The notes under the pieces: generated by a model
What the model saw: only the letters and a program-made list of their open reading frames with translations
Told to the model about the DNA's origin: nothing
The model's database searches: none
Made by a program: the position numbers and the translations under genes
DNA from: Candidatus Nitrosopumilus limneticus
GTDB taxonomy: Archaea > Thermoproteota > Nitrososphaeria > Nitrososphaerales > Nitrosopumilaceae
Assembly (NCBI GenBank): GCA_022117465.1
Contig: JAHCGZ010000003.1
Location: forward strand, 124,001 to 188,000
Length of the DNA: 64,000 nt
Direction: 5' to 3'
Part shown: in pieces, positions 1 through 64,000 of the stretch
Layout of the letters: every line of letters starts with the position of its first letter
How positions within the stretch are numbered: position 1 is the stretch's first letter

Positions 1-32
1 CATCTTTATTTTTTACCATTACTAGTTCACTA

Positions 33-431
33 CTAATTATCTAAATTTTTGTCTTTTTTACTTTTTGACCACCATTCAAGATAATCATCATTCTTATCAT
101 CTCGTGTTCTTTCTTTTTGATTTAGTTTGAATTTAATATCAGAAATTTGTTCTCTTGATGCATATAACCCACATTTTTTACACATGAAATTTTTTGTATT
201 TTTATCCATTTCCATTGGGATTTCAATTTGATCGTATAATTTGTAAAGATCTTGTCTATCTCTGTCTTCTTCAGCAACTTCTTCTTCATATTTAATTAGA
301 ATTTTCTTTTTTGTTCTTGCTGTACATTCAGGACAATTAGGCACTAAAATTTGGATAAATTTTTTCCATAAAAGCGTTCGCACTTTCTTTATTTGTTCAT
401 ATTTTATCTGACACGCGGATTTTTTCATCAT
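33..431 (-). CDS. Small zinc-ribbon-like protein, function unknown
   Basis: A 132-residue, very charged protein of unknown function. It has two CxxC pairs, NCPEC near residue 33 and MCKKC near residue 84, about 50 residues apart, which is a plausible split zinc ribbon. The segment between the pairs and the C-terminal tail are rich in Lys, Glu and Asp. There is no signal peptide or membrane segment, so it is probably cytosolic. The first codons (Met-Met-Lys-Lys) lie inside a GC-rich inverted repeat at 406-473, so a downstream start is possible. It lies downstream of the glycosyltransferase on the same strand, with a 66-base gap. I do not recognise the family. A nucleic-acid-binding role would be a guess from the zinc motif alone. 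Confidence 0.6.
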   Translation of the reverse strand: MMKKSACQIKYEQIKKVRTLLWKKFIQILVPNCPECTARTKKKILIKYEEEVAEEDRDRQDLYKLYDQIEIPMEMDKNTKNFMCKKCGLYASREQISDIKFKLNQKERTRDDKNDDYLEWWSKSKKDKNLDN

Positions 432-473
432 CCCTTGCGGTCCGTTCGCCCATCGAAATCCCGCGTGCCAGAT
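406..473. repeat. GC-rich imperfect inverted repeat (hairpin)
   Basis: The left arm 406-422 and right arm 456-473 are complementary over about 17 positions with one mismatch, which would be a G-U pair in one RNA strand, and one bulged base. The 33-base loop (423-455) is itself GC-rich in this AT-rich region. The hairpin covers the 5' end of the 132-residue ORF and the gap to the glycosyltransferase gene. It could be a leader structure, a terminator-like element of the upstream gene or the remains of a mobile element; the sequence does not decide. Confidence 0.5.
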
Positions 474-497
474 GACAAAATTCCTAAAAATAACGTA

Positions 498-1733
498 TTA
501 TCTCTTTTCTTCTAATATTTCAGATGCAATTTTTGCTGAATTCTCAGCACCATTAGGAACAAAATTCCTTGAAAATTCCTTTAAATTATCTTCAAAATCG
601 TCATAATTTTCTTTAATTTTTGAAATTGCTTTTACTACATGTTTAGTTTTGATCGCTAAAATTCCTAGATTTTTCTCTTCAGCCCATTTAATATTATTGG
701 TATGTTCATCATATATTGGAATTCCAATTATTGGTTTTGATTTTCCACCCATAATTTCACCCATTACGGTGTGTGAACCATTAACAACTGCATATTTAGA
801 TAAATTCAAAATTGTATCTTTTTCCTGTTCTGATAGAAATCCAATATCAATTTGTATCCAATCAATCTTTTTTTCTAATGCATCTAAAATTGAATATTTT
901 TTACCATCTATACCTAATACTGAATCAATACTTGATTCATTTCTTGCATGCGAGATAATTCTTTTCTCATTTCTCATTTCATTTTGTTGAAATACTTCTT
1001 CATATCTTTGTCCAGTTGCATCATTTGTAGATTTATTTCCTGTTCTCATCCAATATCCAAAATTATTATTTTTAACTAATTTTTCTAGATCTGTTGTCGG
1101 TGAATTTTGAATGATTTTATTACTTGAAAAATGACCAACATAAATAACTTTATGTTCAGATTCTTTTGTAAAATTTAGATTAAATTCACACATAGTATAT
1201 GGGGGAGGAGAATCCGCAACAAGAATTTTTGTTGCTTTATTAATTTGTTTTGCGATAAAAATTAATGATGGATAAAGATATGATCTTGAATTATATAATT
1301 TTGGTCTAAATTGATTTGTAACAAATAAACTTGGAATATTTCTATTATTTGCTAAAATATTTGATCCCATGTCTCCATCATTTATTACTAAATCGAATTT
1401 TTCTTTATTGTAAAGTTTTCTCTCTTCTCTCAAATAATTAATAATTTGTTTTATGAGTGATGGATTATTTGCAATTGGTAATAATATGTTAATTAATGAT
1501 TTTGAAATACTAGGTCCAAATTTTCCATCAATTGGTGTAGGCATTAGAATTTCATGAATTTTTTCTTTTTTATTAGGAAATTTTTTTAATAATTTTTCAT
1601 ATACATGATCTTTGCTTGAGAAATGAACATCTAATTCATCTTTTATTTCAATTGATAATGCATCATTTAATCTCATCATTCTAGAATAATGACCACTTCC
1701 CCATGGATAGATGAATTCTCCTATTTTGAGCAC
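498..1733 (-). CDS. Glycosyltransferase, GT-B fold (MurG/UDP-glycosyltransferase-like)
   Basis: A 411-residue protein resembling the family-28-like glycosyltransferases that move a sugar from a nucleotide-sugar donor. The N-terminus has the GT-B signature 'GSGHYSRMMRL' at about residues 13-23, a Gly-rich loop followed by a helix. The C-terminal half has a donor-site-like stretch, 'GSHTVMGEIMGGKSKPIIGIP', near residue 318, where a Gly-rich turn and Glu normally contact the nucleotide. No membrane helix is seen. The acceptor cannot be read from sequence; other envelope-sugar genes lie elsewhere in the window (38962, 39912, 61833). The middle region, about residues 200-290, is less conserved in appearance. 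Confidence 0.7.
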   Translation of the reverse strand: MLKIGEFIYPWGSGHYSRMMRLNDALSIEIKDELDVHFSSKDHVYEKLLKKFPNKKEKIHEILMPTPIDGKFGPSISKSLINILLPIANNPSLIKQIINYLREERKLYNKEKFDLVINDGDMGSNILANNRNIPSLFVTNQFRPKLYNSRSYLYPSLIFIAKQINKATKILVADSPPPYTMCEFNLNFTKESEHKVIYVGHFSSNKIIQNSPTTDLEKLVKNNNFGYWMRTGNKSTNDATGQRYEEVFQQNEMRNEKRIISHARNESSIDSVLGIDGKKYSILDALEKKIDWIQIDIGFLSEQEKDTILNLSKYAVVNGSHTVMGEIMGGKSKPIIGIPIYDEHTNNIKWAEEKNLGILAIKTKHVVKAISKIKENYDDFEDNLKEFSRNFVPNGAENSAKIASEILEEKR

Positions 1734-1763
1734 AATTTTTTATTAAATATGGTGTTTAAATTT

Positions 1764-2879
1764 TCAATGATTTTCATTTAATGAGTCTAAAATATCATGA
1801 ACATTATTTACTCCTAATTTAACAACAATTTCTTGTTTTGTTTTGAGAGCAGATTCTACAACAGTTTTAGAAAATTTAGGTACATCATTCAAAGTAATAT
1901 TGATCATTTTTTCTAATTTTTTGATATTTCGTTCCAATCCTATTTCTTTTGCTTCTCTAAATAGTTCATTATCTACACCCGTTAACGGAATAATTGGAAT
2001 TTTATTTTTATTAAATACGTGATTTAATGCATTATCAATAAAATTTGCAGGAAAAATCAGTGGTGATAAAGATAAGGATATTTTTTTGTTTGAATGGTTT
2101 AACATAATTTCTATTATTGAATTTACATAAATTAAGTAATTTTTTGTTCCATTTGATTTTATTTTTAAATAATAAAACTCTAATCCAATTTTTTCTTGTG
2201 CCAGTCTTGGAATTATCTGATTAATGATTTTAGCTAAATTCATTAATTCAGATTTTTGTCTATAACAAACTATGATTTTTGTATCATAACCTTGTTTAAT
2301 TGTTTCATAACATGATACTGCAGAAATTTCATCATAAATTGCACAAATTATTTGTTGATTCTGTGATTGATATGGAATTCCACCTTTACCCTCATCTGAA
2401 AAAATACAAATGTATGCATTATTCTTTGTCAAGTATGTATAAAGTAATTTATCAAAATTTTCATCAGTTCCAGGATGAGCCCCTAAATTAGATTTTTTTT
2501 CTATTATGTTAGATGTTGCAGCTATTTCTACATCCTTAGTTACAAATCCTTTTGATATTCCTTCTACTTTCACTAAAAATTTTTCGCCTTTTAAGAGTAA
2601 ATTACCTCCAATTGCTGTAATTTCTGAAATAATATTTTGAAAATCATTGTTTACTTTTCTTGCAATCGCAATTTTTTCAATACCAAAAAGTAAATTGATA
2701 GATGATGATGCAAATACAGGATCATTTGCATCAACTAAAATAATGTCCCCATCACGTTTTACAGAATTATATTTTTGATTTTTTATTTTAAGAATTTTCT
2801 TAATGTTTTTTATTAATTGAGGAATTTTATTTTTAGAAAATATACTTGGAAAAACTACCACATATGATATTTCATTCAT
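1764..2879 (-). CDS. THUMP-domain ThiI-like protein with degenerate PP-loop domain
   Basis: It resembles ThiI, the tRNA 4-thiouridine/thiazole sulfur-transfer enzyme: an N-terminal domain, a THUMP RNA-binding domain at about residues 65-165, then a region matching the ATP-pyrophosphatase domain. The context around the PP-loop is recognisable ('GKGGIPYQ' before it, 'IIPLTGVDNE' near the end), but the SGGxDS nucleotide-binding motif is replaced by AIYDEIS at about residues 180-186. ATP pyrophosphatase activity is therefore unlikely; an RNA-binding or scaffold role is inferred. There is no rhodanese domain. I chose Met at 2879 because the open frame up to 2936 would run into the promoter space of the divergent cysH and gives an atypical leader. 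Confidence 0.65.
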   Translation of the reverse strand: MNEISYVVVFPSIFSKNKIPQLIKNIKKILKIKNQKYNSVKRDGDIILVDANDPVFASSSINLLFGIEKIAIARKVNNDFQNIISEITAIGGNLLLKGEKFLVKVEGISKGFVTKDVEIAATSNIIEKKSNLGAHPGTDENFDKLLYTYLTKNNAYICIFSDEGKGGIPYQSQNQQIICAIYDEISAVSCYETIKQGYDTKIIVCYRQKSELMNLAKIINQIIPRLAQEKIGLEFYYLKIKSNGTKNYLIYVNSIIEIMLNHSNKKISLSLSPLIFPANFIDNALNHVFNKNKIPIIPLTGVDNELFREAKEIGLERNIKKLEKMINITLNDVPKFSKTVVESALKTKQEIVVKLGVNNVHDILDSLNENH

Positions 2880-2963
2880 CTTTTCTCTTTTCAATTCTAC
2901 TTGTTTATAATTTAGCATAAATTTTTGGGTAATCAATATAAAAGAAATATTTTAAATGAATAT

Positions 2964-3679
2964 GTGACAAGATTTACTCAAGAACAAGTAGACCAGCTTA
3001 ATTCTACAATTAAAACAACTGAAGAAGCTTTGCAATGGGTGTCCGATAATTTACACCCCAAAGTTGCAAAAGCGTCAAGTTTTGGTGCAGAAGATGCAGT
3101 TGTAATGGATATTATGTTAAAAATTAACCCTAATTTTCGATTTTTTACTCTTGATACTGGTAGACTTCCACAAGAAACTTATGATATCATGGATATTGTT
3201 AGAAAAAATATAATATTTCAATTCAAGTTCTATTTCCTGATACAAACGAAGTTGAAGAAATGGTAAAAGAAAAAGGAATGAATCTTTTTTATGAAAGTGT
3301 AGATAATCGAAAACTTTGTTGTGAAATTCGTAAGGTCCATCCTATGAATAAAATGTTGAATACTTTGGATGGTTGGATAACAGGATTGAGACGTGATCAA
3401 ACTAAAAATCGTGAAGATGTTACAATTTTTCAGTTAGATAACGGACATGGCGGAATTTTAAAAATTAATCCAATAATTAATTGGACATGGGAACTAATTC
3501 AAGAATATATTAAAAAAAATAATTTACCATACAATAGTCTTCTTGACAAAGGTTTTCCAAGTATTGGTTGTGAACCTTGTACTAGAGCAATAAAGCCTGA
3601 TGAGGATATTCGTGCAGGGAGATGGTGGTGGGAAAAAGATGGTAACAAAGAATGTGGCCTTCATATAGAGCATAAATAA
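2964..3679 (+). CDS. cysH: APS/PAPS reductase CysH, frameshifted in this sequence
   Basis: Reduces adenylyl sulfate to sulfite in sulfate assimilation. The first part has the nucleotide-binding motif 'SFGAEDAVV' and '[14 protein letters not shown]'; the second has 'GLRRDQT', 'KLCC', 'GCEPC' and a C-terminal 'ECGLH'. The CC plus CxxC pattern is the 4Fe-4S site typical of APS reductases, and ECGLH holds the catalytic Cys. The frame breaks at the A6 run 3203-3208; one added A restores a continuous reading ('[17 protein letters not shown]'). I took GTG 2964 as start; an in-frame TTG at 2925 is possible. The gene ends 10 bases before sat, so the two are probably one operon. Confidence 0.85.
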
Positions 3680-3689
3680 AATATTAAAC

Positions 3690-4832
3690 ATGTTAGAAAA
3701 TAATTCAATTAAAGCACATGGTGGAGTGTTAGTTAACAGAATCACTAAAATTGATTCTACAGGATTATTTTCAATCAATATTACTGAAGATTTAGCCAAT
3801 GATGTAGAAAATATCGCAGATGGTATTTTTAGTCCTTTAGAAGGATTTTTGGGGAAACAAGACTTTGAAAGTGTTGTATCACGTGGAAGATTAGCCAATG
3901 ATTTAGCATGGACTATTCCAATCGTGCTTGATGTAGATAAAGAAACTGCTTTTAAAATGAAGGATGCACAAGATGTTTTATTAAAAAATCCAGACGGTAT
4001 TGGAATTGCAGTATTACACGTTAATGAAATATTTGCTTTTGATAAAGAGAAAACCGCCCAAGGAGTTTATGGTAGTACTGATTTATCACATCCTGGTGTA
4101 GCATATACAATTTCAATGAAAGATTTCTTGGTTGGTGGAAAAATTGATTTTATTCAAAGACCTAATGATACCGAAATTAGAAATAATAGATTAACACCAA
4201 CTCAAACACGAGAATCTTTTGCAAAAGCTGGTTGGAAAACAATTTGTGCATTTCAAACTAGGAATCCACCACATGTAGCACATGAAATGCTACAAAAGAC
4301 ATCAATAACAACTCGAGATGGTGTATTTGTTAATCCTGTAATAGGTATGAAAAAATCTGGTGATTTTGTAGATGAAGTGATTGTAAAAAGTTATGAAATT
4401 ATGATAAAATTATACTATCCTGAAAATAGATGCAAACTTGGAACATTACATACACAAATGAAGTATGCCGGTCCAAAAGAAGCAATACATCATGCAATTA
4501 TAAGACAAAATTATGGTTGTACTCATATCATTATAGGACGTGATCATGCAGGTGTTGGAAAATTTTATGATCCAATGGCAGCACAAAAAATCTTTGATAT
4601 TTATCCAGAGTTAGAAATCTCTCCAGTATTTTTTCCAGCATTCTTTTACTGTAGAAAATGTCTAACCTACACAACTCCAAAAGCATGCCCGCATGATGAA
4701 GATGTAAAAGAGCAAATCAGTGGAACTGCATTGAGAGAAATGATTCAAAATGGGCAAGCACCATCTAAATTTATTTTAAGACCTGAAGTGGCACAAGTAA
4801 TTTTAGATCATCCAAAACCTTTTGTTGATTAG
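3690..4832 (+). CDS. sat: Sulfate adenylyltransferase (ATP sulfurylase)
   Basis: Makes adenylyl sulfate (APS) from ATP and sulfate, the first step of sulfate assimilation. At 380 residues it has the normal length of the monofunctional enzyme. Visible motifs are '[12 protein letters not shown]' near residue 187 (the QTRNPxH ATP/sulfate site) and 'GRDHAGVG' near residue 284 (the GRDHAG motif). A Cys/His cluster, '[17 protein letters not shown]' near residue 320, is the zinc site found in many prokaryotic homologues. There is no APS kinase domain, which agrees with an upstream CysH of the APS-reducing type. It follows cysH by 10 bases and is probably co-transcribed. Confidence 0.95.
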
Positions 4833-4862
4833 ATATTTATTCAAATTAATTTAGATTATTTT

Positions 4863-5525
4863 ATGAAGTATATTATTTCAACAATTTTATTTCTTGGATT
4901 TTTAATTACTCCTGCATTTGCCCAAGAAGTTAATCCCTCTTTAATTATTGAAACTATGGAAATTTCTGCTGAAAAATTCAATACTGTAATGCGAAATGCA
5001 CCAATAATCCCTTTAGATAATCTTCATAGTATTAGTTGGCAAGTTACTATTGACAATAATTTACTTTATGCAAATCCAAATGGAAATGCCGTTTTTAGAA
5101 TTTATGATAAAGACGATATTAAATTTATTGAAGTTGGTATGGGTCCACAACCTGAAAATAAATTTTGGGTTGCAGTACAAACTCCTGATGAAGGATACAT
5201 TGTTGTTCACAAGGATTTAGATAGAGGATGGTACCCTCAAGCAAAATCTATAGTTTCATTTACAGATAGAGCAGGATTAACTGTCAATAACGGAGCAAGA
5301 ATAGTTGTAACTAATTTAGATATTGAAAAATTTGAAATTGAATCATACTCAGTACATGGAATGGAAGGTAGTACTGATCCGCCTGCAATAAATTCTGGAG
5401 TTATAATTGTAGAAATACTATCAGGTGATCCTGGAAAGAATTTGTTTGCATTTTTCCCATTTTATGTTGCAATAGGAATTGGAATTATAGGTGCAACATT
5501 ATATTTTACTAAGAAGCGTTCTTAG
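4863..5525 (+). CDS. Exported, C-terminally membrane-anchored protein, unknown function
   Basis: A 220-residue protein with a clear signal peptide (residues 1-20, hydrophobic core then 'PAFAQE', a likely cleavage site after AFA). A beta-rich extracellular domain of about 170 residues follows, then one transmembrane helix at about 195-215 ending in 'FTKKRS', which leaves a basic tail in the cytoplasm. This is the usual layout of thaumarchaeal cell-surface proteins. There are no cysteines or metal motifs to suggest a cofactor. It lies 30 bases after sat on the same strand, but a link with sulfur metabolism is not supported by the sequence. Its last 17 bases overlap the convergent endonuclease III gene. 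Confidence 0.7.
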   Translation: MKYIISTILFLGFLITPAFAQEVNPSLIIETMEISAEKFNTVMRNAPIIPLDNLHSISWQVTIDNNLLYANPNGNAVFRIYDKDDIKFIEVGMGPQPENKFWVAVQTPDEGYIVVHKDLDRGWYPQAKSIVSFTDRAGLTVNNGARIVVTNLDIEKFEIESYSVHGMEGSTDPPAINSGVIIVEILSGDPGKNLFAFFPFYVAIGIGIIGATLYFTKKRS

Positions 5526-6165
5526 TTTTATAATATTTACAACTTTTTTTAATTTTACAAATGTCACACATTGGAGAAATCGGTTTACAAATATTTTGAC
5601 CATACATTACAAATGTATCGTTAATATCAATCCAAAATTTTTTGTCTATTTTTTTCATTAACTCTTGTTCTGTTTCTTCAGGATTCTTTGTATCGACTAA
5701 ACCTAATCTATTTGAAATTCTATGAACATGAATATCTACTGGTATTGCTGGTTTTTCAAATGCATAGACTAAAACACAATTAGCAGTTTTTCTTCCAACA
5801 CCTGGTAATTGTACTAGTGTATCAAGATCCTCAGGAACCTTATCCTTGTATTTTTTATGAATTATTTTAGCAACTTCTATAATTCTTTTAGACTTTACGT
5901 GAAAAAATCCAATTGATTTAATTATTTTTTCGACATCCTTGATTTTTGCATTTGCAAGATCCTTTGGATTTTTGTATTTTACAAATAATGCTTTTACAAC
6001 TTTTGTAGTTGTTTCATCTTTAGTTCTTGCAGAAAGTATTGTTCCAATTAAAATACTAAATGGACCTGTTTCAGCATTATGCAGATCTCTTAATGCTGTA
6101 ATTCTTGGTGGTTTTACAGCATTCATAGTATCTTTCATACCAGAAAGTATTTTTTCCATTTTCAA
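5509..6165 (-). CDS. nth: Endonuclease III (DNA glycosylase/AP lyase)
   Basis: A base-excision repair enzyme that removes oxidised pyrimidines and cuts the resulting abasic site. Its 218 residues match the family length. The helix-hairpin-helix 'LPGVGRKTANCVL' near residue 115 carries the catalytic Lys, and 'VDIHVHRISNRLG' near residue 139 carries the conserved Asp. The C-terminus has the 4Fe-4S loop C-x6-C-x2-C-x5-C ('CKPISPMCDICKIKKSC'). It is convergent with the exported protein gene, with a 17-base overlap, and divergent from the aconitase-X pair with only 47 bases between starts. Confidence 0.95.
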   Translation of the reverse strand: MKMEKILSGMKDTMNAVKPPRITALRDLHNAETGPFSILIGTILSARTKDETTTKVVKALFVKYKNPKDLANAKIKDVEKIIKSIGFFHVKSKRIIEVAKIIHKKYKDKVPEDLDTLVQLPGVGRKTANCVLVYAFEKPAIPVDIHVHRISNRLGLVDTKNPEETEQELMKKIDKKFWIDINDTFVMYGQNICKPISPMCDICKIKKSCKYYKTKNAS

Positions 6166-6212
6166 CTGAAATCTACGTACAAGTATTATAACTGTAATAA
6201 TGATAATCTACC

Positions 6213-7367
6213 ATGGAATTAACTCGAGAGGAGGAATCTGCATTAAAAGGTGAACAAGGTGAAATTATGCAAATGGCATATAGAATTTTAGTTGCAACTG
6301 GTGAAGCAACAGATGCTGAAAAATTAATTCCCATTGAATGGGCTCATCTATCAGGTGTAAATTATAACACTATTGGTGATGCAGGGGAAGAATTTCTATC
6401 TACAATTAGTAAAAATGCTCGAGTTATAGTTAAAACTACTTTAAATCCAATGGGATTTGATATTGATAACGTATCTAACTACAATTTAGATGAAAATTTT
6501 ATTTCTAAACAACTATCAATTAGAAATTCTTATGTAACAATGGGAGTAATTCCATCATTTTCTTGTATCCCATATGAAATTTTTGATATTCCAAAAAACG
6601 GAACACAAGTTGCATTTGCAGAAAGTAATGCTGCAATTCATGCAAATTCTTATGATAATTTAAAAACAAACAAAGAAAGTGCGTTTAGTGCGTTAGCCAG
6701 TGCAATTGTCGGTAAAAGTCCTTACTCCTCATTACGTAAAGAAGATACACCAAATATTACAATTCGAATGAAAATCAAAAATCCAGATGAATTAACATAT
6801 GGGATGTTGGGATTTTATGCTGGAAAAATAGGTGACACGTCAGTAAATATTTCTGGTCTTGCAAAAATGGATCAAAGACAATGTAAAGCTATGTGTGGTG
6901 GAATGGGAACGTCTGGAACTTGTGCTAAATTTAATTTTGGTGAAGGTGATCCAAATATTGAAAAAATAGATTTTGATGAAAAAGAAATGTTAAAAGTTCA
7001 TGATGAATTAAATACTGCTGAAAAAGGGGATTTGATTACACTAGGAAGTCCTCAATTAGGTTTAGATGAAATTTCTGATCTCACTGCCAAGCTAAAAGGT
7101 CGTTCTTTTCAAAAAAGATGTATGGTTTTTTTACCAAGAACCGTAAAGGAACAGGCACAAAAAATCGGTTACATAACGGAACTTGAGCGTGCAGGGTGTG
7201 AAATTCTTTCTGATTGTTGTACATGTCTAACTCCATTGATATGTAAAGATGACATTGATGCAGTTACTACAAATAGTATCAAAGGTGCATTTTATCTTAA
7301 AAATTCTAATGGTATTGATGTAAATTTAAAATCGTTAAAAGAAATTATTGAAGATGAAACAAGATGA
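6213..7367 (+). CDS. Aconitase X catalytic subunit (phosphomevalonate dehydratase large subunit)
   Basis: The large subunit (DUF521/AcnX family) of an iron-sulfur dehydratase. In archaea the two-subunit enzyme dehydrates mevalonate 5-phosphate to trans-anhydromevalonate 5-phosphate in the modified mevalonate pathway, which feeds isoprenoid lipids. At 384 residues it has the family length. A Cys-rich loop 'QCKAMCGGMGTSGTCAKF' near residue 225 and 'DCCTCLTP' near residue 336 supply cluster ligands. The stop overlaps the small-subunit start by 4 bases (ATGA), so the two are translationally coupled. The substrate is inferred from archaeal homologues; some bacterial AcnX enzymes act on hydroxyproline derivatives instead. 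Confidence 0.9.
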   Translation: MELTREEESALKGEQGEIMQMAYRILVATGEATDAEKLIPIEWAHLSGVNYNTIGDAGEEFLSTISKNARVIVKTTLNPMGFDIDNVSNYNLDENFISKQLSIRNSYVTMGVIPSFSCIPYEIFDIPKNGTQVAFAESNAAIHANSYDNLKTNKESAFSALASAIVGKSPYSSLRKEDTPNITIRMKIKNPDELTYGMLGFYAGKIGDTSVNISGLAKMDQRQCKAMCGGMGTSGTCAKFNFGEGDPNIEKIDFDEKEMLKVHDELNTAEKGDLITLGSPQLGLDEISDLTAKLKGRSFQKRCMVFLPRTVKEQAQKIGYITELERAGCEILSDCCTCLTPLICKDDIDAVTTNSIKGAFYLKNSNGIDVNLKSLKEIIEDETR

Positions 7368-7753
7368 ATAAAATTTTAGTTGCAGGCAAAGTTGAAGGTA
7401 TTGTTTTAAAATCTAATGATCCAATTAATTTTTTAGGAACAGTTGATAAAAAAACTGGAATCATTACAGACAAGAATCACACTCTTTTTGAAAAATCAAT
7501 TAAAAATTCAATTTTAGTATTTCCATCTGGTGTTGGCAGTAGTGTCGGTGCATATACTATCTATTCTATAAAATCAAACAATACCGCACCTATTGCAATG
7601 ATTTGTAAAAAAGCAGATCTAACAGTTGCCACTGGATGTGCTTTGGCAAATATTCCATTAATTACTATTACAGATGAGCAATTTGAATCAATTAAAACTG
7701 GAATGAAAGTAATACTTGATACTGATACAACTACTCTAATTCATTATCAGTAG
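7364..7753 (+). CDS. Aconitase X swivel subunit (phosphomevalonate dehydratase small subunit)
   Basis: The small swivel-domain subunit (DUF126) that completes the aconitase-X active site. It has 129 residues, the usual size for the separate subunit. The conserved segment 'VFPSGVGSSVGAYTIY' near residue 47 contains the serine that corresponds to the substrate-binding Ser of aconitase swivel domains. A Cys-containing stretch 'TVATGCALANIP' lies near residue 87. The start overlaps the large-subunit stop by 4 bases, which suits a fixed 1:1 complex. The 3' end overlaps the convergent Rqc2-like gene by 23 bases. Confidence 0.9.
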   Translation: MNKILVAGKVEGIVLKSNDPINFLGTVDKKTGIITDKNHTLFEKSIKNSILVFPSGVGSSVGAYTIYSIKSNNTAPIAMICKKADLTVATGCALANIPLITITDEQFESIKTGMKVILDTDTTTLIHYQ

Positions 7754-9680
7754 AATTTTCTTTTTCTAAATCCCCTAAACTAATTTCTCTAATTTGACTT
7801 TTACCAGCAGGTAAAGCACGAACAAATTCATCAATATTTATTTTTCTTGTAATATCTTCAAAAATTTTCAAAAATTCAATTCTTATTTTTTTTGCACATT
7901 CTGCCATTTCTAATCCATTTGGCTCAATTATTGCATAACAAATAGATTTTTTTTTGATTGGTTCTGGCGGTCCACATGTCAAGACATAATCATTATCTTC
8001 AAGTTTCATTATTCCCATAGCTAATTTCAGAGTCTCTGATTTGATAAAATTTCGTTGTCCTTCTATTGTAAATGAGCCTTTAGGAAGAAATTCTCCACTA
8101 GGTGCAGATTTTTTTATCTGTTCTGGATTTACCCAGTAAGCACTAACTCCGTACAATCCTTCTCTCCATGCTCTACTAAAACAAACAGTTGCATGTGCAA
8201 TTTCATTCATTGTTGAATCTGGTACATTTTCCGCATTCTTTAAAATAAAAAATGGAGAACCGAAAATATCTCCATGAAATACTTTGTCATTTTTATCTAA
8301 ATGTTTTCTAATTACTGCAGAATTTGATGCTGCATCTCTACCACCAATTGCAAGAAATTCATCAGAAGTTATAAACCATCTATATCTTTCATACCAATTC
8401 TTCTTTCTAATTTCTGTAACAACTTCTAAATTTCTTTCAGCTTCAGTTTGACCTTTAAATTTCATTAATTTTTTTTCTGTTTTTTCTTTAATTATTTGAA
8501 TTGAATTAATGGCACTTGATTGTTTTTTTGCTTGATTAAATAAAACGGATGCAATTGATTGAAGTGGTGAATCTATATTTATTTTAATTTTTTCATCATA
8601 TACAACGATCATTGAAATTCCTTTTTCATTAATCAACTTTGCATTATTAGTTACCAAAATTTCTTGTGCTAAACTATCTTTTATTGAAAAAATTCCTTTT
8701 GAAACCATTTCAAAAAGTGAATTTGCAACATTTGTAATATTTTTTGATTTTTCTTTTACTATTTGAATTGCTTTTTCTTGTTCAGATATTTGAGTTTCTA
8801 AATCTTTAATTTTTTTATCTGAACCACTAGATTGAATTGATTTTCCTGTATCAACTATATTTTTTGTGAATACTTCATCTAATCCTTCAATAAATGAATT
8901 AACATTAGTTATTTTACCTTGTAAATTACCTAATTTTACTGGAAGAACTTCAATTTTTTCATTTTCAATTATTATTGGTTCATGATTTCCTGTGACAACA
9001 TCTGAAACAATTTTCTTTGTTGTTTCATAAATTTTTGTTATTTCCTCTTTTGTTAACAAATTTCCAATTTTTTTAGGATCTATATTTGTAATTTCAAATA
9101 TTGATTCAACATATTTTTTTGGTAAACCCAATGTTCTACCAAACCATTTAGCAGAAATTAAATCAGTATTCCTTAATTCATCAAAATTTGATTCAGTTAT
9201 ATTAAAAATATCTAAATTATTTTCTGGCGGTTGTGTGTATTCTAATCCTATGCTTAGTTTTCTATGTCTAACTTCTATTGAATGTTGTAATGCTAAAATT
9301 TTCATTTCATTATTACAAAGTAAAATATTTCCATCTGCAAAAAATTCCCCTACTAAAATTAATTCTTTTCCAAATCCTTCAAAAGTAAAATATGCAATTC
9401 TTTCTGCTCCTATCTGTTCAATTTTTTTTAATTTTAATCGAAGTAAATCACTTCTTAATCTCTTTAGTAATCTATTTGGTTCCATTTGCTCAATTTTTAG
9501 TTTAGTTAACCATACACCTGATGTTGAAATCATCATAAAGAGATCGCTTTTTTCAGTGTGATGAAGTTTGAATAGAATACTATCCTTTGTAATTCCATAG
9601 ATATTGCTTACATAGTATCCTTGAACTTGTTCAGAAATTTGATTTACTAAATATCTTAATTCTATACCAGCTAACGCCAT
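7731..9680 (-). CDS. Rqc2/NEMF/RqcH family ribosome quality-control protein (NFACT)
   Basis: An archaeal member of the NFACT family (Rqc2, NEMF, RqcH), which binds 50S subunits carrying a stalled peptidyl-tRNA. The order is an NFACT-N domain (residues 1 to about 270), a coiled coil at about 285-330 and 400-430 rich in Lys, Glu and Gln, then the NFACT-R RNA-binding domain with 'GGRDAASNSAVIRKHL' near residue 480. About 649 residues is a normal length. I chose ATG 9680 ('MALAGIELRYLV'), the typical family N-terminus, over a start nine bases upstream. Pelota (56488) and Cdc48 (49902), partners in stalled-ribosome handling, are in the same window. Confidence 0.9.
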   Translation of the reverse strand: MALAGIELRYLVNQISEQVQGYYVSNIYGITKDSILFKLHHTEKSDLFMMISTSGVWLTKLKIEQMEPNRLLKRLRSDLLRLKLKKIEQIGAERIAYFTFEGFGKELILVGEFFADGNILLCNNEMKILALQHSIEVRHRKLSIGLEYTQPPENNLDIFNITESNFDELRNTDLISAKWFGRTLGLPKKYVESIFEITNIDPKKIGNLLTKEEITKIYETTKKIVSDVVTGNHEPIIIENEKIEVLPVKLGNLQGKITNVNSFIEGLDEVFTKNIVDTGKSIQSSGSDKKIKDLETQISEQEKAIQIVKEKSKNITNVANSLFEMVSKGIFSIKDSLAQEILVTNNAKLINEKGISMIVVYDEKIKINIDSPLQSIASVLFNQAKKQSSAINSIQIIKEKTEKKLMKFKGQTEAERNLEVVTEIRKKNWYERYRWFITSDEFLAIGGRDAASNSAVIRKHLDKNDKVFHGDIFGSPFFILKNAENVPDSTMNEIAHATVCFSRAWREGLYGVSAYWVNPEQIKKSAPSGEFLPKGSFTIEGQRNFIKSETLKLAMGIMKLEDNDYVLTCGPPEPIKKKSICYAIIEPNGLEMAECAKKIRIEFLKIFEDITRKINIDEFVRALPAGKSQIREISLGDLEKENSTDNELE

Positions 9681-9784
9681 AATTATCATATTTTATGTCT
9701 GAAATTATATCCTTGCTTTATTGCGCTTGAATTTTTACCAAAGATATTAAACTCGGTTCGCTTGATTTATGCTAGAAATTTACT

Positions 9785-10255
9785 TTGGCCAAATTTAAAA
9801 AGAAAAAATCTGCACCTATGCCTGGATCTGATGGTTCTAAAGATAAAATTGCAGATATTAATGATATTCCTGAAACAGAAAAATCTGAACCAATAACAAA
9901 TAATTCTAAAGATCCACCGATAATTAACGCAGCTACAAATGAAAAAAATAAAAAATTATCTACATTATTTTGGATGCGTATTGGCTTAGGAATTATTGCT
10001 GGTATTGCCACCACTTTCATTTTTGAGGATATTGAGGGTGAAGAAAGAAGATGGGCATCAATTGTATTTATGATAATAGTATTTTTTGCATCAATTATAG
10101 TTGCAAAAAAAATGAACATGCAATTACCCTCATCAGATAGAAAGAAAATTGTTACACAGGGTATAGGAAGTTATGTTTTTTTGTATCTGTTTGCATGGAT
10201 TGTAAGTTATACATTAACACATCTCGGTGACATCTCTACAGGAATTAATTTATAA
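9785..10255 (+). CDS. Small membrane protein with three predicted helices, EMC6-like
   Basis: A 156-residue protein with a polar Lys/Pro/Asn-rich cytoplasmic N-terminus (1-60) and three hydrophobic segments at about 64-80, 92-108 and 126-146. The size and topology, and 'RIGLGIIAGIATTFIF' in the first helix, resemble the archaeal EMC6/Rab5-interacting family of membrane insertase accessory proteins. This is a tentative fold-level match, not a recognised gene. The start is TTG 9785; a downstream ATG at codon 12 is possible. It is 28 bases upstream of cbiT on the same strand and may be co-transcribed with it, although no functional link with cobalamin is evident. Confidence 0.6.
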   Translation: MAKFKKKKSAPMPGSDGSKDKIADINDIPETEKSEPITNNSKDPPIINAATNEKNKKLSTLFWMRIGLGIIAGIATTFIFEDIEGEERRWASIVFMIIVFFASIIVAKKMNMQLPSSDRKKIVTQGIGSYVFLYLFAWIVSYTLTHLGDISTGINL

Positions 10256-10283
10256 AAAAATTAAAAAAGTAGGAAGATAATTT

Positions 10284-10874
10284 ATGTGGAATTATAAAAC
10301 ACCCGGAATACCTGATGAATATTTTGAACGTACCGAAAAAGTTCCAATTACTAAAGAAGAAGTAAGAACAATACAACTTAGCAAAGCAAGATTAAAACCA
10401 GGTCAAATTGTCTATGATATTGGTTGTGGTAGTGGATCCATTTCTGTTGAAGCAGCATTCCAAATTGAATCAAGTGGTAAAGTAATAGCGATTGATTATG
10501 ATGAAAATGCTGTTGAATTAACTAAAAATAATTTAAAAAAATTTAATCTTACAAATGTTACTGTGATTTTTGGTAATGCAAAAGAAATAATATCTAAACT
10601 TGAATCTGCTGATGTTATTTTTATTGGAGGAACAGGTGGAGATACTGTAGAAATAGTCAAGCTTTCTGAAAATCAATTAAAATCTGGTGGGAGAATTGTA
10701 ATTGGAATTATATTAATTGAAACTCTCTACTCTGTACTACAAATTCTTGACAAATTAAAGTTTGATTCTATTGATATCACTCAAGTTACTATTTCTAAGA
10801 GTAGAAAAACTACTACTGGCACAATGATGTTAGCTAGAAACCCAGTTACCATAATATCTGCCACTAAAATTTAG
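10284..10874 (+). CDS. cbiT: Cobalt-precorrin-6B C15-methyltransferase/decarboxylase CbiT
   Basis: Methylates C15 and decarboxylates the C12 acetate side chain during corrin ring formation. The 196-residue protein is a class I SAM methyltransferase: 'VYDIGCGSGSISVEAA' near residue 48 is the SAM-binding motif I, preceded by the CbiT-typical 'TKEEVRTIQLSKARLKPG'. It is a stand-alone CbiT, not fused to CbiE as in CobL, so a separate CbiE (C5-methyltransferase) must be encoded outside this window. It heads the run cbiT-cbiL-cbiF. Confidence 0.9.
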   Translation: MWNYKTPGIPDEYFERTEKVPITKEEVRTIQLSKARLKPGQIVYDIGCGSGSISVEAAFQIESSGKVIAIDYDENAVELTKNNLKKFNLTNVTVIFGNAKEIISKLESADVIFIGGTGGDTVEIVKLSENQLKSGGRIVIGIILIETLYSVLQILDKLKFDSIDITQVTISKSRKTTTGTMMLARNPVTIISATKI

Positions 10875-10910
10875 TCTAGATTTTTAATTGGGTAAAAAGG
10901 CATGATTTTC

Positions 10911-11633
10911 ATGCCTGGATTAATTGGAATTGGAGTAGGTCCTGGAGATGTAGAGCTACTTACAGTCAAAGCTGTCAAAGCAATTCAAAATGCCGATATA
11001 ATTATGTGTCCAGCTTCTAGCGAAACACGACCTAGTATTGCACTATCTGTTGTTTCATCTATAATTGATAAATCAAAAAATCAAGAAATTATAAAATTAA
11101 TTTTTCCAATGACTAAGGATAAAGATATTCTAGAAGCCTCTTGGAAAAAAAATGCAAAAATAATGGCTGAAACTGTTTTAAAAGGAAAAAATGTTGTATA
11201 TCTTACAATAGGTGATCCATATCTTTACAGTACATGGATTTACATGCATAGAGATTTGAAAGAAAAATATCCTGATATGAATATCAGTGTAGTACCAGGT
11301 ATTGTATCAATATTTTCATTTGCATCAAAGGTTGGTGTTAGTGTTGCGGAAGGTGCTGAAAAAGTGGCAATAATACCATCTTGTTATGATTTATCCAGTG
11401 TGAGAGAAATTGCAAAACATTCTGAATCAATGATATTTCTTAAGGATGGAAGATATTTCGATAAAGTAATTCAAGTTTTAAAGGAATCTGGTTTTCCAGA
11501 TGATTCCATTTTCGCAATTGGACAAGATTTGGGAACAGAAAATGAAATTATAAGAACTATGAAATTAGGTGAAGTAAATGATGATTCCTTAACAACAAAA
11601 TATTTTTCAATTTTGGTGGTAAAACGTGTCTAA
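10911..11633 (+). CDS. cbiL: Cobalt-precorrin-2 C20-methyltransferase CbiL
   Basis: Adds the C20 methyl group to cobalt-precorrin-2, the first methylation specific to the cobalamin branch. It belongs to the tetrapyrrole methylase family: 'GIGVGPGDVELLTVKAVKAI' at the N-terminus, 'LTIGDPYLYSTW' near residue 100 and 'VVPGIVSIFSFA' near residue 127 form the SAM and substrate sites. About 240 residues is normal for CbiL. ATG 10911 gives the typical 'MPGLIGIGVGPG' start; an in-frame ATG lies at 10902. The 3' end overlaps the cbiF start by 8 bases. Confidence 0.9.
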   Translation: MPGLIGIGVGPGDVELLTVKAVKAIQNADIIMCPASSETRPSIALSVVSSIIDKSKNQEIIKLIFPMTKDKDILEASWKKNAKIMAETVLKGKNVVYLTIGDPYLYSTWIYMHRDLKEKYPDMNISVVPGIVSIFSFASKVGVSVAEGAEKVAIIPSCYDLSSVREIAKHSESMIFLKDGRYFDKVIQVLKESGFPDDSIFAIGQDLGTENEIIRTMKLGEVNDDSLTTKYFSILVVKRV

Positions 11634-12390
11634 CGTATTTTTTGTTGGTTGTGGTCCTGGTGATCCTGAATTAATTACAGTAAAAGCAAAAAAATTAATC
11701 CAAAAAGCTGATGTTGTAGTTTATTCGGGTTCGTTAATCCCTGAACCCATTTTAAAATTATGTAAAAAAGGAAAACTTCATGATGCTGCAAAATTAGTTA
11801 GAGAGGAAATTTTTGAGTTATTATATAAAAATGCAAAAAAGGACAAATTAGTTGTTAGATTGCATGATGGTGATCCTGCAATTTATGGTGCAATTAGAGA
11901 ACAAATTGATAATCTAGAAAAAAAAGGAATAGCATCTACTGTTGTGCCTGGTGTTACCTCTTTTTTAGCCTCAGCTGCAGCACTTGGAACTCAATTAACA
12001 TTACCTGGAGTAACTCAAACAATGATAATTACCAGAGCAGAAGCAAGAACTAAAGTTCCTAAAAGAGAACAAATTTCTGAACTTGCAAAACATCAAGCAA
12101 CATTAATTTTTTATTTGAGCGTTCATCTATTGAATAAAATTTCAAAGGAAGCAATCGAGGGTGGATATAAAAAAACAACACCTGTTGCAGTTGTTTATCG
12201 AGCAAGCAGAAAAGATCAAAAAATAATTATTGGAACACTGACAGATATTGCAAGTAAAGTAAAAGCTGAAAAAATTACAATGACGGCAATTGTAATTATT
12301 GGTGATGTTATAAAACCAAAATCTTATGAATATTCAAAACTTTATGATAAAACATTTAGTCATGGTTTTAGAAAAGCTAAAACTAAGTAG
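11626..12390 (+). CDS. cbiF: Cobalt-precorrin-4 C11-methyltransferase CbiF
   Basis: Methylates C11 of cobalt-precorrin-4. The 254-residue tetrapyrrole methylase has 'VGCGPGDPELITVKAKKLI' at the N-terminus and the CbiF/CobM signature 'VVYSGSLIPEPILKLC' near residue 31. 'LHDGDPAIYGAIREQ' and 'VPGVTSFLASAAALG' complete the SAM-binding site. The start is GTG at 11626, inside the end of cbiL, so the two are probably translationally coupled. Its last 8 bases overlap the convergent racemase-like gene. Confidence 0.92.
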   Translation: MSNVFFVGCGPGDPELITVKAKKLIQKADVVVYSGSLIPEPILKLCKKGKLHDAAKLVREEIFELLYKNAKKDKLVVRLHDGDPAIYGAIREQIDNLEKKGIASTVVPGVTSFLASAAALGTQLTLPGVTQTMIITRAEARTKVPKREQISELAKHQATLIFYLSVHLLNKISKEAIEGGYKKTTPVAVVYRASRKDQKIIIGTLTDIASKVKAEKITMTAIVIIGDVIKPKSYEYSKLYDKTFSHGFRKAKTK

Positions 12391-13171
12391 ATAAATAATT
12401 TATTTTATTATTAATACCAATTTTATTTAATTTATTTCTAAAGTCAATTATATTACCAGATGTAAAAATTTTTAATGAATTTCTTTTTGATTTTTTATTT
12501 TTAATTTTTTGCAAAATCTTTTTTGCAATTAAATTTCCTGGATCAATAAATTGTGTTTGTGGAAATTCTTTTTTTAATAATGTTTTTAAAAATAATAAAT
12601 GAGTACTTGATAGTGTAATAGTATCAATTTTTTCTGTAGTAATATAATTTTCTAAACTTTGTTTAATTATTTTTCTACAATAATTTTTTTTGTTAAGAAA
12701 TTTTCCTGATTCCACTAAATCCACAAGATTTGATCCATTAATTTTAAAAATTTTATATGATTTTGGAATATTATTTTCTTTAATATAATTTTCAAGCCCT
12801 TTACTTTCAATAGCAGATTTTGTTGCAAGTATTCCAATTTTTTTTGATTTAGATTTTTTTAGAGCTAATTTTAAAGGAGGTTTGACGTCTACAATTTTCT
12901 TTGTTTGTAAATTTAACATCAAACTTGGTGTATTTGATGCAATAACAATAATGTCAGGTGCAAATTTTTTTTCTAATAGAATAATTGTTTTTTTAATTAT
13001 TGAGCCTAATTGAGCCTGAGATTTATTCCCATATGGATAATTTTTCTGATCAGCAAAATACACAATCTCTGTTTTTACAATTTTTTGAATCTCTTTGATT
13101 ATTGAAAGTGAGCCTAATCCTGAATCAAAAACAACAATTTTTGCCAATAATTCATTTTGATTTATCATCAA
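12383..13171 (-). CDS. Glutamate-racemase-fold protein lacking both catalytic cysteines
   Basis: A 262-residue protein that follows MurI (glutamate racemase) closely from end to end: 'FDSGLGSLS' near residue 16, 'NYPYG' near residue 44, 'VESGKFL' near residue 153. The two catalytic cysteines are both serine here: the usual ACNT motif reads ASNT (Ser79) and GCTH reads SSTH (Ser189). The standard two-base racemase mechanism should not work, and the organism has no murein to feed. The real substrate is unknown. It converges on cbiF with an 8-base overlap, so it is not in the cbi operon, and any link with cobalamin is speculation. Confidence 0.8.
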   Translation of the reverse strand: MMINQNELLAKIVVFDSGLGSLSIIKEIQKIVKTEIVYFADQKNYPYGNKSQAQLGSIIKKTIILLEKKFAPDIIVIASNTPSLMLNLQTKKIVDVKPPLKLALKKSKSKKIGILATKSAIESKGLENYIKENNIPKSYKIFKINGSNLVDLVESGKFLNKKNYCRKIIKQSLENYITTEKIDTITLSSTHLLFLKTLLKKEFPQTQFIDPGNLIAKKILQKIKNKKSKRNSLKIFTSGNIIDFRNKLNKIGINNKINYLST

Positions 13172-13185
13172 TAATAATTTGTTAG

Positions 13186-13219
13186 CTAAATTTACTCAAA
13201 AACTGATCTAAATTTACTC
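13186..13219 (+). promoter_or_regulatory. Direct repeat upstream of the ESCRT-III gene
   Basis: The 12-base word ctaaatttactc occurs exactly twice, at 13186-13197 and 13208-13219, with starts 22 bases apart (about two helical turns). The repeats lie 35-68 bases upstream of the ATG at 13254, so the promoter-proximal copy sits near where a TATA box would be expected. This could be a binding site for a regulator of the cell-division gene. No experimental support is known to me. Confidence 0.4.
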
Positions 13220-13253
13220 TACCCATTAAGAACATTTTTTTAAATTCCCTATC

Positions 13254-13907
13254 ATGCCAAACTTCGGTAAACAATGGGCTACAACAGACACCCAAAGTGT
13301 AACTAGCAAAATCCACGAAGCAGTAAAACCACAAGGTGCATTAAAGCCACGAATTCAAACTGCAGTTAACAAACTACAAGTCCAAATATCAAAAATGGAC
13401 TCCATGTTAGGTAAATTGCATGAAAGAGATGCAAGTCTCTTCCAAAGAGTCGTGACCGCAATGCAGCAACACGATACTACTACGAGTAGAGTTTTGTCTA
13501 ACGAATTAGCTGAAATTCGTAAAGTTACAAAAATGCTTGGCAATGCAAGAATGTCATTAGAACAAGTTCAACTAAGACTCACGACTATTCATGATCTTGG
13601 TGATGCTATGGTAGCAATTGGACCTGCGATGTCTACAATGAAGGGATTGAAGTCATCACTCGGAAGATTCATGCCAGAAGCTGATTCAGAATTGAATAGT
13701 ATGACACAGACACTCAATGGTCTAATGATGGACTCCCTAGCAGGAGACTCATTTAGCATGGAGACTGGAGCTTCAAGTGAGGAAACAGATAGAATTCTTC
13801 AAGAGGCATCTGCAGTAGCTGAGCAACAGATAGGAAGTAAATTCCCATCTGTACCATCCTCAACAGGACTTTCGTCACAAATTTCATCTAATTCATCCTT
13901 TGATTAG
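13254..13907 (+). CDS. cdvB: ESCRT-III/Snf7-family protein (CdvB-type)
   Basis: A 217-residue ESCRT-III protein, the membrane-remodelling filament family used for cell division in Thaumarchaeota and Sulfolobales. The N-terminal 130 residues form long amphipathic helices with the spacing of a Snf7 core ('LQVQISKMDSMLGKLHERD', then 'LAEIRKVTKMLGNARMSLE'). The tail is Met/Ser-rich, then acidic near residue 190, and ends in a Ser-rich segment. No winged-helix domain is visible. Thaumarchaea usually carry several CdvB paralogues, so this may not be the main division protein; no cdvA or cdvC lies beside it. Its codon choice is less AT-extreme than its neighbours, consistent with high expression. 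Confidence 0.85.
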   Translation: MPNFGKQWATTDTQSVTSKIHEAVKPQGALKPRIQTAVNKLQVQISKMDSMLGKLHERDASLFQRVVTAMQQHDTTTSRVLSNELAEIRKVTKMLGNARMSLEQVQLRLTTIHDLGDAMVAIGPAMSTMKGLKSSLGRFMPEADSELNSMTQTLNGLMMDSLAGDSFSMETGASSEETDRILQEASAVAEQQIGSKFPSVPSSTGLSSQISSNSSFD

Positions 13908-13991
13908 ATAATTGAGATTGGACGATAGTTACTCTTTTTATTTAATTTTTCTAAAAATTACAAATCTAATATAATTAAATTATTTGTATAG

Positions 13992-15449
13992 TTAAGGAAA
14001 TCCTACTGCTTCTAATAAAATAGAATCAATTTTAGAAATATCTATTCTACTTTGTTCCATAGAATCTCTTTTTCTAATCGTAACTGTATTGTCCTCTAAT
14101 GTCTGGTGGTCAACTGTAATTGCAAATGGAGCTCCAATTTCATCTAATCTTCTATATCTTCTACCAATTGCACCTGAATGATCTAAGAATGCATCAAATT
14201 TTCTTTTAATATTATTGAAAATTTCATCAGTTTTTTCTTTTAATCCATCTTTTTTAACTAATGATAAAATTCCAACATGAATTGGTGACAAATATGGTTT
14301 TAATGATAGAACCATCCTTTCATGTTCTTCATCGTTTTTTAATGAATGTTCTAAAATTGTATATAAACTTCTGTCAATTCCCATAGAAATTTCAAATACA
14401 TGTGGCAAAACTTTTTCATCATTATCCATAACCTCAAATTTTTCTTTACTCATTTTTGCATGATTAGATAGATCATAATCAGCTCTATAGTTACATGCTA
14501 CGAGCTCAAGCCAACCAATTGTAGTTTCAATTTCAAAATCAAATGCAACTTCTGCATAAAATGCTTTTTCCTTATCTCCCAATTTTCTAAACCTACTTTT
14601 TGAAATATCAATACCTGTTTTTTCATAAAATTCTGTTAAAATTCCTAAATAATATGCTACAAATTTGTTTGGAACAGCTCCTGATTCTACTGCTTCTTTA
14701 CATGTCATAGCAATTGGATCAGCATCTGTTTGAACTCTGATTAAGGTATTTTCTATCTCAGAAAATTTTTCAACTTCATTTAATTTTCCAGGATTACAAA
14801 ATACTTCAATTTCTGCTTGATAAAATTCTCTCAGACGAAGTAAACTTTGTCTTGGTGCTATTTCATTTCTAAAGCTTTTTCCTACTTGAGCAATTCCTAG
14901 TGGAAGTTTTCCTCTCATAGTTTTGAAAAGTCTAGGAAAATCAACAAATATTGATTGACAAGTTTCAGGTCTAAGATATGCTTCCTCTTCTTGAGGACCA
15001 ATTCCTACTTTAAACATCATGTTGAATTTTTTTGTTGCACTAAAATCACCTTTACATTTTGGACATTGTATTTTATTTTCTTTAATTGCATTATCAAATT
15101 CATTCAAATCTGCACTTTCAGGAATTTCAATATTTGCAATTTCTGCAATTGTTCTATCTGCTCTATATGTTGAATTACATTTTGTACATTTTATGATTGG
15201 ATCTGCAAAATTACCTAAATGACCTGATGCCTCAAAAACTGATTTAGACATAATTTGTGAACCATCTATTTCCATCATTCCATCTCTTCTGATTAATTCT
15301 CTTCTCCATAATTCAAGAAATTTATTTTTTAAACTAACACCTGATGGACCATATTCCCAAAAACCAGCATTAGCATCTGAGTAAACTTCACAACTAGGAA
15401 AATAAAATCCACGTTCAAGTGCTAATTTCATTACTTCTTCATAATTCAT
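13992..15449 (-). CDS. glyS: Glycyl-tRNA synthetase (class II)
   Basis: Charges tRNA-Gly. It has the eukaryotic/archaeal alpha2-type layout: an N-terminal catalytic region ('GFYFPSCEVYSDANAGFWEYGPSG' region near residue 14), a zinc-ribbon-like insertion with 'CTKC' near residue 87 and 'CPKC' near residue 134, class II motif 2 near 'GKSFRNEIAPRQSLLRLREF', motif 3 in 'EISMGIDRSLYTILEH' near residue 354, and a C-terminal anticodon-binding domain. At 485 residues it is at the short end of the family. It is 31 bases downstream of nfo and probably in one operon with it. Confidence 0.95.
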   Translation of the reverse strand: MNYEEVMKLALERGFYFPSCEVYSDANAGFWEYGPSGVSLKNKFLELWRRELIRRDGMMEIDGSQIMSKSVFEASGHLGNFADPIIKCTKCNSTYRADRTIAEIANIEIPESADLNEFDNAIKENKIQCPKCKGDFSATKKFNMMFKVGIGPQEEEAYLRPETCQSIFVDFPRLFKTMRGKLPLGIAQVGKSFRNEIAPRQSLLRLREFYQAEIEVFCNPGKLNEVEKFSEIENTLIRVQTDADPIAMTCKEAVESGAVPNKFVAYYLGILTEFYEKTGIDISKSRFRKLGDKEKAFYAEVAFDFEIETTIGWLELVACNYRADYDLSNHAKMSKEKFEVMDNDEKVLPHVFEISMGIDRSLYTILEHSLKNDEEHERMVLSLKPYLSPIHVGILSLVKKDGLKEKTDEIFNNIKRKFDAFLDHSGAIGRRYRRLDEIGAPFAITVDHQTLEDNTVTIRKRDSMEQSRIDISKIDSILLEAVGFP

Positions 15450-15480
15450 TATTTAATTTCCTCAACAATTTCATACACTT

Positions 15481-16320
15481 CTATGCATATCCTTTAGCTA
15501 TTTTGATATTTTCAAAATCATCTCTATCATCATCAATAGGAGTTTCTAAAATTATTGGAATTTCTCTCTCATTTGCAAATTTTACAACAGATTTCATACC
15601 TGCTTCTCCAATTCCGCCTAATCCTAAATGATAATGTCTATCAAGATTACATCCAATTTCTCCTTTAGCATCATTTAGATGAAGAATTTTCAAATTTTCA
15701 ATTCCAACATGTTTATCAAATTCTTTAAAAGTTTCTTTAACTTTTTCTGTTGTTCGTAAATCATATCCTGCAACAAATGCATGGCAAGTATCAAGACAAA
15801 CACCAAATTTTTTTGTAGGTTTTAATTGATTAAAAATTTCACCAAGTTGCTTAAAATCTGAACCAACTGAATTTTTTTGTCCTGCAGTGTTTTCTAATAA
15901 AATCATTACATCGTTTTTTGTTTGACCCGCTTTTGTTAATGCTTCTACTAATTTTTTAATTCCTGCTGCTTCTCCGCTTCCTAAATGACTACCTAGATGT
16001 GTAACTAAATACGGTATTCCTAATTGTGCACATCTTTCAACTTCACTTATCAATGTGTTAACTGATTTTTCAAATGCATCATGATTTGGTGTAGATAAAT
16101 TTGGTAAATATGGCATATGTGCACAAATTGCAAATCTATCAATTTTACTATCTTTTAATTTAGATTTAAAAGCATCAATGACTTCTTTTGTAAGATCTTT
16201 TGCATGCCATGATCTTGGACTTCTTGTAAATATCTGAAATGCAGAGCAATTTCTTTCAACTGCATTATCTACTGACTTATCAACTGAACCTGATGCTGAA
16301 ACATGACAACCAATCTTCAT
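15481..16320 (-). CDS. nfo: Endonuclease IV (AP endonuclease)
   Basis: A zinc-dependent apurinic/apyrimidinic endonuclease of the xylose-isomerase TIM-barrel fold. The family signatures are present: 'GCHVSASG' at the N-terminus, 'LENTAGQ' near residue 142 (metal ligand Glu), 'GVCLDTCHAFVAGYD' near residue 173, 'LHLNDAKGEIG' near residue 214 and 'RHYHLGLGGIG' near residue 229. 279 residues is the standard length. Together with Nth (5509), this window holds two successive enzymes of base-excision repair, though at separate loci. The gene is divergent from priL with 86 bases between starts. Confidence 0.95.
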   Translation of the reverse strand: MKIGCHVSASGSVDKSVDNAVERNCSAFQIFTRSPRSWHAKDLTKEVIDAFKSKLKDSKIDRFAICAHMPYLPNLSTPNHDAFEKSVNTLISEVERCAQLGIPYLVTHLGSHLGSGEAAGIKKLVEALTKAGQTKNDVMILLENTAGQKNSVGSDFKQLGEIFNQLKPTKKFGVCLDTCHAFVAGYDLRTTEKVKETFKEFDKHVGIENLKILHLNDAKGEIGCNLDRHYHLGLGGIGEAGMKSVVKFANEREIPIILETPIDDDRDDFENIKIAKGYA

Positions 16321-16382
16321 ATTTTACCAATTTCTTAAAACATAATTTAAACCACAGTTCACATTTTGGGAATCAGATTTTT

Positions 16383-16399
16383 ATGTAAATTACTTACAT
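16383..16399. promoter_or_regulatory. Inverted repeat just upstream of priL
   Basis: The 6-base arms atgtaa (16383-16388) and ttacat (16394-16399) are exactly complementary around a 5-base centre, and the repeat ends 8 bases before the priL ATG. In that position a bound protein would block transcription initiation. The arms are short and AT-rich, so chance occurrence is quite possible. Confidence 0.25.
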
Positions 16400-16406
16400 A
16401 ACTATT

Positions 16407-17435
16407 ATGCTAGTTCTTGGACAAGATGAAAAAGCAAAATATCCATTTTTGGCCGATGCTGGTCAATATTTGAAAGATAAGGGGTTTTCTTTAGTACAAT
16501 TTGGTAGCGATCCAGTTTTAAAATTATCAGTTGAAAAAGCACTACATAGAATTAAGGTTGCAGCAGCAGGCGAAGTCTATAAATCAGATTTGATAGATGG
16601 TCAAGCATCAAAAGATTATGTACTTGAAAGAGAGGTCTTTTCTTTCCTTTTAGCTATAGTACTCATTAAATTAACTGGAATGTCTACACTTATCAAAAGA
16701 TTTGCTTTAGCTGAAGCTCGAAGAGCAGAAAGTTATTTAGAAAAAGATTTAGGAAATGCATCTAATAAATCAAAAATTGATTTAGCAACTAGAATTATTT
16801 TTGATTTATTTAATATTGAAATAATTAAAGAAAATGATTTTTTTGTAATGCCTGTATCTGATTATCTAAAACATTCCGTCACTTTTAATGAACGTGAATG
16901 GAAATTAATCAATAGACATGTTGAAAATGGTAAAGTATTTCTTACTCCTGATAAAACAGTTAGACTAATTCGAAAGGAATTAGGAAATTACATTAGTTCA
17001 AAAATTATTAATGCTCCTAAACCATCAATGATTCCTGGATTAGAAAACATTGTAGATGAATTAATTTTAATTTCTAAAAAACTTACTCCAACTTATACAA
17101 TTACCACTGGTGATTATCCTCCGTGCATAAAACATGCAATTGATATACTTGAAAAAGGTGAAAATCTTCCACATTCTGGAAGATTTATGCTTGCAACATT
17201 TCTTTTATCAAGAGGACAAACTGTTCAACAAATTTCACCATTATTCAAAAATGCGCCTGATTATAATCCACGAGTAACGCTTTACCAACTTAATCATCTT
17301 GCTGGAACTTTAGGGAATACAACAAAATATGCATGTCCATCATGTGAAAAATTAAAAACACAAAATCTTTGTTTTATTACAAAAGAATGTGATAACATCA
17401 TTAATCCTTCACAATTTGGAAAAAAGAGACAATAA
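16407..17435 (+). CDS. priL: DNA primase large subunit PriL
   Basis: The regulatory large subunit of the archaeal/eukaryotic primase, which makes RNA primers with PriS. The C-terminal domain holds a 4Fe-4S cluster, and candidate ligands are visible: Cys in 'DYPPCIKHAID' near residue 241, 'ACPSCEKL' near residue 311, and Cys near residues 322 and 329. The 342-residue length fits the archaeal subunit. The N-terminal helical domain has 'DYVLEREVFSFLLAIVLIKL' near residue 72. The stop codon shares one base with the priS start (taatg), so the two are tightly coupled. Confidence 0.93.
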   Translation: MLVLGQDEKAKYPFLADAGQYLKDKGFSLVQFGSDPVLKLSVEKALHRIKVAAAGEVYKSDLIDGQASKDYVLEREVFSFLLAIVLIKLTGMSTLIKRFALAEARRAESYLEKDLGNASNKSKIDLATRIIFDLFNIEIIKENDFFVMPVSDYLKHSVTFNEREWKLINRHVENGKVFLTPDKTVRLIRKELGNYISSKIINAPKPSMIPGLENIVDELILISKKLTPTYTITTGDYPPCIKHAIDILEKGENLPHSGRFMLATFLLSRGQTVQQISPLFKNAPDYNPRVTLYQLNHLAGTLGNTTKYACPSCEKLKTQNLCFITKECDNIINPSQFGKKRQ

Positions 17436-18559
17436 TGAATGACATTGATGTTAGGTTTTTAGAAGATTCATTTAAAAAATATTATTTCAATCATTTTGAT
17501 CTTATTTCTACTCCTCAACGTACATCTGAGAGAGAATTTGGATACCAAAAATTTAATTCAAGTTTTTTTAATAGACACATTTCGTTAAAAGATGATAAAG
17601 AATTACATTTACTATTTATGCAAAATATTCCATCCGATGTTTACTGTTCAAATGCATATTATGCATTTCCAAATTCTCCAATGAATGAAAAAGATTGGAA
17701 AGAAGCAGATTTAATTTTTGACATTGATGCAAAGGATCTTAATTTATCTTGTAGAAAAAATCACAGTATATCTATTTGTAATCAATGTAATCAAATTTCA
17801 AAGGATGCTATCAAATGTGAAAAATGTAATTCGATTAAATTAGAAAAAAAATCTTTACCTTGTAAACTTTGTATTGAAGCATCTAAAATTGAAGTTAATA
17901 AATTATCTAATATTTTAATTGATGATTTAGGAATTGATAAAAAAAACATTCATGTTTATTTTTCAGGTAATGAGGGCTTTCATGTTTATGTTTTTAATTC
18001 ACAATTTCAAAAATTGGGTTCTAAAGAAAGGTCAGAACTTGTTGATTACATAATGTTTCATGGTGCAATTCCTGAAACATTTGGTATGAAAAAATTTAAG
18101 CCTAATAGATCATCATTTCCAGATTTTGATCAAAAGGGTTGGGGTGGAAGATTTTCAAAACAAGTTTTTAGTTCAAAATCAAAACGCTCAAAAATTATTT
18201 CAGAATTACTTGATAACGGATACTCTTCTTTTCAAAAATTACTTGATAATGTATCAGAAAATATTGGCGTAAAAATTGATCCTAGTGTAACTATGGATGT
18301 TCATAGAATTTTTAGATTACCAGGTTCCATTAATAGTAAAAGCGGTCTTACCAAAATTCTTTGCACTGATTTAACAAAATTTGATCCGTACACAGATGCA
18401 TGTTTTCTTAATGATGATTCAATTGAAGTTTTGGCTAATTGTCCAACTGAATTTCAATTAAAAAACAAAAAATTTGGTCCATACATTAATGAAAAAATAT
18501 CACTTCCAACTTATGCTGCGGCCTATCTAATGTGTAAAAAACTAGCAACAACAGCTTAA
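17435..18559 (+). CDS. priS: DNA primase catalytic small subunit PriS
   Basis: The catalytic subunit of the archaeal primase. The active-site acidic motif is 'LIFDIDAKDL' near residue 92, the conserved 'YFSGNEGFHVYVF' near residue 173 binds the nucleotide, and 'DPSVTMDVHRIFRLPGSINSKSGL' in the 270-300 region carries the third acidic residue and the basic site. A zinc knob with several Cys ('CNQCNQ', 'CEKCN', 'CKLC', residues 118-150) lies between them, as in other archaeal PriS. At 374 residues it has the normal length. Its start overlaps the end of priL by one base. Confidence 0.95.
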   Translation: MNDIDVRFLEDSFKKYYFNHFDLISTPQRTSEREFGYQKFNSSFFNRHISLKDDKELHLLFMQNIPSDVYCSNAYYAFPNSPMNEKDWKEADLIFDIDAKDLNLSCRKNHSISICNQCNQISKDAIKCEKCNSIKLEKKSLPCKLCIEASKIEVNKLSNILIDDLGIDKKNIHVYFSGNEGFHVYVFNSQFQKLGSKERSELVDYIMFHGAIPETFGMKKFKPNRSSFPDFDQKGWGGRFSKQVFSSKSKRSKIISELLDNGYSSFQKLLDNVSENIGVKIDPSVTMDVHRIFRLPGSINSKSGLTKILCTDLTKFDPYTDACFLNDDSIEVLANCPTEFQLKNKKFGPYINEKISLPTYAAAYLMCKKLATTA

Positions 18560-18600
18560 TTTTGCTGGTAAGGCTTTAATTTAGTCAATCATGACAAAAT

Positions 18601-21462
18601 ATGATTTTGTATAGCGCGTCTACTGATAAGCAGTCTCCACCTCCTGATACTGGTAAGTTCATCAAATTAGTCATTGTTGCCATTATAGGAATTGCAATTT
18701 TTGTATTGGCTGGCAATCAAGCAGTAATTTTTTTAATGAATTTTACTGAATTTGGGGATCAATTTACTAAACCACTTTACTACACTTTACTTTCCACTTT
18801 AATTTTATCCGCAATTGCTCTAGTTCGTGTAAATATTATCAGTAGATCTTCAATTTTCTGGTATGGTGTCAAATCTGCAATTGGATTTATTGCCAGAGGT
18901 CCTCAACAATCTGCTTCCGCAGATATTCAAAGTTTTAGAGATTACAAATTATCTTATTTACAATTCATTATCTGGCAAATTACTAAGATTCTACTATTTG
19001 GTGCATTTTTTGCAAATATTATGTTTGGATTTGCAGCAATATCATTTATTGATGGAAATACTTTGGGTGTAGAAAATTTACCAAATTTATTCTCTTTACC
19101 ATTTGTAACTCCTGACAGTAATCCAAACTATGCACTTGAACAAGTAGTTCCAATGATTCCTGCATTAGTTATACTAATTCCACCAATGCTTGCAGCTATT
19201 AGCTTACGTTTAATTTTGTATGTAGGAATTCATAGAATTATAGATGTTATTACATCCTATTTGAAAGACTCTAAAAATAAAAAACCTCGTTATCTAAATT
19301 ATGTCTCAACCATAGAGGGAATTTTTGGAATTGCTATATTGTGGGTTGGTGTTAATCTTTTCTTTACTAATCAAATTGATTATAATACAAGATATGTAAT
19401 TGGTGGCACACTTGTAATTGGCGCATCTTTAATTGCATTTTCTCTATTTGACAGATTTAGAGCACGTGTTTTAACTCACATGTTTAAACGTGATGTGATT
19501 ATAAGATTTGCAACAATTCTTACAATTGCACTTATTGTTGGTGGTGTAGTAGTAGTAAACAATAGTATTGCTGATGCAAAGAAAATTGAGTTTTTAGGTC
19601 CATATACTGCTCAACAAATTGGAGTTAATAGATATCTTGGAGAATTAAATGACGTTAAAGAAAATACTTATGATGTACAATTAACATCTGTTTCTGCAAA
19701 TAATATTAAAAATTATGTAAAACAAAATAGTGATGTTCTTGATGTAATTCGAGTCTGGGATTGGGAAGCTGCATTTGCTAAATTAAAGCCTGAAATAGGA
19801 TTAATTCCATATGTTGATTTTGAAGATAATGATATTCTAAGATTTAACAATACTTTGTATTGGACTGCATCAATGAAACCAATTTTACCATCTTCTGTTA
19901 GTCTTGATAATAGATGGTACAATGAACATCTTGTTTATACTCACGTTCCAAATGGATTTTTGACTTTAGAGGCAACAGATGGTCAGATTATTGACAGCGG
20001 TGAATTTTTCCAACAAAGAGAAATTTACTATGGTGAAGGTGGATTATTTGAACAAACTTGGTCGGCTTATCCAACTGGAAGGGGAGATACAAGTGCAGAA
20101 CTTGGAGGTGTATCTTATTCTGGTACAGGCGGATTAGATGTTGCAGCACCACTCAGTTGGATATTTGAGCCAAATTTCTTACTTTCATTTCCAAGTGAAT
20201 CTGTACATGTTATGAGATACAAGGATGTACATGAAAGAATGGAAACTCTATATCCATATTTTTTGTATGACTTGTTTGGAAAGGAATTAGACTCATTACC
20301 TGTAACTGATGGTAAGAATTCCTATTGGTTAATTCCATTAATTATTGGATTTGATACAGGTGATGTTCCTTGGTCTGTTGGTAATCCATACTTGCGTTTA
20401 GTAGGATATGCGCTTGTTGATTCGTATAATGGTGATATTCAATTATTGAAAACTGGAGATGATTTCTTTACAGAAATGTTTGCTAGTCAGTATGCTGAAC
20501 AATTCAAACCAATACCACCTTGGTTAGAAGAACAAATTAGATATCCAGTTGAATTGTTTAACTGGAAAACTGAGATGTATAATATTTACCATGTAACTAA
20601 TCCTGAAACATTCATTCAAGCAAATGAATTTTATGAAATTCCTACTGGTCTTGATACTTATTATGTTGAAGCAAAACCACCTGGATTTGAAGAAACTTCG
20701 TTCTTAGGATTACTTTCATTGGAATTGAAAGGATCACAAGGAAGAAATCTTGCAGGATACATGATAGTTGAAAATGATCTTAAAAATTTAGGTAATTTAC
20801 AATTTTATGAAGTTCCATTAGATTCTGAAACTAAATTAATTGGACCTACTGCAGTTACTGAAGCCCTTGATAGAGATCCTGAATTTGCTCAATTGAAAAC
20901 ATTATTGAGAAATCCAAGAATTGGTGATAATATTTTATATCGTGTAGGTGATCACGATGTATACTTTATTCCAGTCTATACTGCTGGCGCAGGTGGTGTA
21001 GTTGCACAATTAGGTACTATTGCAGCAGTTGGGGCAGCATTTAATGGAGAATATTTCGTTGGATTAGGTGCTACACAAGAAGAAGCATTTGAACAATATT
21101 TGAAAAAGGTATCTGGTGTAGCCTCAACTATCACTACTGCAGATGATGAATATGTTGAATTACTTAAAAACGATAGAATTGATATTATAAAATCAATATT
21201 TGAAAAAGAACAGATTGAAATTTCTGAACCAACATCAATTCAAATTCCATTGTCATTCAATGAAGGAGAGTTATTCTTCTTTACTGAAAATGATCTTCCA
21301 GAAACTGAAATATTCCTATCTAAATTCATTAATGAATTTGTAAAACCTGGCAATAATAGAGTATTCATGTGGCAAGAAGATGCAATTCTCAAAATTGGAA
21401 CTGTAAATGTAAATGATGGATTACCAGAGATACATTATGTATCTATAGAGGTTGGCAATTAA
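18601..21462 (+). CDS. UPF0182 family large membrane protein
   Basis: A 953-residue member of UPF0182 (COG1615), a family of unknown function known mostly from Actinobacteria, Cyanobacteria and some archaea. The N-terminal third (residues 20-330) holds about seven hydrophobic segments. The remaining 600 residues are a soluble, presumably external domain with the family motifs 'VIRVWDWEAA' near residue 379 and 'HVMRYKDVHERMETLYPYF' near residue 536. There is no signal peptide; the first helix anchors it. The gene ends immediately before the TTG start of the glutamine amidotransferase gene, so they may share a transcript. I know of no assigned biochemical activity for the family. Confidence 0.85.
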   Translation: MILYSASTDKQSPPPDTGKFIKLVIVAIIGIAIFVLAGNQAVIFLMNFTEFGDQFTKPLYYTLLSTLILSAIALVRVNIISRSSIFWYGVKSAIGFIARGPQQSASADIQSFRDYKLSYLQFIIWQITKILLFGAFFANIMFGFAAISFIDGNTLGVENLPNLFSLPFVTPDSNPNYALEQVVPMIPALVILIPPMLAAISLRLILYVGIHRIIDVITSYLKDSKNKKPRYLNYVSTIEGIFGIAILWVGVNLFFTNQIDYNTRYVIGGTLVIGASLIAFSLFDRFRARVLTHMFKRDVIIRFATILTIALIVGGVVVVNNSIADAKKIEFLGPYTAQQIGVNRYLGELNDVKENTYDVQLTSVSANNIKNYVKQNSDVLDVIRVWDWEAAFAKLKPEIGLIPYVDFEDNDILRFNNTLYWTASMKPILPSSVSLDNRWYNEHLVYTHVPNGFLTLEATDGQIIDSGEFFQQREIYYGEGGLFEQTWSAYPTGRGDTSAELGGVSYSGTGGLDVAAPLSWIFEPNFLLSFPSESVHVMRYKDVHERMETLYPYFLYDLFGKELDSLPVTDGKNSYWLIPLIIGFDTGDVPWSVGNPYLRLVGYALVDSYNGDIQLLKTGDDFFTEMFASQYAEQFKPIPPWLEEQIRYPVELFNWKTEMYNIYHVTNPETFIQANEFYEIPTGLDTYYVEAKPPGFEETSFLGLLSLELKGSQGRNLAGYMIVENDLKNLGNLQFYEVPLDSETKLIGPTAVTEALDRDPEFAQLKTLLRNPRIGDNILYRVGDHDVYFIPVYTAGAGGVVAQLGTIAAVGAAFNGEYFVGLGATQEEAFEQYLKKVSGVASTITTADDEYVELLKNDRIDIIKSIFEKEQIEISEPTSIQIPLSFNEGELFFFTENDLPETEIFLSKFINEFVKPGNNRVFMWQEDAILKIGTVNVNDGLPEIHYVSIEVGN

Positions 21463-22005
21463 TTGCTTTTAGTTGTTGATAACGGTTCTATCTATACAAA
21501 ACAATTAACAGATTTTTTGAATAAAAAAAATATTTCTTTTGAAAAATACACTCCACATATTTTAGAATTAAATTCATTACAAAAATATAATTCTATTATT
21601 TTATCTGGAAGAACAAAAAATGAAAAGAAAATTAATGCTATAAATTCTAAAATTATTAATTTTGCAATTAATAATAATAAAAAATTACTTGGTATATGTT
21701 ATGGTGCTGAAATATTAGCTTTAACATTAGGAGGTACAATTAGAAAAACAAAATCTATTCAAAAAGGTAATGAAACGATTGAAATTTTAAGAGATAATTT
21801 AATTATAAAAAATTCAATAAATGTATTTGAAAGTCATAACTTTGAAATTTCTAAATTACCAAATATCTTAATTTCAATTGCTAAATCAAATAATTGTGAA
21901 TATGAAATTATTCAACATAAAGAAAAACTAATTTTCGGAACTCAATTTCATCCAGAAATGAGTATTGATGGTAATAATTTAATTGAAAATTTTTGTTCGC
22001 TCTGA
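21463..22005 (+). CDS. Class I glutamine amidotransferase (GuaA N-terminal-like)
   Basis: A 180-residue stand-alone glutaminase domain that releases ammonia from glutamine for a partner enzyme. The triad is visible: Cys in 'LLGICYGAEILAL' near residue 79, and His-x-Glu in 'FGTQFHPEMS' near residue 163. It is closest in layout to the separate GMP synthase subunit A of archaea ('VVDNGSIYTKQL' at the start), but no ATP-pyrophosphatase subunit lies next to it, so the partner is uncertain. The start is TTG 21463, directly after the UPF0182 stop codon, and no Met occurs near the N-terminus. The next gene begins a few tens of bases after the stop. Confidence 0.75.
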   Translation: MLLVVDNGSIYTKQLTDFLNKKNISFEKYTPHILELNSLQKYNSIILSGRTKNEKKINAINSKIINFAINNNKKLLGICYGAEILALTLGGTIRKTKSIQKGNETIEILRDNLIIKNSINVFESHNFEISKLPNILISIAKSNNCEYEIIQHKEKLIFGTQFHPEMSIDGNNLIENFCSL

Positions 22006-22038
22006 TTGATTTTAATAACTCTCAAAATTCTTTATTCT

Positions 22039-22998
22039 ATGGAAGAAGAACACCAATTACTTTTACCTCTAGTTGAAGAAGAAAATATTTGTCTTCCTTT
22101 GCCAATTAACGTTGTATCTAGATATTGGAATATTGAATTACCTATGGTCGAAGCTATTGAATCTGCTAAAAAATACTCTGATTTTAGTGGAAGTATAATA
22201 ATTGAAGGAATACAACTTGCAGAACGACATGGATTATCATGTAAAATTATTCATTCATCTTTAATTGAATTAAAAAAAATCATTGATTTAGGAATTCCTC
22301 CAATTGTAATTCTTCCAGGTATTCCTGAAATTACACAACATGCTTCAGTAATTACTGGTTATAATAAAGAAGAAAAAACAATTCTTCATTATATTCAAAA
22401 AGGTAATCAGGAGGGTCAACAACAGGAGGGAGCCATACCACAAGATGTTTTTGATAGAGAGTGGTCTGAAGAAGGAAGATTATTAATAATTATATCACCA
22501 CTAGAAATTTTATCTAAAATAACATTAGAAAATAATTCACAAAATGAATCTAATCGTCTATGTTTTAATTCCGAACAACTAAATATTTTAAAAAATTCCA
22601 CTGAAGCACTATCATCATTAAAAAAATCTATAGAAATTGATCCAAAAAATTCAACAGCTTTACATTTGTATGCTACAATGTTAAATCAACAAAATTCTGT
22701 GGAATGTATTTCATTTTATGAAAAAAGTCTAAAAATTAATCCTAGATCATATTTGACATTTAACGGATTAGGTAATTTTTATTTAAAAACAAATCAATTT
22801 GAAAAAGCAGAAAATTCTTACAGTAAAGCTATTGAAATTAATCCAAAAAGATCTGCTAAAATATATAAAAATCGTGCTTACCTTAGAGAAAAATTGAATA
22901 AAAATACTGCTGCAAAGGAGGATCTTAAATCATATTTGAAATATTTTCCAAAAGCACCTGATAGAGGAATTATAGAACAAGCAATTAGAGAAATTTAA
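22039..22998 (+). CDS. Peptidase C39-like domain fused to TPR repeats
   Basis: A 319-residue protein with two parts. The N-terminal 150 residues look like the papain-fold C39 family: a Cys in 'NICLPLPINVVSRYW' near residue 18 and a His in 'TQHASVITGYN' near residue 101 are in the expected order. Residues 185-310 contain about three tetratricopeptide repeats ('LGNFYLKTNQFEKAENSYSK' and similar), a protein-binding scaffold. There is no signal peptide, so it acts in the cytoplasm. I chose ATG 22039 over a TTG 33 bases upstream, whose extra residues have no family support. Whether the N-domain is an active protease is uncertain. It abuts tRNA-Gly at its 3' end. Confidence 0.65.
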   Translation: MEEEHQLLLPLVEEENICLPLPINVVSRYWNIELPMVEAIESAKKYSDFSGSIIIEGIQLAERHGLSCKIIHSSLIELKKIIDLGIPPIVILPGIPEITQHASVITGYNKEEKTILHYIQKGNQEGQQQEGAIPQDVFDREWSEEGRLLIIISPLEILSKITLENNSQNESNRLCFNSEQLNILKNSTEALSSLKKSIEIDPKNSTALHLYATMLNQQNSVECISFYEKSLKINPRSYLTFNGLGNFYLKTNQFEKAENSYSKAIEINPKRSAKIYKNRAYLREKLNKNTAAKEDLKSYLKYFPKAPDRGIIEQAIREI

Positions 22999-23072
22999 TG
23001 CGGAATACGGGATTTGAACCCGTGACCTTCAACTTGGGAAATTGACGTCATACCAGACTAAACTAATTCCGC
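22999..23072 (-). tRNA. tRNA-Gly (anticodon CCC)
   Basis: The reverse strand folds as a full cloverleaf: acceptor stem GCGGAAT pairs with ATTCCGC, discriminator A, T-arm ACGGG-TTCAAAT-CCCGT, and anticodon stem TCAAT/GTTGA with loop TTCCCAA. The anticodon is CCC, reading the Gly codon GGG. No intron is seen and CCA is not encoded. The 3' end abuts the stop codon of the TPR protein gene. Confidence 0.95.
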
Positions 23073-23124
23073 TTTACACGTTATTTTTAAGTATGATTAA
23101 ATATCTTAATTGCAAAAGTAGGAT

Positions 23125-23298
23125 ATGGATGCAAAATGTCCCGAATGTGAAAAAGTTGCAATTTTAGATGACGATGTGACTAGTGTAAAATGTCCCCATT
23201 GTAATTTTGAAGCAGACTATGATACCTATCTTGAAATTATGAAAGATCATGCAATGAATATGGTATCTGATTATATTCCAGATCGACCTGGCATGTAA
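23125..23298 (+). CDS. 57-residue zinc-ribbon protein
   Basis: A short ORF with ATG 23125 and TAA 23296-23298. It has two CxxC knuckles, 'CPEC' at residues 5-8 and 'CPHC' at residues 23-26, spaced as in a rubredoxin-like zinc ribbon, followed by an acidic helix ending in 'IPDRPGM'. This tiny zinc-ribbon form is common in Thaumarchaeota, but the function is unknown. It is divergent from tRNA-Gly and convergent with an even smaller zinc-ribbon ORF one base away. Confidence 0.7.
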   Translation: MDAKCPECEKVAILDDDVTSVKCPHCNFEADYDTYLEIMKDHAMNMVSDYIPDRPGM

Positions 23299-23299
23299 T

Positions 23300-23422
23300 T
23301 TACCAATAATTTCCTTTATCTGAACAATCTAAATGTGCACCACAATTTGGACAAAACATATGACATGCTTGCATGTCTACCATTTTATTCTGACATCTTG
23401 GGCATGTAATTTCTTCTCCCAT
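23300..23422 (-). CDS. 40-residue zinc-ribbon protein
   Basis: A 40-codon ORF read on the reverse strand from ATG at 23422 to the stop at 23300. The knuckles 'CPRC' (residues 7-10) and 'CPNC' (24-27) form a minimal zinc ribbon, with extra Cys at residues 20 and 33. It is convergent with the 57-residue zinc ribbon, and the stops are one base apart. Its small size makes the call less certain, but the paired CxxC spacing argues for a real gene. Confidence 0.55.
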   Translation of the reverse strand: MGEEITCPRCQNKMVDMQACHMFCPNCGAHLDCSDKGNYW

Positions 23423-23495
23423 GGGTATCTCTGTAATTATTGACTTAAAAATAATGTCCAAAGGTTAATTAGTACTTGAACTTTTTTTTGAACAA

Positions 23496-23873
23496 TTGAC
23501 AAATTTTAAGCTCACAATATCTGACATTAAAGGAAAATCTCTATCTAAAGAACTCAAAGATAGTGATGCAAATCCATTGTTAGGATTACAATTAGGAAAT
23601 GAAACAGATGCAACAATTGTTGGTCTTAGTGGAAAATTAAAACTCACTGGAGGTAGCGATAAATCTGGAGTTCCTATGAGAGAGGATGTTCATGGTTCTG
23701 CAAGAAAGCGTGTTTTAATTACTAAAGGTGTTGGATTACAAGATGCAGAACATGGCGGTAGAGTACGAAAATTAATTCGTGGAAATACTATCTCTGAAGA
23801 AATTTATCAAATTAATTGTAGATTTGATGGCGAATTACCAGTTGAAGCACCTGCTGAACAGCCAGCTGCATAA
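23496..23873 (+). CDS. rps6e: Small-subunit ribosomal protein S6e
   Basis: A component of the 30S subunit specific to archaea and eukaryotes. The 125-residue length fits archaeal S6e. The conserved core is 'GKLKLTGGSDKSGVPMREDV' near residue 45, followed by 'VLITKGVG' and 'GRVRKLIRGNTISEEI'. The start is TTG at 23496; no in-frame ATG precedes the conserved region. The C-terminus is a short Ala/Glu/Pro tail. It is followed by aIF2 gamma, an arrangement seen in other archaea. Confidence 0.95.
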   Translation: MTNFKLTISDIKGKSLSKELKDSDANPLLGLQLGNETDATIVGLSGKLKLTGGSDKSGVPMREDVHGSARKRVLITKGVGLQDAEHGGRVRKLIRGNTISEEIYQINCRFDGELPVEAPAEQPAA

Positions 23874-23925
23874 ACTAAAGATAAGAAAGAATAGCTTAAC
23901 ATATCCCAGATCTATATTTTGATTC

Positions 23926-25188
23926 ATGCATTGGCGAGACACACTTCCTGATTGGTACACAAAAAAATATGGTCATCAACCATGTATTAACATCGGAACT
24001 GCTGGTCATGTAGATCATGGAAAAACTAGTCTTATTCAAGCATTAACAGGTTCTTGGACAAGTGTACATAGTCAAGAATTAAAACGTGGAATTACAATAC
24101 GTGTTGGCTATTCTGATGCAGCTTTTTACAAATGTAAAAAATGTGAAGAACCTTTAGGATATTCTACAACTCCAAAATGTAATAATTGTGGAGATGAAAG
24201 TGAATTATCTAGAGTTGTAAGTTTTGTAGATAGTCCTGGGCACGAAAGTCTAATGGCAAATATGCTTTCTGGCTCTGCATTAATGGATGGTGCATTATTA
24301 TTAGTTGCATCAAATGAACAAGTACCTAAACCACAAACCAAAGAACATCTTTTGGCTCTTCAAACTCTTGGAATTCAACAAATAATTGTACTTCAAAATA
24401 AAGTTGATTTACTTTCTTATGATGATGTTTTGGCAAATTATAAAGATATTACAAAATTTACAAAGGGAACTAATGCAGAAAAATCTCCTATAATACCAAT
24501 TTCAGCACAATCAGGATTAAACATTGATGCATTAATTGGTTGTATAGAATCCACAATTAAAACACCTGAACGAGATGAAAAAGCTGATACAGTAATGCAC
24601 GTTTTACGTTCTTTTGATGTCAATAAACCCGGTATCAAATTAAAAGATATGAAAGGTGGTGTAATTGGTGGTAGTTTAACTCAAGGTATTTTTAATGTTG
24701 GTGATGAAATTGAAATTAAACCTGGTATAATGAATGAAAAAAAGAAATCCTATGAACCTGTTTATACACAAATTGCTTCATTAGGAACTTCCGCAGGAAT
24801 TGTTGAATCTGTAAAACCGGGAGGCTTAGTTGCAATTGGAACAAAATTAGATCCATCAATGACTAGAAGTGATTCATTTATTGGTTCGGTAATTGGAAAA
24901 CCAGGAACACTTCCTGATAACTCCACAATGCTAAAACTAGATGTAAATTTATTTGATTTAGCTGTAGGTATTAGTGAAGATGTCAAAGTTAATCCTATTC
25001 AAAATGGTGAATTACTTCGATTAAACATCGGAACTGCTCCTATTTTAGGTAAAGTTACCAAAGTTAAATCATCTAATATAGAAATTGAACTTAGACGACC
25101 TGCCTGCATCTTTAAGGACGGACATGTAGCAATTAGTAGAAGAATTTCTGAAAGATGGCGGTTAATTGGTGCAGGTATAGTTGGCTGA
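23926..25188 (+). CDS. eif2g: Translation initiation factor 2 gamma subunit
   Basis: The GTP-binding subunit of aIF2, which brings initiator Met-tRNA to the small ribosomal subunit. G-motifs are clear: G1 'GTAGHVDHGKTSL' near residue 24, G3 'DSPGHE' near residue 104, G4 'NKVD' near residue 157 and G5 'ISAQSGL' near residue 191. A zinc knuckle ('CKKCEEPLGYSTTPKCNNC', residues 67-85) lies between G1 and G3, as in archaeal proteins. At 420 residues the length is standard. Its 3' end overlaps the PIN-domain gene by 8 bases. The alpha subunit is at 26180 in this window. Confidence 0.97.
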   Translation: MHWRDTLPDWYTKKYGHQPCINIGTAGHVDHGKTSLIQALTGSWTSVHSQELKRGITIRVGYSDAAFYKCKKCEEPLGYSTTPKCNNCGDESELSRVVSFVDSPGHESLMANMLSGSALMDGALLLVASNEQVPKPQTKEHLLALQTLGIQQIIVLQNKVDLLSYDDVLANYKDITKFTKGTNAEKSPIIPISAQSGLNIDALIGCIESTIKTPERDEKADTVMHVLRSFDVNKPGIKLKDMKGGVIGGSLTQGIFNVGDEIEIKPGIMNEKKKSYEPVYTQIASLGTSAGIVESVKPGGLVAIGTKLDPSMTRSDSFIGSVIGKPGTLPDNSTMLKLDVNLFDLAVGISEDVKVNPIQNGELLRLNIGTAPILGKVTKVKSSNIEIELRRPACIFKDGHVAISRRISERWRLIGAGIVG

Positions 25189-25549
25189 AGTAATCTGTGA
25201 CACTAATTTTTTAATTCATTTAGCAAATAGACGAATCAAAAATATTGATAATTTAGATATGGAAATAGGTTCAATTTCTTTTATTGTTCCAGAAGTTGTT
25301 AAAAATGAATTAATAAAATTACAAGAAATTCCAGAAAAAAAACAAGAAATAATTGCTACATTGAACTTTATAAAAAATTTTAAAATAATTCCTATTAATG
25401 GAACTTACGCTGATCACGAATTAATCAATTATGTTAAAAGTAATCGAAGTATAATTGGAACAATGGATATAGAACTTAAAAATAAAATTAAAAAATTAGG
25501 AAGTTCAATTTTATCGATACATAATGATAAGATTATTCTTGAAAGTTAG
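25181..25549 (+). CDS. PIN-domain protein (Fcf1/VapC-type nuclease fold)
   Basis: A 122-residue PIN domain, a metal-dependent RNase fold. The first acidic residue is in 'VICDTNFLIHLANR' near residue 7, followed by 'IVPEVVKNEL' (Glu near residue 38), and 'GTMDIELKNKIKKLG' carries the later acidic positions near residue 95. The start is TTG at 25181, inside the end of eif2g, so it is translationally coupled to a translation gene. This operon position, conserved in archaea, favours an rRNA-processing role over a toxin, and there is no antitoxin gene beside it. Confidence 0.8.
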   Translation: MAEVICDTNFLIHLANRRIKNIDNLDMEIGSISFIVPEVVKNELIKLQEIPEKKQEIIATLNFIKNFKIIPINGTYADHELINYVKSNRSIIGTMDIELKNKIKKLGSSILSIHNDKIILES

Positions 25550-25583
25550 TAAACTTTATTTTAAAAATAATTAATTGAATATT

Positions 25584-26012
25584 ATGTCTAAATTTTCTAT
25601 TATTAGTAATGATTTCAATGAAGGTGAAGAAATTCCTAAGGAATTTGGTTACAAATTTGAAAATAAGGAACCTAAATTAGTTTTTAAAAATATTCCAGAA
25701 GGTACTAAAAGTATTGGGTTAATTATGGATGATCCTGATGCAATGGCTGCAGTTGGAAAAATTTGGGTTCATTGGTTACAATATTTTAATTATCCATCAC
25801 AAAATTTGATTATAGAAGGAAAAACTGATTTTGGTGAAATTGGATATGGTGGACCAGCACCACCTAATGGACGTCATACATACATTTTCAAAGCATACGC
25901 ACTTGATATTGTACCTGCTTTGAAAAAAGGTTATTCTAAACTAGAATTAGAAAATACTATGAAAGGTCATATTCTTGCAGAAGCTAAATTAACTGGAACT
26001 TTTACACCTTAA
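25584..26012 (+). CDS. YbhB/YbcL-type phosphatidylethanolamine-binding protein (PEBP)
   Basis: A small PEBP/Raf-kinase-inhibitor-like protein of about 142 residues. The anion-binding pocket motifs are visible: 'IMDDPDAM' near residue 46 (DPD), 'WVHWLQYFN' near residue 58 and 'GYGGPAPPNGRHTYIFKAYAL' from about residue 90, which contains the GPxPPxGxH signature. There is no signal peptide, so it is cytosolic. I prefer ATG 25584 over the TTG nine bases earlier. The ligand and role in archaea are not established. It ends 10 bases from the convergent nop10 stop. Confidence 0.9.
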   Translation: MSKFSIISNDFNEGEEIPKEFGYKFENKEPKLVFKNIPEGTKSIGLIMDDPDAMAAVGKIWVHWLQYFNYPSQNLIIEGKTDFGEIGYGGPAPPNGRHTYIFKAYALDIVPALKKGYSKLELENTMKGHILAEAKLTGTFTP

Positions 26013-26022
26013 ATTTTATTTT

Positions 26023-26178
26023 TTAGGAATATCTTTCAGCTAATCTATATCTCATATATTTATCGTCTGGTGAAAATTTTGCTGGATGCACTGATTTAGT
26101 ATCTCCATCACACTTTGGACATTTATCCTTTAAGGTATAATGACTACATTTTGAACATTTTCGTAATTGAAATCTCAT
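26023..26178 (-). CDS. nop10: Ribosome biogenesis protein Nop10 (H/ACA RNP)
   Basis: A 51-residue protein of the H/ACA RNP that guides pseudouridylation of rRNA with Cbf5, Gar1 and L7Ae. It has the short zinc ribbon 'CSKCSHYTLKDKCPKC' at residues 8-23, then 'HPAKFSPDDKYMRYRL', the Nop10 signature that contacts Cbf5. The reading frame runs from ATG at 26178 to TAA at 26023. It begins one base after the stop of aIF2 alpha, so the two are one transcription unit, the usual archaeal order. Confidence 0.93.
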   Translation of the reverse strand: MRFQLRKCSKCSHYTLKDKCPKCDGDTKSVHPAKFSPDDKYMRYRLAERYS

Positions 26179-26179
26179 T

Positions 26180-26971
26180 TTAATTTTCTCTTGATTTTTT
26201 GGATTCTTCTCTTGTAAATTTGAAAAGACCCTTTTTCTTTTCTATGTTAGTTTGAATTTCTTCAAGAATTGGTTTTAATGATTTTTCAGCAGATTTAAAA
26301 TCTTCAGCAGTAATTGATATTCTATATTTTGGTGCTCCTAAATATGTAATATCCATTGTTGATTCTTTTTTAATTGTATCCAATAATATTTTTTTAATTA
26401 TCTCAACTCCATCTGATGAATTATTAGTTATTTCCATAATGCCCCTAATTTCTACTGAAGGTACTTTAATTTTTAAACAAATTTCTTCAATTGCAGTTGT
26501 AATTTTTTTTGTAAGTTTAAGATCTGTAATTACACTAATTCCATTTCTTGCAATTTCCATGAATCCATCATAAACAGAATCAAATTTTGTATAGAATTTG
26601 TCTTCCAATTTTTCAATTTCTTCATCTGATAATTTTACTTTTTCTTTAAGATTTTCTAATAACGTTTTACCTTTTTCATATTTTTTAACTTCCTTTAGTT
26701 TCTGTTTTTTTTGATCTTTTGAAACTTGTTTTAATGATAAATCAATATCTCCTGCTTTTATTTTTTTTACAAGTAAAACTTTCTTTTCACCATCTTTTAC
26801 AAATCTATTAACAGATCTAATCCATCCTGGTGCAATTTCTGAAATATGTAAAAATCCCTGAATATCATCATATTCATCTAATGTAACGTATGCCCCATGA
26901 TCCATTACCTTAGTAATTGTGGCTAGAATAATTTCCCCTTGCTCAGGCATTTCTTGAATTTCAGTAGACAA
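26180..26971 (-). CDS. eif2a: Translation initiation factor 2 alpha subunit
   Basis: The alpha subunit of aIF2. It begins with an S1-type OB domain ('GEIILATITKVMDHGAYVTL' near residue 12, 'GFLHISEIAPGWIRSV' near residue 39), followed by a helical middle and a C-terminal alpha-beta domain that contacts the gamma subunit. 263 residues is the standard archaeal size. It is directly followed by nop10 and lies 40 bases downstream of cobO on the same strand. The co-directional cobO is probably an accidental neighbour. Confidence 0.95.
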   Translation of the reverse strand: MSTEIQEMPEQGEIILATITKVMDHGAYVTLDEYDDIQGFLHISEIAPGWIRSVNRFVKDGEKKVLLVKKIKAGDIDLSLKQVSKDQKKQKLKEVKKYEKGKTLLENLKEKVKLSDEEIEKLEDKFYTKFDSVYDGFMEIARNGISVITDLKLTKKITTAIEEICLKIKVPSVEIRGIMEITNNSSDGVEIIKKILLDTIKKESTMDITYLGAPKYRISITAEDFKSAEKSLKPILEEIQTNIEKKKGLFKFTREESKKSREN

Positions 26972-27011
26972 TTCTTCTAAAACTTTCCATTCTGTAAATT
27001 AATGTTGCTCG

Positions 27012-27545
27012 TTAGAAATCAATCCCTTTTTTTGCTTTAATACCCTGTTGAAATGGATGTTTAATTTCTTTCATTTCTGTTACTAAATCTGCAACCTCAA
27101 TTAGTTCTTTCTTAGCATAATTACCTGTTAAAATTAAATCTACATTTTGAGGTTTAGATTTAACTAAATCCAAAACATCACTAAGTGAAATTAAATCAAG
27201 ATTTACTGCATAATTTATTTCATCTAAAATTACTATATCGTATTTTCCTGATTGAATTTTTTCATTACTAATTTTTATTGCCTCTTTTGCAATTTTTTGA
27301 TGATCCGTTTTTGTACTTTTATCATCTATAATACCAACAAATCCTTTACCTATTGCAATCATTTCAAATTCTGGTTCTAATCTTTTTGATGAATCCATTT
27401 CACCATAATGCCATGATCCCTTGATAAATTGAATCATGCATATTTTCTTTTTATATCCGGTAGCTCTTAATGCAATTCCTAATGCAGCAGTTGTTTTACC
27501 CTTACCTTTTCCTGTATAAACAATTGTTAAGCCTTTTTCTACCAT
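27012..27545 (-). CDS. cobO: Cob(I)yrinic acid a,c-diamide adenosyltransferase (CobO/BtuR type)
   Basis: Transfers the adenosyl group from ATP to the corrin cobalt, forming the upper ligand of adenosylcobalamin. The 177-residue protein has the P-loop 'YTGKGKGKTTAALGIALRATG' region at residues 10-30, 'MIQFIKGSW' near residue 37 and 'DIVILDEINYAVN' near residue 104 (Walker B), typical of the CobA/BtuR family rather than PduO. It is divergent from cbiA, with an 84-base region between the starts that probably holds promoters for both directions. Confidence 0.93.
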   Translation of the reverse strand: MVEKGLTIVYTGKGKGKTTAALGIALRATGYKKKICMIQFIKGSWHYGEMDSSKRLEPEFEMIAIGKGFVGIIDDKSTKTDHQKIAKEAIKISNEKIQSGKYDIVILDEINYAVNLDLISLSDVLDLVKSKPQNVDLILTGNYAKKELIEVADLVTEMKEIKHPFQQGIKAKKGIDF

Positions 27546-27629
27546 AATTACTCATTAATTTTTATCACTAAAAACATTCGTTATTTTTCGAGGTATCAAT
27601 TTAAATAAAAAAAAAATTCTACACATACA

Positions 27630-28986
27630 TTGAAAATCAAAAGAATTGTTTTAGCAGGAGCAACTAGTGGTGTTGGTAAAACATCGATCACATGTTCAAT
27701 TATCTATGCTTTACAAAAAAAAGGTTTTTCTGTACAACCTTTCAAAGTAGGTCCTGACTACATTGATCCTAGTTACCTAACAACTATTTCAAAAAATAAA
27801 ACATATAATCTCGATGTATGGTTAATGGGTCAAAAACAAGTTTTAGATAGTTTTGTTTCTCATTCAAATTCTGATATTTCAATTATTGAGGGTGTTATGG
27901 GATATTATGATGGATTTGAAGGCAATTCTAATTATGCAAGTACTCATCATGTGGCATCGATAACTAAATCTCCTGTAATTTTGATATTAGATGCAAGTAA
28001 AACTGCTCGTTCGATTGGTGCAACTGCTTTAGGATTTCAAAAATTTCATAGAAATTCAAGAATTGTTGGAATCATTTTAAATAAAATTGGAAGTAAAAAA
28101 CATGAAATTCTTTGTAGAGATGCTTTAGAGAAAACAAAACTACCTATTGTTGGTATAATTCCCAAAAATCCTAACTTAAATTTAGAATCAAGACATCTTG
28201 GATTAATTTCTACGTATGATAATAAAATTTTAAAAAATAAACTAGAAAAAACTTCAAAAATAATTTCTGAATCATTAGATGTTAATGGAATTATTAAAAT
28301 TCTTAAAAATCCTATCTCCCTTTCAAAAAATAAACCTAGTACCTCTAAAAAAACTAAAGTAAAAATTGCAGTTGCTTTAGATAATTCTTTTAATTTTTAC
28401 TATGATGATAATTTGAATGCATTACGCCGTCAAGGTGCATCACTAACTTTTTTTAGTCCAATAAAAGATAAAAGAATTCCAAAATGTGATGGATTATACA
28501 TAGGAGGTGGATTTCCTGAAATTTTAGGACATAATCTTTCAAAAAAATCAAATCATGAAAAAATCAATTAAAAAATTATCTGAAGATAACTTTCCTATTT
28601 ATGCAGAATGTGGTGGATTGATGTATCTAACTAAATCTATTACTAATAATGAAAAAAAATACAAAATGGTTGGTTTGTTTGATGCTGAAACAGTAATGAC
28701 AAAAAAAATGAGGCTAAATTATACGAAAGGAAAAATATCTAACCAAAATATTCTTTCTGATACTTTGCATGGATTTCGCGGTCATGAATTTCATTATTCA
28801 CAATTAGAATCTGTAGCATCTGATTCAAAATTTGCTTTTAATTTAGATATTGGTGAAGGAATAATAAATCATCAAGATGGAATAATTCAAAATAATACTC
28901 TTGCTTCATATGGTCATCTTTACTTTGATAGTTCTAATTATGCAGAAATTTTTGTAAAAAATTGTTTGAATGAATCACGTAGATGA
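27630..28986 (+). CDS. cbiA: Cobyrinate a,c-diamide synthase CbiA, frameshifted in this sequence
   Basis: Amidates the a and c acetates of cobyrinate with glutamine and ATP. The first 310 residues form the dethiobiotin-synthetase-like ATPase ('GATSGVGKTSITCSIIYAL', 'KVGPDYIDPSYL'). The second part is the glutaminase domain with the catalytic Cys in 'IYAECGGLMYL'. The frame breaks at the A7 run 28541-28547; removing one A joins 'GHNLSKNQIMKKSI' in one frame. The start is TTG 27630, which gives the typical 'KIKRIVLAGATSG' N-terminus. The 3' end overlaps the convergent cbiC by 12 bases. Confidence 0.88.
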
Positions 28987-29616
28987 TTCTTCTCTAATTA
29001 ATTTAAAAATAGCATTAATTATTGCTGAAGCTGAAGAGCTTCCTCCTTTTCTTCCTACATTAGTAATAAATGGAGTTCCTTCCAATTTTGTTAATTCTTC
29101 TTTTGATTCTGGTGCACAGATAAACCCAACTGGAATTCCTATGATTAACGCTGGTTTTACTATACCTTCTCTTACCATTTCAATTACTTCCATTAACGCT
29201 GTTGGTGCATTTCCTATGGCAACTATTCCTCCATTGATATCATTTTTTGCAACTCTCATTGAAACTTGAGAACGTGTTTTTCCTTCATGTTTTGCTAGTT
29301 GCATAATTTCTGGTTTAGATATATTACAAATTATATTATTTCCAAAATCTTTTGGATTTTGTTTATTTAGACCACCTATCACTCCATTTACATCTACTAC
29401 TATACTACATCCATTTTTGAGAGCATTCATACCACTTTGTATTGCATCTTTTTGAAAAATGAGCCTATTTTTACCTGCAAAATCAAAATCAGCAGTAGAA
29501 TGAATAACACGTCTTACAATTGGCCATTCTTTTTTATTATAATTATGTGAACCAATTTCATCTTCAATCATTTTCATACTAGCGTCTTCAATTGATTGAC
29601 CTTTCTCAGTTTGCAT
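28975..29616 (-). CDS. cbiC: Cobalt-precorrin-8 methylmutase CbiC
   Basis: Moves the C11 methyl to C12, giving cobyrinate. The catalytic His lies in 'RRVIHSTADFDF' near residue 39, and 'CSIVVDVNGVIGGL' and 'GNAPTALMEVIEMV' are conserved CbiC segments. 213 residues is normal. Its start lies within the 3' end of cbiX (11-base overlap) and its stop overlaps the convergent cbiA end. It is the last gene of the reverse-strand run cbiD-cbiG-cbiX-cbiC. Confidence 0.93.
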   Translation of the reverse strand: MQTEKGQSIEDASMKMIEDEIGSHNYNKKEWPIVRRVIHSTADFDFAGKNRLIFQKDAIQSGMNALKNGCSIVVDVNGVIGGLNKQNPKDFGNNIICNISKPEIMQLAKHEGKTRSQVSMRVAKNDINGGIVAIGNAPTALMEVIEMVREGIVKPALIIGIPVGFICAPESKEELTKLEGTPFITNVGRKGGSSSASAIINAIFKLIREESST

Positions 29617-30358
29617 TCTCTACTTCCTTTGCTCTTTCTAATATTAAATCAATCATTTTTTCATCTGTTCCAATATGTTTTGTAATATAGCTTTTTTTAA
29701 TCTTAGAATTTTTTAATGCTGGAATTAAATCATTATTGATATCTGTTTTTACGTGTGCTCCTTCATGAAGAAAATAAAATACATTTATCAGAACATTAGG
29801 ATTATTTTTTTCACAATTTTTAATTCCTTCAACAATATCTGGTTGTTCTATTTCTAACCATGATCTACTTACATTTCTATAATTATCTTTTAATTCATTT
29901 ACAATATAATCAAGTGATCTTCGTGCATTAGGATCCACACTTCCATGACCAATAATCATGACATCCACATCCTTATCTTCAAAAGTAATTTGATTTTCTT
30001 TTAATGTTGAGTTTACTCTACTTTGAACTATTTCTACTAAAGTTTTATGCATCAGCATTGGTTTAGTAACGAGAAATTTTATTCTGGTATCTTTTTGAAA
30101 TTTCATCACATCTGTAACTGCATTTTTTACTTTTTTTCCTGGATATAGAAAATATGGAACTATTGTAAGTGAATCAATATCTTGTTTTAGAGATTTTTCA
30201 ATTCCATCCTCAATATATGGAGGCTCAACTTCTAAAAAACAATAATCAACAAAAGTATAATCTCCTTTAATTCTAATTCCTTCACAAATCACTTCTAATT
30301 CTTCAGATGCTTCTCTTTGTCTACTTCCCCTATCTATTAGTAATAATCCTCGTTTCAA
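29606..30358 (-). CDS. cbiX: Sirohydrochlorin cobaltochelatase CbiX, two-domain form
   Basis: Inserts cobalt into sirohydrochlorin, the entry step of the anaerobic corrin route. The 250 residues hold two chelatase repeats. In the second, the metal-site histidines are present: 'IIGHGS' (His138) and 'LHEGAHVKTD' (His202). In the first, the equivalents are Arg10 ('IDRGSR') and Lys76 ('YPGKKV'), so the N-terminal repeat should not bind metal. Two-domain relatives such as B. subtilis SirB keep the site in the N-terminal half. The gene overlaps cbiG by 4 bases and cbiC by 11, which indicates an operon. Confidence 0.88.
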   Translation of the reverse strand: MKRGLLLIDRGSRQREASEELEVICEGIRIKGDYTFVDYCFLEVEPPYIEDGIEKSLKQDIDSLTIVPYFLYPGKKVKNAVTDVMKFQKDTRIKFLVTKPMLMHKTLVEIVQSRVNSTLKENQITFEDKDVDVMIIGHGSVDPNARRSLDYIVNELKDNYRNVSRSWLEIEQPDIVEGIKNCEKNNPNVLINVFYFLHEGAHVKTDINNDLIPALKNSKIKKSYITKHIGTDEKMIDLILERAKEVENAN

Positions 30359-31407
30359 TCTATTTTCCTCGCAATTGCTATTGTTAAATTTGGTGGGAAT
30401 TTTTGTTTTTCTACAATTAATTTCCCTTTTGATACTTTAATTGCAGCAGCTTCAGAAACACTTGCTGTGCCCTCAAATGCTTTCACTGTACTGGATGGAT
30501 TTGGAGTAATAATTTCAGCAAGTTCTTCTCTATCAACATATTCTACAGGTATCTGCATTTCTTTTCCAAGATCTATTAATCCTTGAACATCATTAGGTTT
30601 TTTTATTGAAACTAACTTAGCAATTGATTTTGAACTTAAACTAAATTCTTTTAAACAGTGTTCTATTCCTTCTTTGATTGTATCTTTTGTTGTATCCCAA
30701 TGCAATCCAATACCAATCACTAAACTTTGAGGACGATATATTACAGATTCTTGAGATAATACATTATCAATAATTTTATCTGAAATTATAAGATGTGCTT
30801 TGGAATTTGAATTTTTTAATTCTTCTAAACTATTATAAATTGTAACATTTTTTGGCAATTCTTTATACCATTTTTGATTATTTGCTTGTTGAAAAACACC
30901 TATAGGTTCTGCATTCACCATGTGTGCACTAATTTTAGTTACAGTTGATTCATCATCAATTTTCCAACCAAATTCTCTTCCTACTAAATCCACTGAAATT
31001 GTGTTGTTAACATCTGCTGCAGTTGTTATAACTGGTAATGCATTTAATTTTTCAGAAATTTCTTGAGTTAATTCATTTGCTCCCCCAATATGTCCTGATA
31101 ATACACTAATTACAAAATTTGTCTTATCATCAATAACAATTACTGCTGGATCTGTTTTCTTATCTTTCAAATATGGTGCAATTAATCTAATAACTGCACC
31201 TAAAGAAAAAATACAAATTAACCCATTAGAATTTTTAAAAAGTTCAATAATTTTATCTGTTGTAGCCTCAGAATACCATGTTATAGAATTGTTTTCATTT
31301 GATAATTTGACTGGTGCAAAAATTTCCCAATTAGGAAAAAATTCTTTTAATTTTTCTCCAACATTGATACCATTTTTAGTAATTGCAAGAACTGATACCT
31401 TTTCCAT
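30355..31407 (-). CDS. cbiG: Cobalt-precorrin-5A hydrolase CbiG
   Basis: Opens the delta-lactone of cobalt-precorrin-5A with loss of acetaldehyde during ring contraction. The protein has the N-terminal CbiG domain ('GLICIFSLGAVIRLIAPYL' near residue 64, 'VISVLSGHIGGANELT' near residue 106), a middle region and the C-terminal CbiG/CobE domain ('VIGIGLHWDTTKDTI', 'EGTASVSEAAAI'). About 350 residues is normal. ATG 31407 ('MEKVSVLAITKNG') is preferred to a TTG two codons upstream. It is read with cbiD and overlaps cbiX by 4 bases. Confidence 0.92.
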   Translation of the reverse strand: MEKVSVLAITKNGINVGEKLKEFFPNWEIFAPVKLSNENNSITWYSEATTDKIIELFKNSNGLICIFSLGAVIRLIAPYLKDKKTDPAVIVIDDKTNFVISVLSGHIGGANELTQEISEKLNALPVITTAADVNNTISVDLVGREFGWKIDDESTVTKISAHMVNAEPIGVFQQANNQKWYKELPKNVTIYNSLEELKNSNSKAHLIISDKIIDNVLSQESVIYRPQSLVIGIGLHWDTTKDTIKEGIEHCLKEFSLSSKSIAKLVSIKKPNDVQGLIDLGKEMQIPVEYVDREELAEIITPNPSSTVKAFEGTASVSEAAAIKVSKGKLIVEKQKFPPNLTIAIARKID

Positions 31408-31438
31408 GATCAAAACTTTCTAACTTTAATAAAATACC

Positions 31439-32542
31439 TTACTCTTGTGATTTTCTTGCAAGTATTTCTCCTTCAAAATCAAATAATATTACATCTATAG
31501 GAACTTTTTCTTCAGAGTGTTTTCTCATGTGTCTGTAAGTTTCACTACAAATTAGTTCAAAAAATCCCGAAATATTATTTTCTTTAATTATTTCTGAAAC
31601 ATGTCTAGCAGTATTTGCTTTTTTAATACTTTCAATAACTTTTTCATTTGCATTTACCTTTTTAGCTAATTCTGATAAAAAGTTCATATCTACTTTTGAT
31701 CCTTTAACATGAGTTTGTTTAACACCTGCAGCCATTTTTGCAAGTTTTCCAATAAATCCAACAACATATGCTTTTTTGATATTTTTTCTACCACATTGTT
31801 GTATTGTGTATCCTGAAAAATCACCCATTTGTACAAAACAATGTATTGGTAAATCTACAATCGTTTTTGCATATTCCTCACTTCTTCCACCTGTAGTTAA
31901 TACTACAATTTCATTTCCTGTTGCAATTGCAACATCCAAATTTTGTCTAATTGATGCTGCATATGATGCTGTAGAAAATGGAATTACAATTCCACTAGTT
32001 CCTAAAATGGAAATCCCATCTTTGATACCTAATCTAGGGTTATCTGTTTTTGGTGCTAATTCTTTTCCTTTTGGAACTGAAATTATAATTTTTATTCCTT
32101 TTTTTTCAAGAATTTGTTTTCCAACCTCTCTTAAATTTTCATTAATCATTTTTTTAGGTACGGGATTAATTGCTGGTTTTCCTATTTCTAAACCTAAACC
32201 AGGTTTTGTAACAATTCCAACACCTTCACCCCCATCTATATCAATTTCATTTATTTTCTCTGTAAATGATAATTCTACAATTATTTCAGCACCATGAGTT
32301 ACATCTGGATCATCCCCACCATTCTTTATGACAGAGCACTTTGCTTTTTCATTTTCAAAAATACAAGATTCTAGTGGAATTTGAAGAAACGAACCTCTAG
32401 GTAAAATAATATCTACATTTTGAATTTTTTTTTGATTAATAATTGATAATAATGCAGCTTTTGCAGCAGCAGTAGCACAACTTCCAGTAGTATACCCTGT
32501 TTTTAATTCCACTTTTTCCTCTACCATGTTTTTCATATTCAT
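31439..32542 (-). CDS. cbiD: Cobalt-precorrin-5B C1-methyltransferase CbiD
   Basis: Methylates C1 of the contracted ring in the cobalt-early pathway; its presence marks that pathway. The signature 'KTGYTTGSCATAAAKAAL' lies near residue 14, 'NGGDDPDVTHGAEI' near residue 74 and 'GTSGIVIPFSTASYAASI' near residue 179. At 367 residues it has the family length. The first codons contain three Met; the conserved region begins after the third, so the exact start is uncertain. It leads the operon cbiD-cbiG-cbiX-cbiC. Confidence 0.93.
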   Translation of the reverse strand: MNMKNMVEEKVELKTGYTTGSCATAAAKAALLSIINQKKIQNVDIILPRGSFLQIPLESCIFENEKAKCSVIKNGGDDPDVTHGAEIIVELSFTEKINEIDIDGGEGVGIVTKPGLGLEIGKPAINPVPKKMINENLREVGKQILEKKGIKIIISVPKGKELAPKTDNPRLGIKDGISILGTSGIVIPFSTASYAASIRQNLDVAIATGNEIVVLTTGGRSEEYAKTIVDLPIHCFVQMGDFSGYTIQQCGRKNIKKAYVVGFIGKLAKMAAGVKQTHVKGSKVDMNFLSELAKKVNANEKVIESIKKANTARHVSEIIKENNISGFFELICSETYRHMRKHSEEKVPIDVILFDFEGEILARKSQE

Positions 32543-32620
32543 TTTCTAGTATTAACTCTTATTTGATTAATTTTGAAACTCTCTGAATAGATTTAAAATT
32601 AAAAGTAAATTTAGATTATT

Positions 32621-33490
32621 ATGGTTAAACGTATTAAAATTGTTATTATTGGAGCAAATGGATTTGTTGCAAAAAATCTTAGAAAATATTTATCTAAAAA
32701 TAATTTTGATTTAATTTCAATTTCACGCAATGATTTTAAAGAATATAAAAATGAAAAAAAAATTATTTCAAATAATTATGATGAAAAAATTATTGTTAAA
32801 AAAATTAAAAATTGTGATGCACTAATTCATCTTGTGGGATTGGGTAAACAATCTATTGATATTGATTATGAAATGATAAATGTTAATTTTACAAATCATA
32901 TTGTAAATTTAGCTAAAAAAGCAAAAATTAAAAAAATTATCTATAATAGCGGTCTTGGCGTTTCAAGTAAAACCACTATAGGATATTTTATTTCTAAATA
33001 TAAGGCAGAAAAAATTATTATCAATTCTGGTTTAAATTATACCATTTTTAGACCATCATACATTGTTGGAACAGATGATTTATTTACAAAATTTTTAAAA
33101 AAACAGATTAAACTTAAAAGAATTGAAATTCCTGGTTCTGGAAATTACTCTATTCAACCAATTTCTATTAAAGATGTAGTAAAAATTTTTCTTCAATCAC
33201 TTAATCATATTAAATTTAATAATAAAATAATTGATCTTGTTGGTCCTGATTATATTACATTTAAACAATATGTAAAACTTTTTTCAAAAGGAACTAAAAC
33301 AGAAATTAAAAAAATTAATTTAGAAAATGCATATTATGATGCCATAACTAATTCAAAATCTAATTTTGGAATAGATGATCTAAATATTCTAATTGGTGAT
33401 TTTAAAGGCAATTATAATAAATTACAGAAAATAACTCAAATGAAATTTGAATCTGTTATTGAATTATTAAAATCCGGCAGATTGCTTTAG
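32621..33490 (+). CDS. NAD(P)-binding SDR protein, NDUFA9-like (atypical)
   Basis: A 289-residue extended/atypical short-chain dehydrogenase. The Rossmann motif '[17 protein letters not shown]' is at the N-terminus, '[10 protein letters not shown]' near residue 67, and the catalytic-like Tyr/Lys pair in '[12 protein letters not shown]' near residue 124 has the YxxxK form. '[10 protein letters not shown]' near residue 145 is typical of NDUFA9/NmrA-like proteins. The substrate is unknown. It is divergent from cbiD, and its 3' end overlaps metK by 24 bases on the opposite strand. It is very Lys/Asn-rich and AT-extreme compared with neighbours. Confidence 0.75.
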
Positions 33491-34633
33491 TGATTCTACT
33501 TTGTTTGTTTTTTCCCAACTAAATTCAGGTTCATTTCTTCCAAAATGTCCATATGATGCTGTTTTTTTATAAATTGGTCTTTTCAAATCTAATTGTGAAA
33601 TAATACCTGAAGGTTTCATATTAAAATTTTTTCTAACTAATTCTTCTATTTGTTTTTCTGGAATTTTATTTGTTCCAAAAGTATTGACATATAGTGATAC
33701 AGGTTCTGCTACACCTATTGCATATGCTAGTTGAACTTCACATCTGTCTGCAAATTTTGCTGCTACAAGGTTTTTTGCAATATATCTACACATGTAACAT
33801 GCTGATCTATCTACTTTAGATGGGTCCTTTCCTGAAAAAGCTCCACCACCATGTCTTCCAAATCCACCATAACTATCAACAATTATTTTTCTTCCAGTTA
33901 ATCCAGTATCACCATGTGGTCCCCCAATCACAAATTTTCCTGTAGGATTAATGTGAATTTTAATTTCATTATTCCATAATTTTCCTAAAACAGGCTTAAT
34001 CACTTTATCAATAATCTCCTTTGAAATTTCTTCTTGAGAAATTTCAGGTGCATGTTGTGTTGAAATTACAACTGTTTCTATTTTTATTGGTTTATCATCT
34101 TCATATCTTACTGAAACTTGAGATTTTCCATCTGGTCTTACCCATGATAATGTTTTATTTCGTCTAACTTCTGATAATTTTTGAATTAGTTTATGAGCTA
34201 TTAAAATTGGCATTGGCATTAATTCTTCTGTTTCATTTGTTGCATAACCAAACATTAATCCTTGATCTCCTGCACCTTGTTCTTTTTTTTCACTTGCTGT
34301 AACTCCTTGACTAATATCTGGACTTTGTGAATGTAATCTTAAATCAACTTTACAAGTGTCAGCATCAAACATCAATTCTTTATCATTATATCCAATTTCT
34401 CTAATTGTTTTTCTAACTAATTCTTCTTGGGCTTTTTTATCAAAAACTGCTTTAGATGTTACTTCTCCAGATACTACTACAAAATCTGTGGTAACCATTG
34501 TCTCAACTGCTACTCTTGAATCTGGATCTTGTTTAAGATATTCATCTAAAAATGCATCTGAAATATTGTCACATATTTTATCCGGATGACCTTCTGTTAC
34601 TGATTCTGATGTAAATAGAAAAGTCTTGGTCAT
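33467..34633 (-). CDS. metK: S-adenosylmethionine synthetase, bacterial MetK type
   Basis: Makes S-adenosylmethionine from Met and ATP. Sequence signatures are those of the bacterial/eukaryotic family, not the archaeal MAT: '[20 protein letters not shown]' at the N-terminus, '[12 protein letters not shown]' near residue 121 and '[17 protein letters not shown]' near residue 257. 388 residues is the standard MetK length. Its product feeds the many SAM-dependent enzymes in this window (CbiT, L, F, D and the radical SAM protein). It is read in the same direction as, and 18 bases downstream of, the Lsm gene. Confidence 0.95.
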
Positions 34634-34651
34634 AAAACCACTTTTAATTAA

Positions 34652-34918
34652 TTAAAGTTCATTTTCTAATTTGATAAATAATACGTTGTTTCCTCTAACG
34701 ATTACTCTGCCATAATTTGCTATAGTTTTACCGTCATGAAGCTCTTCTGCGTCAGTCATTATCAAATTCATATATGAATCAACATTATCCATCTTACCTT
34801 TGTACTCTACTTCGTTCTTTAATCTCACTGTTACTTTTTTCTTTGTGCTTTTTTGGAGAATTGTTAATGGTCTTTTTGCACTGTTTGTTTGGGACACTAA
34901 ATGTTCACTTATTTTCAA
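34652..34918 (-). CDS. Sm-like archaeal protein (Lsm)
   Basis: An 88-residue Sm-fold RNA-binding protein that normally forms heptameric rings on U-rich RNA. The Sm1 motif is seen in 'VTVRLKNEVEYKGKMDNVDSYMNLIM' (residues 28-54), and Sm2 in 'GRVIVRGNNVLFIKL' near residue 70, with the RG pair that lines the RNA pore. The length is typical of archaeal SmAP. It lies upstream of metK on the same strand and is divergent from the RadB-like gene. Confidence 0.93.
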   Translation of the reverse strand: MKISEHLVSQTNSAKRPLTILQKSTKKKVTVRLKNEVEYKGKMDNVDSYMNLIMTDAEELHDGKTIANYGRVIVRGNNVLFIKLENEL

Positions 34919-35005
34919 AACTTCCTGTCTAGCATAAAAGCCTTGCCACGCTTGTAAAAATTATAATTCTTTAAATTTTTTCTTCTTTTTCTATAAATTG
35001 TATAC

Positions 35006-35659
35006 ATGATCTCAACTGGTTTACGAAAATTAGATAATTTTTTGTCCGGAGGAATTCCAAATGGTGTAATTATAGATATTTTTGGAGGAAATGGAACTGG
35101 AAAAACTCAGTTAGTATTTCAATTATCAATTAATTCGATTAAAAATGGTGGGAATATTTTATTTTTAGATACTACCGGTGGATTTAGACCTGAAAGAATA
35201 TTGGAAATTCAAAAAAAATCTAATTTGAATGTTAATTTACTAGATAAAATTACAGTGTCTAGAGTAACAAATACTTCTGAACAAATTAACTCAATTAAGA
35301 ATCTTGAAGAGAATAATTTTTCTTTAATTGTAATTGATAATGTAACTGATTTATTTTCTTATGAATATAAAAATAATAAATCTATATTTGAAAAAAATGC
35401 TTTATTTATGAAATACATGCGTGAACTTTCATCTTATGCAATTACTCATAAAATTCCTATTGTAGTCACTAATATGATTAGAAGTATGAATGACAAAGAA
35501 GTAGAAAATATGGCAAACGCAATAGATCTTTTTACACATATTAAAATTCATCTTTTTAAAAATTCATCAGTTTTTAATGGCGAAATTTATTCCGCTTTTA
35601 AAAAAGAATCTTTTTCTTATGAAATTACATCATCCGGTGTATCTAGTGTTAATTTTTAA
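35006..35659 (+). CDS. RadB-like RecA-family ATPase
   Basis: A 217-residue RecA-fold protein with a Walker A 'FGGNGTGKTQLV' near residue 26 and a Walker B 'SLIVIDNVTDLF' near residue 105. It lacks the N-terminal helix-hairpin-helix domain of RadA, so it resembles the short RadB/RadA paralogues that modulate homologous recombination. 'ISTGLRKLDNFLSGGIPNG' at the start is the usual RadA/RadB entry to the ATPase core. It converges on the RPA gene (4-base overlap), placing two recombination-related genes side by side. Confidence 0.85.
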   Translation: MISTGLRKLDNFLSGGIPNGVIIDIFGGNGTGKTQLVFQLSINSIKNGGNILFLDTTGGFRPERILEIQKKSNLNVNLLDKITVSRVTNTSEQINSIKNLEENNFSLIVIDNVTDLFSYEYKNNKSIFEKNALFMKYMRELSSYAITHKIPIVVTNMIRSMNDKEVENMANAIDLFTHIKIHLFKNSSVFNGEIYSAFKKESFSYEITSSGVSSVNF

Positions 35660-37059
35660 TTTTTCTTTATAATTTTTGAATGTGCAGTTAAAAATAGTTC
35701 TATTCTACCTTCTCCAAAATTATTAACTTTAGAATTTAATCCAGTAATAGAAATAATTTCTCCTAATTCACATTTATCAATTAATTTTGCTTGATTTCTC
35801 CATCCTTTAACCCAAATTTGACCTGAATCATCTTCAACAAACATTTCTGAGAGTGAAATTAATTCACCAGATTTAGTTTGTATTTCTTTTCTTCCAGGAA
35901 CTTTTAGTACTATAGATTCAATACAATATGTTTTATCTGCTTTTACATCACTAATTTTTGTTCTAATTTTAGATAATGAAGGAATGGTTTCATCATTTTC
36001 TAATTTTCTCACAAATGAATTTTCATCTAGTGTAACTGAATCTCCATAAACTTTTGATGGCATACATTCTATAACGTCACCTTCAACAAAAATGCTAGTT
36101 GAATTTGAAAAATCACTAATATTGTAAATGTTTTTTTGATTATCTGCTGCAATTATCATATTCTTTCCACTTTCTGTGATTACTATTGATAAAATTCTTA
36201 CAATAATTGGTTCTGTTTCTTTTCCACCTTCAATTTCAATAATAGTTGCTTCATTACCATGAATTTCCAATCCCTGATTTCCTGATTTGACTCTAACTCC
36301 AAGCAGCTTTACATTTGCTGATTGTAAAATCATATTTGGAATTAGTACTTCATCTTTACCCCACAGAACTACTCTCATTGCAGTTCCATCTTTTCCTTTT
36401 AGTCTCATTCTTAGTGCTTTACCAGGCTCCCCTCTAGAATTTGTAAATTTCATTCCACTAATTACTCCATCAATGATTCCTGATACTACAAGATCCTTTT
36501 GCCCTTCTTGCAATTCACTAATATCTTTTGTAATTTTATCAATCATTGGAATTTGACTTTCTGTATCTATAGTTTGAATATTTGATCCAGATCCAATATT
36601 GATGGTTGGTGAACCATCTAAATCTGATTTAACATAAGCTTTTATAATTTTAATTAAATCTCCTGGTTTTAGATTTTCAATACATGGTAGGTTTGCTTTT
36701 TCATCCCATAACTTTACACTTGCTGTGGAACCTGAATCATAAACTGTCATTGTTCTTAAATCAAATGTAGATCCATCTTTTCTTGAAAATTGTTTTGTTG
36801 GTGAGAGATTTAGTACTCTTGTTTCTAATGATACTTCTTTTGCTCCTGCATATAGATCCTTTAAACTAATTTCTGTTTTTGATGTTTCTGTTAATGTGAC
36901 TCCGTAATCAGATGCTATAAGAAACAATGCACCTTCATCAGTTAAATAACCTGCACCTATTTTCTCTTTTTTTTCTGCAATTTTTTCATAAATAAATTCT
37001 TTAGTTAATTCAGGTTTTTGTTCTAGTAATTTATTTATTAGATTTTGTGATTCTGTCAT
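35656..37059 (-). CDS. Replication protein A (single-stranded DNA-binding protein), multi-OB
   Basis: A 467-residue archaeal RPA-like protein. After an N-terminal helical segment ('TKEFIYEKIAEKKEKIGAGY'), at least three OB-fold repeats can be traced: around residues 70-160 ('LETRVLNLSPTKQF'), 170-270 ('VVSGIIDGVISGMKF') and 360-460 ('IKSIVLKVP-like' segment followed by 'FVEDDSGQIWVKGWRNQAK'). I see no zinc finger of the RPA70 type. It binds ssDNA during replication, repair and recombination. It is divergent from an ABC transporter across a 200-base intergenic region. Confidence 0.88.
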   Translation of the reverse strand: MTESQNLINKLLEQKPELTKEFIYEKIAEKKEKIGAGYLTDEGALFLIASDYGVTLTETSKTEISLKDLYAGAKEVSLETRVLNLSPTKQFSRKDGSTFDLRTMTVYDSGSTASVKLWDEKANLPCIENLKPGDLIKIIKAYVKSDLDGSPTINIGSGSNIQTIDTESQIPMIDKITKDISELQEGQKDLVVSGIIDGVISGMKFTNSRGEPGKALRMRLKGKDGTAMRVVLWGKDEVLIPNMILQSANVKLLGVRVKSGNQGLEIHGNEATIIEIEGGKETEPIIVRILSIVITESGKNMIIAADNQKNIYNISDFSNSTSIFVEGDVIECMPSKVYGDSVTLDENSFVRKLENDETIPSLSKIRTKISDVKADKTYCIESIVLKVPGRKEIQTKSGELISLSEMFVEDDSGQIWVKGWRNQAKLIDKCELGEIISITGLNSKVNNFGEGRIELFLTAHSKIIKKN

Positions 37060-37096
37060 TCAGTTTTCATAAACATGATGTATTAATAAAAATTTC

Positions 37097-37114
37097 ATTG
37101 ATTTGTAAATCAAT
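37097..37114. promoter_or_regulatory. Perfect short palindrome between RPA and ABC transporter genes
   Basis: The 8-base arms attgattt and aaatcaat are exactly complementary around a 2-base centre. The palindrome lies 38 bases upstream of the RPA start codon on the reverse strand, close to the expected promoter position. It is AT-only except for one G and one C per arm half, so chance is possible in this composition. Confidence 0.3.
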
Positions 37115-37268
37115 TTTAATAAAACTGATCGATTCGACTTAATTATAAAATTTTAAAATTAATCATTTATAGAATTTTTAGACTGTTTTTATCAAATGAA
37201 TTCAAATCATCGAATAACTTCTCATTTTAGCTCATTACCTAAATTAATAGGAAGATCGCAGCTTGATT

Positions 37269-38207
37269 ATGTCTTGTATTGATGTTAATCATTTGTGTAA
37301 ATCATATGGATCAGTAAATGCTGTTAATGATCTAATTTTATCAGTAAAAAAAGGTCAAGTTTTTGGATTTTTGGGACCTAATGGTGCTGGAAAATCTACT
37401 ACAATTAAACTTCTAACGACTTTGATTAGACCATCTTCTGGTTCATTATCTATTTTAGGAATAGATGCAATTTTAAATCCATTACAAATTCGTGAAAAAA
37501 TTGGTGTTGTTTTACAACAACCAAGCTATGAGCCTACATTATCTGTTGAAAAATCTCTTGACAAATATGGTATGATGTGGAATATTTCAAAAACTGTACG
37601 TAAAAAACGGCTCGAACAACTTTTAATAGATTTTGATCTAGTTGAAATTCGTAAGAAAAGAAACGAGGATCTTTCAATAGGTCAACGAAGACGAGTACAA
37701 GTTGCACGGGAATTTATGCATGAAATGGAACTTTTATTTTTAGATGAACCTACTGTTGGATTAGATCCTGAAGCGCGTAGAAAACTATTAGATTATTTAA
37801 AAAATAAAGTTAAAACAGGCTTAACAATTTTTTATACAACACATATTTTATCTGAAGCTGAATATCTTTGTGACCAAATAGCTATAATTGATAAAGGAAA
37901 AATCATTACTGTTGATTCACCTGATGCCTTAAAAAATAAATTTGGAAAAAATAAAACAATTAAAATTCATTTACTAAAAAAACAATCTAATATCTCTTCT
38001 CTATTAGTTGATATACCAGATTATAATATTAATTTTGATACTGGAACAACAATTATAATTAATTCAGAACAATCTGAATTAATATTACTTCGAGTTTTAA
38101 AAATTCTTAATGATAATAATATAGATATCGAAGATTTATCTGCTGTACCAACAAATCTTGAAGACATATTTTTAAAAATGATGAGAGAAAATGCATCCAA
38201 TAATTAG
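37269..38207 (+). CDS. ABC transporter ATP-binding protein (DrrA-like)
   Basis: The ATPase half of an ABC-2 exporter. It has Walker A 'GPNGAGKSTTIKLL' near residue 36, the signature 'LSIGQRRRVQVA' near residue 134 and Walker B 'LLFLDEPTVGLDPEARR' near residue 154, followed by the switch His in 'TTHILSEAEYLCD'. The C-terminal 80 residues form the DrrA-type regulatory extension. ATG 37269 ('MSCIDVNHLCKSYG') is preferred to a TTG two codons upstream. It overlaps the permease gene by 17 bases. The substrate is unknown; the family exports drugs, lipids or surface polymers. Confidence 0.92.
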   Translation: MSCIDVNHLCKSYGSVNAVNDLILSVKKGQVFGFLGPNGAGKSTTIKLLTTLIRPSSGSLSILGIDAILNPLQIREKIGVVLQQPSYEPTLSVEKSLDKYGMMWNISKTVRKKRLEQLLIDFDLVEIRKKRNEDLSIGQRRRVQVAREFMHEMELLFLDEPTVGLDPEARRKLLDYLKNKVKTGLTIFYTTHILSEAEYLCDQIAIIDKGKIITVDSPDALKNKFGKNKTIKIHLLKKQSNISSLLVDIPDYNINFDTGTTIIINSEQSELILLRVLKILNDNNIDIEDLSAVPTNLEDIFLKMMRENASNN

Positions 38208-38952
38208 ACTTGTTAATAGAAATTTAACGATTTCACTTAATCCAGGATTTCTAATTTGGCAAATAATTTTTCCTTTGATCTATATTTTTGTAGCAGGTTT
38301 TGCATATGGTCCATTAATTAATCAAGTACAATTTGGTGGTAAAGATCTTGATTATCCTGCATTTTTAGCATCTGGTATGATTGGATTTAATATAATGAAT
38401 AGTACACTAATTTCTGGAATTTTAATTTGGAATGATAGAAGACATGGAATGTTTGAACAAATTATGTCTGGTCCATTTACTCGAAGTCATTACATTCTTA
38501 GTAATATCCTCACCATAGGCATAATTGGACTTGTTAGTGCTTTTTTGATTGCTATTGTTGGATATCCTGTAATCTTTCAATCTGCAGAATTTTCATTTGT
38601 TACCATTCCCATCATTATTTTTGGTGCAGTTGCCGGTTCTGTTTTATTTGGTTCATTAGCATCAATTATTTCTACTAGACTACGTTCAAGTGAAGGATTT
38701 AATGTAATAATTAATACTGTTTTTCTTTTCTTTGCTTTTGTTAGTTCAGCATTTTATCCAGCTGACACTGCACCTGAACCACTACGTACAGCATTTTATC
38801 TTAATCCATTAACATATCTTGTTGATATAATTAGAGCAGGTATTTTTGGAACTATTACAGAATTTGTAATTATAGAAATGGGTATTCTTGCAATAATTGC
38901 TATTATTCTTTTTATTATTGCATCAAAATTATTAACAAGATTAGATTTTTAA
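38191..38952 (+). CDS. ABC-2 type transporter permease (DrrB-like)
   Basis: The 253-residue membrane half of the exporter. About six hydrophobic segments are seen: near residues 20-42, 60-80, 100-128, 140-160, 170-190 and 225-248. The ABC-2 signature 'AFVSSAFYPADTAPEPLRTAF' region followed by 'NPLTYLVDIIRAG' lies at about 183-217. The start lies inside the ATPase gene, so the two subunits are made together. Confidence 0.9.
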   Translation: MHPIIRLVNRNLTISLNPGFLIWQIIFPLIYIFVAGFAYGPLINQVQFGGKDLDYPAFLASGMIGFNIMNSTLISGILIWNDRRHGMFEQIMSGPFTRSHYILSNILTIGIIGLVSAFLIAIVGYPVIFQSAEFSFVTIPIIIFGAVAGSVLFGSLASIISTRLRSSEGFNVIINTVFLFFAFVSSAFYPADTAPEPLRTAFYLNPLTYLVDIIRAGIFGTITEFVIIEMGILAIIAIILFIIASKLLTRLDF

Positions 38953-38961
38953 AAATTTAAT

Positions 38962-39699
38962 TTATTTTTTAAATTTTTCATACATTTCATTGATTTTTTT
39001 AATCATATCTAAATTTTCATATTTAATTAAATCTAAATTTGGTATTACACAATGTCCTCCAATAATACCTGGAAACATTTTTGGTCTATTGCCTAAATTT
39101 TGATGAATTTCATCAGCAAATTTCCACATTTCATCAAAATTTACATCTTCTTTTTCGCAAATCATTTTAGTAATTTGAGCATAATTAATTAACCATCCAT
39201 AATATGTTGTATCCACTAATATTTTTGCAAGTTCAGCAGTTTTTGTTGTAGACATCCAATCTATTTTTTCAAATCTATTTTCTAAATCCTTTTTTATTTT
39301 TGAATCTATTTCTTTTCCATCAAACGAAATAAATTTTGTATATTTTTTAATATCACTCAAAAATCTTTTATGTACTCCACGAACTGGTGAAAATAAAATT
39401 GGTATTGATGTTTTTCCTTGTACGATTTTTGTAGTTCCTGGTTTTACCGTTGAATGAATTACGACAACTTGGATATTTTTTATTTTATTAATCCACTCAA
39501 TTACAATATCTGTAAATTTTACTAATTCTCCTGGTAAACATACATGAAGATATTCTGGATTTTCAATGACTTTATTTTCAGTATAATTTTTACATTTTGA
39601 ATTATCTAAATCAATTCCAACACAATTAAATTTTCTATCTTTAAGTAAATCATATATTGTCCCACCTACTTCACCCATTCCTAAGATAATATCGGTCAT
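38962..39699 (-). CDS. UDP-glucose/GDP-mannose dehydrogenase-like protein, short form
   Basis: A 245-residue NAD-binding protein with the N-terminal Rossmann motif 'ILGMGEVGGTIYDLL' and a C-terminal 'GIIGGHCVIPNLDLI', the GGHC-IP segment of nucleotide-sugar dehydrogenases with the catalytic Cys near residue 222. Full enzymes have over 400 residues; this one lacks the C-terminal UDP-binding domain, so it is either a distinct short family or uses another partner. 'STVKPGTTK' near residue 85 is also family-typical. It is flanked by tRNA-Gln and near another envelope-sugar gene (39912). Confidence 0.7.
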   Translation of the reverse strand: MTDIILGMGEVGGTIYDLLKDRKFNCVGIDLDNSKCKNYTENKVIENPEYLHVCLPGELVKFTDIVIEWINKIKNIQVVVIHSTVKPGTTKIVQGKTSIPILFSPVRGVHKRFLSDIKKYTKFISFDGKEIDSKIKKDLENRFEKIDWMSTTKTAELAKILVDTTYYGWLINYAQITKMICEKEDVNFDEMWKFADEIHQNLGNRPKMFPGIIGGHCVIPNLDLIKYENLDMIKKINEMYEKFKK

Positions 39700-39768
39700 T
39701 ATTGTTAGTTTCAGTAATTTTGACTATATTATATTCATGTTCTAGTTATAATTAATTTTTAAATAAAG

Positions 39769-39841
39769 TAGCCCGACCCAGACTCGAACTGGGGTCAAAG
39801 GCTTCAAAGGCCTCTATGCTTGACCGCTACACTATCGGGCT
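39769..39841 (-). tRNA. tRNA-Gln (anticodon TTG)
   Basis: The reverse strand gives acceptor AGCCCGA/TCGGGCT with discriminator A, T-arm CCCAG-TTCGAGT-CTGGG, and anticodon arm GAGGC-CTTTGAA-GCCTT with anticodon TTG, reading CAA (and CAG by wobble). No intron and no encoded CCA. In archaea this tRNA is charged with Glu and amidated by GatDE, which is encoded at 46661-49869. Confidence 0.95.
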
Positions 39842-39911
39842 GCTAAATCGAGAATTGCTGTTACCTTAATGAACTTTTTATTCTAATTTAACTCTTAAAA
39901 CTAAAATTGAA

Positions 39912-40985
39912 TTAATTTTTGATTATTTTAATTAGTTTTTCTATAGGATCTTCCATTTCTTTAACAATTTTTTCTGCTCTTTTTTTATTCTGCATGTTAT
40001 TTAATCTAAAAATTTTCTTTATATGATTTGAAATTTTGTCTGGATTTGTTTCTCTTTTTACTAAATATTTTTTTACTAAGAAATTTTCTACTATATTTGG
40101 AACTGCATTGTATGATATTGTAGGAACTCCCATTAATGCAGACTCTGCTGTCATGGTTCCACCAGATCCTATAAAAACATCTGTATTATTTAGTAAATAT
40201 TTTCCATCAAATGACATTTTTATAATTTTTACTTTATTATCTATTACTTTTTGTAAATTTTTAATTTGACTAGTATATCTTCCTAATACTATGATATTTT
40301 CATTTTCATAATCTTTTGCAATTTTTTGAATTATTGGAATAATTTTACTTGACTTTGATGTGTATGATGCTTCTTCTTCCTCAACTCTAATCAGAATATT
40401 TTTTTTACTGTTATTTTTAAATGGTGTATTAATATTTTTATCAATTTTTCTTTTTATAGTAACTGCTGCATCAATTGCTTTGTATTGCACAATATCTTTT
40501 TCATTAATTCCATATTTAGAAAATTCTTTTTTAGATATTACATATGGAATTAGTAATTTTTGAATTAATGGTAATGTTAATCTCATTACTGCATTAGCAT
40601 GAGGTGAATCACAAAACATTATGTGTTTTATTTTTAATCCAAATGCAATTCTTGCAGCTTCTGGTGAACCAAAACTAATTACTAAATCAGGTTCAAATTC
40701 TTTAATTTTCTCTGATAATTTATCAATTCTTTGCATACTTGCTTTCAATTTACTTTTTTTATCTCCTCCACCATGTTTTCCAACTATAATAAGGTCAAAA
40801 TGACGTATTTTAGCTAATTTTGTAACTTCATTATATTTTCTTGAAGTACACAAAAGTTCATGTTTTTTACCTAATCTTTCAACTATTGGTTCAGAAAACA
40901 ATAATTGTTTTGGTGTTAGAATATCTATCCATATTTTCAAGTATTTTTGATAATTATTATGCTTCAATAAGTTTTTCTTAGTCAT
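39912..40985 (-). CDS. DUF354 family glycosyltransferase-like protein
   Basis: A 357-residue protein of the DUF354 family, which has the GT-B fold of UDP-GlcNAc 2-epimerases and MurG-like glycosyltransferases. N-terminal 'IWIDILTPKQLLFSEPI' near residue 18 and 'DLVISFGSPEAARIAFGL' near residue 100 are characteristic. 'FIGSGGTMTAESALMGVPTISY' from about residue 272 is the nucleotide-sugar binding loop. No membrane helix is present. The exact reaction is unknown, but nucleotide-sugar binding is likely. It is divergent from the next gene, with 16 bases between starts. Confidence 0.8.
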   Translation of the reverse strand: MTKKNLLKHNNYQKYLKIWIDILTPKQLLFSEPIVERLGKKHELLCTSRKYNEVTKLAKIRHFDLIIVGKHGGGDKKSKLKASMQRIDKLSEKIKEFEPDLVISFGSPEAARIAFGLKIKHIMFCDSPHANAVMRLTLPLIQKLLIPYVISKKEFSKYGINEKDIVQYKAIDAAVTIKRKIDKNINTPFKNNSKKNILIRVEEEEASYTSKSSKIIPIIQKIAKDYENENIIVLGRYTSQIKNLQKVIDNKVKIIKMSFDGKYLLNNTDVFIGSGGTMTAESALMGVPTISYNAVPNIVENFLVKKYLVKRETNPDKISNHIKKIFRLNNMQNKKRAEKIVKEMEDPIEKLIKIIKN

Positions 40986-41001
40986 TATTCATCTTTAATT
41001 G

Positions 41002-42141
41002 ATGGCAGGACCAAAAGTTGTAGTTTATGGCTTAAGTACTGAAGGATATGCAATTGCATCTCAAATGGCCATTAGAGGTGCTGATGTACACATTATAGAT
41101 GAATCCACTCCATCTGCAATATCTCTTAAAGCTGAAATTGCTAAAACTTATCCAAATGTTTCTTCTCTAAAAGAGGATGAACCATTATTAGCAATGGAGC
41201 CAATTGATGTAGCTATTTCTAAAGCTCAATATCTTTTCTTTACTCCAAGAATTAGAAAAACTGGTCAAGATATTAAAACTGAAATTCATTCTAAATTCAA
41301 AGATGCAGTTACAACATTAAAAAAAAATAGCTCAGTGATATTTACATTGGGAACAGGATTTGGAGGTAATAATGAAAATATTGCATTATTAGAACATGTA
41401 ACTGGACTTCAAGTTGGTAAAAATATTTCGTATTTTTATTACCCATTAGAGAATCTTAATGAACAACCAAAAATTATTGGTTCATTTAATGGTAAACCGG
41501 ATTCAGTTCTTTCTGATTTACTTATCACTAACACAAAAGAAAAAGAATTTGTAGCCATTTCGTCATCAGAACATTTCCATGCTATTGATACACTATCTCA
41601 TTTTTCTAGTCTATGCAGTATTTTAGAAGTTTGTAAGTATGCTAATGATGAAATTACAAAAAATGATTTGTCTTTGCATGATTTTCAAGAAATATTTTTA
41701 GATAATATGGTAAATGGTTTATTTAATCTAAAATCTTTAGGCTCATCATTTGAAGGTTCAAATTCGTTAATGTATTTAATTAATGGAAGTGTAAAAGGTA
41801 TTGATAGTTACATTAAAAGATTAATTGATGAAATTCGTGGAATATTAAAGAAAAATGATCTAAAAGCAAGTAGAACAAAAATTGTATTATCTTGGACTCT
41901 TGATCAACATGCAATGCGTGGTGACAAAATTGAGATGCTTCAAACTTTAACTACAAAATTACGTGATTATATTGGAGATGTTGAGTCTTATCAGAGTTCA
42001 GATTTCACTTTATTTCATAGTGAAAAAACTACAATTATTGTAGCATGTTCACAATTTGATTTTGATAATATTGAAAAAACTAAAAAAGATTTTAATCAAA
42101 TAATTATTAAAGCTAATCCTTTATGTCAAATATTTAAATAA
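41002..42141 (+). CDS. Rossmann-fold protein related to nucleotide-sugar dehydrogenases, unknown function
   Basis: A 379-residue protein beginning with a NAD-binding motif, 'VVVYGLSTEGYAIASQMAIRG', followed by 'VHIIDESTPSAISLK', which resembles the UDP-glucose dehydrogenase N-terminal domain. The catalytic Cys motif (GGxCxPKD) of that family is not found, and the C-terminal half ('DIEKFD-like' acidic helices) is unfamiliar, so catalysis is doubtful. It lies 35 bases upstream of grpE on the same strand, which may be chance. I chose ATG 41002; an in-frame TTG precedes it. Function unknown. Confidence 0.55.
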   Translation: MAGPKVVVYGLSTEGYAIASQMAIRGADVHIIDESTPSAISLKAEIAKTYPNVSSLKEDEPLLAMEPIDVAISKAQYLFFTPRIRKTGQDIKTEIHSKFKDAVTTLKKNSSVIFTLGTGFGGNNENIALLEHVTGLQVGKNISYFYYPLENLNEQPKIIGSFNGKPDSVLSDLLITNTKEKEFVAISSSEHFHAIDTLSHFSSLCSILEVCKYANDEITKNDLSLHDFQEIFLDNMVNGLFNLKSLGSSFEGSNSLMYLINGSVKGIDSYIKRLIDEIRGILKKNDLKASRTKIVLSWTLDQHAMRGDKIEMLQTLTTKLRDYIGDVESYQSSDFTLFHSEKTTIIVACSQFDFDNIEKTKKDFNQIIIKANPLCQIFK

Positions 42142-42176
42142 TGATATAAATTAGCTAAAAAATTATTCTGTTTAAA

Positions 42177-42761
42177 TTGTCTAACGAAAATAATTCTGAT
42201 GAGGTTCCTGCTGAAATTATTTCTCCTGATATAATTGAAACTAAGCAATTTGAAGATGAATCTAAACATATCTATAATATGGAACAAACTTTTGATGATT
42301 TACCAACATTATTAGAATTAGAAAAACAAAAAGTATCTCAATTTGAGGAAAAATTAAAACATGTATTGGCAGATTTTCAAAATCTTAGTAGAAAAACAAA
42401 ATCTGATATTGAATATGGTGTTAATTCTAAAATTAATGAATTTATGTTGGATTTTATCAAAATTTACGATGATTTTATACGAGCTAAAGAAGTAATTTCT
42501 GAAAGTAAAATTAATGCAGATGGTTTAAATTCAATTTTAAAAAATATGGAATCATTGATGCAAAAATATAATGTTACACCTATTGAGGCATTAGGTGAAA
42601 TTTTTAATCCAAATTTCCATGAAGCTATTTCTATAATTTCTGATTCCACTTTAGACGATGATACAATTACTAAAGAAATAAGGAAGGGATATATTCGTCA
42701 TAACGTTACAATTAGACCTACGCTAGTAGAAATTTCAAAAAAGGATGATAATAAAAAATGA
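42177..42761 (+). CDS. grpE: GrpE nucleotide-exchange factor
   Basis: Exchanges ADP for ATP on DnaK. The 194-residue protein has an acidic N-terminus, a long coiled-coil helix (about 45-85, '[20 protein letters not shown]'), and the beta-domain with the family signature '[14 protein letters not shown]' near residue 141 and '[17 protein letters not shown]' near 170. The start is TTG at 42177. The stop overlaps the dnaK start by 4 bases. The order grpE-dnaK-dnaJ is the bacterial arrangement found in archaea that acquired the system. Confidence 0.93.
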
Positions 42762-44686
42762 CTAAAATTATTGGTATTGACTTAGGAACAAGTAACTCTG
42801 CTGCAGCAGTTATAATGGGTGGAAAACCAACTATTATTCCAGCTGCTGAAGGAGTAACTGTTGGTGGCAAGGCATTTCCATCAGTTGTTGCATTTACTAA
42901 AGATGGTGATCTTTTAGTTGGAGAACCTGCTAGAAGACAAGCTGTAACTAATCCTGTTAATACAATTTTTGCAGCCAAAAGAAAAATGGGTTCTGATGAT
43001 ACTTTTAAAATTTTAGGTAAACAATACAAACCTCAACAAATTTCTGCATTTATTCTTCAAAAAATTAAAAAAGATGCAGAAGCATTTATTGGAGAACCTG
43101 TTAACAAAGTAGTAATTACAGTTCCCGCATATTTTGATGATAATCAACGTCAGGCTACTAAAGATGCTGGAACTATTGCAGGTCTTGATGTTGTTAGAAT
43201 TATTAATGAACCAACTGCTGCTGCATTAGCATTTGGCTTAGATAAAGAAAAACAAGATATGAAAATACTTGTTTTTGATTTTGGCGGTGGTACATTAGAT
43301 GTTACTATAATGGAAATGGGTGGTGGTGTCTTTGAAGTTCTAAGTACCTCTGGAGATACTAAATTAGGTGGTACAGATATGGATAAAGTTCTAATTGATT
43401 TTGTTGTAGACGAATTCAAGAAAAAGGAAGGTATTGATCTAACTTCTGATTCAACAGCAATGACAAGAATTAGAGAAGCTTGTGAAAAAGCAAAAATTGA
43501 ATTATCAACAGTAATGGAAACTGACATAAATTTACCATTTATTTCACATGATCCTTCTGCTGGTGCTAAAAATCTTGAATTGAGAATTACAAGAGCAAAA
43601 TTAGATGGATTAATTGGACCAATTGTTGAAAAATGTAAGCCTTCAATTATCAAAGCATTAGAAGATGCAAAATTATCAAAATCTGATATAAATAAAATCG
43701 TCATGGTAGGTGGACCTACTAGAATTCCACTAGTCAAAAAATTTGTTAGTGAAGTTGTAGGCCAAGTAACTGAATCTGGTGTTGATCCAATGGAGGCAGT
43801 AGCAATGGGTGCAGCAATTCAGGCAGGTATTATTGGTGGTGATGTAACAAGTGATATTGTTTTACTAGATGTTACACCTCTAACATTAGGAATTGAAACA
43901 TTAGGTGGTGTAAGAGAACCATTAATTGAAAGAAACACAACTATCCCAACTTCCAAAGGTAAAGTTTTTACAACAGCTGCTGATAATCAGACTGCTGTAA
44001 CTATTCATGTCGTTCAAGGAGAAAGACCAATGGCTACAGACAATGTTTCATTAGGAAGCTTTAATCTAACTGATTTGCCACCAGCTCCAAGAGGAATACC
44101 ACAAATAGAAGTTAAATTTGATATCGATGCAAATGGAATTATTAATGTTACAGCAAAAGATCTAGGTACACAAAAAGTTGCAAAAATTACTATTTCATCT
44201 AATTCAAAATTATCTAAGGAAGAAATTGAAAAATTAAAACAAGATGCTGAAAAGTTTTCTGATATAGATAAAGTAAAGAAAGAAAAAATTGATCTTAAAA
44301 ATGAAGCAGAGAGTTATATCTATACTACTGAAAAATTAGTAAATCATGATTTAAAAGATAAGATTTCACAAGAGCAGGGAATTAAAATTACTGATGCAGT
44401 AAAAGAACTAAAAGAAGTTTTAGATAAAGAACCATCCGAATTGAAGCCTAAACTTGAAGCACTTCAATCTTTAGTCAATGAGGTAACCACAGAACTTTAC
44501 AAGAATGCTTCATCAGCTCCAGGTACTGATGGACAACAAGGTACTGATGGACAACAAGGTACTGATGGACAACAAGGTACTGATGGACAACAAGGTACTG
44601 ATGGACAACAAGGTACTGATGGACAACAAGGTACTGATGGACAGAACGCTGAATCAAATTCAACTAATGAAACAAAAACTAACTAA
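42758..44686 (+). CDS. dnaK: Chaperone DnaK (Hsp70) with repeat tail
   Basis: The ATP-dependent Hsp70 chaperone. The ATPase domain (1 to about 370) has '[14 protein letters not shown]', '[20 protein letters not shown]' near residue 113 and '[14 protein letters not shown]' near residue 175; the linker '[13 protein letters not shown]' is near residue 369, followed by the substrate-binding beta-domain and the helical lid. Residues from about 589 onward are seven copies of a Gly-Thr-Asp-Gly-Gln-Gln type repeat (DNA at 44522-44647), in place of the usual disordered tail. 642 residues in all. It is translationally coupled with grpE. Confidence 0.96.
44522..44647 (+). repeat. 18-bp tandem repeat in the dnaK 3' end
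   Basis: The unit ggtactgatggacaacaa is present six times without a mismatch from 44522 to 44629, and a seventh, diverging copy ends at 44647. It encodes the hexapeptide GTDGQQ. The exact identity at the DNA level, including third positions, means it expanded recently or is being homogenised, and copy number probably varies between strains. Confidence 0.95.
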
Positions 44687-44734
44687 TTTTTCAAATTTAA
44701 TCATTTATAGTGTAATTAAATGAAGGAATAACTC

Positions 44735-45784
44735 ATGGCTGCAAAACGTGATTATTACGAAGTTTTAGGAGTTACTAAAACTTCCTCACCCGATGAAATT
44801 AAAAATCAGTATAGAAAACTAGCATTAAAATTTCATCCTGATCGTAATCAATCTGCAGATGCTGGAGAGCATTTTAAAGAAATTTCTGAAGCATATGCTG
44901 TTCTTTCAGATTCTGAAAAAAAACAAACCTATGATCAACATGGTCATGCAGGAGTAGATGGTAGATACAGTAGTGAAGATATTTTTCAAGGAGCAGGCGG
45001 CGGTTTTAATGATATTTTTGAATCAATTTTTGGTCGTAGAGGAAGTGGTTTTACTCAACAACAACGTGGATCTGATATTCTTTATCAAACTACAATAACA
45101 TTAGAAGATGTATTACATGGAAAAAAAATGGAAATTAATTTACAAAAACAAATTAAATGTGATAATTGTAGGGGTTCTGGTTGTAAACCTGGAACTAACA
45201 AAAAAACATGTAGAACATGTAATGGTCAGGGAGAGGTAAGACAAACTCGTAATATGGGATTTGCTTCATTTGTAACTGCTGCAACATGTACTACATGTAG
45301 AGGTCAAGGTTCAATGATTCAAACACCTTGTGATAATTGTAAGGGACAAGGTAGAGTCAAAGGAACTAAAAAAGTTGACTTTCAAATTCCACCTGGGATA
45401 GATTCAGGTGATTATATTGTTTCTAATGAAGGTAATGAAATTCCTGATGGAATAAATGGAGATTTAGTAATACGCGTTAAAGTACAACCTCACAGTCTTT
45501 TTAATCGAGATGGAAAAGATATTTTTTATGATCAGGATATCTCTATGATTGATGCAGCATTAGGTTGTGAAATTAGTATTCCAACTTTGCAAGGAAATGA
45601 AAAAATTAAAGTTGAAGCAGGCAGTCAACCAAATACAATAATAAAATTAAAAGGAAAAGGAGTTTCACATATTAATTCAAGAGGAACAGGAGATCAATAT
45701 GTTCGAATGATAGTCAATATTCCAAAAAAACTTAGTAAACACCAAAGAAATCTCTTGGATGAATTTCAAAAAACTTCTGATTAG
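44735..45784 (+). CDS. dnaJ: Chaperone DnaJ (Hsp40, type I)
   Basis: Delivers substrates to DnaK and stimulates its ATPase. It has the J domain with 'FHPDRN' (HPD near residue 33), a short Gly/Phe-rich region ('FQGAGGGFNDIFESIFGRRGSG', residues 84-105), four CxxCxGxG-type zinc motifs near residues 146, 163, 189 and 203 ('CDNCRGSG', 'CRTCNGQG', 'CTTCRGQG', 'CDNCKGQG') and the C-terminal substrate domains. At 349 residues it is slightly short but complete. It follows dnaK by about 50 bases. Confidence 0.95.
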   Translation: MAAKRDYYEVLGVTKTSSPDEIKNQYRKLALKFHPDRNQSADAGEHFKEISEAYAVLSDSEKKQTYDQHGHAGVDGRYSSEDIFQGAGGGFNDIFESIFGRRGSGFTQQQRGSDILYQTTITLEDVLHGKKMEINLQKQIKCDNCRGSGCKPGTNKKTCRTCNGQGEVRQTRNMGFASFVTAATCTTCRGQGSMIQTPCDNCKGQGRVKGTKKVDFQIPPGIDSGDYIVSNEGNEIPDGINGDLVIRVKVQPHSLFNRDGKDIFYDQDISMIDAALGCEISIPTLQGNEKIKVEAGSQPNTIIKLKGKGVSHINSRGTGDQYVRMIVNIPKKLSKHQRNLLDEFQKTSD

Positions 45785-45793
45785 TTGATAATA

Positions 45794-46333
45794 ATGAAAA
45801 TTGCATTAGATGTTGATGGAGTTCTTGCAGACGTAATAGTTTCTTGGATTAATTTTAGTAATTCAATTAGACCACATATTTCTAAAAATCAAGTAACGAA
45901 TTGGGAATTTTGGAAAAAATTTAATATTAATCCATTTGATTTTTATTCCGAACTAAGTTCTTGTTGGAAAAATTGGCAATCTATTCCTACTACACAAGAA
46001 AGTTTGTCAGACATAACAAAAAATCTTGCAATTCTTGGTCAAGTAGATATTGTTACTGCCAGGGAACGTTCTACTGATTCTTTTGTAAAAAATTGGTTAA
46101 ACTATCACAATATTTCATATCACAACTATGTATCAGTAATTGATGGCCCCATGAAAGCTGACTTAGATTATGATGTATTTATTGACGATTCACCTTTGAA
46201 CGCATTAAAATTTCTTGAAAATAATAAAAAAGTAATTCTCTATTCACAACCTTGGAATCAACATATTTCTAATCATGATATATCTAGAATTTCAAATCTT
46301 TCAGAGGCAATTAAAATAATTAAATCCAATTAA
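45794..46333 (+). CDS. HAD-family 5'(3')-deoxyribonucleotidase-like protein
   Basis: About 179 residues, related to the NT5C-type nucleotidases. HAD motif I is 'IALDVDGVLADVI' at residues 3-15, with the nucleophile Asp5 and the acid/base Asp7; motif II is 'DIVTAR' near residue 91; motif IV is 'DVFIDDSPLN' near residue 134. The substrate is probably a nucleoside monophosphate, but this cannot be fixed from sequence. I chose ATG 45794; a TTG sits nine bases upstream, directly after the dnaJ stop. Its 3' end overlaps the convergent 54-residue ORF by 4 bases. Confidence 0.8.
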   Translation: MKIALDVDGVLADVIVSWINFSNSIRPHISKNQVTNWEFWKKFNINPFDFYSELSSCWKNWQSIPTTQESLSDITKNLAILGQVDIVTARERSTDSFVKNWLNYHNISYHNYVSVIDGPMKADLDYDVFIDDSPLNALKFLENNKKVILYSQPWNQHISNHDISRISNLSEAIKIIKSN

Positions 46334-46494
46334 TTTTTTACAAACTTTCTAATCTCTATTTCATGTCCATTTCTAACATGAGTTACATGATTTGTTTTCA
46401 TTAGCTCAGCAATTTTATCTTCATTGTAAAATTTTATGTTATAACGTCCAATTACTTTTTTGCATCTTGAACAATAAATTTCTTTAAACTCCAT
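46330..46494 (-). CDS. 54-residue protein with one CxxC, unknown function
   Basis: A short ORF from ATG at 46494 to TAA at 46330 on the reverse strand. It begins 'MEFKEIYCSRCKKVIG', with one CxxC pair, so a single metal knuckle or a dimeric site is possible. The rest is basic and mixed alpha-beta in appearance. It overlaps the end of the nucleotidase gene by 4 bases and is divergent from tRNA-Leu. The even codon use and lack of a competing ORF suggest it is real. Function unknown. Confidence 0.55.
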   Translation of the reverse strand: MEFKEIYCSRCKKVIGRYNIKFYNEDKIAELMKTNHVTHVRNGHEIEIRKFVKN

Positions 46495-46568
46495 TTAACC
46501 ACTATCAATTTCAATATTTTCTTTCTTGTATAATAAAGAACTTATCTTGGAATTTTAAAATTTATTAT

Positions 46569-46653
46569 GCGGGAATCACCCAGCCTGGTCAACGGTGTAA
46601 GGTTCAGATCCTTATCTCTTAGGAGTTCGTGGGTTCAAATCCCATTTCCCGCA
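46569..46653 (+). tRNA. tRNA-Leu (anticodon CAG)
   Basis: Class II tRNA with a long variable arm. Acceptor GCGGGAA pairs with TTCCCGC, discriminator A; anticodon arm TAAGG-TTCAGAT-CCTTA gives anticodon CAG (codon CTG); the T-arm contains GTTCAAAT. The variable arm of about 14 bases (TCTCTTAGGAGTTC) is typical of Leu. No intron. It ends 8 bases before the convergent gatE stop. Confidence 0.95.
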
Positions 46654-46660
46654 TTTTTAA

Positions 46661-48567
46661 TTAATTATTTTCCAATTTTTTTTTAATATTTTTTAAAAGA
46701 AGATTATTTATTATCTCACCTGAAACCTTACCTCTTAATTCTTTCATTGCAATTCCCATCAATGGACCAATCGCTCTTTCTTTTTGATTTTTAATAATTT
46801 CTTGATTTTTTTCTACTATATCTTTGATAATCCTATCTAAATTTTCATCATCAATGGATTCTAATGATGTATTTTTCATAGCATCTTTTACATTTTGTGA
46901 TTTTTTTGACATTATATCTTCAAATATTATTTCAATTGATTCCTTTGCAATTTCTCCCTCCTCTAGCAATTCAAATAATTTTAAAACATCTTCATTTTTC
47001 AATAAATTTGAGTCTAATCCTTTTCTTTCTAAATTTGTAATTGTTGAACAAAGAATCGATGCAACAAATGTTGAATTTATTTTATTATTTTTAATTATAT
47101 TTTCAAACAATTCCATATATTTAGAATCAAAAATTTGTTCTGCAAGTTGTTGATTCATTTTATACTTTATTTCTATTTCTTTAATTGATTCATCCCATAA
47201 TTTTGGAATATTTTTTTCTGCATCTATTAATTCATCTTTACTAATAATTATTGGTGGAATATCTGTTTCTGGGTACATTCGTGCAGCTCCTGGTCTTGGT
47301 CTAAGAAATTTTGTTTCACCAGACTGAGTAGCTAATCTTGTATCTATTGGTATGCCATAATTTTTGATATGTTCTATTCTTAAAATAATTTGATCAATTA
47401 CGGTATGAATTTTTTCTTCAGGAGATGCTAAAATTAAAAATGCATCATTTTCATTAATTTGTAAAAAACTCTTTAATTCTATCAAATCTGATTCTTCTAT
47501 ACCATAGTTTGGTAATTCATCTGAATGAAAAACTCCACCAATTCCAAAAAATCTTACTAGCTCAGCTACCTCTTTTCCTAATCTAATGCCATCATAAGGT
47601 GAATATCCAAATATTCCAGCCATATTTTTAAAAGTAACGGCAATTATCTTCTGATTTTTCTGTATAGCATTTTGAACAATTTTTGATTTACATTTTGTAA
47701 ATAATTCTGTAATGTCTTTTTTATCTTGATTATCCCACGACCAATTATTTTCTTGTATTTTTTTGAGATTTTTAATAACCCATGTTGTCTTTTTGCTTCA
47801 TATTCTACAACTTTTTCTAATTGATCTAATTGTTGAACCCCTTTAACTTCAATTACAACTCCTTTTCCGTCTTTAATTGATACATTAACATCCTGTCTAA
47901 TTGATCCTAATCCTCTTTTTACTTTCTTTGTACTTCTTAAAATTCTCCCTAATGATAATGCAATTTTTTTAATTTCACTTAAATCTACTTCAAAAGGTTC
48001 TGTTGCAATTTCTACTAGTGGTACACCTAAGCGTTCTAATCCAAATTTTCTAATATTTCCTTCTTCTCCTAATATTTTTGCAGCATCTTCTTCTAAACAA
48101 ATTGATTGAATCCCTATCTTTTTCTTTCCAACATTATAAAATCCACCTTGTGAAATTAACATAGTACGTTGGAATCCCGTTGTATTAGAACCATCAATTA
48201 CTGTTTTTCTCATTGGATAAATTTCACTAAAAATATTAGATTTTAATGACGCAGAAATGATTAAAGCAATTCTTTTTGCATCTTTATCTAATTCATGTGG
48301 TGGTTCTTCATCTTGTTCAACTAAACAACTACTTTCTTCATTTGCATAGTACATGATTGTTTTTGATTTTGTACTTTCAAATAATGCTGCAGGATCAAAT
48401 TCACCTAATTCACTTTTAGAAGCTCGCAATTTTCTTTGAAATTTAATTGAATAATCATCTGATTCAGTGGGAGTACAATTACAAAATAATTTTTTATTAG
48501 TTGCAAGCTGTTGATGAATTTCTAAGCCTACTTTTACGCCTAGATCTTTTATTGAAAATTTTTCCAT
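46661..48567 (-). CDS. gatE: Glutamyl-tRNA(Gln) amidotransferase subunit E, frameshifted in this sequence
   Basis: The tRNA-binding and kinase subunit of the archaeal GatDE complex, which turns Glu-tRNA(Gln) into Gln-tRNA(Gln). The N-terminal part has the GatB/E signature 'KVGLEIHQQLATNKKLFCNC' and 'DGSNTTGFQRTMLIS'; the C-terminal part has the GatE AspRS-like insertion segment and the YqeY-like tail ending near 'GPLMGIAMKELRGKVSGEII'. The frame breaks at the seven-T run 47758-47764 (A7 on the coding strand); one extra A makes the two parts continuous ('KISKKIQENNWSWDN'). It follows gatD by 12 bases. Confidence 0.88.
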
Positions 48568-48579
48568 AATATCACCTAA

Positions 48580-49869
48580 TTACGTTGAAAATTCTGATGC
48601 GATTTCATTAAGCATACTTTCTTTAATTTCATCATATTTTTCAGTATTTCCAGTTACCCACATTGCTTTAACTAGAGCAATTTCTGGAATCATATTTTCA
48701 AGAGGGACTATTCCTAAATTTAATAGATCTCTACCGCTCTCGTAAACTGTCATTCTTACTCTTCCATCAATACATTGTGAAGTCATTCCCATGAAAATTC
48801 CTATTTCATTTGCCCTTTTTACAACTGGATACATATTTTCTCCAATATGTCCTAATCCTGTACCTTCAAAAATTATTGCTTTGTATCCTGAATCTATTAT
48901 ATTTTTTAACAAATCTGGATCATACCCTGGATGATATTTAACTAGAGCAACTTTTTCATTTATTTTTATTTTCGGTTCAAATCCTTGAATTTTAAAAAAA
49001 TCTTTTTTCATATTTTTATGAATTTTATTATTAACAATTAAAAATGCTGGATCACTTCCTATTGTTTGAAATGCTCCTCTTTTGCTAGTATGATTTTTTC
49101 TTACACGTGTACCAATATGACATGCAATTGTTTCGTCGTTTTCATCTTGATGCATTACAATGTAAATTCCATTTGTTTTAGATTCAATAAGAAATTTTAC
49201 TGCTCCAATTAAATTTAATGCAGCATCAGATGATGCACGATCAGATGATCTTTGTGATCCTACCAATACTATGGGTATTGGAAACCCTGCTAGTGAAAAT
49301 GACAGAAACGATGATGTATAATGCATAGTGTCAGTTCCATGTGCAATAATAATTCCTGAGTAATCTGATTTACTGTATTCTTTAATTGTCTGAGCAATTT
49401 TTAACCAATGTTGAGGCATAATATTTTCTGAATATTCTGAAAATAGTACTTTAGTGTCAATGTTTGCAATTTCTCCAAGTTCTGGTACTGATGAATTTAA
49501 TTCTTCAGCTGTTAATACCGGTGTAACAGCACCTGTTCTGTAATCAATTTTACTAGCAATTGTACCTCCAGTTGATAATAATAATATGTTTGGCAAATCT
49601 TCATTATTTCGAATTTCTTGATTTTTTTCTAAACTTTTTTCTATTGGTGGATTTTTTTCAATCTTTTCAATTTTTTCAATCTCTAAACCGATGTTATACC
49701 CACTTTTCAATTTTAAAACAACGTGCTTATCATCACTGTGTTCATATCTTGGCATAATTATTCCTAAATACGTAATATCTGCAAAAATTTTTACAGAATC
49801 TCCAACTTGTATTTTATTTATTTTAAGAAACTCTAATGAATTTCCATTATATCCTGTATACTCTGACAT
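48580..49869 (-). CDS. gatD: Glutamyl-tRNA(Gln) amidotransferase subunit D
   Basis: The glutaminase subunit of GatDE, related to L-asparaginase I. After an N-terminal domain of about 85 residues, the asparaginase core begins with 'ILLLSTGGTIASKID' near residue 95 (first catalytic Thr), and 'IIAHGTDTMHYTSSFLS' near residue 175 carries the second catalytic Thr-Asp pair. 429 residues matches the family. It precedes gatE in one operon. The ammonia it releases is used for Gln-tRNA synthesis on GatE; tRNA-Gln(TTG) is encoded at 39769. Confidence 0.94.
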   Translation of the reverse strand: MSEYTGYNGNSLEFLKINKIQVGDSVKIFADITYLGIIMPRYEHSDDKHVVLKLKSGYNIGLEIEKIEKIEKNPPIEKSLEKNQEIRNNEDLPNILLLSTGGTIASKIDYRTGAVTPVLTAEELNSSVPELGEIANIDTKVLFSEYSENIMPQHWLKIAQTIKEYSKSDYSGIIIAHGTDTMHYTSSFLSFSLAGFPIPIVLVGSQRSSDRASSDAALNLIGAVKFLIESKTNGIYIVMHQDENDETIACHIGTRVRKNHTSKRGAFQTIGSDPAFLIVNNKIHKNMKKDFFKIQGFEPKIKINEKVALVKYHPGYDPDLLKNIIDSGYKAIIFEGTGLGHIGENMYPVVKRANEIGIFMGMTSQCIDGRVRMTVYESGRDLLNLGIVPLENMIPEIALVKAMWVTGNTEKYDEIKESMLNEIASEFST

Positions 49870-49901
49870 TTATGAGAATTAGATTTACTATTTTATTAAA
49901 A

Positions 49902-52103
49902 CTACCTGTAGTAGGAAGCTATTAGTTTTTCACCTAATTTAAGGTCTTTTTGCTCTCTTACTTTCTTTACTGCTTCTTCAAAATGTTTCATACTTACTTT
50001 GGCATTTTTACATGTTTTTTCGATGTCTTTTTCATCTGGGTGTGAATCTAAAAATTCATGAATTACTATAGATACTGCAGTATTTGAAATAGCTGCTGTA
50101 TCTGCACCACTTAATCCGTCAGTCATTTCTGAAAGTTTTTCAAAGTCAATGTGTTTTGGATCACTTGGTTCGTCAAATGTTGGTATTTTTTCAGCATTTA
50201 TTTTTAGAATACTCTTTCTACTTTCTTTATCTGGAAGTGGAATTTGGATAATTTTATCAAATCTTCCTGGTCTTAGTAATGCTGGATCGATCATATCAGC
50301 TCTATTTGTTGCAGCTAAAACTATTACTCCATGCATATTCTCCATTCCATCTAATTCTGTAAGTAATTGACTGACAACTCTTTCAGTAACTGCAGTTTCT
50401 CCACCTGCTCCTCTAATTGGTGCAATAGAATCTATTTCATCAAAGAATATTACACATGGTGCTGATTGTCTTGCTCTTTTGAAAATTTCTCTAATTCCTC
50501 TTTCTGACTCACCAACCCATTTTGATAACAGTTCAGGTCCTCTTACTGAAATAAAATTTGCTTCACTTTGTGTTGCAACTGCTTTTGCAAGTAAAGTTTT
50601 TCCTGTACCGCTTGGACCATGAAGTAAGATACCTCTTGGCATTTTATGTCCTAGTGATTCATATAATCCTGGATATTTCATTGGCCATTCAACTGCTTCT
50701 TGTAATTCTCGTTTGACCACTTCTAGACCTCCAACTTCTTCCCATTTTACATCTGGATTTTCAATGAATACTTCTCTCATTCCAGAAGGAGTAACTTCAA
50801 TCAATGCTTTTGAGAAATCGTCATGATTGACAATCAGTTTATCTAAAGTTTCAGGTGGAAGTTTTTCATCCTCCATGTTTAGTTCTGGTAATAGTCTTCT
50901 TAAACACTTCATTGCTGCTTCTTTACAGAGATATTCCAAATCTGCACCAACATATCCATGACTAACTGCGGCAATTTTATCAATATCTACTGGATATTCT
51001 TGATCCTCTGATGCTAAAGGCATATTTCTACTATGAATTGTAAGAATGTCTTTTCTTCCTTTTTTATCTGGAACTTTAATCTCAATTTCTCTATCAAATC
51101 TTCCTGGTCTTCTAAGTGCAGGATCAATTGCATTTGGTCTGTTTGTTGCTGCAATAACAATGACTTTTCCTCTTCCTTCTAATCCGTCCATTAATGATAA
51201 CATTTGTGATACTACTCTACGTTCTACTTCCCCTGTAACTTCTTCTCTTTTTGGTGCAATAGAATCTATTTCATCTACAAAGATAATTGATGGTGATTTT
51301 TCTCTTGCTTCTTTGAAAATTTCTCTTAATCTGGCTTCACTTTCTCCATAAAACTTGCTCATTATTTCTGGACCAGATATACTAATGAAATGTGCTTGAC
51401 TTTCATTTGCAACTGCTTTTGCAAGTAAAGTTTTACCAGTTCCAGGTGGACCGTAAAGTAAAACACCTTTTGGAGCTTCTATACCTAATTTCTCAAAAAT
51501 TTCAGGATGTCTTAATGGAAGTTCGATCATTTCTCTTACTTTTTTAATTTCATTAGTTATACCACCAATGTCTTCATAGGTGACTTGAGGAACACCACGT
51601 AGTGTTTCACCTTTTTCTGCAATATGGAAAACTGTTTTTTGTGTAATCAAAACCGCATCAGCTGCTGGTGTTACACCAATTACTTGAAATGTTAAACGTC
51701 CACCAAAATATGGAACCATTACATTATCCCCTTTGATTAATGGAACACTCTCTAAAGCATCAGCAAGATATCTTTCATCTATTGGAGGAATTGCTTCTAA
51801 TGGTGCGACTACTACTTTTTCAGCAGCAACTGCTTTAATTTTTCTAACTGTAACTGTATCACCAATTGCTATTCCTGAATTGTTTCTACCAAGTCCATCA
51901 ATTCTGATAATGCTTTTACCTTCATCAGATGGGTAAAGTGGAAGACATTTTGCTACTGTTCTTCTTTTACCTTTAATTTCAATTACATCACCCGTTGATG
52001 CATTTAGAGTATCCATTGAATCGTAATCAATTCTTGCTACTCCTCTTCCAACATCTCTAGTATATGCTTCAAGAACTTTTAGAGAAATAGCATTTTCACT
52101 CAT
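49902..52103 (-). CDS. Cdc48/VAT-type AAA ATPase
   Basis: A 733-residue double AAA unfoldase, the archaeal Cdc48/p97/VAT homologue. The N-domain (1 to about 180) is followed by D1 with Walker A '[16 protein letters not shown]' near residue 219 and Walker B '[12 protein letters not shown]', and D2 with Walker A '[16 protein letters not shown]' near residue 495 and '[12 protein letters not shown]'. It extracts and unfolds proteins for degradation by the proteasome. Apart from D2 having Ser in place of Pro in the P-loop, nothing is unusual. It is divergent from L2. Confidence 0.95.
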
Positions 52104-52192
52104 ACAGGAACTTCCTCTAATGTAATTTTTATACCTTTGTGGTTATATTTTCAAATTTGACACTATACCAAAGCTTAAAATTCTCTTTTAGA

Positions 52193-52942
52193 ATGAAAAC
52201 GATCAACTTGGGTAAAAGACCATTAGTACGTAGACGAGGCCGTGGAGGTCATCAGTTTAGATCCACTTCCACTGGTAAAGTAGGAAAATCTGCTACTTAT
52301 CCACGTTTTCCACTAGCAGAAAACCATACTGGTGAAATTATAGATTTAATTCATGAGCGTGGAAGAGAAGCACCTTTGTCAAAAGTTAGATTTGAAGACG
52401 GTTCTGTTTCTTTTATTCCCGCAGTACTTGGAACTAAGGTAGGAGAACTATTAGAATTTGGCTTAAAATCAAAAATTGAAAAAGGAAATGTTATCAGTGT
52501 TCAAAATATTCCTGATGGTACTATTGTTTGTAATATTGAAAAACATTTTGGAGATGGTGGTGCTATAGTAAAATCTGCAGGAACTAATGCAACTATTTTC
52601 TCACACGGTGACGATGGTGTTACAATTAAACTTCCTTCTGGTAAATTTACAACTCTTAATGCAAAAAATAGAGCAATGATCGGTACTCTTGCTGGCGGTG
52701 GTGCAACTGAACGTCATTTTATGCTTGCAGGTAACAAATGGCGTAGTTTTAGAGCTAAAGGAAAGAAATATCCAATTGTTAGAGGTGTTGCACAAGCAGC
52801 ATATGTTCACCCACACGGTGGTGGTCGTCACCAACACGTTGGACAGAGTTCTACTGTTTCTAGAAATGCTCCACCTGGGGCAAAGGTAGGAAGTATTGCT
52901 GCTAGAAAAACTGGTAGAGCTAGAATTAAAGAAAGAAATTAG
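52193..52942 (+). CDS. rpl2: Large-subunit ribosomal protein L2
   Basis: A core 50S protein near the peptidyl-transferase centre. The family signature 'YVHPHGGGRHQH' lies near residue 203 with the conserved His, preceded by 'GNKWRSFRAKGKKYPIVRGVA'. About 249 residues is the archaeal length. ATG 52193 ('MKTINLGKRPLVRRRGRGG') is the typical start; the 18 codons read upstream are not conserved in character. It is here outside the usual S10 ribosomal cluster, next to Cdc48. Confidence 0.96.
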   Translation: MKTINLGKRPLVRRRGRGGHQFRSTSTGKVGKSATYPRFPLAENHTGEIIDLIHERGREAPLSKVRFEDGSVSFIPAVLGTKVGELLEFGLKSKIEKGNVISVQNIPDGTIVCNIEKHFGDGGAIVKSAGTNATIFSHGDDGVTIKLPSGKFTTLNAKNRAMIGTLAGGGATERHFMLAGNKWRSFRAKGKKYPIVRGVAQAAYVHPHGGGRHQHVGQSSTVSRNAPPGAKVGSIAARKTGRARIKERN

Positions 52943-52992
52943 TTTTTCTTTAAACTTAAGATTGATTAACAAGTTTCTCAAATTTTCTAGTA

Positions 52993-53271
52993 ATGTCTAA
53001 TCAATGTGTAAGACTTTTTGTAACTGGTAGAGTTCAAGGAGTTTTTTTCCGTCAGAGTTTAAAAGCCAAATCTATACAAAATAATATTTTTGGATGGGTA
53101 AAAAATCTTCCAGACGGTCGTGTTGAATGTCTTTTAGAAGGTACTAAAGAAAATATCTCTATACTAGTGAAATGGGCTAATGATGGTCCTGCAAATGCAA
53201 TAGTTGAAAATGTTGAAGTTCACGAGGAAAAATTTGATAATATATTTACAAAGTTTGATGTTTTGTATTAA
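52993..53271 (+). CDS. acyP: Acylphosphatase
   Basis: A 92-residue enzyme that hydrolyses acyl phosphates such as carbamoyl phosphate. The signature 'FVTGRVQGVFFRQSLKAKS' is at residues 9-27 with the catalytic Arg, and 'GWVKNLPDGRVECLLEG' near residue 34 holds the catalytic Asn (WVKN). The length is standard. Its stop codon overlaps the convergent gene at 53268 by 4 bases. It lies 50 bases downstream of L2. Confidence 0.95.
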   Translation: MSNQCVRLFVTGRVQGVFFRQSLKAKSIQNNIFGWVKNLPDGRVECLLEGTKENISILVKWANDGPANAIVENVEVHEEKFDNIFTKFDVLY

Positions 53272-53600
53272 TGGATATTTTCATATGCTGTTTTGAATAA
53301 CTCAGAAAATTCTGAAATTTGTTGATCTTTTTTAATTTGAATAATTTCAATTAGTTCTTTTCTATTTTTTTGAATTTTAATTTTTACCCCATCTTTTTCT
53401 GGTTCCACATCAAGAAACCATCTAAATGTCATTGATTTACAAAAAACAACTCTGTGCATTCTAACATCTTCTAAAACGTTTTCGCCTAATTTGAAACAAA
53501 ATTCTCTAATTGAATCAAAAAGAGGCAACACTGTTACTGGAATTTGCTTTTTAAAATCATCATAATTTCTTTTATTTGCAAATGAAATAATTCCTTCCAT
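53268..53600 (-). CDS. Conserved-looking protein of unknown function
   Basis: A 110-residue soluble protein with no signal peptide or membrane segment. A central stretch 'RVVFCKSMTFRWFLDVEPEKDG' region (about residues 49-72) alternates hydrophobic and charged residues as in a beta-hairpin, and the ends are helical. I do not recognise the family with confidence. It is tail-to-tail with acylphosphatase (4-base overlap), and its start is about 30 bases from the 3' end of the SRP RNA gene, which is read in the same direction and lies upstream. Confidence 0.6.
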   Translation of the reverse strand: MEGIISFANKRNYDDFKKQIPVTVLPLFDSIREFCFKLGENVLEDVRMHRVVFCKSMTFRWFLDVEPEKDGVKIKIQKNRKELIEIIQIKKDQQISEFSELFKTAYENIH

Positions 53601-53629
53601 AACCCTGCAAATTTGATTTTAATTATAAA

Positions 53630-53945
53630 GGTAGTAGATCCGTTGGTTCCAGTCTAGACGAACAGCCCCATTTCAAGGCGTACAAGATCCGCCACGTAGA
53701 CGAAGAAGCGTGGATGCTCCACCTTAGGATTGCTCCCTCCCGGACCTCATCCCTTTCGATAGTTCGGTCTTAGAAGTTATTCCTTCGAATATTTCTAGTC
53801 CTGCAACCACCCGCCTCGGCGTGATTTCATTTCCGCACACCAAGCGGGAATTACCCATCTAGAGATTTACCCAACAGTTGCTGATCTCTGCATATAGCCG
53901 GTTTCAGAATAGGGCACGGCTGGCACCCCAATCCTCCCTACTACC
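53630..53945 (-). ncRNA. 7S signal recognition particle RNA
   Basis: A GC-rich island in AT-rich DNA, about 316 nt. Read on the reverse strand, the 5' end GGTAGTAG pairs with CTACTACC at the 3' end. Near the 5' end, the stretch at 53897-53920 (GCCGTGCCCTATTCTGAAACCGGC when read 5'-3' is 24 nt; key parts GTGCCCT and GAAACCGG) matches the archaeal SRP Alu-domain loops. The SRP54-binding helix 8 region lies at 53722-53746, with the GGGAGGGAGCA core. It is too poor in RNase P signatures to be that RNA. It is the scaffold for SRP19 and SRP54. Confidence 0.88.
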
Positions 53946-53964
53946 ATTTTTTCTAAGGTAATAT

Positions 53965-53973
53965 GGTATATTT
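53965..53973 (-). promoter_or_regulatory. TATA box of the SRP RNA gene
   Basis: On the reverse strand the sequence aaatatacc lies 20-28 bases upstream of the presumed first base of the SRP RNA (53945), the distance expected for an archaeal TATA box. It partly coincides with the end of the upstream tRNA-thiolation gene, whose stop is at 53977. Confidence 0.55.
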
Positions 53974-53976
53974 GAA

Positions 53977-54897
53977 TTAGGTTTGATTTGATTTTAATTT
54001 TAAGACCATTGTACAAACTGAGCATACATTACCAGTACATTCACTTCCACATTTTTCACAGTTTGTTTTTTCTTTAATATTTAAATTAGAATTTTTCATT
54101 ACTTCAGAAACTTTGATTATTGATTGATACAAATTATTTTTAATTCCACTTCGTTGATTTTCTAATGAATTTAAAAATTCACGAATATCTGTTCTTATTC
54201 CTTCATTCATGTGAGGACATGGTTCAGATTGAAATGGTAAATTATTTGTAAATGCATAAAATACAATTTCTGATTCATATATTTCACAAAATGGTTTTAT
54301 TTTTCTTAAAGAATTTGCTGATGTATCTGGATCCATCCATCCTACCTTAGTTGTATCACCTGAAATCATATTTATTACAAAAGTTTGTAATGTATCATCT
54401 AAATTATGACCTGTTGCAATTACATTAGCTCCAATATCTTTTGCAGCATAATCCATTGCACGTCTTCTAAATGTTCCACACATTGAACATGATGATATTT
54501 TATCATTTTCTCGTAAATCTAATGCTTCATCAAGTGTTAAATCAAAAAGATCCTTGTAAGAATATATTTTATATTCTACATTTAATTCCAAACAAATTTT
54601 TTTGACGATTTCTAAAGCTTCATTTCTATATCCTGGAATTCCTTCATCAATTGTTATTACTTTAATTCTAAAACTATGTGTTAATGACATTTCATGAATA
54701 ATTTTTAGTAGTGCTAGTGAGTCCTTTCCACCTGATACTGCAACTGCAACTAATTCGCCATGTTTAATCATTTTATATTTTGAAATTGTTTTTGCAGTTT
54801 TTTTCACAATGGATTTTGAAAAACATTCGGAGCATAGCTTTTCACCAGAATATTTTCTTGTATATGCTGCAGGATTTTCACACCTATCACATGTCAT
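53977..54897 (-). CDS. tRNA 2-thiolation enzyme (Ncs6/TtuA family)
   Basis: A PP-loop ATPase that activates U34 or U54 of tRNA for sulfur transfer. The 306-residue protein has an N-terminal zinc finger ('CDRCENPA', 'CSECFSK'), the PP-loop 'VAVSGGKDSLALLK' near residue 53, 'CSMCGTFRRRAMDYAA' near residue 137 (catalytic/cluster Cys), 'ATGHNLDDTLQTF' near residue 160 and a C-terminal zinc finger ('CEKCGSECTGNVCSVC'). The presence of both zinc fingers fits TtuA/Ncs6 of archaea; whether it modifies U34 or U54 is not decidable here. It is upstream of the SRP RNA on the same strand. Confidence 0.92.
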   Translation of the reverse strand: MTCDRCENPAAYTRKYSGEKLCSECFSKSIVKKTAKTISKYKMIKHGELVAVAVSGGKDSLALLKIIHEMSLTHSFRIKVITIDEGIPGYRNEALEIVKKICLELNVEYKIYSYKDLFDLTLDEALDLRENDKISSCSMCGTFRRRAMDYAAKDIGANVIATGHNLDDTLQTFVINMISGDTTKVGWMDPDTSANSLRKIKPFCEIYESEIVFYAFTNNLPFQSEPCPHMNEGIRTDIREFLNSLENQRSGIKNNLYQSIIKVSEVMKNSNLNIKEKTNCEKCGSECTGNVCSVCTMVLKLKSNQT

Positions 54898-54939
54898 AAA
54901 ATTTATTATTATTTTTCATTAATGATTCTTTAGGTAATT

Positions 54940-56136
54940 TTAGATTGTAAACCATCCAGATTTCATATATGATAAGGCAATATTGAGCCCAAATAATGTA
55001 AATGTGAATGCGTATATTACATACATTGTCATTTTGACAGCCTTTTCTGAAATTCTTTTATCGATAATAATATGAATAAATTTTCCACCATCTAGAATTG
55101 GTAATGGGAGCATGTTGATAATACCTATGAAAAATGAAATCATCCATAACCATAACAAGAACATTGAAACAGTTGGATCATTCCATTCAATGAAATTCAT
55201 TACAGGGGTATATGCAAAAGAATTATCTCTGATAATTCCAATCAATCCTCTTTCAGGATCATCTGGTGATGGCATTACTTTTAGTTCAAAGTTTAATGGT
55301 TGACTGTCTCTAAGTACAGACACAGTAGCTGTTTCTCCTGGCTTCAAACTAGGGAAATCTGCTGGACTAAGAATCGGCATACCATTAATTGAAGTGACAA
55401 TATCATTTGCAAGTAATCCTGCTTGTTCTGCTCCTGAATTTTCTATAATTGAAAGTATCAAAACTCCTTCAGGTAATTCATAAAATATACTCAATAGTGG
55501 TTCAGGAACTACCATTGCAAAAAATGGATTTGTTAAAAGTAAGACACCTAACAATAATGAAAATAAAACATTTGAAGTTGCACCTGCTCCAATTACTCTT
55601 AATTTGGAAATCTTTTTAGCTTTTTCAAATTCTTCTTCATCTGGTTCTACAAACCCTGCAAACATTGCAATAAAAATTGCAAAACCTCCAGTTTTAATTT
55701 TAATTTTTTCAAGTGCAGCTACAATTCCATGTCCACCTTCATGCATTACTAATACAATTGGAATTGAAAGTAAAAAGTACATAATAGCTGGTGCTGATGT
55801 TAATGTTACACCTGGAATTAGAACAGTTAATTCATTAAATTCTGATTGTGCAACAAAAAAGTTTGAAACATTATTTAATAAAAACCAAAATGCAAAACCC
55901 ATCATTATGAAACCTGCAATTACACTAACATTTGCAAATACTGATACTGCTGCTCTAGTCCTTCCTAAAATTCTAATTAAAAGTTCATTTACACTTTTAT
56001 TTTTGTATACAAGACTATATGCCTTAATTTCAAAACCATATTTTTCTAATTTTAGGGCTTTTGCAGATATGAAAATTACTACCCATGCCATTAAAACATA
56101 GATTATCGAATTTTCTGTAATAAAATCAAGTTCCAA
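54940..56136 (-). CDS. Site-2 protease family zinc metalloprotease with PDZ domain
   Basis: A 398-residue intramembrane protease (M50). Active-site motifs are 'HEGGHGIVAALEK' near residue 131 (HExxH form) and 'NMLPLPILDGGKFIH' near residue 341 (the NxxPxxxLDG motif). A PDZ domain with 'LILSIIENSGAEQAGLLAND' lies between them, near residues 225-285. About six transmembrane segments surround these. It is expected to cut membrane-bound substrates such as regulators; none is adjacent. It is divergent from cutA, with 43 bases between the starts. Confidence 0.92.
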   Translation of the reverse strand: MELDFITENSIIYVLMAWVVIFISAKALKLEKYGFEIKAYSLVYKNKSVNELLIRILGRTRAAVSVFANVSVIAGFIMMGFAFWFLLNNVSNFFVAQSEFNELTVLIPGVTLTSAPAIMYFLLSIPIVLVMHEGGHGIVAALEKIKIKTGGFAIFIAMFAGFVEPDEEEFEKAKKISKLRVIGAGATSNVLFSLLLGVLLLTNPFFAMVVPEPLLSIFYELPEGVLILSIIENSGAEQAGLLANDIVTSINGMPILSPADFPSLKPGETATVSVLRDSQPLNFELKVMPSPDDPERGLIGIIRDNSFAYTPVMNFIEWNDPTVSMFLLWLWMISFFIGIINMLPLPILDGGKFIHIIIDKRISEKAVKMTMYVIYAFTFTLFGLNIALSYMKSGWFTI

Positions 56137-56179
56137 ACTAATTATTAATTTTTTTAAGTACGGGCATTTATGAGTTACT

Positions 56180-56491
56180 ATGAAACCGGCATTTATTATC
56201 TCTACATATCCTAATAAAAAATCAATTTTGAAAATTGGTAATAATCTAGTAAAAAATAAGATAATAGCATGTGTTAATATTTCAAAAATTGATTCAGTAT
56301 ATTCATGGAATGGTAAAATTCAAAATTCATCTGAATATATTGCGATATTCAAAACTACAACAAAAAATAAAACTAAACTCAAAACTATTATTGCAGAAAC
56401 TCATCCCTATGATGTTCCAGAAATAGTAGAAATTGATGTTACTTCAATCAATAAATCTTATTTGAATTGGTTAATAGAATCAACAAATTAA
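56180..56491 (+). CDS. cutA: Divalent-cation tolerance protein CutA
   Basis: A 103-residue trimeric protein of the CutA1 family, linked to copper binding and with no settled enzymatic role. Conserved segments are 'IACVNISKIDSVYSWNGKI' near residue 29 and 'ETHPYDVPEIVEIDV' near residue 73. The length is normal. Its last 4 bases overlap the convergent Pelota gene. Confidence 0.93.
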   Translation: MKPAFIISTYPNKKSILKIGNNLVKNKIIACVNISKIDSVYSWNGKIQNSSEYIAIFKTTTKNKTKLKTIIAETHPYDVPEIVEIDVTSINKSYLNWLIESTN

Positions 56492-57531
56492 GTTTCTAGA
56501 GAATATCGTAATAACGAAACTATTCCACCTAAACCTGTAACTCTTAATCCGATATCAGTAGATGAGTCAACACTGTATATTTTAACTCCTTTATCCTCAA
56601 CATCATTTAGAAAATTCATTATTTCTTGCTCATTATTATCTTGAATTATTTTATCTGAAAATACTATTGATTCTACTGCTCCCAATTGATTTGCATTCAA
56701 AGTTTCTCTGTATCCCATTGTGAATTTTTTACTTTTTTTATTTGCAAGAATCATTATCTCATCAATTATTGCTGCAGCTTTTGCTAATTTACTATCAGAC
56801 ATAATCTCATGCATTGTTTGAGATTTTGTAAATGTGTAAATTCCATCTTCCCCTCCTGAATCAATTCCCTCAACAACTTGAATTTTATATTTTTGTGATT
56901 TTTGTAAGTGATTTGCAAATCTTTTTTTTGTTTCACCAGGACCAAAAATTACTATCATATCACCTTCTTTAAAAATAGAAGTCATCGCCTGATTTACATG
57001 CTCAAAAAATTTTTCTATATTGAAACTAGTTTTGTACATCTTTCCACCAGATCCTGAATAAATATTTGGCATAAATTCCAAATGTGTGCCTCTCAATCTT
57101 GCAATTCCACAATCAGCAGTATCAATTGCAATTAAAACAAAACTTACTTGATTATTACTTGATTTCAAAAGTTTTTTTTCAAATGGTGACCACTTTTTTT
57201 TTGAAATTGTTATTCCATCATTAAGTTGTAAGATAAATGAATGATGTGAACCATGTGGTACTGACTCATTACTTGATTCAGAAATTATTCCTCCAATTCG
57301 TAATTTGTCAAGAACTTCATCAAGAGAAATTTTTTCTACAGTTAATGCAATTCTAATTTTAATTCTTTCACCTTTATCTGGTCTAGCATATTCTTTGTCT
57401 TGTTTTAGAACTCTTGTTGTATCCCCAATTACTTTATCATTTTCTTTAATTATACGTCGTAAATTCAATAAATCCTCAGAATCTTCTGGAATTACTGAAA
57501 TTAAATTTTCGTCTATTGTCTTTGTTATCAT
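56488..57531 (-). CDS. pelA: Pelota (aPelota/Dom34) ribosome rescue factor
   Basis: An eRF1-like factor that, with an EF1A-type partner and ABCE1, splits stalled ribosomes. The 347-residue protein has the N-terminal Sm-like domain A ('VIGDTTRVLKQDKEYARPDKG' near residue 35), the middle domain ('IAIDTADCGIARLRGTHLEF') with no GGQ, as expected for Pelota, and the C-terminal domain ('RLTGLGGIVSLLRY-like' end). It belongs to the same quality-control set as the Rqc2 homologue (7731) and Cdc48 (49902). It follows the 138-residue gene by 32 bases on the same strand. Confidence 0.93.
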   Translation of the reverse strand: MITKTIDENLISVIPEDSEDLLNLRRIIKENDKVIGDTTRVLKQDKEYARPDKGERIKIRIALTVEKISLDEVLDKLRIGGIISESSNESVPHGSHHSFILQLNDGITISKKKWSPFEKKLLKSSNNQVSFVLIAIDTADCGIARLRGTHLEFMPNIYSGSGGKMYKTSFNIEKFFEHVNQAMTSIFKEGDMIVIFGPGETKKRFANHLQKSQKYKIQVVEGIDSGGEDGIYTFTKSQTMHEIMSDSKLAKAAAIIDEIMILANKKSKKFTMGYRETLNANQLGAVESIVFSDKIIQDNNEQEIMNFLNDVEDKGVKIYSVDSSTDIGLRVTGLGGIVSLLRYSLET

Positions 57532-57563
57532 GATATTGTTATAATTTACAAAAAGTAAAGTGT

Positions 57564-57980
57564 TTACTTGATTGTTTCAGTAGCTTTTTGTTCTTGTGAT
57601 TTTTTCTTTAGATAATTTTCAACCCAATCTAAAGTAAGAACTCCAGATTCTGCCAAGTTTGTTAAAGAATTTGGAGAAGCTTCACCTGTTACTTTACCTT
57701 CCATTCTTCTTATTTGACGCCATTTTAGAGCCGTGTTTCCACTTTTTGAATTATAAATAATTCCAAGAACATCTCTTGCGTTCATAAATGTAATATCTCT
57801 AATTTTTTTTAAAGTTACTTTATCTGCAGCCTCAACGTAGATTGCACCCAAATTATCTTCTCTTTCTGCAAATACTTCTGAATCTTCTAAATAATTTCTT
57901 GGAGCATACGACTTACAAGTACTAGAAATGATAAATCTTCTAAAACTTTCTAGTGTTGCTGGAGTGCTAATTGTAACCAT
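57564..57980 (-). CDS. Conserved-looking protein of unknown function
   Basis: A 138-residue soluble protein with no recognisable domain. There is a single Cys near residue 22, and the C-terminal part ('ESGVLTLDWVENYLKKKSQEQK') is helical and basic. A middle stretch, 'AADKVTLKKIRDITFMNARDV', looks like a helix-turn-helix-sized segment, but no DNA-binding family fits clearly. It lies upstream of and in the same direction as Pelota (32-base gap), so a shared transcript is likely and a translation-related role is possible. The start is ATG at 57980. Confidence 0.6.
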   Translation of the reverse strand: MVTISTPATLESFRRFIISSTCKSYAPRNYLEDSEVFAEREDNLGAIYVEAADKVTLKKIRDITFMNARDVLGIIYNSKSGNTALKWRQIRRMEGKVTGEASPNSLTNLAESGVLTLDWVENYLKKKSQEQKATETIK

Positions 57981-58054
57981 TTTGTTTGACTAACTTTTAG
58001 CTATTTATCAAGCTTTTTGAAAGACTCAATAGGAATATCTCTAAAATTTGGCTT

Positions 58055-58113
58055 GCAGGCTGTGATGATTCTATCCCTCTGACTAATGATGAGGATCTTG
58101 AGAACTGAACCTG
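58055..58113 (+). ncRNA. C/D box sRNA (2'-O-methylation guide)
   Basis: The forward strand shows all four boxes in order with archaeal spacing: C box GTGATGA (58062-58068), D' CTGA (58079-58082), C' ATGATGA (58086-58092) and D CTGA (58105-58108). The two spacers are 10 bases (58069-58078) and 12 bases (58093-58104), the length of guide segments. The flanks CAGG (58056-58059) and CCTG (58110-58113) can pair into a terminal stem. It lies 38 bases upstream of the yjbQ start. The targets are not determined here; each would be the nucleotide pairing five bases upstream of D or D'. Confidence 0.8.
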
Positions 58114-58150
58114 TCTTATGATTTTAATGCTTGATCTATATTGTTATCAT

Positions 58151-58570
58151 ATGAAATTCTTGACTGAATATCTAACTTTTCAAGTGAAAAAAAGAAGAGA
58201 ATTTGTAAATATTACTTCTGATGTATCAAAATTAGTTTTAAAAAGTAAAATCAAGGAAGGTCTTTGTCTTGTTAATGCAATGCATATCACTGCCAGTGTT
58301 TTTATAAATGACGATGAATCTGGACTTCATCATGATTATGAAAAATGGTTAGAAGAATTAGCACCTCATGCACCAATTAATCAATACAAACACAATGATA
58401 CTGGAGAAGATAATGCAGATGCTCATCTAAAAAGACAAATTATGGGTAGAGAAGTTGTAGTTGCAATTACAAATGGTCAATTAGATTTTGGTCCATGGGA
58501 ACAAATTTTCTATGGAGAATTTGATGGTAAAAGATCAAAAAGAGTTTTAGTTAAAATTATTGGAGAATAA
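58151..58570 (+). CDS. YjbQ/UPF0047 family protein
   Basis: A 139-residue member of the YjbQ family, a small trimeric protein with a conserved His cluster; some members show weak thiamin-phosphate synthase-like activity. The conserved residues are visible: '[22 protein letters not shown]' region near residue 43, '[18 protein letters not shown]' near residue 88, and '[13 protein letters not shown]' near residue 115. ATG 58151 ('[19 protein letters not shown]') is the typical start; 11 codons upstream run into the sRNA flank and are unlikely to be translated. Confidence 0.88.
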
Positions 58571-58574
58571 TTTT

Positions 58575-58739
58575 CTATCCAAAGTCTACATCACGTTTTT
58601 GACTTTGTGATTCATTCTTTCTTGCAGCATGTCTAAATGCATCATCATGATTTTGAGGTCCATGTTCACATTTTACACATGCAATTCTAAATCCGTCCTC
58701 ATTTTTCACATAAGTTTCACAACCACAGAAACATGTCAT
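58575..58739 (-). CDS. 54-residue Cys-rich zinc-binding-like protein
   Basis: A short ORF from ATG at 58739 to TAG at 58575. It has Cys at residues 3, 5, 7 ('TCFCGC') and a CxxC at 21-24 ('CVKC'), then His residues, so a small zinc site is likely. The rest is basic and polar. It is tail-to-tail with yjbQ (4 bases apart) and downstream of the DtxR-type regulator on the same strand. Function unknown. Confidence 0.6.
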   Translation of the reverse strand: MTCFCGCETYVKNEDGFRIACVKCEHGPQNHDDAFRHAARKNESQSQKRDVDFG

Positions 58740-58780
58740 GATGGATCTAATTATTAATACGATATATCTTTTGGGATATC

Positions 58781-59230
58781 TTAATTTGATTTACAACATT
58801 CGCCCATTGGAATATCATGATCATGTGGACATTTTCTAGGATGTCCTAACATTACACATAATGCATCTGTGAATTGTTTGTTCATGTGATGTTCAATTCC
58901 ACATACCATTTCTTCGTCAATTTCTATTTTTAATGATCTTTCCATTAAAACTTCTAGTAACCTACTATTTCTCATCATACTAGAACCAATTTTTTCTCCT
59001 TCTTCTGTAAGATTTACTCCAAATTTGTTGTATTCTACAAGATTTCTGGAATTTAATTTTTTTAACATTTGAACTACACTTGGTTGTCTGATATTGAGCA
59101 TTTTTGCAATTATGCTAATTTTAACATCCTCTCCTCTTTCTCTAATGTGCCAAATTGCTTTAAGATACATTTCAACATGCTCTGCTTCTGCAGTTCCAAC
59201 AAATAGTGTTTCTTCGGCGAGTATATCCAT
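58781..59230 (-). CDS. DtxR/MntR-family metal-dependent regulator
   Basis: A 149-residue repressor of the DtxR family that binds DNA when loaded with Fe(II) or Mn(II). The winged helix ('EMYLKAIWHIRERGEDVKIS' region, 'LNIRQPSVVQMLKKLNSRNLV') is N-terminal, and the dimerisation and metal domain has 'VCGIEHHMN' near residue 111 and 'PRKCPHDHDIPMGECC' near the end, with Cys/His ligands typical of archaeal members. It is separated from the TrmB-like gene by 2 bases, so the two regulators form one operon. Confidence 0.9.
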   Translation of the reverse strand: MDILAEETLFVGTAEAEHVEMYLKAIWHIRERGEDVKISIIAKMLNIRQPSVVQMLKKLNSRNLVEYNKFGVNLTEEGEKIGSSMMRNSRLLEVLMERSLKIEIDEEMVCGIEHHMNKQFTDALCVMLGHPRKCPHDHDIPMGECCKSN

Positions 59231-59232
59231 AT

Positions 59233-60039
59233 CTATACAGTCTTTGAATCTTTTAATAAATATTCAAAATATTGACGTGCAAATCCTGCTAGACCTATAT
59301 GATCTGCCCAAATTGCAATGATTTCTGAGGAATTTTCACTTGCAATTTCTGGACCTAATAATATCACAACATATCTTTTATCAGAAATTATTCCACCTGC
59401 AAACAAGTCTTTTTTGATTTTTACCTCTGCAACTCTTTTAATTGCAGTAATGGATTCTTTATCTATTTTATCTGATGTAAGAATTGTAATTTTTACTCCT
59501 TTATCGTGCAGTGCTCTTAATTTTGGTAATGCCTGCTTAACTAATTCTACGCCAGCTTCAGGTAATGTAATCATTACTTCCTCTCTACAACTATCTACCA
59601 TCTCTAAAATTTTAACTGTAATGTTAATTGCTCCAGAAAGTACCCATATGTCTGGTCTTTCACTTGTTCCACTTTTTTCATATAATGGAATTAGTTCATT
59701 TAAAATAATATTTTGATTTTCTAAAAAATCACTTTGCATCTTTTGTTTTATACTTTCTATTCCCGTAGATGGTGATTTTGCAAAATATTTTGTTGGTCTT
59801 GAATCATCTGAACCAATCCATCCTTTTTCTTCTAATGATCCTAACACTTCATAAATTTTTGAATATGGCACGCCTGATTTTTGGCTAAGATCAGATGCCA
59901 CTACTTCTCCTGATTTTAGTAATACAGAAAATGTTTTGATTTCATAACTAGTGAGCCCAATTTTTTCTAATGATTTTTTTGTTTTATCAGATATGCTCAT
60001 TCGATCTAATCGATCAGTTTTGATATTTAAACCACCCAT
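59233..60039 (-). CDS. TrmB-family transcriptional regulator
   Basis: A 268-residue regulator with an N-terminal winged helix ('LTSYEIKTFSVLLKSGEVVASDLSQKSGVPYSKIYEVLGSLEEKG' region, residues 29-73) and a C-terminal PLD-like effector domain ('EEVMITLPEAGVELVKQALPKL', residues 150-240) typical of TrmB-like proteins, which often sense sugars or other small molecules. No C-terminal TrmB sugar domain extension is seen. ATG 60039 and ATG 60000 ('MSISDKTKKS') are both possible starts. It is divergent from the tetraether-synthase-like gene, and the intergenic region contains an operator-like repeat. Confidence 0.85.
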   Translation of the reverse strand: MGGLNIKTDRLDRMSISDKTKKSLEKIGLTSYEIKTFSVLLKSGEVVASDLSQKSGVPYSKIYEVLGSLEEKGWIGSDDSRPTKYFAKSPSTGIESIKQKMQSDFLENQNIILNELIPLYEKSGTSERPDIWVLSGAINITVKILEMVDSCREEVMITLPEAGVELVKQALPKLRALHDKGVKITILTSDKIDKESITAIKRVAEVKIKKDLFAGGIISDKRYVVILLGPEIASENSSEIIAIWADHIGLAGFARQYFEYLLKDSKTV

Positions 60040-60056
60040 GACTATCTACTAAATTT

Positions 60057-60089
60057 CACACGGGGCTTGGTGTGTAACAGATTATATAC
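60057..60089 (+). promoter_or_regulatory. Operator-like inverted repeat and TATA box of the radical SAM gene
   Basis: The inverted repeat cacac/gtgtg with an 8-base centre (60057-60074) is GC-rich in an AT-rich intergenic region. It is followed by an archaeal TATA-like attatatac (60081-60089). That box puts the transcription start near 60110-60116, just before the ATG at 60117, which supports that start and a leaderless mRNA. The repeat sits directly upstream of the TATA box, where a divergently encoded regulator (TrmB-like) could act. Confidence 0.5.
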
Positions 60090-60116
60090 TGTTTTTTGAG
60101 AACTCAAGATACAGCA

Positions 60117-61781
60117 ATGGCACTAATTCAGATTTCCAATCAATCAAGTAAAAACTTGGGTAAAAAATCTACTATCAGATTTACTCAAAGTATCTGTCCT
60201 GATTGTAACATGATTTTAGATGCTGAAGTCTTTGAAAGAGATAGTCAAGTATTCATGTCAAAAATTTGCCCAACTCACGGCGAATGTGAGGAATTATACT
60301 TTGGTTCTTATGAAATGTACAAAAAATTCAGTACATACTGGATGGATGGCAAAGGTGCACATTCTCCAAACGTAATGATTGACAAATGTTCTTGTCCAAA
60401 TAACTGTGGCTTGTGTTCAAACCACTTATCTCATAGTGGATTAGCAAACATGATTGTAACTAATAGATGTGATTTAACATGTTGGTACTGTTTCTTTTAT
60501 GTAAAAAAAGGTCTTGAAGGTGCTTACATGTACGAACCAGATCATACTCAAGTTAGAGGCATGATGAAAACTCTAAGAGCAGAAAGACCAATTCCAGGAA
60601 ACTCCATGCAAATTACTGGTGGTGAACCAATGCTCAGAGAAGACATTGCTGATGTTATTAAAATTATGAAAGAAGAGGGTGTTGACCATATTCAAATGAA
60701 TACTAATGGTATCAGACATGCAATGGATCCTGAAGCAGCAAGAGAAGTAAGACTTGCTGGATGTAACAACTTGTATCTTTCTTTTGATGGTGTAACTGCA
60801 AGAACAAATCCTAAAAATCACTGGGAGATTCCATATGCACTTGACAGCTGCAGAAAAACCGGAACAACTGTAGTATTTGTTCCAACTGTAATCAAATCAA
60901 TCAACGACCATGAACTAGGTGGAATTATTCGATATGCACAAAAAAACATGGACATAGTTCACGCTGTTAACTTTCAACCAGTATCATTAACTGGTAGAAT
61001 GGGTAAATCTGAACGTGAAAAATATAGAATTACAGTTCCTGATTGTGTTCAAAGAATTGAAGAACAAACTGATGGTCAAGTGACTGTAGATGATTGGTTC
61101 CCAGTTCCAAGTTGCATGCCATTAACTAATGTTATTGAAGCATTTTCAAGTAAACCCAAATACGAATTATCTATTCATTTTGCTTGTGGTGCAGGAACGT
61201 ACATCTTTGAAGATGCAAATACAAAAAAGTTTGTTCCATTAACTAAATTCTGCGATATTCAGGGAATGTTGGAACTCTTTGAAGATAAAGCAGAAGAGAT
61301 TCGTTCTGGTAAAAATAAATACTTTACAATGCTTGAAGTTGTAAGAAAACTCAAAGGCTTTGTTGACAGTAAAAAGCAACCAGCAGGATTAGATTTAGCA
61401 AGAATGTTTGGTAATATTCTCATGAAGAGATCATTTGATTCAATTGGTTCATGGCACGTCAAAGGATTATTCCTTGGTATGATGCACTTTCAGGACAAAT
61501 ACAACGAAGACCTTGAAAGATTACAAAGATGTGATATTCATTATGTAACTCCAGACCTTAGAATTGTACCATTTTGCGCATTTAACGTAATTCCAGAATG
61601 GTATAGAGACAGAATTCAAAAGAAATATTCTATTACTGTAGAGGAATGGGAAGAACGTGAAGGTGTAAAACTTGAAGACGGTCTATACAGAGGTCTTATG
61701 AGACGTGGTGCCGGTGATGAACTTGCTGCTGGTTGTGCAAAAAGTCAAATGTTCCATGACGCAGCACAAGCAACAATGTAA
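60117..61781 (+). CDS. tes: Radical SAM protein, tetraether synthase (Tes)-like
   Basis: About 554 residues. Radical SAM motif 'CDLTCWYCFFY' (CxxxCxxC, residues 118, 122, 125), followed by 'ITGGEPMLREDI' and 'MNTNGIRHAMD'. It carries the N-terminal Cys-rich extension ('CPDC', 'CPTHGEC', 'CSCPNNCGLC') found in the Tes/MJ0619 family, which joins two archaeol molecules to form the biphytanyl tetraether lipids of thaumarchaeal membranes. The C-terminal part, with several more Cys, may hold further clusters. Tes is my best assignment; a related family member with another substrate is possible. ATG 60117 is chosen because the TATA box would place an upstream TTG before the transcript start. Confidence 0.7.
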   Translation: MALIQISNQSSKNLGKKSTIRFTQSICPDCNMILDAEVFERDSQVFMSKICPTHGECEELYFGSYEMYKKFSTYWMDGKGAHSPNVMIDKCSCPNNCGLCSNHLSHSGLANMIVTNRCDLTCWYCFFYVKKGLEGAYMYEPDHTQVRGMMKTLRAERPIPGNSMQITGGEPMLREDIADVIKIMKEEGVDHIQMNTNGIRHAMDPEAAREVRLAGCNNLYLSFDGVTARTNPKNHWEIPYALDSCRKTGTTVVFVPTVIKSINDHELGGIIRYAQKNMDIVHAVNFQPVSLTGRMGKSEREKYRITVPDCVQRIEEQTDGQVTVDDWFPVPSCMPLTNVIEAFSSKPKYELSIHFACGAGTYIFEDANTKKFVPLTKFCDIQGMLELFEDKAEEIRSGKNKYFTMLEVVRKLKGFVDSKKQPAGLDLARMFGNILMKRSFDSIGSWHVKGLFLGMMHFQDKYNEDLERLQRCDIHYVTPDLRIVPFCAFNVIPEWYRDRIQKKYSITVEEWEEREGVKLEDGLYRGLMRRGAGDELAAGCAKSQMFHDAAQATM

Positions 61782-61832
61782 TAGAATTTTTTATTCAAAA
61801 GAGTAATAACTGTTCTAAATATAATTTAGATA

Positions 61833-63959
61833 ATGAATTCTCAAACTAAATTATTTCAAGCTGGAAGTTTTAATTTTCAATTAAATCATCTTGTTATAAT
61901 TGGAGTATTGATTTTGGCTTTTTCAACATCATTTCTAATAAGAACTCAAGGTAGTCAATTTGGATTTGAATTAAATGAGTTTGATCCATTTTTTAATTTT
62001 CGAGCTACTGAGTATCTTGTAGAAAACGGTTTTTCAGAATATCTACAATGGAATGATGATAAAAGTTGGTATCCTCATGGAAGAGATGTATCTGCTACTT
62101 CTCAAGTGATGCTTCATGTTACAGCAGCTATTACCTATCAAATATTTGGAGGAAATTTAAGCCTGTATGACTTTACTATACTATTTCCTGCAATAATTGG
62201 TTCTCTTACTGTAGTTGTAATTTTTCTTTTGGTGAGATTATTTGCAGGTACATCTGCAGGTCTTTTTGCATCTATGCTTTTTGCAATATCTTTACCTATT
62301 GTTATGAGAGGTTCTCTTGGGTGGTTTAAATCAGAACCATTAGGAATTTTTTATGGACTTTTAGGTGTGTATTTATTTTTAAGTGCAATAAATTCTAGTA
62401 ATAAAAAAATAATATTTTCAAAAATTATTTTTGGAGCAATAATACTGAGTTTTGCAATGGCATCATGGGGAGGAAATCAATTTTTCATAATTCCTTTAGG
62501 ATTATTTATTTTAGTTTTACCATTTTTTAAAAAGGATCACAAAATTTTACTATGGAGTGTTCCATTATTTGTTACAATATTTCTTTTAATTTCAAGTACA
62601 TTTGAAAGACCTGGACCAAGTATTGTATATGGATTAGCTGGTCTTTCACTAATAATTCCAACAATGTTTCTCATTAGTAGTATATTTATTCAAAAAATAA
62701 GTAAAAATGAGCAAAAATTCAGAAATACTCTAATTTTATTAATTTGTATTATTATAATTGGATCATTTCTATTGATTCTAAACAACGAATCAAAAACTTT
62801 ACCTTTACCTTCTTTTAGATATCTAAATGCAATTAATCCATTTTTAACTACTACAGATCCTTTAACTGACTCTGTTGCAGAACATGCTACTACAACTTTA
62901 CAACAATCTTTTTTCTTTCATTCAATTTTGATGATTTTTTCTGGAATATCTGTGTGGTTAATTTTATCTAAAAAATCCTCTGAAACTAATATAAAAAATG
63001 AATTCAAAGCATTCATCATTATTATTGGAATTACTGGTGTCTATATTAGTTCAGCATTTATAAGATTAGAAGTATTTGCATCTATTTCATTAATCATTCT
63101 TACTTCTGTTGGTTTGTCAATTTTAAGTAGAGAAATTTTTAAAATATATTTATCTGGAAAAAGATCTTATTTTATAAAAATTTGTTTTGTCGTAATTATT
63201 TTATCACTTTTTATTATTCCACTTTGTTTTCCAGCAGGTAATTGGATTACTTCTGCTAATTTTCCTGCAACAATACTAAATGGAGGAACTTTTAATCCTC
63301 CAACTAATGATTGGTTAGAAACACTAGAATGGATCAAAATGAATACTCCTGAAAATGCAGTTGTTGCAGCATGGTGGGATTATGGATATTGGATTCAAAC
63401 ATTAGGTGATAGAGCATCGTTAGCTGATAATTCAACACTAAATGATACAATCATTGAAAACATTGCTAAAATGTTTCTTAGTTCTCCTGATGATAGTTGG
63501 AATATGCTTAAAGAGATGAAGGCTGATTATGTGGTTGTATTTGTTGCAGCTAAAAAAGTAGGTGATACTCCAGACGGTCAACCATTATATGTTTTAAATG
63601 GCGGTGGAGATGAATCTAAAATGCCATGGTTTGTTAGAATTTCAGAAATGCCATACAATAATTATGTAGAATTAGATGGTGTAACACCTACTGTTTATTT
63701 TTGGAATGAAACAATGTTAGGTAAAATGATCCCATATACACCTCAACTATACTATAATGATCAACTCGAAAAGCAAGCAGAATCTTACATAGCTGGATAT
63801 ACTCTAATTTTTACTAAAGATATAAAATTTAGTGATGATACTGATCCAGTAAAATTAGTTTATTCATCATCTAGTTTCAATGATGATGATCGTGGAAGCA
63901 TGACTAATGTACTAGTTTATCAAATTAATAAAAATTATTCTCCTCAAATTCAAAAATAG
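61833..63959 (+). CDS. aglB: Dolichyl-phosphooligosaccharide-protein glycotransferase (AglB/Stt3)
   Basis: The oligosaccharyltransferase that moves a lipid-linked glycan to Asn in N-x-S/T of surface proteins. A 708-residue polytopic protein: the first external loop contains 'FDPFFNFRATEYL' near residue 49 with the catalytic Asp, then about twelve membrane segments through residue 480, and an external C-terminal domain with 'AAWWDYGYW' (WWDYG motif, about residues 512-518). It ends 41 bases from the window edge. The first hydrophobic segment is at about 20-40. It lies 51 bases after the radical SAM gene. Confidence 0.93.
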   Translation: MNSQTKLFQAGSFNFQLNHLVIIGVLILAFSTSFLIRTQGSQFGFELNEFDPFFNFRATEYLVENGFSEYLQWNDDKSWYPHGRDVSATSQVMLHVTAAITYQIFGGNLSLYDFTILFPAIIGSLTVVVIFLLVRLFAGTSAGLFASMLFAISLPIVMRGSLGWFKSEPLGIFYGLLGVYLFLSAINSSNKKIIFSKIIFGAIILSFAMASWGGNQFFIIPLGLFILVLPFFKKDHKILLWSVPLFVTIFLLISSTFERPGPSIVYGLAGLSLIIPTMFLISSIFIQKISKNEQKFRNTLILLICIIIIGSFLLILNNESKTLPLPSFRYLNAINPFLTTTDPLTDSVAEHATTTLQQSFFFHSILMIFSGISVWLILSKKSSETNIKNEFKAFIIIIGITGVYISSAFIRLEVFASISLIILTSVGLSILSREIFKIYLSGKRSYFIKICFVVIILSLFIIPLCFPAGNWITSANFPATILNGGTFNPPTNDWLETLEWIKMNTPENAVVAAWWDYGYWIQTLGDRASLADNSTLNDTIIENIAKMFLSSPDDSWNMLKEMKADYVVVFVAAKKVGDTPDGQPLYVLNGGGDESKMPWFVRISEMPYNNYVELDGVTPTVYFWNETMLGKMIPYTPQLYYNDQLEKQAESYIAGYTLIFTKDIKFSDDTDPVKLVYSSSSFNDDDRGSMTNVLVYQINKNYSPQIQK

Positions 63960-64000
63960 TATTTTTTAATACAATAGGTTAAAAGTAATAGATTTAATTT

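Follow-up and report, generated by a model that had tools for sequence, protein, structure and literature searches.

A 61-nt stretch at positions 58055-58115 of the window, the 64,000 nucleotides of Candidatus Nitrosopumilus limneticus DNA analysed here, encodes on the + strand a box C/D sRNA whose most likely role, to judge from its sequence, is to guide methylation of a leucine tRNA at the first base of the anticodon. The identity as a box C/D sRNA is secure, since the box layout is unique in the window, the element is conserved across the order and its terminal stem covaries. If transcribed and assembled as predicted, the RNA would recruit L7Ae, Nop5 and fibrillarin by two kink-turn motifs (C/D and C'/D'), its D guide would bind the anticodon arm of tRNA-Leu(CAA) by base-pairing, and the wobble base C34, which lies opposite the fifth guide nucleotide counted back from box D, would receive a 2'-O-methyl group from fibrillarin; decoding of UUG/UUA might then be affected. 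We regard this explanation, a D guide for 2'-O-methylation of C34 in tRNA-Leu(CAA), as very probable. The sRNA is real, ordinary in kind and unusually well conserved; it adds a member to a known class of RNAs, in which guides to position 34 of tRNA-Leu have already been described or predicted in Pyrococcus.

An earlier note had described a C/D box guide RNA upstream of yjbQ with four boxes in order within about 47 bases, spacers of 10 and 12 bases and complementary flanks, and all of these elements were indeed read at the positions claimed. Box C (GTGATGA, 58062-58068), which is conserved among 29 aligned same-genus copies, is followed by the 10-nt D' guide TTCTATCCCT (58069-58078), box D' (CTGA, 58079-58082; CTGA or TTGA in relatives), box C' (ATGATGA, 58086-58092; conserved among relatives), the 12-nt D guide GGATCTTGAGAA (58093-58104) and box D (CTGA, 58105-58108; invariant in the alignment of relatives), all on the + strand, and 47 bases (58062-58108) are spanned from the start of box C to the end of box D. 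The flanks GCAGGC (58055-58060) and ACCTGT (58109-58114, GCCTGC in most relatives) are the two arms of a terminal stem on the same strand, a six-pair covarying helix that closes the C/D kink-turn and has one C-A mismatch beside the boxes, where nearly all relatives have C-G. The RTGATGA form of box C, the order of the boxes and guides of 8-14 nt are those of archaeal box C/D sRNAs.

With boxes of only 4 and 7 bases a chance or non-functional sequence had to be considered. The full layout (C, 8-14 nt, D', 1-12 nt, C', 8-14 nt, D) occurred once on both strands of the 64-kb window and in none of 100 windows simulated with a first-order Markov model, which bears out the low chance occurrence claimed before, and conservation in 291 of 400 genomes has already refuted this reading; its probability is negligible. 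The genome also encodes the protein machinery: genes for fibrillarin (E 1e-90, at C2 194480) and Nop5 (E 8e-68, at C2 193462) adjoin each other. Neither ARAGORN nor Rfam at gathering thresholds reported anything at the locus. When the locus by itself was scanned against Rfam with permissive settings, nearly all matches were to C/D box families on the + strand, with RF00095 snoPyro_CD as the top match (58059-58111, correct strand, E 0.00026 in this short-stretch search), but its score of 28.7 bits is below the gathering cut-off of 45 and its guides differ from those of the sRNA described here. No Rfam family covers the sRNA at its cut-off.

Of 59 other genomes of the genus, about 46 have the stretch at the DNA level, and several of those lacking it are incomplete assemblies. 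The 29 same-genus copies that align are near-invariant in the boxes and the D guide. A covariance model (R1) built from same-genus copies and run against 400 genomes of the order detected the sRNA gene in 291 genomes and 56 of 66 genera. Across the order 98.3% of the cells of the six-pair terminal helix are paired, all six pairs show changes on both sides with pairing kept, and double-change cells numbered 51 where 15.7 were expected, a value equalled by none of 500 shuffles. Conservation and terminal-stem covariation establish an RNA under selection. The core GATCTTGAG of the D guide is present in every listed copy across the order, that at locus L182 excepted.

The earlier note had proposed to look for complements of both spacers in the rRNAs and tRNAs of the same genome, and for the D guide an exact 10-bp match was found at the anticodon of tRNA-Leu(CAA). 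GGATCTTGAGAA forms 10 contiguous Watson-Crick pairs with bases 32-41 (C32-C41) of the mature tRNA, and base 58100, the fifth before box D, lies opposite C34, as expected for a position-34 guide that is complementary to an anticodon arm. The arm reads GGGACTCAAGATCCC after intron removal, with the layout GGGA-CTCAAGA-TCCC and the splice position taken from the anticodon stem. In the source genome the intron sits after the anticodon. It starts with ATC, the same as the downstream exon (L099, G000:C1:242653-242753), so that most of the guide target is identical in precursor and spliced tRNA. Since the unspliced tRNA still offers nine contiguous Watson-Crick pairs, from C32 to the third intron base, methylation would not be obliged to wait for splicing. 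The same ten pairs are found with tRNA-Leu(UAA), but with G-U at position 34, and U34 of this tRNA is a plausible second substrate.

Most relatives carry the D guide GGATCTTGAGTT, which makes 11 Watson-Crick pairs starting at A31, and this longer match fits their conserved core GATCTTGAGT. The two guide bases beside box D are AA in the source genome and at loci L005 and L007 and TT in relatives otherwise; therefore, the pair with A31 is lost in these three. A TT at tRNA bases 30-31 that would match the AA of the source guide was looked for, but the actual bases are GA. Shuffled guides reached an equally long run in about 1% of cases for the source guide and 0.3% for the relatives' guide, which taken alone is modest; separate support for the tRNA target comes from the placement of the predicted methyl on the wobble base, the order-wide invariance of the core and published precedent. 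A second family of the order (G066, L238) shows the same tRNA target. A 16S or 23S target of the D guide was rejected, the best candidate being 9 bp at 23S position 457 and only 7 with the relatives' guide. The target is likely to be a leucine tRNA rather than rRNA.

For the D' guide the search for complements gave no site in 16S, 23S, tRNA or SRP RNA that was better than shuffled controls, leaving this guide without a confident target. Since it forms 7 Watson-Crick pairs with the AGGGATA site of 23S rRNA in the peptidyl transferase centre (E. coli about 2444-2450) in the source genome and its core CTA[T/G]CCC is retained in many copies across much of the order, the sRNA might act chiefly on rRNA by this guide, with the tRNA match being secondary. 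However, most shuffled guides also give runs of at least 7, members of the order whose core reads CTAGCCC lack a match to the AGGGATA site, no aligned rRNA site outdoes shuffled cores, and conservation across the order is far stronger in the D guide than in the D' guide. We consider a chief role on rRNA improbable. A second 23S candidate, in H35, was rejected because pairing requires a bulge. In Pyrobaculum, tRNA-directed sRNAs are described in which one guide is for tRNA and the other has no target (PMC7994747).

The tRNA-Leu target predicted for the D guide has precedent in other archaea. C/D sRNAs of Pyrococcus are directed at the first base of the anticodon in tRNA-Leu(CAA) and tRNA-Leu(UAA) (PMC7994747), and methylation of C34 in tRNA-Leu(CAA) was predicted for P. 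furiosus, in a list of which some entries were undetected in the tRNAs analysed (PMC7668247). Target tRNA and predicted position of these Pyrococcus/Thermococcus sRNAs are the same as here (PMC7994747, PMC7668247). Thermococcus loci have the same D guide, with GATCTTGAGTG before CTGA, whereas the D' guide differs by lineage (CTCGGCAG in Thermococcus versus CTATCCCT in Nitrosopumilus limneticus). The sRNA described here differs from those of Pyrococcus/Thermococcus by its clear covarying terminal stem, and where Pyrococcus has separate sRNAs for the two leucine tRNAs, a single one may act on both here. Bacterial TrmL and eukaryotic Trm7/FTSJ1 likewise 2'-O-methylate leucine tRNAs at position 34; these are protein enzymes that work without a guide RNA, but at the same tRNA position as predicted here. 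A literature search found no description of the sRNA for this phylum, which is weak evidence as most subscription papers were outside its coverage. Ammonia-oxidising archaea gain a predicted RNA-guided modification at the leucine-tRNA anticodon, and the covariance model allows easy annotation of the sRNA family.

The spread of the C'-guide-D module was determined with the pattern TGATGA-(0-4)-GATCTTGAG-NN-CTGA on both strands of one genome per species (257 Gb). At least 119 stretches contain the module, against ~9 matches estimated to arise by chance over the entire collection, given 19 fixed bases, five gap lengths and the two strands of these 257 Gb. Among the matches listed, 78 of 80 are archaeal by title (Nitrososphaerota, Thermococci, Thermoplasmatota, Micrarchaeota, Diapherotrites, Heimdallarchaeota and Methanomassiliicoccales), and 74 of the 80 have a box-C-like motif upstream of the module, as judged by a loose pattern; D' guides vary between phyla among these listed matches and the flanks of the module differ, too. 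One contig titled Proteobacteria (L350) carries a Nitrosopumilus-type copy of the sRNA and is probably misbinned; the other bacterial-titled match (L295) is without box C and probably a chance match. Three Thermococcales loci were checked and had no Rfam match at threshold over the module copies. The D half could be a single ancient guide for leucine-tRNA wobble methylation, handed down from an early archaeal ancestor while the D' half was free to change, a tentative view to which we give somewhat less than an even chance. If true, few known C/D guides would match the D half in breadth of conservation, and the gene family would be one that Rfam lacks. With a single guide spread so widely, it becomes possible to test how old an individual C/D guide is.

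The sRNA lies in a protein-free gap, as had been claimed: the yjbQ start at 58118 in the list of open reading frames is too early, and the start conserved in the same-genus alignment is an ATG at 58151. Some 27 bases before it, in the 3' flank of the sRNA, is the conserved TATA-like ATTTTAA (58121-58127, + strand), the probable TATA box of yjbQ, with a spacing that would fit a leaderless start. On the other side a conserved block of ~37 nt, GCYATTTATCAAGCTTYTTGAAAGACTCAATAGGAAT (58003-58041), is near-invariant in the genus and kept in most same-family genera examined; it probably holds promoter elements of both the sRNA and the divergent gene, which overlap. This position between two genes and beside conserved promoter-like DNA would suit a cis-element, a leader or operator of yjbQ or of the divergent gene, whose likeness to a C/D RNA is incidental. 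Such an element is very unlikely: several relatives have the sRNA without a yjbQ match in the locus, the guide module recurs in other archaeal phyla with different flanks, the terminal-stem covariation points to RNA, and the canonical order and spacing of the boxes are kept. At the loci L172 and L178 the divergent gene has moved away and only the sRNA-proximal half of the upstream block is recognisable, possibly reflecting two overlapping promoters. Another reading, that the block is the tail of a minus-strand coding sequence, was rejected: no stop interrupts the frame over 58003-58041 and changes fall mostly in third or first positions, but a start codon is missing and a relative has an in-frame stop. 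The divergent gene (57564-57980, - strand) encodes a protein of 138 aa without a Pfam or NCBIfam match; it is located beside the sRNA in most loci of the family and also near it at loci in other families of the order.
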